Source: Methylococcales bacterium
GTDB lineage: Bacteria > Pseudomonadota > Gammaproteobacteria > Methylococcales > Methylomonadaceae
NCBI GenBank assembly: GCA_003584875.1
Contig: QVQD01000206.1
Coordinates: 1-34,328, forward strand
DNA: 34,328 nt
Direction: 5' to 3'
Shown: positions 1 through 34,328 of the stretch, piece after piece
How positions within the stretch are numbered: position 1 is the first letter of the stretch
How the letters are laid out: every line of letters begins with the position of its first letter
Notes under the pieces: generated by a model
Databases searched by the model: none
Told to the model about the DNA's origin: nothing
Seen by the model: only the letters and a program-made list of their open reading frames with translations
Program-made: the position numbers and the translations under genes

Positions 1-499
1 TCGCCCCTACAGTGTAATGCTTATTTTTTTGTATTTTGGTTTTTAAACAACTAACCTTAGCTATAACAAACCTTTGTAGTAGTCAGCGATAGCGTAACCC
101 GACAAAGTCACTGCGAAAATCATACTGTAGGGGCGAATTCATTCGCCACGTATCACAGGTTGAATGTACTGGGCGAATCTGTCGCCCCTACAGTGTAATG
201 CTTATTTTTTTGTATTTTGGTTTTTAAACAATTAACATTAGCTATAACAAACCTTTGTAGTAGTTAGCGATAGCGTAACCCGACAGGACGCGCAATAAAT
301 GCTTGGCTTACGCTATCGCTACGCTAAGCAACAAAACTCGTGAGTTTTGACTCCATTACAAAGGTTTGTGGACGTAGGTCGGGTTAGCGATAGCGTAACC
401 CGACATAATCGTGAGTTGTCGGGTTACGGCTAGCGCCTAACCCGACCTACGCAAATATTTTGTCCTTTGTTTAGCTAACAGCGTAGTCATTATTAATGA
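1..499. repeat. Repeat-rich intergenic region (REP-like palindromes and direct repeats)
   Basis: No gene is seen here. Positions 1-107 recur at 182-288 with only a few mismatches (period 181). Between them lies a terminal-inverted-repeat element, annotated separately at 125-193. Two REP-like palindromes follow: 378-404, with arms gtcgggtta and taacccgac, and 418-444, with near-identical arms. The same half-motif (agcgatagcgtaacccgac) also ends both direct-repeat copies. An inverted match links acaaacctttgtag near 70 and 250 with tacaaaggtttgt near 357. The region lies downstream of tpx, so some hairpins may act as its transcript end, but none has the T-run of a standard terminator. Confidence 0.85.
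125..193. repeat. Short inverted-repeat element (ctgtaggggcga family)
   Basis: Perfect 12-bp terminal inverted repeats, ctgtaggggcga and tcgcccctacag, enclose a 69-bp element. An inner gggcgaat/attcgcc pair is also present. Relatives in this window are at 1151-1218, 18009-18094, 28579-28781 and 28812 onward, and the motif is embedded in the tandem array at 32488. Size and structure suit a MITE- or REP-like non-autonomous repeat. The mobilising enzyme is not in the window. Confidence 0.8.
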
Positions 500-1003
500 T
501 TAATGCTTATGCAGTTCTTCTAAAGCCAGCTCATAATCAGGTTCGTTAGCTAGTTCGCTGACTAATTGGCTATAAATGACCGTATCATGTTCATCGATAA
601 TTACTATGGCTCTTGCAGTCAAACCTGCCAAAAATGTATCCAGCAGTTTTACGCCGTAATCTTCAGCAAACGTAGAGCGGAAAGTTGATAAGGGAATAAC
701 ATTTTTTAAGCCCTCTGTTTCACAAAAGCGAGATTGTGCAAATGGTAAGTCGGCTGAAATCACCAGCACGACTGTATGGTACAAGTGCGATGCTTTTTCG
801 TTAAACTTTCGGGTAGATGCGGCGCATGTGGGTGTATCCAGACTGGGTACTATCGTTAATACTTTCTTTTGTCCTGCGTAGGTTGCTAGTGATACATCGG
901 TTAATTTATTAGTAACTAATGAAAAATCAGGAGCTTTACTGCCTACTGCCGGTAATTCACCTGAAGTGTTTAAAGGTTTGCCTTGAAAGCTGATAGTGGT
1001 CAT
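500..1003 (-). CDS. tpx: Thiol peroxidase Tpx
   Basis: Atypical 2-Cys peroxiredoxin that reduces hydrogen and alkyl peroxides with electrons from thioredoxin, probably in the periplasm or cytoplasm. The 167-residue length is normal for the family. The peroxidatic cysteine is C60 in SLDTPTC, with the usual Thr three residues before it, and the resolving cysteine is near residue 93 in the conserved SADLPFAQSRFC stretch. The N-terminus (MTTISFQGKPL) matches typical Tpx starts, although no strong ribosome binding site is visible. The gene stands alone between two repeat regions, on the same strand as der but separated from it by 314 bases, so it probably has its own promoter. Identification is firm. 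Confidence 0.96.
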   Translation of the reverse strand: MTTISFQGKPLNTSGELPAVGSKAPDFSLVTNKLTDVSLATYAGQKKVLTIVPSLDTPTCAASTRKFNEKASHLYHTVVLVISADLPFAQSRFCETEGLKNVIPLSTFRSTFAEDYGVKLLDTFLAGLTARAIVIIDEHDTVIYSQLVSELANEPDYELALEELHKH

Positions 1004-1317
1004 AGATATGATTTAGGTTGAGGGTTAAAGAGGCTTAAGGCAAATGCCTTAAGGTAAAATGATAATGCGATATAGGGTATCTACCTAATTGTAGTTGCAT
1101 TATTTCGGCAATTTATTTGGGATGACAAAACATTAGCTGCGAGGATCTAACTGTAGAGGCGACAAATTCGCCACGTTTGAATAGGCCAATATACTGGGCG
1201 AATTTGTCGCCCCTACAGCTTACTATGCGCATCATCGCTTTTGAAACTCATAGATACCTTGAGGACCATTTTGTTGCGATGATTACTTGCTCAGATAGCT
1301 AGATCTTTACAGAGTAC
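1004..1317. other. Intergenic region between der and tpx
   Basis: No coding sequence is seen. The region holds the upstream sequence of tpx (right end of tpx at 1003), an AT-rich stretch, and one inverted-repeat element at 1151-1218. It would also contain the end of the der transcript. Confidence 0.7.
1151..1218. repeat. Short inverted-repeat element (ctgtaggggcga family), second copy
   Basis: A 68-bp element bounded by ctgtagaggcga (one mismatch) and tcgcccctacag. Nested inside are gacaaattcgcc and gggcgaatttgtc, so each arm extends to about 20 bases. It lies 100 bases past the der stop codon and could fold in the der 3' transcript. It matches the element at 125-193 in ends, size and the internal cacgt motif. 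Confidence 0.8.
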
Positions 1318-2721
1318 TTAAGAATCTTTCTTGCTTTTTGCGCGTTTAGCTAGGCGTATGCGTTTTTCAACAGCCCAATCGGTTAGCTTGGCTTTATTAG
1401 TACCATGAAAAGGATTGACTGGTGATTTAAACTCTAAACGTATGGGAGTTCCTGACAAATTAAGCTTGTCACGGAAGTAATTCATCAAATAACGTTTATA
1501 AGAAGTCGGTAAGGCATCAGTTTGTGCGCCATGTATGATCACCACCGGTGGATTGCGACCACCTTGATGAGCGTATTTTAGTTTAATACGACGAGTATGA
1601 ATAATGGGTGGTTGATGTGCGTCAGTCGCTTCTTTTAAGATTCGAGTTAATACCGGCGTTGACATATCTATCATAGCCGCTGCATATAATTGACCGACGA
1701 CCTCAAACAGTTTGCCGACTCCACTGCCATGTAAGGCAGAAATAGGATGTTTTTCAGCAAATTCAAGAAAAGACAGTTTTACATCCAGATGCCGTTTAAT
1801 GGTATCTTTTTGCTCAGTACTAATGCCATCCCATTTATTCAAGCCGATGATCAAGGCGCGTCCAGCTTCTAATACTAAGCCTAATAAATGTGCATCTTGA
1901 TCGGTAATGCCTTCACGAGCATCAATTAAATAAATAACGACGTTAGCCTTTTCGATGGCTTGTAGAGTTTTTACAACGCTGAACTTTTCTATAACGTCAG
2001 AGACCCTAGAACGCCTTCGCATACCCGCGGTATCAATCAGGGTAAATTGTTTGCCATTGCGTTCAAAGGGAATATAAATACTGTCGCGCGTGGTGCCTGG
2101 TTCATCGTATACGATGACGCGTTCTTCACCTAATAAACGATTAACGAGTGTAGACTTTCCGACGTTAGGACGACCAACCACAGCAATGGCGATACCCTTG
2201 CTTTCTTCATCGGCCAATTCTAAATCAGCGGCTGGTAAAAGTTGGTCTACGCGTTGTAATAACTCAGGTATGCCTCTGCCATGTGACGCTGCAATTTGAA
2301 CGGGTTCACCAAGAGCCAGTGAATAAAAGTCAGCAGCAGCAATGGTCGCATCAATGCCATCGACTTTATTAGTGACCAATAATATCGGTTTATCTAGTTT
2401 TCTCAGCGTATCAGCAATGACTTTATCAGAGGCACTCAGTCCTTCACGGGCATCGACTAAAAATAATACGAGGTCAGCTTCTTCTAAGGCTACTTGTACT
2501 TGTTTTCTGGCAAAGCTTTCTATACCTTCGGCATCATCAGCAATACCGCCGGTATCAACAACTAGGCAAGCCCTATCTCCGTGTTTAACACGACCATACT
2601 GACGATCTCTAGTTAAACCAGCAAAATCAGCCACTAAAGCCTCTCTGCTACGGGTTAGGAAGTTAAATAAAGTTGATTTGCCAACATTGGGGCGCCCTAC
2701 TAGAGCAATTACAGGTAACAT
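1318..2721 (-). CDS. der: Ribosome biogenesis GTPase Der (EngA)
   Basis: Essential tandem-domain GTPase acting in late assembly of the 50S ribosomal subunit. Two G domains are visible. The first has the P-loop GRPNVGKST near residue 9, DTGG and TNKVD. The second has another GRPNVGKST near residue 183, DTAGMRRR and LNKWD. A KH-like domain follows, with a basic tail ([10 protein letters not shown]). Length is 467 residues, normal for the family. It is the last gene of the ndk-to-der run and starts 4 nt after the bamB stop, so it is co-transcribed and probably translationally coupled. Identification is firm. Confidence 0.98.
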
Positions 2722-2725
2722 AGTT

Positions 2726-3922
2726 TTAGTGTGATCGAGTTCTTAAAGCGGCGAGAGTGCCGTCTTTTGCGTAAATGTATACAGTATTATCTACTACGAT
2801 AGGCGGCACATCGATGCCAATTTCCTTAGTGACTTTAAAACGACCTAGTTGACGTCCATCATTAATGGCTAGCCAATGAACATAGCCAGCAAAGTCGCCA
2901 ACTACTACATATTGGTCATAAATAGCAGGTTTAGTGAGTTTTCTGTATTGTAATTCTTTTTGTTTCCAAAGACCGGCACCTGAGCGCTGCTCAATTTGCA
3001 AAATATTATCATTGGCGTCAGATAAATAAAGGTATCTGAAATCATGACTGATGCCGGTATTGGATGATAATGTTTCATTGCGCCACAAAATCTCGCCATC
3101 TATTTCAGAAACTGCCGCCGCACCGCCATGATAGCCGGTAATAAAAACGGTACCAGCGACATCAAGGGGATCTACATCAATATCAACTAAGCGTTCGACT
3201 TCGGTACGGCCTTTAGGAATAGCAATGCTAGTTTCCCAGGTATATTTACCATCTAATAAACGTAAGGACATTAACTTCCCAGTATCAAAACCTGCGATAA
3301 CATTGTCTTCATAAATGATAGGTGAGCCTATCCCGCGAACACTTAAAGCGGGTGAGGTGAGTTCATAATGCCAAAGTTTAGCGCCCGTTTTTTCATTGAG
3401 AGCAGTCACTGCGCCATCAGTGGTTCGTACCACTACGATGCCATGAGAGACTAATGGCACAGAAAGTACTTCACTAGTGACTTTGGTTTTCCACAATTGT
3501 TCGCCGTTTTCTATATTTAAGGCAACGACATCCGCATCACTTGAGCCTAGTAATAGTGAGCTAGCTCCAAGACCTGGACCTGCGGAAAGATTGAGTTGAG
3601 TTTTGGCTTTCCAAACTAATCGGCCGGTTTTTAAATCATGAGCTTCAACTAAACCTTCTTTATCGGCGGCTATAATATTACCGGCAGTGATAGCGGGTAT
3701 TAGTTTAAGAGATTGTTGATCAGAGCCTACGCCGACTGATTCTCGCCAAATTTCTTCGATTGTTATTTCAGGCGGATATTCTATGAGCACAGAAGGGGGC
3801 TCTGAATTATCTTCGCCGCCTTTAAAGTAATCGGTGATGCCTGAATAGGCTTCTTTAACACTATCAAATCCCGAACAGCCTGATAATATTAAGCTTATAA
3901 ATAAAATCGAAATTAAGCGCAT
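2726..3922 (-). CDS. bamB: Outer membrane assembly lipoprotein BamB
   Basis: Lipoprotein of the BAM complex, which folds beta-barrel proteins into the outer membrane. The N-terminus is a lipoprotein signal with lipobox LSGC, giving lipidated Cys16. The rest is a run of PQQ-like beta-propeller repeats, seen as recurring G-x-L-x-W or G-x-x-L-W-x-x-x motifs ([45 protein letters not shown]). Length is 398 residues, typical. Its start codon overlaps the yfgM stop by one base (TAATG), implying translational coupling. The position between yfgM and der is the conserved gammaproteobacterial order. Confidence 0.96.
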
Positions 3923-4584
3923 TATTTTTCAGTTTCAGTGGCTGGAACGGCATCTTTTTCAGGTGCTGTTAAATCATCTATTTTTAGTTGCAACAAGGGT
4001 GACCGATAGCCACTTCCTAAGGCTTTTTGATATGAACTGCGAGCTAGCTCAATACGATCAAGTGCAACATATAAATCACCGACTAATTCATCATAGTTAC
4101 CTGAATAACTGGCTGAATTAGCAGGATCAATGCTATTAATCAGTTTTAAGCCTTGTTCATATTGACCATTAGCCATCATTAAACGTACAAGTCTAATATT
4201 AGCAATATTACCCAGTTCTTTATTTGAGCCACTGGCAATGCTAGTCAAAATAGTTTGAGCTTTTGCAAGATCACCTTGTTGAACTTTCACTTTCGCCAAT
4301 AATAAACCGCTATAAGCTGCGTATTCTGTTTTTGGATATTGCTGTTGTAGGCGTTCAGCTAGTTTTTCTGCGCTATCTAATTTATTGCTGTCTGTAGCTA
4401 GCAGCAATTCACTATATAAAGCAGAGGCTAGTCCTGCTTGTTCTTTTTTATGATCTTGCCAAAAATTCCAAGCTAGTATCACAGCTATGCCCATCACTAA
4501 GCCAAGAATTGTGGCTTGTCCATTTTCTTTCCACCAGCGTTTAAGGGCTTCGAGTTGTTCTTCTTCAGTATCGTAAATTTCCAC
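3922..4584 (-). CDS. yfgM: YfgM-family inner membrane protein (ancillary SecYEG translocon subunit)
   Basis: Single-pass inner membrane protein with a periplasmic TPR-like domain. In E. coli its homologue binds the SecYEG translocon and the chaperone PpiD. Residues 1-20 are charged and cytoplasmic (MEIYDTEEEQLEALKRWWKENG), about 22-42 form one membrane helix, and the remainder is alpha-helical with TPR-like features (LYSELLLA, YPKTEYAAYSGLLLAKVKVQQGDLA). Length is 220 residues, close to the family norm. It sits between hisS and bamB as in E. coli and Pseudomonas. The gap of 55 nt to hisS suggests one operon. Confidence 0.92.
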   Translation of the reverse strand: MEIYDTEEEQLEALKRWWKENGQATILGLVMGIAVILAWNFWQDHKKEQAGLASALYSELLLATDSNKLDSAEKLAERLQQQYPKTEYAAYSGLLLAKVKVQQGDLAKAQTILTSIASGSNKELGNIANIRLVRLMMANGQYEQGLKLINSIDPANSASYSGNYDELVGDLYVALDRIELARSSYQKALGSGYRSPLLQLKIDDLTAPEKDAVPATETEK

Positions 4585-4639
4585 TAGCTTTCTCTATGGT
4601 TATATTTTAAAAAAGTTTGGTTGATTTTAACTTAAGCCA

Positions 4640-5923
4640 CTAGCTTTTATTGAAGGCTAGTTTTAAATACTCACACGTTTGTGCTTGGCTTAGTGTTTGT
4701 TGTTGATCTTGAGTATTACGTAAGGATTTAATGCTGACTACACCACGATTGACTTCATCTTCGCCTAAAATGATTGCGTAGAGTGCACCGGATTTATCGG
4801 CTTTTTTAAATTGGCTTTTAATACTGCCACCTTCGCAATTAACTTGTAGCTTTAGTCCTGGTAGTTCATTTCTGATTTCTTCAGCAAAACGAAAGCCTAC
4901 TTTTTCAGCTAGGTCACCCACTCGAATCATATAAACATCAACAGTACTGTTCAATTGAAGAGTTTCTGAGTTTTCCAATAAGGCTAATAAGCGTTCTATA
5001 CCCATGGCAAAGCCAACAGCGAAATTAGGTTTGCCGCCTAATTGTTCGATGAGGCTATCATAACGCCCACCAGCACAGACAGTACCTTGTGAGCCAAGTT
5101 CATCGGTAACCCATTCAAAAACTGTTTTGCTGTAATAATCTAGGCCACGTACCAAACGTGGATTAATAGTGTAGCTGATACCTAAATCATCCAAAGTTGC
5201 TGTTAAGGTAGTAAAGTGCGTTAAGCTATCTTCACCTAAATAAGTCATGAGTTCTGGTGCATTAGCAACCACCTCCTGCATAGCAGGATTTTTGGTGTCT
5301 AATATCCTTAAAGGATTAGTTTTTAAGCGTCGCAAACTATCTTCATCTAAGCTATCAAGATGATTTTGAAAATAATTGACCAGAGTTTCACGATACACCA
5401 AGCGTTCAGCAACCGTACCTAAGGAATTTAACTCCAAGCGCACTTTATCGCGTATGCCGAGTTTTTTCCAGAGTCTATCCATAATGACTATGAGTTCGGC
5501 ATCTATATCAGGTCCTGACATACCATAGGTTTCAACACCTAATTGTATAAATTGACGATAACGACCTTTTTGTGGACGTTCATGGCGATACATAGGTCCG
5601 TAATACCATAAACGATGTGTTTGATTATGTAGCAGTCCATGTTCTAAACAAGCTCTTAAACAACCCGCAGTACCTTCAGGGCGTAAGGTTAATGAATCGC
5701 CATTACGATCTTCAAAGGTGTACATTTCTTTTTCGACGATATCAGTCACTTCACCGATAGAGCGTTTGAATAATTCGGTTTTTTCAACGATAGGTAAGCG
5801 AATTTCACTGTAGCCATAACAGCCTAATACTTCACGTAGTATTTGTTCAGTGGTTTGCCATAAAGGCGTTTGGTCAGGGAGTACATCGTGCATCCCGCGA
5901 ATTGCTTGTATATTATTGGCCAT
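4640..5923 (-). CDS. hisS: Histidine-tRNA ligase HisS
   Basis: Class II aminoacyl-tRNA synthetase that charges tRNA-His. Motif 2 is seen as [19 protein letters not shown], the histidine-specific loop as [15 protein letters not shown], and motif 3 as [13 protein letters not shown]. The C-terminal anticodon-binding domain follows ([15 protein letters not shown] onward). Length is 427 residues, standard. It lies between pilW and yfgM with short gaps of 39 and 55 nt. In E. coli and Pseudomonas, ispG and rodZ precede hisS; here both are missing from that place. Confidence 0.98.
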
Positions 5924-5962
5924 GTCTTATGTTTGTGCTGTAGAGGTTACTGCAATAACCCT

Positions 5963-6733
5963 TTAAAAGTCTTTAATGTTTGCGCTCTTTTGTGCTTCAT
6001 CAGAAAGCGGGAATTTTTCTAGTAATTCTTTTTGATATTGTTTCGCCAGACTGTTATTACCTAAGGCATGTTCTGTTTGTAGAGCAAACCATAAGCTACT
6101 AGCAGTCTGCTCTGCAACTGCCAAATAGCGTTGTAAATAAGTTTTTGCAGCCCAATAATCAGCATTTTTATAGCTGATTTTTTGCATTTCCAGCAAAGCT
6201 GGAGCGTAGTTATTATTTAAGTTTAATGCCTGTTTAAAATAAGTTTCAGCAAGTTGAACTTGTTGCAGGCTTTCTTGGCAACGTCCTGCATTAGTCAGTG
6301 CTAACCAAGGTTTGTCATTTAAAGGAGTGGCGATTGCTTTAGTCAGTAAATCTAAACCTTGCTGATTTTTACCGTGCTCACAAAGAAAACGGCCATAATT
6401 ATTTTGTACGCTCCAGTCCTCAGGCGCAAGATGCAACGCCGTTTGATAATGACTATTTGCCAGGTCTTTGTTATTTAGTTTTTCATACAAAAAAGCGAGC
6501 GAATTTTGTACCTGAACATTATTAGGATCTTCTTCGATTGCTAATAATAGATTCTCTTTAGCCAGTTCTAGTTTATTCATTTCTAAATAACGCACACCCA
6601 GTTGTAAATGGATGCGGGTATAGTCAGCGCGTTCGGCGCTATGGTCTGTGAATAATGCGCAGGAATTTAAACTAGTCGTTATTAATAGCGCTAGTGCGTA
6701 ACTTAGGCAAAATTTTGAACAGTTAGGCTGCAC
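5963..6733 (-). CDS. pilW: Type IV pilus biogenesis/stability lipoprotein PilW (PilF-like)
   Basis: Outer membrane TPR lipoprotein needed for assembly or stability of the PilQ secretin in type IV pili; called PilF in Pseudomonas and PilW elsewhere. The signal peptide ends in a lipobox LNSC with lipidated Cys25. It is followed by TPR repeats ([32 protein letters not shown]..., [25 protein letters not shown]..., and later units). Length is 256 residues, as expected. The start overlaps the rlmN end by 11 nt, so it is translated from the rlmN message. The place next to rlmN is conserved in gammaproteobacteria. No other pilus gene is in the window. Confidence 0.9.
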
Positions 6734-7850
6734 TTTCTGAATTGACCAGTTTGAGTTTTAAATGTCTACGACTTTTGTCATCGACTTGACCGACTAATTG
6801 GCCGCAAGCAGCATCAATATCTTCACCGCGTGTTTTTCTGACGGTGGTGATGATGCCTGCATCGTTTAATAATGTTTTGAAACGATTAATAGTTTCACTG
6901 CTAGAGCAGCGATAATCATTATTAGGAAACGGATTAAAAGGAATTAAATTAAGTTTTGATGGTACCGTTTTTAGTAATTTAATCAGTCCTTTGGCATCTT
7001 GCATAGAATCATTAACGCCGGCTAGCATCACATATTCAAAAGTGACCGTGCGTCGTGGCGCAATTTTAGCGTTGTCCCTGCAGGCTTCCATTAATTCCTT
7101 TAATGGATATTTTTTATTGATAGGGACTAATTCATCGCGTAGTTCGTCGGTGACGGCATGTAAAGATACCGCAAGACTGACATCGCAAGCCTGACTTAAG
7201 CGATACATGGCGGGTACGATACCGGAGGTGCTAATGGTCACTCTGCGTTTGGACAAGCCAAAGGTAAAGTCATCCATCATTAAATTCATAGCAGCAACGA
7301 CATTATCAAAATTCAGCAGGGGTTCGCCCATACCCATCATGACCACGTTGGTGATTTTTTTAGAAGTGCCTAAGCGTTTTTGGGCAACAATAACTTGGCC
7401 GATAATTTCAGCGGTCGTTAAGTTGCGGTTGAAACCTTGTTGAGCGGTAGAACAAAAGGTACAAGCCAGCGCACAACCAATTTGAGAAGATACGCATAAA
7501 GTGCCGCGTCCTTCTTCGGGTATAAACACCGTTTCGATACGATTACCGCAACTAGTTTGCAGTGCCCATTTACGGGTACCATCGCTAGCAATTTGTTCTA
7601 TGACAATTTCAGGTGTCGCTAAATAGCAATTTTCGTTGAGATAGGTGCGCAAAGATTTACTTAAATTAGTCATCAGGTCGAAATCTTCAACACCTTCCTG
7701 ATAGAGCCATTTAAGTACTTGAGTTGCTCGAAAAGGTTTTTCGCCTAAAGCGACAAAAAAGGCCGCAAGACCTTTTCTGTCGTAATCTAGCAAATTAATC
7801 CGTTTTGGATTAATAATTTCAATATTAGCGGGTTCTTGCACTGATTTCAT
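6723..7850 (-). CDS. rlmN: Dual-specificity 23S rRNA/tRNA (adenine-C2) methyltransferase RlmN
   Basis: Radical SAM enzyme that methylates C2 of A2503 in 23S rRNA and A37 in some tRNAs. The iron-sulfur cluster ligands are C126, C130 and C133 in CALACTFC. The two catalytic cysteines are C119 (TLCVSSQ) and the one in DAACGQL near residue 356. SAM-contact motifs [13 protein letters not shown] and [17 protein letters not shown] are present. Length is 375 residues, slightly above the E. coli enzyme because of an N-terminal extension of about 15 residues. The chosen ATG overlaps the ndk coding end by 26 nt. There is no other Met before residue 60, so this start or a nearby non-ATG codon is used. Confidence 0.97.
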
Positions 7851-8256
7851 TATCCGCGAAGAAGTAAGCGATTTCTCTTTGAGCTGTTTCTACCGCATCA
7901 GAACCGTGTACAGCATTTTCATCGATGCTAGACGCAAAGTCAGCGCGAATAGTGCCGGCAGCTGCTTCTTTAGGGTTAGTAGCGCCCATAATTTCACGAT
8001 GTTTAAGAACGGCGTTTTCGCCTTCTAATACTTGCATGATGACTGGGCCTGAAATCATAAAAGCCACTAAGTCTTTAAAGAAACCGCGCTCGCTGTGTTC
8101 TGCGTAAAAACCTTCGGCTTGTGCTTGGGTTAAATGTAACATTTTTGCAGCAACGATTTGCAAGCCATTGCTTTCAAAACGGCTGTAAATTTGGCCAATT
8201 ACATTTTTTGCGACAGCATCAGGTTTAATAATTGAGAAAGTGCGTTCTATTGCCAT
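7825..8256 (-). CDS. ndk: Nucleoside diphosphate kinase Ndk
   Basis: Transfers the gamma phosphate of ATP to nucleoside diphosphates through a phospho-histidine. The active-site histidine is H117 in NAVHGSDA, and the N-terminal [12 protein letters not shown] motif is standard. Length is 143 residues, identical to E. coli Ndk. The C-terminus ([12 protein letters not shown]) overlaps the start of rlmN by 26 nt. A GGAG sequence lies 12 nt before the ATG. It is the first gene of the ndk-rlmN-pilW-hisS-yfgM-bamB-der run, behind a promoter-like sequence near 8300. Confidence 0.98.
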
Positions 8257-8578
8257 GTTGAGGTAAAACTCCGAGTTGATAAAAAAGATTGGTGATTATA
8301 GCGGATTAATGCTTGAGTAGCACTGCAAGGATTAAGATTCAAGGTTAATAATAAAGTTGTCGGGTTGCGCTAGCGAGACTGTGAAAGTATTCTTTTTATT
8401 TCCCCTCTTTAGCAAAGAGGGGTTAGGGGAGATTTGATTTATTGAAATTATTCATAAAATATTAGTCGCTTATGATAACCCCACCCCCCTCATTCCCCCC
8501 TTTTTTTACAAAGGGGGATGCTAAAATCATAATACTTTCACAGTCTCTAGCGCTAACCCGACCTACATCAAATACCCG
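8257..8578. repeat. Nested inverted repeats between secF and ndk
   Basis: No gene is seen. After the ndk promoter, a long inverted repeat spans 8359-8562. The left arm is 8359-8391 (gtcgggtt, then gactgtgaaagtatt) and the right arm is 8531-8562 (aatactttcacagtc, then aacccgac), about 32 bp with only small indels. Inside it lie two G/C-run hairpins: 8402-8422 (cccctcttt/aaagagggg, 3-base loop) and 8496-8517 (cccccttt/aaaggggg). The outer arms carry the same gtcgggtt/aacccgac ends as the REP palindromes at 378-444. The secF operon ends on the right side, so transcripts from it would fold here. Confidence 0.85.
8295..8327 (-). promoter_or_regulatory. Putative sigma-70 promoter of the ndk operon
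   Basis: On the minus strand a perfect TATAAT (-10) occupies 8295-8300, giving a likely transcription start near 8288 and a leader of about 32 nt before the ndk ATG. The -35 region is weak: the best hexamer at 17-bp spacing is GTGCTA, and a better TTGCAG is 22 bp away. The -10 box and position are what support the call. Confidence 0.5.
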
Positions 8579-9505
8579 TTAAGGTCTTTTATCGATGTTA
8601 GCGCCTTCTTTGACCGGTATCATTAAATCTTCAGGGCTAACACCTAATATCAAAGCCATGGGGCTTGCGATAAAGATCGATGAATAAGTACCAAAAAATA
8701 CGCCAAATAATAAGACGATAGAGAAATTATGGATGATTTCGCCGCCTAAGAAAAACAAAGACACTAATACCAAGATAACGGTTAATGAGGTCATGATAGT
8801 TCTGCTTAAAGTCACGTTAACCGAAATGTTCATAATTTCTTCGGTCGAGGTGTTTCTAAATAAGCGAAAGTTTTCACGTATGCGGTCATAAACAACGATG
8901 GTATCGTTTAAGGAATAACCAATTAAAGCCAGTACGGCCGCCAAGACGGTTAAATCAAATTCTAAGCCTAAAACTGAGAATAAGCCTAAGGTGACAACAA
9001 CGTCATGTAAGGTTGCGATAACTGCACCCGTAGAGAATTTCCATTCAAAGCGCCAAGCGATATAAATCAAAATACCGATAGTTGAATACAGTAAAGCTAA
9101 AAAGCCGTCTTCAGCTAAATCATCACCCACTTGTGGGCCGACAAATTCAACACGTCTTACGCTTGCAGGTTCTGTAGTAGTTTTGTTAATAGCTTCTAAA
9201 ACTTTTGTGCTTAAATCTGCACTGCTGACACCATCATGGGGTTTTAAGCGTATGAGTACATCTTTAGCGGTACCAAAGTTTTGCACGGTGGCATCATTAA
9301 AGCCTTCGGAGTCTAAGGTATTACGCAGTACTGTTAAATCTGCAGCTTTTTGATAGCCGATTTCAATTAAGGTACCACCAGTAAAATCGATACCCATTTG
9401 TAAGCCGCGTGTCGATAACGAAATGATCGACAGTACCATTAATATGCCCGAAAAAGTCATGGCTATATTTCTGTTACCTATAAAATTTATATTAGTAGTC
9501 TTCAT
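8579..9505 (-). CDS. secF: Protein translocase subunit SecF
   Basis: Inner membrane partner of SecD; together they use the proton-motive force to help pull secreted proteins through SecYEG. Features are a first membrane helix near residues 14-32, the periplasmic entry motif GIDFTGGTLIEI, and a block of five more helices with the conserved GYSLNDTIVVYDRIREN loop. The start chosen is the ATG at 9505 (MKTTNINFIGNRN), because GAGAAG precedes it by 9 nt and the protein then has a normal SecF N-terminus. An in-frame GTG-ATG pair at 9544/9541 would add 13 residues but has no ribosome binding site. Length is 308 residues. It follows secD after a 118-nt spacer carrying a hairpin. Confidence 0.95.
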   Translation of the reverse strand: MKTTNINFIGNRNIAMTFSGILMVLSIISLSTRGLQMGIDFTGGTLIEIGYQKAADLTVLRNTLDSEGFNDATVQNFGTAKDVLIRLKPHDGVSSADLSTKVLEAINKTTTEPASVRRVEFVGPQVGDDLAEDGFLALLYSTIGILIYIAWRFEWKFSTGAVIATLHDVVVTLGLFSVLGLEFDLTVLAAVLALIGYSLNDTIVVYDRIRENFRLFRNTSTEEIMNISVNVTLSRTIMTSLTVILVLVSLFFLGGEIIHNFSIVLLFGVFFGTYSSIFIASPMALILGVSPEDLMIPVKEGANIDKRP

Positions 9506-9559
9506 ATTATTAATCTTCTCAGTCTTGAACTTAAGTTCCATCACTAGTGTTAGGGGCGC

Positions 9560-9578
9560 CCCCTCTTTAAAAGAGGGG
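9560..9578. repeat. G/C-run hairpin between secD and secF
   Basis: The palindrome cccctcttt/aaagagggg is followed by ttaggggagatttg. The same hairpin plus the same 3' extension occurs at 8402-8437, so this is a dispersed repeat and not a unique regulatory stem. Its place inside the secDF operon could slow transcription or stabilise the upstream mRNA. Confidence 0.7.
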
Positions 9579-9623
9579 TTAGGGGAGATTTGTTTTAATA
9601 AATCTACCTAGAAATAAAGGCTA

Positions 9624-11471
9624 TCAAATGGATAATTTTTCTATCCTACGGTTACCGTAGACCCAGTTAATAACCATCCGTGTTCCGGTAATCGCCGTAA
9701 ACATAGAAGATAAAATACCGATAATCAGGGTGACTGCAAAACCTTTAACCGAACCCGTGCCATAAGCAAAAAGCACGACAGCGACCACTAGGTTGGTAAA
9801 GTGCGAATCAAGAATAGTCGCGAAAGCTTTATCGTAACCCGCAAAGATCGCTGATTGTGGGGTATTGCCATTTTTAATTTCTTCTTTAATACGCTCAAAA
9901 ATCAAAACGTTCGCATCAACCGACATACCTACAGTCAAGATAATGCCGGCGATACCTGGTAGCGTTAGTGTCGCTTGTAGCATCGATAAAATAGCGACCA
10001 CGATAACTACGTTAAAAGCTAAGGCGAAGTTGGCGATCATACCGAATAAGCGGTAGTAAACAGCCATGAACAAAACGACTAAAGCAAAGCCAACTACAAA
10101 TGACAGCATGCCTTTGTCAATATTGTCTTGACCAAGGCTAGGTCCTACGGTGCGTTCTTCAACGATATCTACGGGGGCAGCCAAAGCGCCGGCTCTTAAT
10201 AATAAGGACAAGTTTCTGGCTTCTTGAGGGCTATCTAAACCAGTGGTCTGAAAGCGTTTACTGAATACGCCTTGAATGGTCGCAACATTAATGACTTTTT
10301 CAACTTTTTCTTTATGGCGTACTTTTTCACCATTAACGATTTTAGTGTCTATTTTATATTCAATAAACACCACAGCCATAGGCTTGCCAACACTCACTTG
10401 AGTGGTTTTAGCCATTTTCGCAGCACCTACGCCATTTAAAGAAATGTTTACCGAAGGTCTGCCATCTTGATCAACACCTGATGAAGCGTCCACAATTTGA
10501 TCGCCAGTAACGATGATGCGTCTATCTAATAAGATAGGCGCGCCTTTTCTTTCATAATACAAACGACTGCCAACAGGGACTCGTCCAGCGACTGCTTGTT
10601 GTACATCGTGTTCAACATCCACTAAACGATATTCTAAAGTTGCGGTCGTGCCTAAAATTTCTTTGGCGCGTGTAGTGTCTTGTACACCAGGCAATTGCAC
10701 TACGATGCGGTTTTCACCTTGTTGTTGAATAACCGGCTCAGCCACGCCTAATTCATTGACACGATTACGCAAAGTGGTCATGTTTTGCGCGACGGCATTT
10801 TTCTTAAGTTCGCGCTCTTCCTTAACTGATATTTTTAGCCAAACTTGGCTTTTATTTTCGGGCTCAGTGATTTCTAGAGTGCGAAAGTCTTTATTTAATA
10901 GCGTAAAAAGGCTGGCTTTATCATCAGCACTATTAAGGGTTATCTTAAGATAGCCATTATCTTTAGCAACCGATTGGTAACGTATTTTTTCGTTACGTAG
11001 TGCTAAGCGTAGGTCATCGTTATACCGATCTTCAGCTTGTTTAACAGCCGCGTCCATATCAACTTCTAATAAGAAATGCACGCCGCCACGTAAATCCAGA
11101 CCCAAATACATAGCGTTGGCATGTAAAACACGTAGCCATTGTGGAGTGGTTGGAGCAAGATTTAAAGCAACAGTAACATTATTGCCCAAGCTGTCTCTTA
11201 AAGAATCAGCGGCTTTAAGTTGGTCGTCGGTATTATTAAAACGAGCTAAAACCCGTCCGTCTGTATATTCGAAGGCTTTAAGGGCGACGCCCATGGCTTT
11301 AAGATCCGCTTCCATTTTGCCTGCTTGACCTTGGCTAATGGTGTCGCTTTGGGTAGATGAAACCTGAACAGAAGGGTCTTCGCCGTATAGCGTGGGTAAC
11401 GAATAAATAATCCCAATGCCAAAAACAAATAAGATTAAAATATTTTTCCAAAGAGGGTAGTGATTTTGCAT
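9624..11471 (-). CDS. secD: Protein translocase subunit SecD
   Basis: Six-helix inner membrane protein with a large periplasmic P1 head that grips emerging substrates and, with SecF, drives the late step of Sec export. The first membrane helix is at about residues 8-26. The D-x-R-GG motif LGLDLRGGVHFLLEVDMD follows near residue 124, and the C-terminal helices contain TLPGIAGIILTVGMSVDANVLIFERIKEE, a hallmark stretch with the functional Asp. Length is 615 residues, the usual size. It is third in tgt-yajC-secD-secF. Identification is firm. Confidence 0.98.
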   Translation of the reverse strand: MQNHYPLWKNILILFVFGIGIIYSLPTLYGEDPSVQVSSTQSDTISQGQAGKMEADLKAMGVALKAFEYTDGRVLARFNNTDDQLKAADSLRDSLGNNVTVALNLAPTTPQWLRVLHANAMYLGLDLRGGVHFLLEVDMDAAVKQAEDRYNDDLRLALRNEKIRYQSVAKDNGYLKITLNSADDKASLFTLLNKDFRTLEITEPENKSQVWLKISVKEERELKKNAVAQNMTTLRNRVNELGVAEPVIQQQGENRIVVQLPGVQDTTRAKEILGTTATLEYRLVDVEHDVQQAVAGRVPVGSRLYYERKGAPILLDRRIIVTGDQIVDASSGVDQDGRPSVNISLNGVGAAKMAKTTQVSVGKPMAVVFIEYKIDTKIVNGEKVRHKEKVEKVINVATIQGVFSKRFQTTGLDSPQEARNLSLLLRAGALAAPVDIVEERTVGPSLGQDNIDKGMLSFVVGFALVVLFMAVYYRLFGMIANFALAFNVVIVVAILSMLQATLTLPGIAGIILTVGMSVDANVLIFERIKEEIKNGNTPQSAIFAGYDKAFATILDSHFTNLVVAVVLFAYGTGSVKGFAVTLIIGILSSMFTAITGTRMVINWVYGNRRIEKLSI

Positions 11472-11584
11472 GTGTTATTCCAATAATTGCAGCAGATCCT
11501 AAGCGGGTTATGGTGTGTAATCTCACCTAGTTTCGACGTAAAGCCTTAGCATTTACGTCGAAATCCCAGCTTACGCTTATCTCA

Positions 11585-11953
11585 TTAAGCTTTATTAATG
11601 ACTACTTTTTTAGTGATAGCTTTATAGGTACCTTTAGGCATCATGCTTTCAATGCTTTGGCGTTGTACTTGAATAAAAACATTGTCTGATACTTCAAGTT
11701 TGACAAAGTTTTCATCTAAATCAGCAACTTTACCTAAAATGCCGCCATTGGTAACGACCTCAACACCTTTGCTGATAGCGGCGATCATTTGTTTCTTTTC
11801 TTTAGCGCGTTTAGACTGTGGGCGTAAAAATAAAAAGTAAAAGAAGGCTAATATTCCCAATGGAAATAGCATACCTTCCATGCCAGGTGATTGGGCGGCA
11901 GGTGCCGCAGCGGCTAAAGCGTCAGATATAAAAAAACTCATGGTCATCCTCAA
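11585..11953 (-). CDS. yajC: Sec translocon accessory protein YajC
   Basis: Small single-pass inner membrane protein that associates with SecDF. One membrane helix lies at about residues 27-45 (GMEGMLFPLGILAFFYFLFL), directly followed by the diagnostic RPQSKRAKEKKQM motif, then a small beta-rich cytoplasmic domain (VVTNGGILGKVADLDENFVKLEV). Length is 122 residues. The reading starts MRMTMSFF; the ATG three codons later at 11944 or the Met after that (MSFFISDALAAAAP at 11941) may be the true start. It lies between tgt and secD as in most gammaproteobacteria. Confidence 0.95.
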   Translation of the reverse strand: MRMTMSFFISDALAAAAPAAQSPGMEGMLFPLGILAFFYFLFLRPQSKRAKEKKQMIAAISKGVEVVTNGGILGKVADLDENFVKLEVSDNVFIQVQRQSIESMMPKGTYKAITKKVVINKA

Positions 11954-11982
11954 TGGTTATTGTTATTAAAAAAATTGGCTCA

Positions 11983-13569
<1,587 letters not shown>

Positions 13570-15288
13570 ATGAGATCTACTCTTAAATCAGATTTAGAAG
13601 AAGCGTTATTACTCTGTAAAGGCGCATTTATATCAGCTGCAGGCTTTAGTCTGCTTATTAATGCATTGATGATTGTCCCTTCTATCTACATGCTACAGGT
13701 TTATGATCGCGTAGTGTCTACGGGTAATAAATCTACATTATTAATGCTGACGCTCATTGTTGTGGTGTTGTTTATCACCATGGCGGCTTTAGAATGGGTA
13801 CGGTCACAAATACTGGTTAAAGTCAGTAGTCGCTTAGAACTTTTGCTAAACCAGCGCTTATTTAAAATAGCTTTTAAACAATCACTCTACTCAGGTGGCC
13901 AAAGAGCCACAACTCAACCCTTAGACGATTTAACCGGCTTGCGTCAATTTTTGACTGGCAATGGTTTGTTTGCCTTTTTTGATGCGCCATGGATGCCTAT
14001 CTATCTAGGTATGTTGTTCTTATTTCACCCTTGGTATGGCTGGTTCTCTGTTTTTACTGGCATATTACTGTGTATCGTTGCGGCCGCTACCGAAAAAGCC
14101 ACGACAAAAATCCTCAGTGAAGCCAATAACGTTGCTATGCAAACTCGTGGTGCTTTAGGTAGAAACTTGCGCAATGCCGAAGTCATCGAGTCTATGGGTA
14201 TGCTCGATAGAATTAGACAGCGTTGGATGGTAGGTGCCCTTAAAGTTTTAGAATTGCAAGCCATAGCCAGTTCGCGTGCTGGGTTATTAACGGCACTTTC
14301 TAAAGTAATTAGATTGTCTTCACAATCACTTATTTTAGGTTTAGGTGCTTATCTGGTTATTGAGCGTGAAATCTCCCCCGGCTTAATGATTGCCGGCTCT
14401 ATTTTAATGGGTAGAGCGCTTGCACCTATCGATATGATTATCGGAACTTGGAAAGGTTTTATTGGCGCAAGAGATCAATATTCTCGCCTTAATGATCTAT
14501 TGAGACAAATTCCAGCAGACAAAGAGCACATGTTATTGCCCGATCCTGAAGGTCGCATACAGCTTGAAAATGCGGTAGTTGTCCCCCCAGGAAGCAAACT
14601 TCCTGTACTTAAAGGTCTTAACTTAACTATAGATAAAGGTGATATCGTTGGCGTTATTGGGCCTAGTGGCGCTGGTAAATCAACCTTAGCCAGAGCAGTA
14701 TTAGGTATTTGGCCTACTGCCAATGGTGCGATACGACTTGATGGCGCAGAAGTGTTTAATTGGGATCGTGAGCACTTAGGTCAATTTATTGGTTATCTGC
14801 CCCAAGATATCGAGTTATTTGAAGGCACTATCGGTGAAAATATCGCTCGCTTTGGTAATGTTGATCCTGAGCAAGTGGTAGAAGCTGCTAAAATGGCTGA
14901 TGTACATGATCTAATTTTAAGATTGCCTGAAGGCTATGATACGGTCATTGGTATTACCGGCGGCAATCTTTCAGGTGGACAGCGTCAGCGTATTGGTTTG
15001 GCTAGAGCGTTGTATGGTAATCCGGTATTGGTCGTGCTTGACGAGCCAAATTCTAATTTAGATGAGTTAGGTGAAGCTGCCTTGGAAAAGGCCTTGATCA
15101 AACTCAAGCAAAAAAATTCCACTGTGCTTATTATCACTCATCGCAATAGTGTCTTGTCGAAAGTTGATAAACTTTTGGTGCTTAACGATGGCCTGCTTTC
15201 AGTTTATGGCCCTAAAGATCAAGTTATCGCGCATTTGCAGCAACAGCAGCAAGCGGCAACTCCCTCAGCAAAACCTAAAATCGCTTAA
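13570..15288 (+). CDS. Type I secretion system permease/ATPase (PrtD family)
   Basis: Inner membrane ABC exporter that energises one-step secretion of a protein substrate. Residues 1-300 form the membrane domain, with helices starting near residue 20 (AAGFSLLINALMIVPSIYMLQVYDRVV is the family signature) and no C39 peptidase domain. The ATPase domain has Walker A GPSGAGKS at about 364-371, signature LSGGQ at 467-471, Walker B VLVVLDEP near 487, and the H-loop LIITHR. Length is 572 residues, typical of PrtD/AprD-type exporters for RTX proteases, lipases or S-layer-like proteins. No strong ribosome binding site precedes the ATG. It heads a three-gene operon. The substrate is not encoded in this window. 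Confidence 0.93.
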   Translation: MRSTLKSDLEEALLLCKGAFISAAGFSLLINALMIVPSIYMLQVYDRVVSTGNKSTLLMLTLIVVVLFITMAALEWVRSQILVKVSSRLELLLNQRLFKIAFKQSLYSGGQRATTQPLDDLTGLRQFLTGNGLFAFFDAPWMPIYLGMLFLFHPWYGWFSVFTGILLCIVAAATEKATTKILSEANNVAMQTRGALGRNLRNAEVIESMGMLDRIRQRWMVGALKVLELQAIASSRAGLLTALSKVIRLSSQSLILGLGAYLVIEREISPGLMIAGSILMGRALAPIDMIIGTWKGFIGARDQYSRLNDLLRQIPADKEHMLLPDPEGRIQLENAVVVPPGSKLPVLKGLNLTIDKGDIVGVIGPSGAGKSTLARAVLGIWPTANGAIRLDGAEVFNWDREHLGQFIGYLPQDIELFEGTIGENIARFGNVDPEQVVEAAKMADVHDLILRLPEGYDTVIGITGGNLSGGQRQRIGLARALYGNPVLVVLDEPNSNLDELGEAALEKALIKLKQKNSTVLIITHRNSVLSKVDKLLVLNDGLLSVYGPKDQVIAHLQQQQQAATPSAKPKIA

Positions 15289-15293
15289 GTAAT

Positions 15294-16616
15294 ATGATAG
15301 ATAAAATTTCAGATAAGAATAACTTACCTGCCGTAAGTACTAACGATAAGCCGGTACGTAACATAGGCATGCTTATCGTGTTTGCTACCTTTGGTATTTT
15401 TGGTGTTTGGGCGGGGTTTGCACCTATGGATAGCTCTGCATTGGCTCCGGGTGTCATCGTGGTAAAAGCCTATAAGAAAACCGTACAGCATCTTGATGGT
15501 GGTATCGTATCCAAAATTCTTACCAAAGATGGGGCGATAGTCGAAGAAGGTCAACCATTACTGGTATTAGATGACGCGCAAATTAAAGCGCAATTAGAGA
15601 TATCTCGTGGACAAAATATTACCTTAGCTGCTCAAGTTGCTCGTCTAAGCGCAGAAAGAGATCAGCTTAAAAAAGTTGATTTCCCCTCGCTACTAAATGA
15701 TCCCGCTAATGCTAGGGCATTAGAAGCCAAAATGGCTGAAACTAATATATTTAATTCCCATAAAAATTCGCATGAAGGACAAATGGGTGTACTTAATCAA
15801 CGTATCAGCCAAATAGCCAGCAAAATAAATGGTTTGCAAGGCCAGATAGCCAGCAAAAAACAATTGGTCAGTTCTTATTCAGAAGAAATTAAAGATTTAA
15901 AAGAGTTGTTGGCTGAAGGTTTTGCCGACAAGCAACGCTTACGCGAATTAGAACGTAATCATGCCTTACAAACAGGTGATATCGCTCAATTGGAAGCTGA
16001 AATTGCTACCAACCAAATGTTAATGAGTGAAACTCGCTTACAAATTTTACAAATACAAAAACAATTTCAAGAAGAAGTGGCTAATAAGCTTAGCGAAGCA
16101 CAAGCTCAACTGAATGACGCACAACAACGAGTGGCAGCAAGCCAAGATAAATTAGAGCGTGTAGTCATAAAAGCTCCTGCTAGTGGTATGGTGTTAGGCT
16201 TAGCTGCTCATACCGAAAATGGAGTCATTACACCAGGTCGTCCTATCTTGGATATTGTGCCGCAAGGTGCTGAATTGATTATAGAGGCTCAAGTATCCCC
16301 TATGGATATCGATAGAGTTATAGTAGGCTTGCAAGCAGAAATTAGGTTTAGTGCATTTAAGCAATCTCAAACACCGAAAATGGAAGGTAGAGTTATTAGT
16401 TTATCGCCTGATCGCATTACCGATGAAAGAACGGGTGCACCTTATTATCTAGCTAAAGTTGAGATTACCCCAGAAAGCTTTAAAAATCTAGGTGATTTAC
16501 AACTATTGCCAGGTATGCCAGCTGAAGTTCTCATCAACACCGGCGAAAGAACTCTGTTTGAATATTTGTCACAACCAGCTACTAATTTCTTTGCCCGCTC
16601 ATTTATAGAAGATTGA
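15294..16616 (+). CDS. Type I secretion periplasmic adaptor (HlyD/PrtE family)
   Basis: Membrane fusion protein bridging the ABC exporter and the outer membrane channel. A short cytoplasmic tail is followed by one membrane helix (about residues 25-43, IGMLIVFATFGIFGVWAGFAPM), a lipoyl-like half-motif (PGVIVVKAYKKTVQHLDGGIVSKILTKDGAIVEEGQPLLVLDD), and a long coiled-coil hairpin (about 95-290, rich in Q, A, E and K). A second lipoyl half (APASGMVLGLAAHTENGVITPGRPILDIVP) and a beta-barrel end complete it. Length is 440 residues. Its ATG is 5 nt after the exporter stop, so the two are coupled. The fold and context agree. Confidence 0.94.
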   Translation: MIDKISDKNNLPAVSTNDKPVRNIGMLIVFATFGIFGVWAGFAPMDSSALAPGVIVVKAYKKTVQHLDGGIVSKILTKDGAIVEEGQPLLVLDDAQIKAQLEISRGQNITLAAQVARLSAERDQLKKVDFPSLLNDPANARALEAKMAETNIFNSHKNSHEGQMGVLNQRISQIASKINGLQGQIASKKQLVSSYSEEIKDLKELLAEGFADKQRLRELERNHALQTGDIAQLEAEIATNQMLMSETRLQILQIQKQFQEEVANKLSEAQAQLNDAQQRVAASQDKLERVVIKAPASGMVLGLAAHTENGVITPGRPILDIVPQGAELIIEAQVSPMDIDRVIVGLQAEIRFSAFKQSQTPKMEGRVISLSPDRITDERTGAPYYLAKVEITPESFKNLGDLQLLPGMPAEVLINTGERTLFEYLSQPATNFFARSFIED

Positions 16617-16621
16617 TTAAC

Positions 16622-17962
16622 ATGAGGCTATTCAAGTACGGATTATTGACCCTGACTCTTGCTTGCGCGATGGGCGCGCAAGCAGATGATCTATTGTTCA
16701 TATACCAGCAAGCATTAGATGCAGATCCTAATTCTAGAAGTGCTGAAGAAAAAACAGGTATAGGTACTGCACAAAAAGGCCAAGCTTTAGGGCAAATGTT
16801 GCCTCAACTATCGTTATCTGGAAATTGGTCTACCAATAGATATACCCAAACAGGCGCAAGAACAAATGCAAACCCAATTAGTCATGATGCAATTTCTAAT
16901 TATCCGGGTACACGTTATTATGTATCTTTAAATCAATCGTTAATGGATTTTGCTAAGTTTTGGGCATGGCGACAAGCTACTAAAGTTGAAGATCAATACG
17001 CGACTGAGGCCATAGAAGCACACAACCAACTTATGTTTAATGTGGTTGATCGGTATTTTAGTGAATTACAAGCTGAGGACGAGTTGTATTTTGCTCAAAC
17101 CGAAAAACAAAGCACAGAAAAAAGATTAGAACAAATACAAAAGCAATATGCTAAGCAGCTATTAAAAATTACCGATCTTTATGCGATGGAAGCACGTTTA
17201 GATCAGCTTAAGGCGGCTGAAATTGTCTCAGAAAGCAAGTTGGTAACTGCGCAAGCGGCGCTTAGAGAATTAACAGGTAGTGTGGCTGCGCCACTGAGTA
17301 AATTAAAAGATCAAGTTGAGTATCCAGAAATCCAAGGTGATTTACAACAATGGTTAGATATGGCGCAAAGTCAAAATCCAGCTATTTCTGCTAAACAAAA
17401 AGCCGTCATTGCTGCAGAAACCAATGTGATAGCGCAAAATGCAAAGCATTTACCAACGGCGGATTTACAACTTAATTATTACAACACCAATACCGGTTAT
17501 CAAAGCAGTCAGCAACTCCCTTATAATGTAGAGACGGCTGCTATAAACGTAAATGTACCCATATTTTCTGGTGGCATAATTACTAATCAAGTGAAAGAAG
17601 CGCGTTATCGCTTACAAATGAGTAAAAATGATAACGAAGCTACCATGCGTTTTATTATTAAAGAAACTAGCGATGCTTTTTTAAGCACTAATGCCGCGAC
17701 CCATAGTATTAAAGCCTCGCAAAGAGCCCAAGAGTCAACGAGTAAATCCTTGCAAGCTATGGAAAAGGGTTACCAGTTAGGTGTTGTCACTATTAGTGAT
17801 TTGATAAAAGCCCAGCAAGATGAGTTTTCAGCTAAGAAAGAATTAGCCATCGCTAAATATAACTACATTAAAAACCGTATCCGCTTTATGCATGCAATTG
17901 GATCAATCGGAGAAGAAAATCTTCATGAAGTAAATAATTGGTTAGAAACAAAAAACCAATAA
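16622..17962 (+). CDS. TolC-family outer membrane channel (PrtF type)
   Basis: Trimeric outer membrane exit duct of the type I secretion system. From the ATG at 16622 the protein starts MRLFKYGLL and has a clean Sec signal peptide with cleavage after AQA (before DDLLFIYQ). A TTG three codons earlier overlaps the adaptor stop codon but gives no better start. The mature part opens with the TolC hallmark (FIYQQALDADPNSRSAEE) and shows the duplicated helical repeats of the family, with the C-terminal copy including YQLGVVTISDLIKAQQDEFSAKKELA. Length is 446 residues. It closes the operon. A near-perfect inverted repeat with a T-run lies 47 nt downstream. Confidence 0.94.
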   Translation: MRLFKYGLLTLTLACAMGAQADDLLFIYQQALDADPNSRSAEEKTGIGTAQKGQALGQMLPQLSLSGNWSTNRYTQTGARTNANPISHDAISNYPGTRYYVSLNQSLMDFAKFWAWRQATKVEDQYATEAIEAHNQLMFNVVDRYFSELQAEDELYFAQTEKQSTEKRLEQIQKQYAKQLLKITDLYAMEARLDQLKAAEIVSESKLVTAQAALRELTGSVAAPLSKLKDQVEYPEIQGDLQQWLDMAQSQNPAISAKQKAVIAAETNVIAQNAKHLPTADLQLNYYNTNTGYQSSQQLPYNVETAAINVNVPIFSGGIITNQVKEARYRLQMSKNDNEATMRFIIKETSDAFLSTNAATHSIKASQRAQESTSKSLQAMEKGYQLGVVTISDLIKAQQDEFSAKKELAIAKYNYIKNRIRFMHAIGSIGEENLHEVNNWLETKNQ

Positions 17963-18008
17963 AACCAATAACATTAACACGCGAGAACGATAACATTGTG
18001 GTGAACAT

Positions 18009-18094
18009 CGTAGGGGCGTATTGCATACGCCCTTATAAAATAAGCTCTATAACATATAGACTTTAATGTTGGGCGTATGCAATACACCCCTACG
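18009..18094. repeat. Near-perfect inverted-repeat element, possible terminator
   Basis: The 24-bp arms cgtaggggcgtattgcatac... and its complement at the right end differ at one position. The central loop is 38 bases. Six Ts follow at 18099-18104. The ends relate to the ctgtaggggcga family, but the inner arm sequence (gtattgcatacgccc) differs from the other copies. Lying 47 nt after the TolC stop and followed by a T-run, it may also end the secretion-operon transcript. Confidence 0.75.
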
Positions 18095-18659
18095 GTGATT
18101 TTTTCGTTTCCACGCCGATAAGAAACTTGTGTAGATACCTATGCGTTAAGGTAAGGATTCATATTTGCAAAACCATGAGGTAATTAATTGATTTTTAATT
18201 ATTTCATAATGAATAAACAATGAACTATAGGCTTTAGTAAAGAACAGATTGGAGCAGAAGAGTATTTAAAATACGCCACAGGGATAGCGAAAAAGCTTTT
18301 ACACCAAACCAAAGATCGCTCTTTTCGTTGATGTTGTTGTTAGTTTTGAGAAATACGTAAAGTCTGCGATAACATGACTTAACAAAACACCCATGACAGC
18401 AAGTGCATACTGATCGGCAAGGTGCATTGCTTGGACGAATAGTAAGGTTGCAGAAATTCAATGTTTGACTCTTTACTGAGCGACCTTGATTCAAATTGGA
18501 TCGTAGAAAAATTGACGGCCATGTTATTGACTAATCCATGCGTTGAGCGAAAAAATCTAAACCCATCAAGCAATGATTCAACTTCTATAGTTTTGCTGGA
18601 TATCATAAGAGAATTAAAAGGCATTGTTTTTAAATATCTTTATTCTAAACTTAATGGCA

Positions 18660-18698
18660 GGACGCAGAACATGGGAATGCCGCCGGTGACGCTCTGCG
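18660..18698. repeat. Degenerate cgcagagcgt-type repeat, copy 1
   Basis: Inverted ends gacgcagaac and gctctgcgtc enclose gggaatgccgccggtga. The tgggaatgc core recurs at about 19471-19481 and, as tggaaatgc, at about 20449-20458, so this is a dispersed hairpin family. It lies just before the FNR-type box. Confidence 0.65.
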
Positions 18699-18716
18699 TC
18701 TCGTAGCACCGGAATA

Positions 18717-18730
18717 TTGATCACTATCAA
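18717..18730. promoter_or_regulatory. Perfect FNR/ANR-type binding site
   Basis: The sequence TTGAT-CACT-ATCAA matches the FNR consensus TTGAT-N4-ATCAA in all ten specified positions and is palindromic. It ends 40 bp before the start codon of a Crp/Fnr-family gene. No good -10 box sits at the class II distance, so whether it activates or represses cannot be told. A member with an FNR-type recognition helix is the expected ligand; the adjacent regulator has a CRP-like helix instead. Confidence 0.65.
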
Positions 18731-18770
18731 CTTAGGACGTCTTTATTGTTAATCGTAAATCAAGTTTTCC

Positions 18771-19460
18771 ATGCCCGTTGAACCCTTAATACTTAAGCAG
18801 TTTGATCTTTTCAAGCCCTTACCTTCTGAGGTCATTGCCCAATTAGGTCAATTTGCGCAGTTGGTTGAAGTCCCTAAACGTAAAGTGGTGATGGAAAAAA
18901 ATCAACTTGCACATTCATTGGGTTTATTACTCGATGGACGCTTGCAAGGCGTTGACATGACGCTAGATGGAAAAGAAGCAGGACTTTATTTTGTGGAGCC
19001 TAATGACTTTTTTGGTGAGCTTGCCGTGGTCGATCAACTACCAACACATGAAACCGTAATCGCCTTATTACCGTCACGCTTTGTTATGGTACCTGCCAAA
19101 ATTATTTTACAGCTTATCAATGAGGTACCCCAGGTTGCTGGCATTATTAATGCCAGATTAGCTAGGCGCCTACGTGAAGCATTAGTGCAGCGGACTTTAT
19201 TAAGCATGTCATCTCCCTTACAACGGGTATGCGCACAATTAATACAATTGACCATACAATCACCGACTGGCGAACAAACCATTGTCTTTGCTCCTACCCA
19301 TCAAGAAATTGCCATTATGATTAATGTGACCCGAGAAACAGTCACCCGTGTCTTTCAAAAACTGCAAAATAATGGCGTGATTATGCGTCAAGGCAATAGT
19401 TTACAAGTTCTAAATATTGAGCATTTAAATCTGATTGCCAGTGGCGAACAATCTGAATAA
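18771..19460 (+). CDS. Crp/Fnr-family transcriptional regulator
   Basis: Cytoplasmic DNA-binding regulator with an N-terminal cyclic-nucleotide-binding-like beta-roll (residues about 10-125, including GLLLDGRLQGVDMTLDGKEAGLYFVEPNDFFGELAVVDQ), a long dimer helix, and a C-terminal winged helix (PTHQEIAIMINVTRETVTRVFQKLQNNGVI). The recognition helix R188-E-T-V-T-R193 resembles CRP (RETVGR) and not FNR. The N-terminal cysteine cluster of oxygen-sensing FNR is absent; I see one Cys only. The cAMP-contact Arg-Ser pair of CRP is not conserved (HET in its place), so the signal is unknown. Length is 229 residues. It stands alone, downstream of a perfect FNR-type box and upstream of the polysaccharide locus. 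Confidence 0.9.
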   Translation: MPVEPLILKQFDLFKPLPSEVIAQLGQFAQLVEVPKRKVVMEKNQLAHSLGLLLDGRLQGVDMTLDGKEAGLYFVEPNDFFGELAVVDQLPTHETVIALLPSRFVMVPAKIILQLINEVPQVAGIINARLARRLREALVQRTLLSMSSPLQRVCAQLIQLTIQSPTGEQTIVFAPTHQEIAIMINVTRETVTRVFQKLQNNGVIMRQGNSLQVLNIEHLNLIASGEQSE

Positions 19461-19466
19461 TTTCTT

Positions 19467-19524
19467 TGCGTGGGAATGCATCTTTCATCGCTCCAGTGAA
19501 GCGTGACACAGAGTGTGGAAACGA
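19467..19524. repeat. Degenerate cgcagagcgt-type repeat, copy 2
   Basis: It contains gcgtgggaatgcat, an internal cgctccagtgaagcg hairpin and the closing acagagtgtggaaacga. The order matches copies at 18660 and 20439. It lies between the regulator and wzm. Confidence 0.6.
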
Positions 19525-19606
19525 TAAAATAGTTACTGACAATGAATCGCTCTTGGGCAGCTTATCTGCCATAATTTAAATCTACACAACTTTTGGTCAT
19601 GTTATC

Positions 19607-20425
19607 TTGAATACCAGCTCCAGCCACTTTTTAAATATAATCTTAAGCTTGTTAAAGCATTATCCGTTGATAAAGCAGATGATTAAGCGTGAAATTATAG
19701 GTCGTTATCGAGGCTCATTTTTGGGCTTGCTTTGGTCTTTTGTTAATCCGGTTTTATTGTTAGTAATCTATACCTTTGTATTTGGCTTTGTTTTCAAGAG
19801 TCGTTGGGGGCAAGGCGATACCGATAAATATCAGTTTGCACTGGTGCTTTTCACTGGCCTAATTATCTTTAACCTATTTTCAGAATGTATTTCCAGAGCA
19901 CCTGGGCTAATTTTAGCTAATATTAATTACGTCAAGAAAGTGGTGTTCCCTTTAGAAATTTTACCTTGGGTTGCTTTAGGAGCCACCTTGTTTCATGCTG
20001 GCATTAATTTACTGGTACTATTCATTTTTCTATTAGCACTAGGACAGCCTTTTACCTGGACATTACTGTATTTACCTTTGATACTATTGCCGCTTTTATT
20101 AATGATTATGGGCTTGTCTTGGCTACTCGCTTCGATTGGTGTATTTATTCGTGATGTCGGTCAATTTATTGGCATGGCCATGACGGTATTATTATTTTTA
20201 AGTCCAATCTTTTATCCGTTGACGGCTTTGCCAGACGATATTCGGCCTTACTTGATGCTAAATCCTGTTACTTTAATAGTCGAGCAAACACGTAATATTT
20301 TGTTGTGGGGCTTGCAACCTGACTGGCAAGCTTTGGGCATTTATAGTGTTATTGCTCTACTGATTGCATGGCTGGGCTGGTTTTGGTTTGCTAAGACTAG
20401 GAAGGGCTTTGCTGATGTGCTCTAG
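19607..20425 (+). CDS. wzm: ABC-2 type polysaccharide export permease (Wzm/RfbA-like)
   Basis: Membrane half of the ABC exporter that moves undecaprenyl-linked O-antigen or capsule chains across the inner membrane. The N-terminal amphipathic segment (QMIKREIIGRYRGSFLGLLWSFVNPVLLL) is the family signature, followed by six membrane helices and the late LSPIFYPLTALPD motif. Length is 272 residues. The start is TTG: an ATG eight bases upstream is out of frame and stops at once, and the next in-frame Met is at residue 24, which would cut the signature region close. Its ATPase partner (wzt) lies 1.1 kb downstream instead of next to it, separated by three toxin-antitoxin-type genes. Confidence 0.9.
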   Translation: MNTSSSHFLNIILSLLKHYPLIKQMIKREIIGRYRGSFLGLLWSFVNPVLLLVIYTFVFGFVFKSRWGQGDTDKYQFALVLFTGLIIFNLFSECISRAPGLILANINYVKKVVFPLEILPWVALGATLFHAGINLLVLFIFLLALGQPFTWTLLYLPLILLPLLLMIMGLSWLLASIGVFIRDVGQFIGMAMTVLLFLSPIFYPLTALPDDIRPYLMLNPVTLIVEQTRNILLWGLQPDWQALGIYSVIALLIAWLGWFWFAKTRKGFADVL

Positions 20426-20438
20426 CCTTATTGTGCTC

Positions 20439-20504
20439 ACGCTCTGGGTGGAAATGCAGTCTGCATCGCTTCAGCGGTGCCAAACGCAGAGCGTTGCAAC
20501 GATG
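20439..20504. repeat. Degenerate cgcagagcgt-type repeat, copy 3
   Basis: Outer arms acgctctg (20439-20446) and cagagcgt (20487-20494) pair; an inner tgca-gtc-tgca palindrome lies at 20455-20464. The repeat fills the gap between wzm and the MNT gene and provides spurious upstream codons to that gene. Confidence 0.65.
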
Positions 20505-20515
20505 TATGGTGCGGC

Positions 20516-20815
20516 ATGAGGCTTTCTAAATCAACATGCTCTGTTATTCGCAGCACTGTTCAAGAGGTATTTGGCTCAGAGGCCACCGTAAAGCTTTTTG
20601 GCTCACGGATAGATGATAACGCACGGGGCGGGGATATAGATTTGCTGGTTGAGCTAAGTTCTGCCACAACAGAGCTTGAACGTAAAACGCTACAACTTAT
20701 CACTAGACTGCAATTACGCATCGGCGACCAGCCTATTGATGTACTGGTGCTTGATCCTTTAACGCCTAGGCAAGCGATACACGATCACGCCACCTTGACT
20801 GGAATGACCTTATGA
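20516..20815 (+). CDS. MNT-type nucleotidyltransferase (antitoxin-like, HEPN/MNT pair)
   Basis: Minimal nucleotidyltransferase of the kind that AMPylates and neutralises HEPN toxins (MntA/HepT systems). The catalytic motif is G29-S30 followed by D40-I-D42 (GSx9DxD), and the third metal-ligand Asp is D75 or D80 in IDVLVLD. The ATG at 20516 (MRLSKST) is chosen because the 13 residues before it come from a dispersed repeat and because the second MNT gene downstream begins the same way. Length is 99 residues, normal for the family. It overlaps the HEPN gene by 4 nt (ATGA), so the pair is coupled. Whether this pair is active as a toxin-antitoxin system is inference. Confidence 0.85.
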   Translation: MRLSKSTCSVIRSTVQEVFGSEATVKLFGSRIDDNARGGDIDLLVELSSATTELERKTLQLITRLQLRIGDQPIDVLVLDPLTPRQAIHDHATLTGMTL

Positions 20816-21351
20816 GCTCAGTATTAAATTTGCCCGTAGTCCGTTTCTTGGATACCTTAGCTATCGTTGCCAAAGAAGGCAAACATCTAGCTTATAGCTG
20901 GAACGGCCTGTTTGCTCAAGGCATTGATGCCCAATGGGTACAACAGCTGGAGATGCATCCTGATCGGGCCGAGCAATTGGAAGCCTATGTGTCACGATTT
21001 GGCAGAATGCAAGATACAACGGCAGATAAATTATTGCCCCGTTGGTTGCTGGCACTCGCTGAACGCCCTGGCAGTCAAATCGAAACGTTGAATTTAGCTG
21101 AGCGCTTAGGCGTATTGACGAGTACTGAAAAATGGCTGGAAGCTCGCAATCTTCGTAACCGCCTTGTACATGAATATATCACTAACCCCGCAAGCTTTGC
21201 CGAAGACTTGCTCTTAGCAAAGGAATACAGCGTGATGCTGATAGAAACCTTTAATCGTATACGTCAGGATGCCTTAACGCGCATGGGTCATAAGCCAGAA
21301 AGTCTACCTGAAGCATTGCCTATCCTGATACCCGTCTTTTTCGAGTCATAA
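20812..21351 (+). CDS. HEPN-domain protein, HepT-like toxin candidate
   Basis: All-helical protein with the HEPN RNase motif R-x4-H-x-Y, read as R115-N-R-L-V-H120-E-Y122. That exact form (RN...HxY) is typical of HepT, in which the Tyr is AMPylated by MntA. Length is 179 residues, longer than many HepT proteins. The N-terminal 80 residues are not recognised beyond being helical, and the C-terminus ends PILIPVFFES. It overlaps the upstream MNT gene by 4 nt and is followed one base later by a second, truncated MNT gene. GC looks higher than in the flanking polysaccharide genes, which fits acquisition by transfer. Toxicity is inferred, not shown. Confidence 0.75.
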   Translation: MSSVLNLPVVRFLDTLAIVAKEGKHLAYSWNGLFAQGIDAQWVQQLEMHPDRAEQLEAYVSRFGRMQDTTADKLLPRWLLALAERPGSQIETLNLAERLGVLTSTEKWLEARNLRNRLVHEYITNPASFAEDLLLAKEYSVMLIETFNRIRQDALTRMGHKPESLPEALPILIPVFFES

Positions 21352-21352
21352 A

Positions 21353-21568
21353 GTGCGCTTAACAAAACCACAAACAGATACCATCCTACAAACAGTTTCT
21401 AACTGGGCAGGAACGAATGCCTCCGTGTATTTATTCGGTTCTAGGCTTAATGACCAAGCAAAAGGAGGAGATATAGACTTGTTTATTGAAACGCATAGTG
21501 CATTATCGCTATTACTGCGTGCGCAAATAAAAATGGAACTAGAAGCTAAATTAGGCCTGCCCGTATGA
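21353..21568 (+). pseudogene. Truncated second MNT nucleotidyltransferase
   Basis: GTG-initiated, 71 residues. It aligns with the MNT gene at 20516 without gaps through the active site: both start MRL-x-K and both place G29-S30 and D40-I-D42 at the same residue numbers. It stops at LGLPV, just before the beta strand that in the first copy carries the third metal-binding Asp. The stop codon overlaps the wzt start (ATGA), and no remnant of the missing 25-30 residues follows in any frame I checked. It therefore looks like a deletion remnant fused to the wzt start, possibly kept as a coupling leader for wzt. It might still bind the HEPN protein. Confidence 0.7.
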
Positions 21569-22785
21569 GTATCGCTATCCGAGTTAACAACTTAAGCAAG
21601 TGTTATCAGCTTTACAATCAACCCGCTGACCGGCTTAAGCAGTTTTTGTGGCGAGGTAAACGTCAATTCTTTCGTGAGTTTTGGGCGCTACATGATGTCA
21701 GCTTTGAAGTTGGTAAAGGCGAAGTGCTGGGTATTATCGGTCGCAACGGCGCTGGTAAGTCTACTTTATTGCAATTGCTATGCGGCACCTTAACACCCAC
21801 TTCCGGCAACGTAGAAGTCAATGGCCGCATTGCCGCTTTACTCGAATTAGGCGCCGGCTTTAATCCTGAGTTTACGGGGCGAGAGAATGTATTCATGAGC
21901 GCCGCCATTTTGGGCCTAAGTCCCAATGAAATTGAAGAGCGCTATGAAGATATCGTTGATTTTTCAGGTATCCGTGACTTTATAGATCAGCCCGTTAAAA
22001 CCTATTCTAGCGGCATGTATGTGCGCTTAGCTTTTTCTGTGGCTACTAGCGTTGATCCTGATATTTTAATCGTGGATGAAGCCTTATCGGTAGGTGATGG
22101 TGAGTTTGCACGAAAATCTTTTGATCGTATTCGTGCTATGAAAGAAGCCGGTAAGACTATTTTATTTTGTTCGCATTCTTTGTATCAGGTGGAAGCTTTT
22201 TGTGATCGGGTATTGTGGCTAGAACAGGGAGAACTAAAAGAAATTGGCATGCCGAGCATGGCTATTGTTGCTTATAATTCATTTATGGACAATGCGATAA
22301 CTGACCAGATCACAATCCCTAATAACGACATAACGGAGTGTAACGCTCCTCGCCACCACCATTCAGGAACAGCCAATATTCTTAATATCAAGGTCTCGGT
22401 TGATGGCGTTGAGGGGCGCTATCTTCAAGTGATAAGCGGAAAAAGCGTTGTCACTGTTAGAATGGAGTTTTATTCCGATATTGCCTTACCTGTTCCCAGT
22501 GTTGCTATTGTGTTTAATGATGCAAGCAACAAGCCGATTACAAGTATAGGCACATATAACGACGGCTTGGTGCTTAATAGAGATGCTTATGGTAAAAGCT
22601 ATGCCGAGTTGGTGATTGAACAGTTTCCTTTACTTAAGGGTAGTTATGGGGTCTATGGCTTCCTTATGTGTGAACAAGCAATCCATGTGTACGAAGGTTC
22701 CGACAACATTGCTCAGCTTAATGTTTCGCAACTGGGATTAGAAATTGGTGTAGTGTCGATACCATCAAGATGGGAGTTAGCTTAA
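21565..22785 (+). CDS. wzt: Polysaccharide ABC transporter ATPase with C-terminal Wzt domain
   Basis: ATPase that powers export of lipid-linked polysaccharide with the Wzm permease. Walker A is GRNGAGKS at residues 59-66. The family-specific LELGAGFNPEFTGRENV segment follows, then the YSSGM signature, the LIVDEALSVGD Walker B and CSHS. After about residue 250 comes a beta-sandwich extension (about 150 residues) like the Wzt C-terminal domain that binds the terminal modification of the O-chain. A chain-length or cap-recognition role is therefore likely. Length is 406 residues. The start overlaps the truncated MNT gene by 4 nt, and no independent ribosome site is needed if the genes are coupled. 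Confidence 0.94.
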   Translation: MSIAIRVNNLSKCYQLYNQPADRLKQFLWRGKRQFFREFWALHDVSFEVGKGEVLGIIGRNGAGKSTLLQLLCGTLTPTSGNVEVNGRIAALLELGAGFNPEFTGRENVFMSAAILGLSPNEIEERYEDIVDFSGIRDFIDQPVKTYSSGMYVRLAFSVATSVDPDILIVDEALSVGDGEFARKSFDRIRAMKEAGKTILFCSHSLYQVEAFCDRVLWLEQGELKEIGMPSMAIVAYNSFMDNAITDQITIPNNDITECNAPRHHHSGTANILNIKVSVDGVEGRYLQVISGKSVVTVRMEFYSDIALPVPSVAIVFNDASNKPITSIGTYNDGLVLNRDAYGKSYAELVIEQFPLLKGSYGVYGFLMCEQAIHVYEGSDNIAQLNVSQLGLEIGVVSIPSRWELA

Positions 22786-22787
22786 AC

Positions 22788-23684
22788 ATGATTGGCTGTA
22801 AAAAATATTTGAAGTGGATGCGTTTACAAGTGTTATTCCCTTTCTTAGCATTGTTACCTATGCGCTGGAGTTATTACTTTGCTGCCCAAATAGGGCGTTA
22901 CGATGCAGGTAAGGATGCTTCGCGTTGCGCACTGGAGCAGGGACTATTAAAGGTCTATCCTAACCTAGGTAATGATAGGAAACATTTAGATAGGCTAGTT
23001 CTACGTTATTTTCAGATGATGGCAAAAGATACCCTAGATTGCTTATTATTTCCAAGATTTACAGCTACAACTATTGGCGATTTAATACATATCGTGAATT
23101 TAGATGTTCTGACACGTGCTAGAAATGCAGGTAAAGGTGTCATTCTTATTGTTGGCCATTTTGGCCGAACATTTATGCTCATGCCCGGATTAGGTTTATC
23201 TGATCATGAAGTTGGCTTTCTTTATACTGCGGTAGATGAGAAAAATCCAAGCATTGACCCAACTGAACTCAAATATTTAAGGACAAAGCTTCAAAACGGT
23301 AGATTGTTTTCGAATAGTACATGGGTTACAACTTATGACAACCCTCGTAAAATATATCGAGCGTTACATTCAGGTGAAATCTTTACAATCGCCTTTGATG
23401 GCACTGAAACCAGTAGTAAATTACGCCTCGAATTTGAATTTTTAGGTGGAACCCTTTCATTGCCTAAGAGTATCCTCCGTGTAGCTGCAAAAACAGGCGC
23501 TAAATTGGTTTTTGCAACAGCTTTTGATAAAGAAATGGGAGTAGAAATTATATTACAACCGCTTCCGGATGAACCTTATGCAGCGATGTGTGAAGCTGTG
23601 CGCCTGCTGGAGCAGGATGTAATTACTTATCCTTGGCAATGGCGCCTTTGGTCTGGCATAGATATGCTATGGCATTCTAGGTAA
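22788..23684 (+). CDS. LpxL/HtrB-like lysophospholipid acyltransferase homologue
   Basis: Resembles the LpxL/HtrB/MsbB family of late lipid A acyltransferases in overall layout: a hydrophobic N-terminus (LQVLFPFLALLPMRWSYYFAAQIGR), a GVILIVGHFGRTFML block, a DGTE...FLGG block and a C-terminal WQWRLW. The family catalytic pattern is H-x4-D/E. Here the His is present (H124) but the fifth position after it is Phe (F129), so the usual acid is missing. The ATG at 22788 is chosen for the GGGAG 11 nt upstream; an alternative ATG at 22770 overlaps wzt. Length is 298 residues. The place in a polysaccharide locus suggests a role on lipid or glycan, possibly non-catalytic. Confidence 0.55.
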   Translation: MIGCKKYLKWMRLQVLFPFLALLPMRWSYYFAAQIGRYDAGKDASRCALEQGLLKVYPNLGNDRKHLDRLVLRYFQMMAKDTLDCLLFPRFTATTIGDLIHIVNLDVLTRARNAGKGVILIVGHFGRTFMLMPGLGLSDHEVGFLYTAVDEKNPSIDPTELKYLRTKLQNGRLFSNSTWVTTYDNPRKIYRALHSGEIFTIAFDGTETSSKLRLEFEFLGGTLSLPKSILRVAAKTGAKLVFATAFDKEMGVEIILQPLPDEPYAAMCEAVRLLEQDVITYPWQWRLWSGIDMLWHSR

Positions 23685-23893
23685 CTCGCAAAAAATAAAA
23701 TACCCCCTACAGGATGCGCTTCACTATCGTTTAGCACATCCGATAAAAGTACATAGCCATTTACATAAATCGCTCTCCTTGCAGGAATGAAGAGTCTATT
23801 ACATGTGTAGATACCTATGATAAAAGTGGGCAAACTTTCCCTGTAATTATAACAACCATCGAAGTATAGCTATGTTTTATAAGGAGAATAAAA
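23685..23893. other. Intergenic gap in the polysaccharide locus
   Basis: No gene is seen. It holds tgtgtagatacctatg at 23804-23819, identical in 16 bases to 18128-18143. The right end carries the AAGGAG ribosome binding site at 23881-23886. Confidence 0.6.
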
Positions 23894-24502
23894 TTGCATC
23901 AAAGCTCAATTGACAAAATGATAATATTTCGTGATCAGTATCTGTCAGAGAAGATAAGTGAACCACTCCAAATATTGGATTTGGGTAGCCAAGATGTCAA
24001 TGGTAGTTACCGTCCATTATTTGCAGAGCCCGCTTGGAGTTACTCTGGGCTAGATATGGCGCCTGGTAACAACGTTGATATCGTCTTGAGCACACCTTAT
24101 ATTTGGAACGAAATTAGGAGCAACTCTGTCGATGTTTTAATTTCTGGACAAGCGTTTGAACATATCCAGTATTTTTGGATTACAATGTTGGAAGTTGCTC
24201 GCGTGCTCAAGCCAGGTGGAATTTGTTGTATACTTGCTCCTTCCAGTGGGCCGGAACACAGATACCCGATGGATTGCTGGCGTTTTTATCCAGACGGCAT
24301 GAGTTCACTTGCCAATTTTGCACAAATGGAAATGCTTGAAGCGGTGACTCAATGGCAAGACCAAGGCTATGTCGATGGTAGCGACTGTTGGCATGATTCA
24401 ATGCTTATCTGTCGTAAGCCGGATAAAGGTGTGTGGTGGAATACAAAAAGTAGCATCAAACGCTGGGCACAGCATTGGACTACTACGATAGGTATGAGAT
24501 AA
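23894..24502 (+). CDS. Class I SAM-dependent methyltransferase
   Basis: Small Rossmann-fold methyltransferase. Motif I is seen as LQILDLGSQDVNGSYRPLF, the acidic end of strand 2 as YSGLDMAPGNNVDIVL, motif II as DVLISGQAFEHI and motif III as VLKPGGICCILAPS. Length is 202 residues. The start is TTG, with a strong AAGGAG site 7 nt before it, which settles the choice. The substrate is unknown. The neighbourhood suggests a sugar or the terminal residue of the exported glycan; in Wzt-C systems such a methyl group can serve as the chain-end signal, but that link is inference. Confidence 0.85.
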   Translation: MHQSSIDKMIIFRDQYLSEKISEPLQILDLGSQDVNGSYRPLFAEPAWSYSGLDMAPGNNVDIVLSTPYIWNEIRSNSVDVLISGQAFEHIQYFWITMLEVARVLKPGGICCILAPSSGPEHRYPMDCWRFYPDGMSSLANFAQMEMLEAVTQWQDQGYVDGSDCWHDSMLICRKPDKGVWWNTKSSIKRWAQHWTTTIGMR

Positions 24503-24682
24503 GTAATATTTATATTGCTCATTCATCAATTGTACTCAGGGCGATTAATTAATTATCACATAGCACTAAAGCTAACAAATATGATTCTTTAGGCGGTCCC
24601 TTGATCAACATCCGACAAACAATCTGAATAATGGTTTTCCGATATACGCACCTAATCAATTTTCAAATGAACCAAAGGTAAT

Positions 24683-27496
24683 ATGAGTCTAAATAACTTG
24701 TTAAACAGTGCTAAATTTTCCCCAAAATCATTAAAAGGATCAAATGCTTGGATAGGACATTTGCCCTTTGCTGCATGGGTGATTAATGAGGTCACACCTA
24801 AAGTCTTTGTTGAATTGGGCACCTATGCTGGAAACTCTTATTTCTCGTTCTGCCAATCGGTTACTGAGCATGGCTTATCAACCAAATGCTATGCGGTTGA
24901 TACCTGGCAGGGCGATGAGCATTCAGGCCATTATAGTGATGATATTTTTAACCAAGTTAATAGCTATCATCAAGCGCATTATGCCGACTTTTCCAATTTA
25001 TTGCGTATGACTTTTGATGAGGCTGCCGCCTATTTTTCAGATGCCTCAATCGACTTACTGCATATTGATGGCTTACATACCTATGAAGCGGTTGCTCATG
25101 ATTTTCAAACATGGTTGCCTAAGTTAGCTCCGGGGGCGATTGTAATGTTCCATGATACCAATGTACGCGAACGTAACTTTGGTGTATGGAAGCTTTGGGA
25201 AGAGCTGAAAACTAACTATCCTAATCACTTAGAGTTTATTCATTCACATGGCTTAGGTGTACTTAAGATTAACGACACCTCTGATAGCAATAATATATCT
25301 TGGTTACAACCCGATACGGAAGAACAGAAACAGTTTATAAGTTATTTTACTTCTTTAGGTTCACGGCAATTAGATCGTTATGACTTAAACCTGGTTAAGT
25401 GCCAATTTGATGAATTGACTAAACAGCTTACCAACACTGATCTTAAAGTCAGTGCGCAGGCGAGCCAAATTGATGCACAAGCCATTCAACTTGATGCAAA
25501 GACCACTCAAATTGATGCACAAGCCATTCAACTTGATGCAAAGACCACTCAAATTGATGCGCAAGCCACTCAAATTGATGCGCAGGAGAGGCAGCTCCAA
25601 AATATTATAGCTGAGCGAGATGAGGCTTTAAGGCACAATGAGACTCTGGACCAAATTATTATGGAACGAGAGACAACAATAAGTCAGTTACTGTCTTCGA
25701 ATTCATGGCGCTTAACTAAGCCGATACGATTTTTGTCTCGAGCTCTGAGAGGCGAGTTTAATCCAGCAATAAGTCCACATCGTGCGACTCCTTATGTGCT
25801 TTTTATCCTCAAAGGTGATTTTGTTGGTTTAATTTCGCGATTGAGCTTGCGTAAAAAAATGCTTGCCACAAACAAAAAAGACAGAGCTATCGCTACTATT
25901 ATTGCTAATTCTGCTAGAAACCCTGATCAACTAGCTTGGGGTATTATGGCAACACCCCATACATTATTTATTGCTTATCTAATTGCAGATCGTTTGCAAA
26001 GTCATGGCTGGCAGGTTGAAATATTTACTGAATCTCCCAAACATTTTCAATACGATTATTATATTGTGATATGTCCCCAGATGTTCACAAAACTGCCTCC
26101 TGGTGAAAAGCGTATCGCTTTTCAAATGGAGCAATCTGTAAGTTCTCGATGGTTTACTAGTACTTACTTTGCGATGCTCAATAATTCATTAGCAGTATTA
26201 GAATATGCCCTTGTAAATGTTGATTTTATGGCAACTAAAGGTGTGGCATTTCCGCACGTACACTATCTTCCTGTTGGCGCAGCAAAGAAATATGGCAGTA
26301 CAGCTAGCGCAGTCGAGAAAACCTACGATATTTTATTTTATGGTGACAGCCTTTCTTCACTTCGACGTAGAAAGATGCTGGATGCATTAAGCGAGCATTT
26401 CACTGTACGCGTAATCAATGACATTTTTGGCAATGAAATCCAAGAGCTTATAAAACAAGCGCGTTTAGTGATTAATTTGCATTATTATGAGAATGCCTTA
26501 CTAGAGATGCCTCGTATTCAAGAGTGTTTATCACTTGGTATACCGGTCATATCCGAATCAGCGCAAGACCAACAAGATTATCCTGAGCTGATTGGTGTTG
26601 TTCACTTTTTTGAACAAGGCTCAATCGCTGCCATGTTGAGCGCAGTCAAGGAAGCATTAGAAAAACCAGTGTTGCCAGAGACAATTACTGAGTCAGTTAA
26701 GCTAAGTGAACAACGCTTTAAATTTATGTTTGACCGTTTTTTGATTGCACTTGGATTCTTACCTGCGTCCTATGCTAAGCAATTAACATTAACGTTACCC
26801 AATACTGTTACTCGAGTTGCACTCTCATTGCCTGAAACCATTGGACGTAGGCGTTTATTTGAGTCAGAGAAGCCAGTGAATTGTCATGTTTTTGATGGTA
26901 TCCGGCGTAGTCCTGGGTGGGTAGGTTGTGGTCTAAGTTATGTAGCTCTTTCTCAATTTGCTCTAAAACAAGGTATAAATAACATTACAGTGATGGAAGA
27001 TGATGTTATATTGCCAGCTAATTTTGAGTCTAACATAGCGATTATCAATGAATTCTTGGCTGCTAGGCCAGCACAATGGGATGTGTTTGCCGGCGTCATC
27101 GCTGCGCTACACTCGGATGTAGAAATTGTTTCAGTCGATGTTTTTAAGGATATAACTTTTGTCACTATTAATAAAATGACCAGCACGGTATTTAATATAT
27201 ATAGTGAAAAAGTATTACATCTTTTAGCTTCTTGGGATCCTGAGAATTTAGATGCTGAATTTAATACCATTGATCGGTTTTTAGAACAACAAGCTGATCT
27301 TCGTGTCGTTGTAACATTGCCATTTTTTGTTGGGCATCGGGAAGAAGTGCATTCGACTCTCTGGGGTTTTCAAAATGATACATATAACGATATGATCGAT
27401 AATAGTGAACTCTTGTTAGAAAATAAAGTAGCAACTTATCTTGACAGTCTGAGCAATACAAGACCTCTAGAAACAACAGTATCGTCGTTGTTATAA
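24683..27496 (+). CDS. Multidomain methyltransferase/glycosyltransferase fusion
   Basis: A 937-residue cytoplasmic protein with four parts. Residues 1-200 form a class I methyltransferase (VELGTYAGNS at 43-52, LLHIDGLHTYEAV, MFHDTNVRE). Residues about 225-340 are a coiled coil including six near-identical heptads at 259-300 (QxxQIDA or KTTQIDA), ending in the SNSWRLTKP junction common in large glycosyltransferases. Residues about 390-690 resemble a GT-B/CgeB-like glycosyltransferase, with IQECLSLGIPVISES at 612-626. Residues about 715-937 resemble family 25 glycosyltransferases (GCGLSY at 748-753 and EDDV at 772-775), although the usual GCxLSH histidine is Tyr here. An AAGGT ribosome site precedes the ATG. 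It probably builds or caps the exported glycan. Confidence 0.85.
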   Translation: MSLNNLLNSAKFSPKSLKGSNAWIGHLPFAAWVINEVTPKVFVELGTYAGNSYFSFCQSVTEHGLSTKCYAVDTWQGDEHSGHYSDDIFNQVNSYHQAHYADFSNLLRMTFDEAAAYFSDASIDLLHIDGLHTYEAVAHDFQTWLPKLAPGAIVMFHDTNVRERNFGVWKLWEELKTNYPNHLEFIHSHGLGVLKINDTSDSNNISWLQPDTEEQKQFISYFTSLGSRQLDRYDLNLVKCQFDELTKQLTNTDLKVSAQASQIDAQAIQLDAKTTQIDAQAIQLDAKTTQIDAQATQIDAQERQLQNIIAERDEALRHNETLDQIIMERETTISQLLSSNSWRLTKPIRFLSRALRGEFNPAISPHRATPYVLFILKGDFVGLISRLSLRKKMLATNKKDRAIATIIANSARNPDQLAWGIMATPHTLFIAYLIADRLQSHGWQVEIFTESPKHFQYDYYIVICPQMFTKLPPGEKRIAFQMEQSVSSRWFTSTYFAMLNNSLAVLEYALVNVDFMATKGVAFPHVHYLPVGAAKKYGSTASAVEKTYDILFYGDSLSSLRRRKMLDALSEHFTVRVINDIFGNEIQELIKQARLVINLHYYENALLEMPRIQECLSLGIPVISESAQDQQDYPELIGVVHFFEQGSIAAMLSAVKEALEKPVLPETITESVKLSEQRFKFMFDRFLIALGFLPASYAKQLTLTLPNTVTRVALSLPETIGRRRLFESEKPVNCHVFDGIRRSPGWVGCGLSYVALSQFALKQGINNITVMEDDVILPANFESNIAIINEFLAARPAQWDVFAGVIAALHSDVEIVSVDVFKDITFVTINKMTSTVFNIYSEKVLHLLASWDPENLDAEFNTIDRFLEQQADLRVVVTLPFFVGHREEVHSTLWGFQNDTYNDMIDNSELLLENKVATYLDSLSNTRPLETTVSSLL
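25457..25582 (+). repeat. In-gene 21-bp heptad repeats (coiled coil)
   Basis: Six 21-bp units encode six seven-residue repeats. Units 2-3 and 4-5 form a near-identical 42-bp pair at DNA level, showing recent duplication. Because the unit is one heptad, changes in copy number would lengthen or shorten the coiled coil without breaking the frame. Confidence 0.85.
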
Positions 27497-27572
27497 TTTA
27501 CTCACTCTTTTCTTTAAAAATGTTCTTCTAGTTCAAATCGTTGAAACATTTATCCTGCCTGATCAATATTAA

Positions 27573-28499
27573 ATGAGAAATCAATCCATTGCTATCTTAA
27601 TGTCCACCTACAACGGACAACAATTCATAGCAGAACAATTAAAATCCATAGCGCAACAAACTCATGTTAATTGGAAGATTTTTCTAAGTGATGATGGCTC
27701 TAGTGATGATACTTTGCAAATTGCCGAGCAATTTAAACAGCAATGGGGACTAGATCGTTTAGAAATCAGACAAGGTCCCAAACAAGGTTTCTGCTTAAAT
27801 TTTTTATCTATGGCTTGCGATCCTACTATTAAAGCTGATTTTTACGCCTTTTCTGATCACGATGATGTTTGGATGGACGATAAATTAGAAAGGGCATTAA
27901 CTTATTTTGAATCAGTACAAAATGAATATATCCCTAGAGTTTATTGTGGCCGAACTCAGTCAGTCGATGAGCAATTAAATCATTTAGGTTATTCACCACT
28001 ATTTTGTTTACCAAGATCATTTCGTAATGCTTTGGTACAGAGCATTGCCGGTGGTAATACTATGGTTTTTAATCAGGCAGCCAAGGAGCTTATTGAAAAG
28101 GCAGGCTTATTAGAAGTAGTGTCTCATGATTGGTGGTTATATCAACTCATTAAAGGTGCAGGTGGTACGGTTTATTATGACCCAAAGCCTAGCATACTCT
28201 ATCGACAACATCCTAATGCCTTGGTGGGTGCAAATAGATCTATTGGTGCAAGATATGATCGCTTTGTTTTTGCATGTAATGGAGGTTTTAAGCGCTGGAA
28301 TGACATCAATTATGCGGCACTATGTTCAGTTAAGCATCTATTAACTAAAGATAATCGTGAGATTCTTGAGCTGTTTGGAACGCTACGAACCGCTAAGTTT
28401 AAAGATAGATCTCGTCTTTTGGCGGTCTGTGGTATTTATCGCCAAACATGGCAGGGTACTTTGAGCCTTTGGCTGGCTACTTTTCTTAATAAACTGTAG
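27573..28499 (+). CDS. Family 2 glycosyltransferase
   Basis: GT-A type glycosyltransferase that adds a sugar from a nucleotide donor to the lipid-linked chain at the inner face of the membrane. The N-terminal motif is IAILMSTYNGQQFIAEQLKSI, followed by FLSDDGSSDDT, and the metal-binding acidic motif is D95-H-D-D98 in FSDHDDVWMDDKL. The later HDWWLYQL and the ILYRQHP motif are usual in rhamnosyltransferase-like (RfbF/WbbL-type) members. Length is 308 residues, with no membrane segment. No clear ribosome site. It is the last gene of the polysaccharide block. The exact sugar cannot be read from sequence. Confidence 0.9.
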   Translation: MRNQSIAILMSTYNGQQFIAEQLKSIAQQTHVNWKIFLSDDGSSDDTLQIAEQFKQQWGLDRLEIRQGPKQGFCLNFLSMACDPTIKADFYAFSDHDDVWMDDKLERALTYFESVQNEYIPRVYCGRTQSVDEQLNHLGYSPLFCLPRSFRNALVQSIAGGNTMVFNQAAKELIEKAGLLEVVSHDWWLYQLIKGAGGTVYYDPKPSILYRQHPNALVGANRSIGARYDRFVFACNGGFKRWNDINYAALCSVKHLLTKDNREILELFGTLRTAKFKDRSRLLAVCGIYRQTWQGTLSLWLATFLNKL

Positions 28500-29085
28500 C
28501 GACAATTTAATTAAATTAACTTGGGTATGAGGCTGTGAAAGTATTTATTAATTTATGAGTATTATTTAATGCCTCAGTCTGAAGGGGCGACAAATTCGCC
28601 CAGTAATCCGATGACAACCTCGACCGAAACGCTTAGATAAACCTAAGCGTAGCTATAAAACTAGAGTTAGGAATCTGACATTGCAGTTCTTTCAAAGATA
28701 GATGCAATATTAAACGCTAGAGACGAGGTTATAAACCCCTACTCGCTGTGTTGATACGTGGCGAATTTGTCGCCCCTACAGATGCGGTAAACATAAATTG
28801 CGGAAATCATACTGTAGGGGCGACAGATTCGCCCAGTAATCCGATGACATTGCCGGTCGGGGTTTACAACCTCGACCGAAACGCTTAGATAAACCTAAGC
28901 GTTGCTATAAATCTAAAGGTTGGAATCTGTCATTGATAGATGCAATATAAACCGCGTCTCGCTGTGGTATTCAACAGAGCATTTCAGCCACAATCCCATA
29001 AAAAATTAAAAAATAAGCACTCATGTGATTACAAACACAAGACATAACTCTTTAAGTAAGTAGAATTACTAGCTTAAATGAGGTA
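28500..29085. repeat. Intergenic region with two tandem composite palindromic repeats
   Basis: No gene is seen. Copy A (28579-28781) begins ctgaaggggcga and ends tcgcccctacag. Copy B (28812 to about 28967) begins ctgtaggggcga. Both share gattcgcccagtaatccgat or close variants, then cctcgaccgaaacgcttag, an identical hairpin (cgcttag/ctaagcg, 28630-28649 in copy A), and a tagatgcaatat tail. Copy B adds a second hairpin (ggtcggggtt/aacctcgacc, 28855-28877). A ggctgtgaaagtattt just before copy A matches the arm of the inverted repeat at 8359. The last 60 bases hold the CRP-like promoter annotated separately. Confidence 0.85.
29024..29066 (+). promoter_or_regulatory. Putative class II CRP-type promoter of the FecR/cyclase operon
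   Basis: TGTGA-N6-ACACA at 29024-29039 matches the CRP consensus TGTGA-N6-TCACA in nine of ten positions. TAGAAT at 29061-29066 is a 5-of-6 -10 box. The predicted start near 29073 puts the site centre at -41.5, the class II activator distance. The -35 region (AAGACA, overlapping the right half-site) is weak, as expected for an activator-dependent promoter. No experiment supports it. Confidence 0.45.
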
Positions 29086-29091
29086 GTGCAT

Positions 29092-30531
29092 ATGAGTTTC
29101 AAAATAAAATTATTAATAGAAACCTGTTTCCAGGATTGTTGTGTCGTTAAGTTGTTAGGTCATAGCCTAATAACCCTCGTTCGCGCTTTATTTTGCTTAT
29201 TGTTTTTACTATCTCCTGCCCTAGTTGCAAGCGCAAACGTCCCAGAGTCTGAAGTTGCAGGTCATGTTACTTTAGTTATAGGCCAGGCACTCGCTATTAA
29301 TAAAAATCATCAGCAACGTGAATTAAAACGAGATGATGTCGTATATAGTGGTGAAACCATTGAAACCTCGCTGGGCGGTCATGTCCACTTACATTTCATA
29401 GACGACGGTATTGTTAGTTTGCGCCCCAGTAGTCGTCTTATTATCGAACTTTATCATTACGATAAACAGCAAGCTAATAACAGTGCCATCCGCTTTACTT
29501 TGCAATCAGGTGTGTTGCGCAGTATTTCTGGTAAAGCGACCGAAGCCGATCATCAGCGTTTTCGTCTTAATACCCCAATTACTGCCATCGGCGTATTAGG
29601 TACCGATTTTATCGTCAGAGCCGAGCCTGAAAAAGTGTGGGCAGGCGTCTATTCAGGTGCTATTGCCATTGCGCCACTCAGTGATCAATGTATAGCAAAC
29701 AGTTTAGGGGCTTGTGCAGGTGCAACACGTTTAACTGAGTTAATGGGCGGGGTGATGCTAGAGTTCACTCATGGCAAGGTACAAGAAAAATTAGTGCCTA
29801 TTGATCCTGCCATACTTTCTAAGAGCAAGCCAAGTAATCTTGATAATTCGGATAATGCGATAGCTTCATCATCAAGCTTATTGACCACAACTAACGGCAC
29901 AAGTGGTCGAATAACCCCTATTGATATAGTGGTTGTCGATGCCTTGGCTCAACAAACGCCTACACCTCCTGTAGTAACTCCAGTAGCGCCACCTGTAATA
30001 CCTCCAGTAGTTCAGTCTTCCCCCTTTGTCTGGGAGCGCTGGTTTTGGACGATACCGGCCACAGGCGATACCATGACTCAAGCCTCAGGTACACATGTAG
30101 GAGCTAATTTTTTAAATGCAGGTAATAGTTATGCCGGACTGTTTTCGATAACACCCTTAACACAGGTGCAGCCCCAAGCAGGGGTATATGATTTTAGCTT
30201 AACTCAGGGACAGGTTTACTTTGTGGGTAATGGCTATAATAATTTTCCTAGCACTGCTAATCCTGGTTTGGCTCAGTTAAACTCAGGGAGTTTACAGGTT
30301 AATTTTGCTACACAAAGCTTCAATACGCAGTTAACTCTGCAATATCAAACAGTATCTGCTAATTTAAATTTAACTGGAGCCATACAAAGCTCAGGTGGAT
30401 TTGGTATTCAAAATCCCGCAGGAACCAGTTTAGTGTCAGGTGCAATCAGTGGCAACCATGCTGCGATGGCCTTTATGCAGCAAGTACCCGAAGGTACTTT
30501 TACCGGCTTGACTGATTGGGTTAAAAAATAA
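29092..30531 (+). CDS. FecR-domain periplasmic protein
   Basis: Exported protein with a FecR domain at about residues 50-220 (VTLVIGQALAIN, LKRDDVVYSGETIETSLGGHVHLHFIDDGIVSLRPSSRLIIELY, LNTPITAIGVLGTDFIVRAEPEKVWAGVYSGAIAI). A Ser/Asn/Thr-rich stretch and a proline-rich linker (TPTPPVVTPVAPPVIPPV) follow, then a C-terminal beta-rich domain of about 160 residues that I do not recognise. A hydrophobic segment near residues 28-46 ending LVASA is the likely signal peptide, after an unusually long N-terminus. The ATG at 29092 is preferred over GTG at 29086 because GAGG sits at good distance from it. It overlaps the cyclase gene by one base (TAATG). There is no FecI-type sigma factor or TonB receptor nearby, so this is not a classical FecR. 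Confidence 0.85.
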   Translation: MSFKIKLLIETCFQDCCVVKLLGHSLITLVRALFCLLFLLSPALVASANVPESEVAGHVTLVIGQALAINKNHQQRELKRDDVVYSGETIETSLGGHVHLHFIDDGIVSLRPSSRLIIELYHYDKQQANNSAIRFTLQSGVLRSISGKATEADHQRFRLNTPITAIGVLGTDFIVRAEPEKVWAGVYSGAIAIAPLSDQCIANSLGACAGATRLTELMGGVMLEFTHGKVQEKLVPIDPAILSKSKPSNLDNSDNAIASSSSLLTTTNGTSGRITPIDIVVVDALAQQTPTPPVVTPVAPPVIPPVVQSSPFVWERWFWTIPATGDTMTQASGTHVGANFLNAGNSYAGLFSITPLTQVQPQAGVYDFSLTQGQVYFVGNGYNNFPSTANPGLAQLNSGSLQVNFATQSFNTQLTLQYQTVSANLNLTGAIQSSGGFGIQNPAGTSLVSGAISGNHAAMAFMQQVPEGTFTGLTDWVKK

Positions 30532-32411
30532 TGTCGCTATTTAATTTATTTAAAAACCGCTATTTACCTTTTGTCATTGCAGCCTTATTTAGTTTAGGCA
30601 TCAGTTTAATTAGCATACCCTCAGTTAATAACATAGAAACCGCGGTATCTGATCAATTTTGGCGATTCATAGCTAGTACTGAGCAGCGCGAACATCGTGT
30701 TGTCGTTATAAATATAGATGACGACAGTATTGCCAAATATGGTGCATGGCCATGGCCGCGTGAGCGTACTGCCCAACTTCTAAAAAGCTTGTCAGATCAA
30801 GGTGTGAGTGAGCGCATTATCGACATGGCTTTTCCTGATCCTAAATTAGGTGATGAACAACTCGCCAAAGAATTGCTTAATACGCCCACTATTATGGCGC
30901 AGGTATTAGCACTAAACGCAGATGAATCAGTGGCTAGGGGACAACTTCAAGGCGGACTGACTGGGCAATTATGTAGCGGTTTATTTCCAACAGCTAATGG
31001 TTACATCGCAAATGCGCCTGATTTACATGCCAGCAGCGCTGGACATATTACGCCAAGAATAGCCCAGGATGGCGCAATTCGTCAGCTTCCAGCCATTATT
31101 TGCTACCAGAACTTAGCCTATCCAACCTTAGCATTAGCGGCTTTAGCAGAAGCTGCAGGCGTAAACTCTGACTTTAGCCTTAAAACCGATGGCTCATGGT
31201 TAGAGCCCGTTGCAACATTAGCGCATCCAGCCTTGGCAGGTTTTTCAATACCCTTGACTGACCAAGGCGATATTCTATTGCCTTGGTGGACAGCTAGATC
31301 GGCTATTATTTCCATATCAGCAAAAGATGTCATAGAAGGCAGTTTACCAGCAGGCTATCTGAAAGGGGCGTGGGCGATTATTGGCGCAACGGCTTTTGGC
31401 ATGGCGGATTCAGTAACAACCCCGCAAGCTTCAGCCGTGAGTGGAGTAGAAGTACATGCCCAATTATTAACAGGCTTATTAGATAAGCGCATACCTTATC
31501 AACCACGCGGAGCTTGGTTATTACAAATCATTTGGATAGCCGTGTTAGCGGGTCTCTTATCCGCTGGCGCAAGTATGCGAGCTACTTATTTACGTGCCTA
31601 TGCCCCGGCGTTGATCGGCATGGCATTAATTACCAGCAGCATCATTTTATCTGCATTATTGCTATGGCGCTTTAGTCTATGTGTGTCCTGGCTGCCTGCA
31701 GTCGTGTTTATTATAATTTCGCAGATCTTATTAGGTGCTCAAAATTATATAGCCACCAAAGCCGAAGGTGATAGACTCTACCGCAATTTAGCCAGTTATC
31801 TGCCAGTACATGTTGCTAAAAAAATTGCCATGCAAGAACCTGTCAGCACTTTAAACGCGCATCATGAGCAAGTCGTCGTACTCTATGCAGATTTAAGAAA
31901 CTTTTCTGCTTGGTGTAATCAATTGCCAGCAGATCAAGCTGGCGCAGTACTGCATAGTTTTTATAGCTTTACAGATAACATTATTCATCAACATGGTGGT
32001 GAAGTAGAAGAATATGTTGGTGATGCAATTATGGCGGTTTGGCGCGAAGATATAGTGGGTTTAAAGCCTTTATTAGCCGCACAACAGATTATACAAATGA
32101 GTGAACAATTATTTGGTGCTGAAACCGGAATCGATAAACTACCGCCCTTAGCAGTAGGTATAGGTATAGAGCAAGGCGAAGTCTTAGTAGGTTCGTTTGG
32201 TCCTGCAAGACGCAGAGTACATACGCTATTAGGCAAAACCGTTACCACAGCAATGCGTTTGCAAGAAATGACTGCAGACTTATCACAGCCCATAATTTGT
32301 GGACAGGCTATGGCTAATGCATGGCAAGAGCAAACAGAATTACTGCCACTAGGTAGCTTTTTGTTGCCAGGCTTGCAAAAAGCCAGCGAGCTATTTGCAC
32401 CAAAAGCATAG
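30531..32411 (+). CDS. CHASE2-domain class III nucleotide cyclase
   Basis: Inner membrane sensor-cyclase. One membrane helix (residues about 11-30), a periplasmic CHASE2 domain (about 35-320, with VVVINIDDDSIAKYGAWPWPRERTAQLL), three helices (about 330-415) and a cytoplasmic class III cyclase domain (about 445-615). Metal-binding Asp residues are present at D454 (YADLRNFS) and D498 (YVGDAIMAVW). Unusual positions: the Lys that recognises adenine (K-F-I-G-D in relatives) is E494, the matching Asp/Thr position is T565, and the transition-state Asn of V-N-x3-R is T572, while R576 remains. Product (cAMP, cGMP or none) is therefore uncertain. Length is 626 residues. It is coupled to the FecR gene upstream. 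Confidence 0.9.
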   Translation: MSLFNLFKNRYLPFVIAALFSLGISLISIPSVNNIETAVSDQFWRFIASTEQREHRVVVINIDDDSIAKYGAWPWPRERTAQLLKSLSDQGVSERIIDMAFPDPKLGDEQLAKELLNTPTIMAQVLALNADESVARGQLQGGLTGQLCSGLFPTANGYIANAPDLHASSAGHITPRIAQDGAIRQLPAIICYQNLAYPTLALAALAEAAGVNSDFSLKTDGSWLEPVATLAHPALAGFSIPLTDQGDILLPWWTARSAIISISAKDVIEGSLPAGYLKGAWAIIGATAFGMADSVTTPQASAVSGVEVHAQLLTGLLDKRIPYQPRGAWLLQIIWIAVLAGLLSAGASMRATYLRAYAPALIGMALITSSIILSALLLWRFSLCVSWLPAVVFIIISQILLGAQNYIATKAEGDRLYRNLASYLPVHVAKKIAMQEPVSTLNAHHEQVVVLYADLRNFSAWCNQLPADQAGAVLHSFYSFTDNIIHQHGGEVEEYVGDAIMAVWREDIVGLKPLLAAQQIIQMSEQLFGAETGIDKLPPLAVGIGIEQGEVLVGSFGPARRRVHTLLGKTVTTAMRLQEMTADLSQPIICGQAMANAWQEQTELLPLGSFLLPGLQKASELFAPKA

Positions 32412-32424
32412 CTCTATCTAGTTC

Positions 32425-33090
32425 ATGATTAATCAAAATGTCGTTCGTAGTTTCTGCGTGAAAATACCGCAAGTTTCGCTTTGCGCCACGGCCATAAAGT
32501 TAAAGGTAGAAAAAAAGCCTTTCAACTGTAGGGGCGAATTAATTCGCCCAGTAATCCGATGCACCAAAGAAACAGGGCGAATGCTTAACTCAATGGTTGT
32601 GCCGCAGAGCGAGGAACCTCAGAGCATCACGGCCATAAAGTTAAAGCTAGAAAAAAAGCCTTTCAACTGTAGGGGCGAATTAATTCGCCCAGTAATCCGA
32701 TGCACCAAAGAAACAGGGCAAATGCTTAACTCAATGGTAGTGTCGCAGAGCGAGGAACCTCAGAGCATCACGGCCATAAAGTTAAAGCTAGAAAAAAAGC
32801 CTTTCAACTGTAGGGGCGAATTAATTCGCCCAGTAATCCGATGCACCAAAGAAACAGGGCAAATGCTTAACTCAATGGTAGTGTCGCAGAGCGAGGAACC
32901 TCAGAGCATCACGGCCATAAAGTTAAAGCTAGAAAAAAAGCCTTTCAACTGTAGGGGCGAATTAATTCGCCCAGTAATCCGATGCACCAAAGAAACAGGG
33001 CAAATGCTTAACTCAATGGTAGTGTCGCAGAGCGTTGAACCTCAGCCCGAGTCGCTTTGCGCCACAAGCGCAGCAGCAAAATATAAATGA
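32425..33090 (+). CDS. Repeat-built open frame of doubtful coding status
   Basis: A 221-residue frame made almost wholly of four copies of a 47-residue unit (starting TAIKLK or ITAIKLK, containing FNCRGELIRPVIRCTKETG). The core of each unit is the dispersed palindromic repeat found in non-coding places elsewhere in this window, which argues against a normal protein. In its favour, the frame begins 13 nt after the cyclase stop and its TGA overlaps the next ATG by 4 nt, so ribosomes could cross the whole gap. No ribosome binding site is visible, and the openness of four near-identical units counts only once as evidence. Confidence 0.3.
   Translation: MINQNVVRSFCVKIPQVSLCATAIKLKVEKKPFNCRGELIRPVIRCTKETGRMLNSMVVPQSEEPQSITAIKLKLEKKPFNCRGELIRPVIRCTKETGQMLNSMVVSQSEEPQSITAIKLKLEKKPFNCRGELIRPVIRCTKETGQMLNSMVVSQSEEPQSITAIKLKLEKKPFNCRGELIRPVIRCTKETGQMLNSMVVSQSVEPQPESLCATSAAAKYK
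32488..33051 (+). repeat. Tandem array of four 141-bp units
   Basis: Units start at 32488, 32629, 32770 and 32911. Units 2 and 3 appear identical, unit 1 differs at a few bases, and unit 4 differs only at its end (agcgttgaacctcagcccga). Each contains the perfect 18-bp palindrome gggcgaattaattcgccc and the string cagtaatccgatg shared with the elements at 28579 and 28812. The array is flanked by 14-bp direct repeats tcgctttgcgccac (32476-32489 and 33052-33065), which may mark an insertion or an older unit border. Confidence 0.95.
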
Positions 33091-34310
33091 AAGCTAAGGC
33101 ACTATTAATGCTACTAGCCCTATTAGCCTTTAAGCCCCAGCAAAGCTTAGCGGCAGAGTGTGATTCACAACAATTAAACGATCCAAAAGCTAGCTGCCAT
33201 AAAAGTCCAGAACAACAAATCCAAATGGCGGCAGATCTTATTGCTAAGCAACACTATGTTCAAGCAGCAGATTTAATAGAGCGGCTATTAATGCAATATC
33301 CACAAACAGTGGGTGCAGCAGAACAATATCAACTAGCACTCGATGGCATGGAAGGCAAGCACCCCGTTTCCATCAATGTACAAGCCCTGCAACAAAATGT
33401 CTGGCAAATTAATACCGCCCTACAAATGCGTAGCGGTTACAGCACTAATTTAAATCAAGCTCCCAGTTCATCCAGTGTACAACTAACTCTTCCTACCGGC
33501 CCAATAGCACTTAATTTATTGCCCCAGTTTCAACAACAAGGTGGCGTAGCAGGCGAAAGCCAAATAAGCATCAACGCAATACGCGGCTACTCTAATAAAC
33601 TGCAATGGCAAGTAAAAGGGGATTTATACGGCCGAGAAACGGGTAACGGCGGTTATGCAGATTATCAAGGGACTAACTTGTTTAGCTCCTTAATGAAACA
33701 ACATGATTCAGGCTCAGAAACCGCGCTAGCCATGGGTTTTAACGCCTTACATTACAATGTTGATACCTATCTATTTGCTAGTCAATTGATGTTAAGACAC
33801 ACCGGCACGCAGCAATGGTATTGTAAATCACAAAGCGGTGTGGATTTACTATGGCAAAGACAACAAAGCAATCCTTTATTAGATAGTCACTATACCGGCT
33901 TAATGATAGGCGCACTATGTGACACGCCGTTAGGCTTTTATAATATTAACCTAGGGGCAGGATGGGATTGGGCGGCAACTCAACGCCCAGGTGGAGATCA
34001 ACTACGAGGTAAGCTAGAAGTAACCGGTATTTGGAATACACCCTTTATAACCGAAAGCAGTTTTATAAAAGCCAGCAGCAGTTATCAAGAAAGCTTAGAT
34101 AGACAAGCTTATAGTCCTTGGCTCAACTACGGCGCCACAAGACAGCTAAGTCGCGTGGGTTTAGGTGTAGATTATGATTGGCCCTTAGAAGTCATTGTTC
34201 ATAATTGGCGAGGCGTTGCCACTGTAAAATGGCAAAATCAAGATAGCAATATCAGCTTATTTACCATGAACGCCCTAGAGGGCTGGTTAGGCGTAAGAAC
34301 AGCTTGGTAG
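33087..34310 (+). CDS. Outer membrane beta-barrel protein with N-terminal TPR-like segment
   Basis: The signal peptide is residues 1-22 or so (MKAKALLMLLALLAF...SLAA). A helical TPR-like segment follows (QMAADLIAKQHYVQAADLIERLLMQYPQTVGAAEQYQLAL), and from residue 110 alternating beta strands rich in aromatic residues run to a C-terminal Trp, as in outer membrane barrels. The layout recalls Slam/DUF560-type surface assembly proteins (TPR plus barrel), though I cannot confirm that family. Length is 407 residues. Two Cys pairs could form disulfides (C25/C37 and C246/C274 approximately). It overlaps the repeat-built frame by 4 nt and belongs to the FecR-cyclase operon. Function unknown; export or surface display is inferred. 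Confidence 0.75.
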   Translation: MKAKALLMLLALLAFKPQQSLAAECDSQQLNDPKASCHKSPEQQIQMAADLIAKQHYVQAADLIERLLMQYPQTVGAAEQYQLALDGMEGKHPVSINVQALQQNVWQINTALQMRSGYSTNLNQAPSSSSVQLTLPTGPIALNLLPQFQQQGGVAGESQISINAIRGYSNKLQWQVKGDLYGRETGNGGYADYQGTNLFSSLMKQHDSGSETALAMGFNALHYNVDTYLFASQLMLRHTGTQQWYCKSQSGVDLLWQRQQSNPLLDSHYTGLMIGALCDTPLGFYNINLGAGWDWAATQRPGGDQLRGKLEVTGIWNTPFITESSFIKASSSYQESLDRQAYSPWLNYGATRQLSRVGLGVDYDWPLEVIVHNWRGVATVKWQNQDSNISLFTMNALEGWLGVRTAW

Positions 34311-34328
34311 CTGAAACTCCCTAGTAGT

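Follow-up and report, generated by a model that had tools for sequence, protein, structure and literature searches.

The window, i.e., the whole stretch of 34,328 nucleotides that was analysed, carries near its end a run of three genes on the forward strand. The first gene (29,086 to 30,531) encodes a FecR-domain protein (PF04773, 6.4e-12) and its end overlaps the next start at 30,531. The second (30,531 to 32,411) encodes a CHASE2 - adenylate/guanylate cyclase (PF05226, 2.3e-41; PF00211, 1.5e-12). The third (33,087 to 34,310), named the barrel gene in the first-pass annotation, has a signal-peptide-like start and was assigned to no Pfam or NCBIfam family; its orthologue in genome G023 is 78% identical. 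The run as a whole (29,086 to 34,310) is patchily distributed, as the cyclase was found in only 10 of 237 genomes of the family, its own included, and a search of 311 genomes of the order gave the same 10. Searching with the cyclase led to relatives named Crenothrix polyspora (MAG), Methylobacter or Methylococcaceae.

The repeat array and its bridging frame

Between the cyclase and the barrel gene lie four units of 141 bp on the forward strand (32,487 to 33,045), for which TRF reported a period of 141, 4.0 copies, 98% matches and 0% indels. Based on TRF and on the dispersed copies, each unit corresponds to a GTAG-REP element whose second, inverted REP is short of about 18 bp, a figure that we read from the unit alignment. 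According to the ORF list and its translation, an ORF of 221 amino acids (32,425 to 33,090, forward strand) runs through all four units. It opens at ATG 32,425, 13 nt past the cyclase stop TAG (32,409 to 32,411), and is closed by TGA (33,088 to 33,090), where the motif ATGA (33,087 to 33,090) forms a 4-nt overlap with the ATG of the barrel gene at 33,087. TRF and the ORF list therefore confirm the anatomy given in the first-pass annotation, i.e., four near-identical 141-bp units and a frame that opens 13 nt behind the cyclase stop and runs as far as a 4-nt overlap downstream. Judged by a short distance between stop and start as the sign of coupling, the junction qualifies by the overlap at the barrel start, and the 13 nt at the cyclase end are marginal. 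Among the six frames of the unit only the bridge frame is free of stops, and the ORF begins and terminates outside the units, in the two flanks of the array. Its frame differs from that of the barrel gene, which is interrupted by stops in the array.

Units 2 and 3 are exactly identical. Unit 1 differs from them at four positions (20, 93, 112 and 116), giving three non-synonymous and one synonymous change in the bridge frame, and unit 4 differs from unit 1 at ten positions, six of them in the final 16 nt. As unit 1 carries at position 93 the base of the dispersed relative L005, units 2 to 4 look derived. Near both edges of the array a 14-bp direct repeat is found (starts at 32,476 and 33,052). 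The left flank (32,412 to 32,486, forward strand) is homologous to the left part of the corresponding gap in G023 (L023), and the ATG is common to both; the local alignment score of 29 was reached by none of 500 mononucleotide shuffles, the best of which scored 28, so the margin is narrow. The right flank (33,046 to 33,086, forward strand) is homologous to the right part of the same gap, read in another phase, with a score of 43 (0 of 500 shuffles, best 30).

The bridge is not gene-like in its codon use (-0.06 bits per codon versus 0.26 to 0.35 in three neighbouring genes), and on this score a real repeat protein was rejected. A Pfam match of the array ORF to Vac14_Fab1_bd (27.1 bits, cut-off 22.1) was set aside, as no stretch passes singly and the score was taken as a sum over the repeated units; ZZ_ADA2 stayed under its cut-off. 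A promoter within the array was also rejected, since the scan gave no forward-strand site between 32,297 and 33,918 and the number of sites in the region (14) was close to that in shuffles (12.5). A Shine-Dalgarno match is absent at the bridge start as well as at the barrel start; this does not discriminate, with only 3 of the 28 starts in the window reaching -6 kcal/mol, and was rejected as a sign of coupling. The predicted RNA folding of the array stretch is strong (z -4.7, 20 shuffles).

Two rules were used to score a bridge against chance. The lenient rule places a start codon between -8 and +60 of the upstream stop and the end at or beyond -20 of the next start, and the strict rule places the start within +15 and the end at or beyond -4. 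When the unit was shuffled coherently and both flanks were shuffled too, a bridge appeared in 7.7% (lenient) or 0.7% (strict) of 3000 trials; when the array was kept and only the flanks were shuffled, the rates were 30% and 4.7%. Taken alone, the open frame of the window is weak evidence, and the caution of the first-pass annotation, that one open unit suffices to open all four, was well placed. Its suggestion that growth in steps of three had been selected is unsupported: in a sample made of the window and 60 stretches of its own genome (231,244 bases), 7 of 14 long-period TRF rows have a period divisible by three (5 of 12 loci, three rows overlapping on one contig), and the 141-bp period was rejected as a mark of frame selection. 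The array is the only one of these 14 rows that is open over its whole length in any of the six frames.

The unit as a GTAG-type REP element

REPs are usually treated as extragenic. In the sample none of the 77 REP-bearing intervals lies inside a called ORF, which bears out the earlier statement that the core of the unit is intergenic elsewhere. The intervals comprise 32 co-directional, 12 convergent and 10 divergent gaps, and the other 23, at stretch edges, were left out of the bridge scoring. In the own genome (3.03 Mb, 240 contigs) 100 matches to the unit were listed at E up to 10, and a core variant with a 3-nt centre has 69 and 64 exact matches (133 copies), with 0 for the reversed control. 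Each unit carries the hallmark of GTAG REPs, the GTAG tag beside the palindrome, CTGTAGGGGCGAATTAATTCGCCC. A REP-associated tyrosine transposase (RAYT; NF047646, 156.1 bits, cut-off 80) is encoded on contig C207, which also bears several REP matches. Judged from its sequence, the unit fits the GTAG superfamily as it is described in the available part of Di Nocera et al. (2013; PMC3733652). In the family it was found (E up to 1e-6) in at least 5 of 237 genomes, a lower bound as three candidates were scored per genome. The window itself opens on a related structure: the contig begins within a tandem repeat (1 to 410) in which 1 to 104 and 182 to 285 are 97% identical and contain GTAG-type cores, and arrays of this kind are often met at contig ends of the own genome.

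The nearest copy of the array unit, at locus L066, matches it at 89% over positions 1 to 97. In the TGT-AGG phase the median open run around REP cores in the sample is 36 codons, and only 7 of 169 uncut runs reach at least 100 codons, namely the four window units, two at L066 (sense and antisense) and one at L054. The antisense run at L066 has 107 codons, so long open runs do occur without meaning.

Bridges are rare in REP-bearing gaps. Only 2 of the 32 co-directional ones in the sample are bridged (the window and L066) and a bridge as the rule for all REP gaps was rejected on the remaining 30. Over all sample gaps of 90 to 900 nt, bridges were counted in 10 of 54 co-directional gaps in sense and 2 of 54 in antisense direction, in 1 of 17 convergent and in 0 of 17 divergent gaps. 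For gaps of at least 150 nt the counts were 4 of 45 in sense versus 0 of 45 in antisense; one of the four is a 112-aa ORF at 20,477 to 20,815 and one runs on into the next gene. Other bridged gaps below 220 nt in the own genome looked like chance or mis-called starts and were set aside.

Corresponding junctions in related genomes

No strain-level relative with the operon was found among the 237 genomes of the family or the 311 of the order, and the earlier suggestion that expression is tuned by copy number is unsupported. In five of the nine other genomes with the cyclase (G086, G100, G101, G105 and G106) the barrel gene begins at a GTG that overlaps the cyclase stop in the motif GTGA. The junction reads TAGTG in G104, there are 6 nt from the cyclase stop to the GTG in G135, and in G170 (L038) no barrel start was seen near or after the cyclase stop. 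Sequence comparison thus supports an ancestrally coupled cyclase-barrel junction. Inserted DNA is present at this junction in four genomes from three lineages (the window, G023, and the sisters G100 and G101) and is open in all four. In G023 (L023) a GTG directly follows the TAG and the 162-nt gap is open through into the barrel gene, and in G100 and G101 (L031/L032) the insert follows the GTG and the frame is again open into the barrel gene, so that these frames may be N-terminal extensions of that gene. As the lenient chance rates are high (0.35 for L023, 0.76 and 0.63 for L031/L032), their openness is support and not proof.

The second bridged REP gap of the own genome, L066 (G000:C23; L110), is situated between an HlyD-type (MFP) and an AcrB-type (RND) gene. 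Its bridge runs from GTGA to TAATG over 104 codons including the stop and scores 0.017 bits per codon; the chance of 0.0065 is unremarkable alone, being that of one match in 32 gaps looked at. Inside this bridge (L066, 2701 to 2832), ahead of the real start, there is a degenerate partial copy of the RND gene start (LRPFAASLLMLALL versus LRPVATSLLMLALL), which looks like a target duplication made by the insertion. The sister genome G019 (L111), whose MFP is 99% identical, has a gap of 505 nt that shares the first approximately 60 nt with L066 and is different throughout thereafter. Still, it is open from the same GTG (GTGA) to the same TAATG over 170 codons, which none of 2000 shuffles reproduced, with -0.009 bits per codon and no other frame open. 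This 170-codon frame (L111, 2287 to 2796; G019:C47) looks like a mosaic of several repeat families.

The MFP is present in 31 of 35 genomes of the genus, and 3 of the 30 genus loci were dropped from the count, the RND start not being on the locus (L118, L126, L137). All six MFP-RND gaps of at least 100 nt in the genus are bridged. Beside the two long ones these are the gaps of 124, 127, 103 and 101 nt in L112 to L115, with chance rates of 0.48 to 0.79 (lenient) and 0.09 to 0.16 (strict). The shorter gaps in L116 and L121 to L125 hold ORFs of 17 to 24 codons including the stop, which look ancestral; L119 and L120 have just a short ORF from +31, and L117 and L128 have no bridge.

At the zipA-ligA junction the genes are non-overlapping in the 25 usable loci of 30, the other five having been dropped as both genes were not present on the locus. 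Here only one of nine gaps of at least 100 nt is bridged (L157) and eight are not, in contrast to six of six for MFP-RND (Fisher 0.0014, which ignores relatedness). The zipA-ligA gap of L163 (G013:C45) contains a lengthy series of 7-nt units, CCCTTAG and variants of it. In the genus of G100, 13 MFP-RND loci were compared. Six of them have repeat-filled gaps of 196 to 853 nt and only L150 is bridged; at L141, L142, L144, L147 and L149 the junction is swollen by repeats to 199 to 853 nt and unbridged. In six other loci the ATG lies 2 nt past the stop, and the 37-nt gap of L140 is bridged. The five unbridged insertions at these close-spaced junctions argue against a general rule.

A putative relay cistron and its alternatives

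The reading that we favour could equally well turn out right or wrong: the array may form a MIRU-like relay cistron, built of repeats, that keeps translation coupled across the junction. A GTAG-REP element would have entered the intercistronic junction of two genes ancestrally coupled by a 4-nt overlap and would then have been amplified there in tandem, its open phase becoming an extra cistron without peptide function. Ribosomes would be relayed from the cyclase stop over the 13 nt to ATG 32,425, through the REP hairpins and via ATGA to the barrel start. While translating they would melt the hairpins and keep Rho off the message, and the downstream barrel gene would thereby retain translation and transcription; Rho polarity is taken here as described in the available part of PMC12548453. 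Selection would filter insertions for openness. According to the accessible text of PMC10666635, reinitiation falls steeply with distance and was nearly abolished by about 20 nt in six tested pairs. DNA inserted into a coupled junction would thus be expected to break the link to the downstream gene, except where the inserted DNA is itself translated.

The first-pass annotation had proposed a constraint to keep ribosomes moving through the array, and this proposal stands in part. It is favoured by the ancestral GTGA overlap (five of nine), by the open frames in the three other inserted genomes and by the bridge of G019, open despite a mostly different gap sequence. Against it are the unbridged repeat gaps at zipA-ligA (eight of nine) and at MFP-RND in the genus of G100 (five of six), so that the constraint, if real, would apply at certain coupled junctions but not to REP arrays as a class. 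A wider version is tentative and rather doubtful, namely that coupled operon junctions act as a reading-frame filter: a repeat that has landed there would last only if some frame is open from stop to start, which would steadily turn junk into translated relay cistrons of up to about 220 codons. If true, the filter would belong to the junction rather than to a particular mobile element and would give rise to newborn ORFs.

A neutral expansion would need no role of the frame at all, and we regard it as possible but not probable. In that case a REP subtype open in one phase by chance was inserted and then multiplied through slippage or unequal crossing-over, the bridge is coincidental and the barrel gene uses its own start. 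The chance rates agree with this (7.7% lenient, 30% with the array kept), as do the same open phase in the closest dispersed copy (L005/L066), the tandem REP arrays common in the genome (14 TRF rows in the sample) and the unbridged gaps, i.e., 30 of 32 REP-bearing co-directional gaps and five of the six inserted MFP-RND gaps in the genus of G100. Against it speak the G019 gap, which consists of different repeats past about 60 nt and is still open over 170 codons (0 of 2000 shuffles), the difference between MFP-RND and zipA-ligA, and the fact that the single open array among 14 is that at the ancestrally overlapping junction.

That the array works at the RNA or DNA level rather than through its frame is unlikely in our view, although the strong predicted folding (z -4.7) would suit REP hairpins that protect the upstream message or lower downstream expression, as enterobacterial intercistronic REPs do, and REP effects on mRNA stability and translation are reported in the available parts of PMC12306157 and PMC3733652. 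Such a role leaves the open frames at two junctions unaccounted for, and from the cyclase stop (32,411) to the first REP core (32,528) there are 117 nt, more than the 15 nt given for REP action on translation in the accessible text of PMC12306157. An assembly artefact, in the array or in its copy number, is very improbable. The genome is in 240 contigs, 6 of the 14 long-period TRF rows lie no more than 100 bp from the end of a contig, unit 2 cannot be told from unit 3, and the copy number of four is the number as assembled. However, private differences mark unit 1 and the end of unit 4, and each flank aligns with a homologous part of L023. The site of insertion and a minimum of two units are therefore probably genuine.

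Returning to the relay cistron, the nearest case in the literature is the MIRU (Supply et al., 1997), in which, following Brown and Wade (2025; PMC12548453, available part), the repeat carries an ORF with a 4-nt overlap on the following start, the downstream gene stays coupled and the insertion does little harm. The argument given above for translation across an insertion has already been made there for mycobacterial MIRUs. In senX3-regX3 MIRUs are present as several units (PMC7884335, in the part available). The array likewise sits between operon genes, co-transcription being assumed from orientation and spacing, and its ORF overlaps the downstream start by 4 nt (ATGA). The MIRU inserts at the start codon and carries the ORF in its unit, whereas the array is placed between two flanks of a gap common with L023, and its ORF, compared by described anatomy, spans four units and both flanks and does not come as a fixed component of a single mobile element. 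A further difference is the second junction, whose bridge is filled by different repeats in a sister species; judged from these sequences, the constraint would sit in the junction, and this is what the present case adds to the MIRU. In the literature searched, which left most subscription journals outside, no paper on REP arrays in Methylobacter operons was found.

The array resembles the GTAG REP/RAYT systems in the GTAG tag by the palindrome, the high copy number, the mostly intergenic location, the tandem reiteration with flanking DNA and the RAYT among the repeats. Di Nocera et al. (2013; PMC3733652, available text) already report tandem reiteration of REPs as well as their presence within ORFs and at ORF N-termini, but that text has 0 occurrences of the word operon and describes no separate REP-made cistron linking the stop and the start of two operon genes. 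Rickettsia palindromic elements, as treated there, are also palindromic repeats kept in an open frame, but they lie inside genes and lengthen the protein, whereas the bridge stands as an ORF of its own, in a different frame from the barrel gene. mgtQ of Salmonella (PMC8092293, available part) is again a small ORF between two operon genes, and its translation helps the downstream gene by freeing the ribosome site from RNA structure. Unlike the bridge it has 8 codons with required residues and is not made of repeats.

If some coupled junctions admit only translatable repeats, insertion and coupling together would create long peptide-coding junk, some of it annotated as hypothetical proteins, and the MIRU idea would extend from one mycobacterial element to any repeat. 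The comparison suggests that such DNA may be tolerated at junctions of a methane-oxidising bacterium because it is still translatable. The MFP-RND and cyclase-barrel junctions form a natural insertion series for comparing genomes.

Two further repeats were observed in the window. A 21/42-bp in-frame repeat (25,453 to 25,599) lies inside a gene of 937 amino acids (24,683 to 27,496) with methyltransferase and coiled-coil matches. A second palindromic family (18,006 to 18,097), consisting of GTAGGGGCGTATTGCATACGCCC and its inverse 38 nt apart, is located behind an outer-membrane efflux gene.
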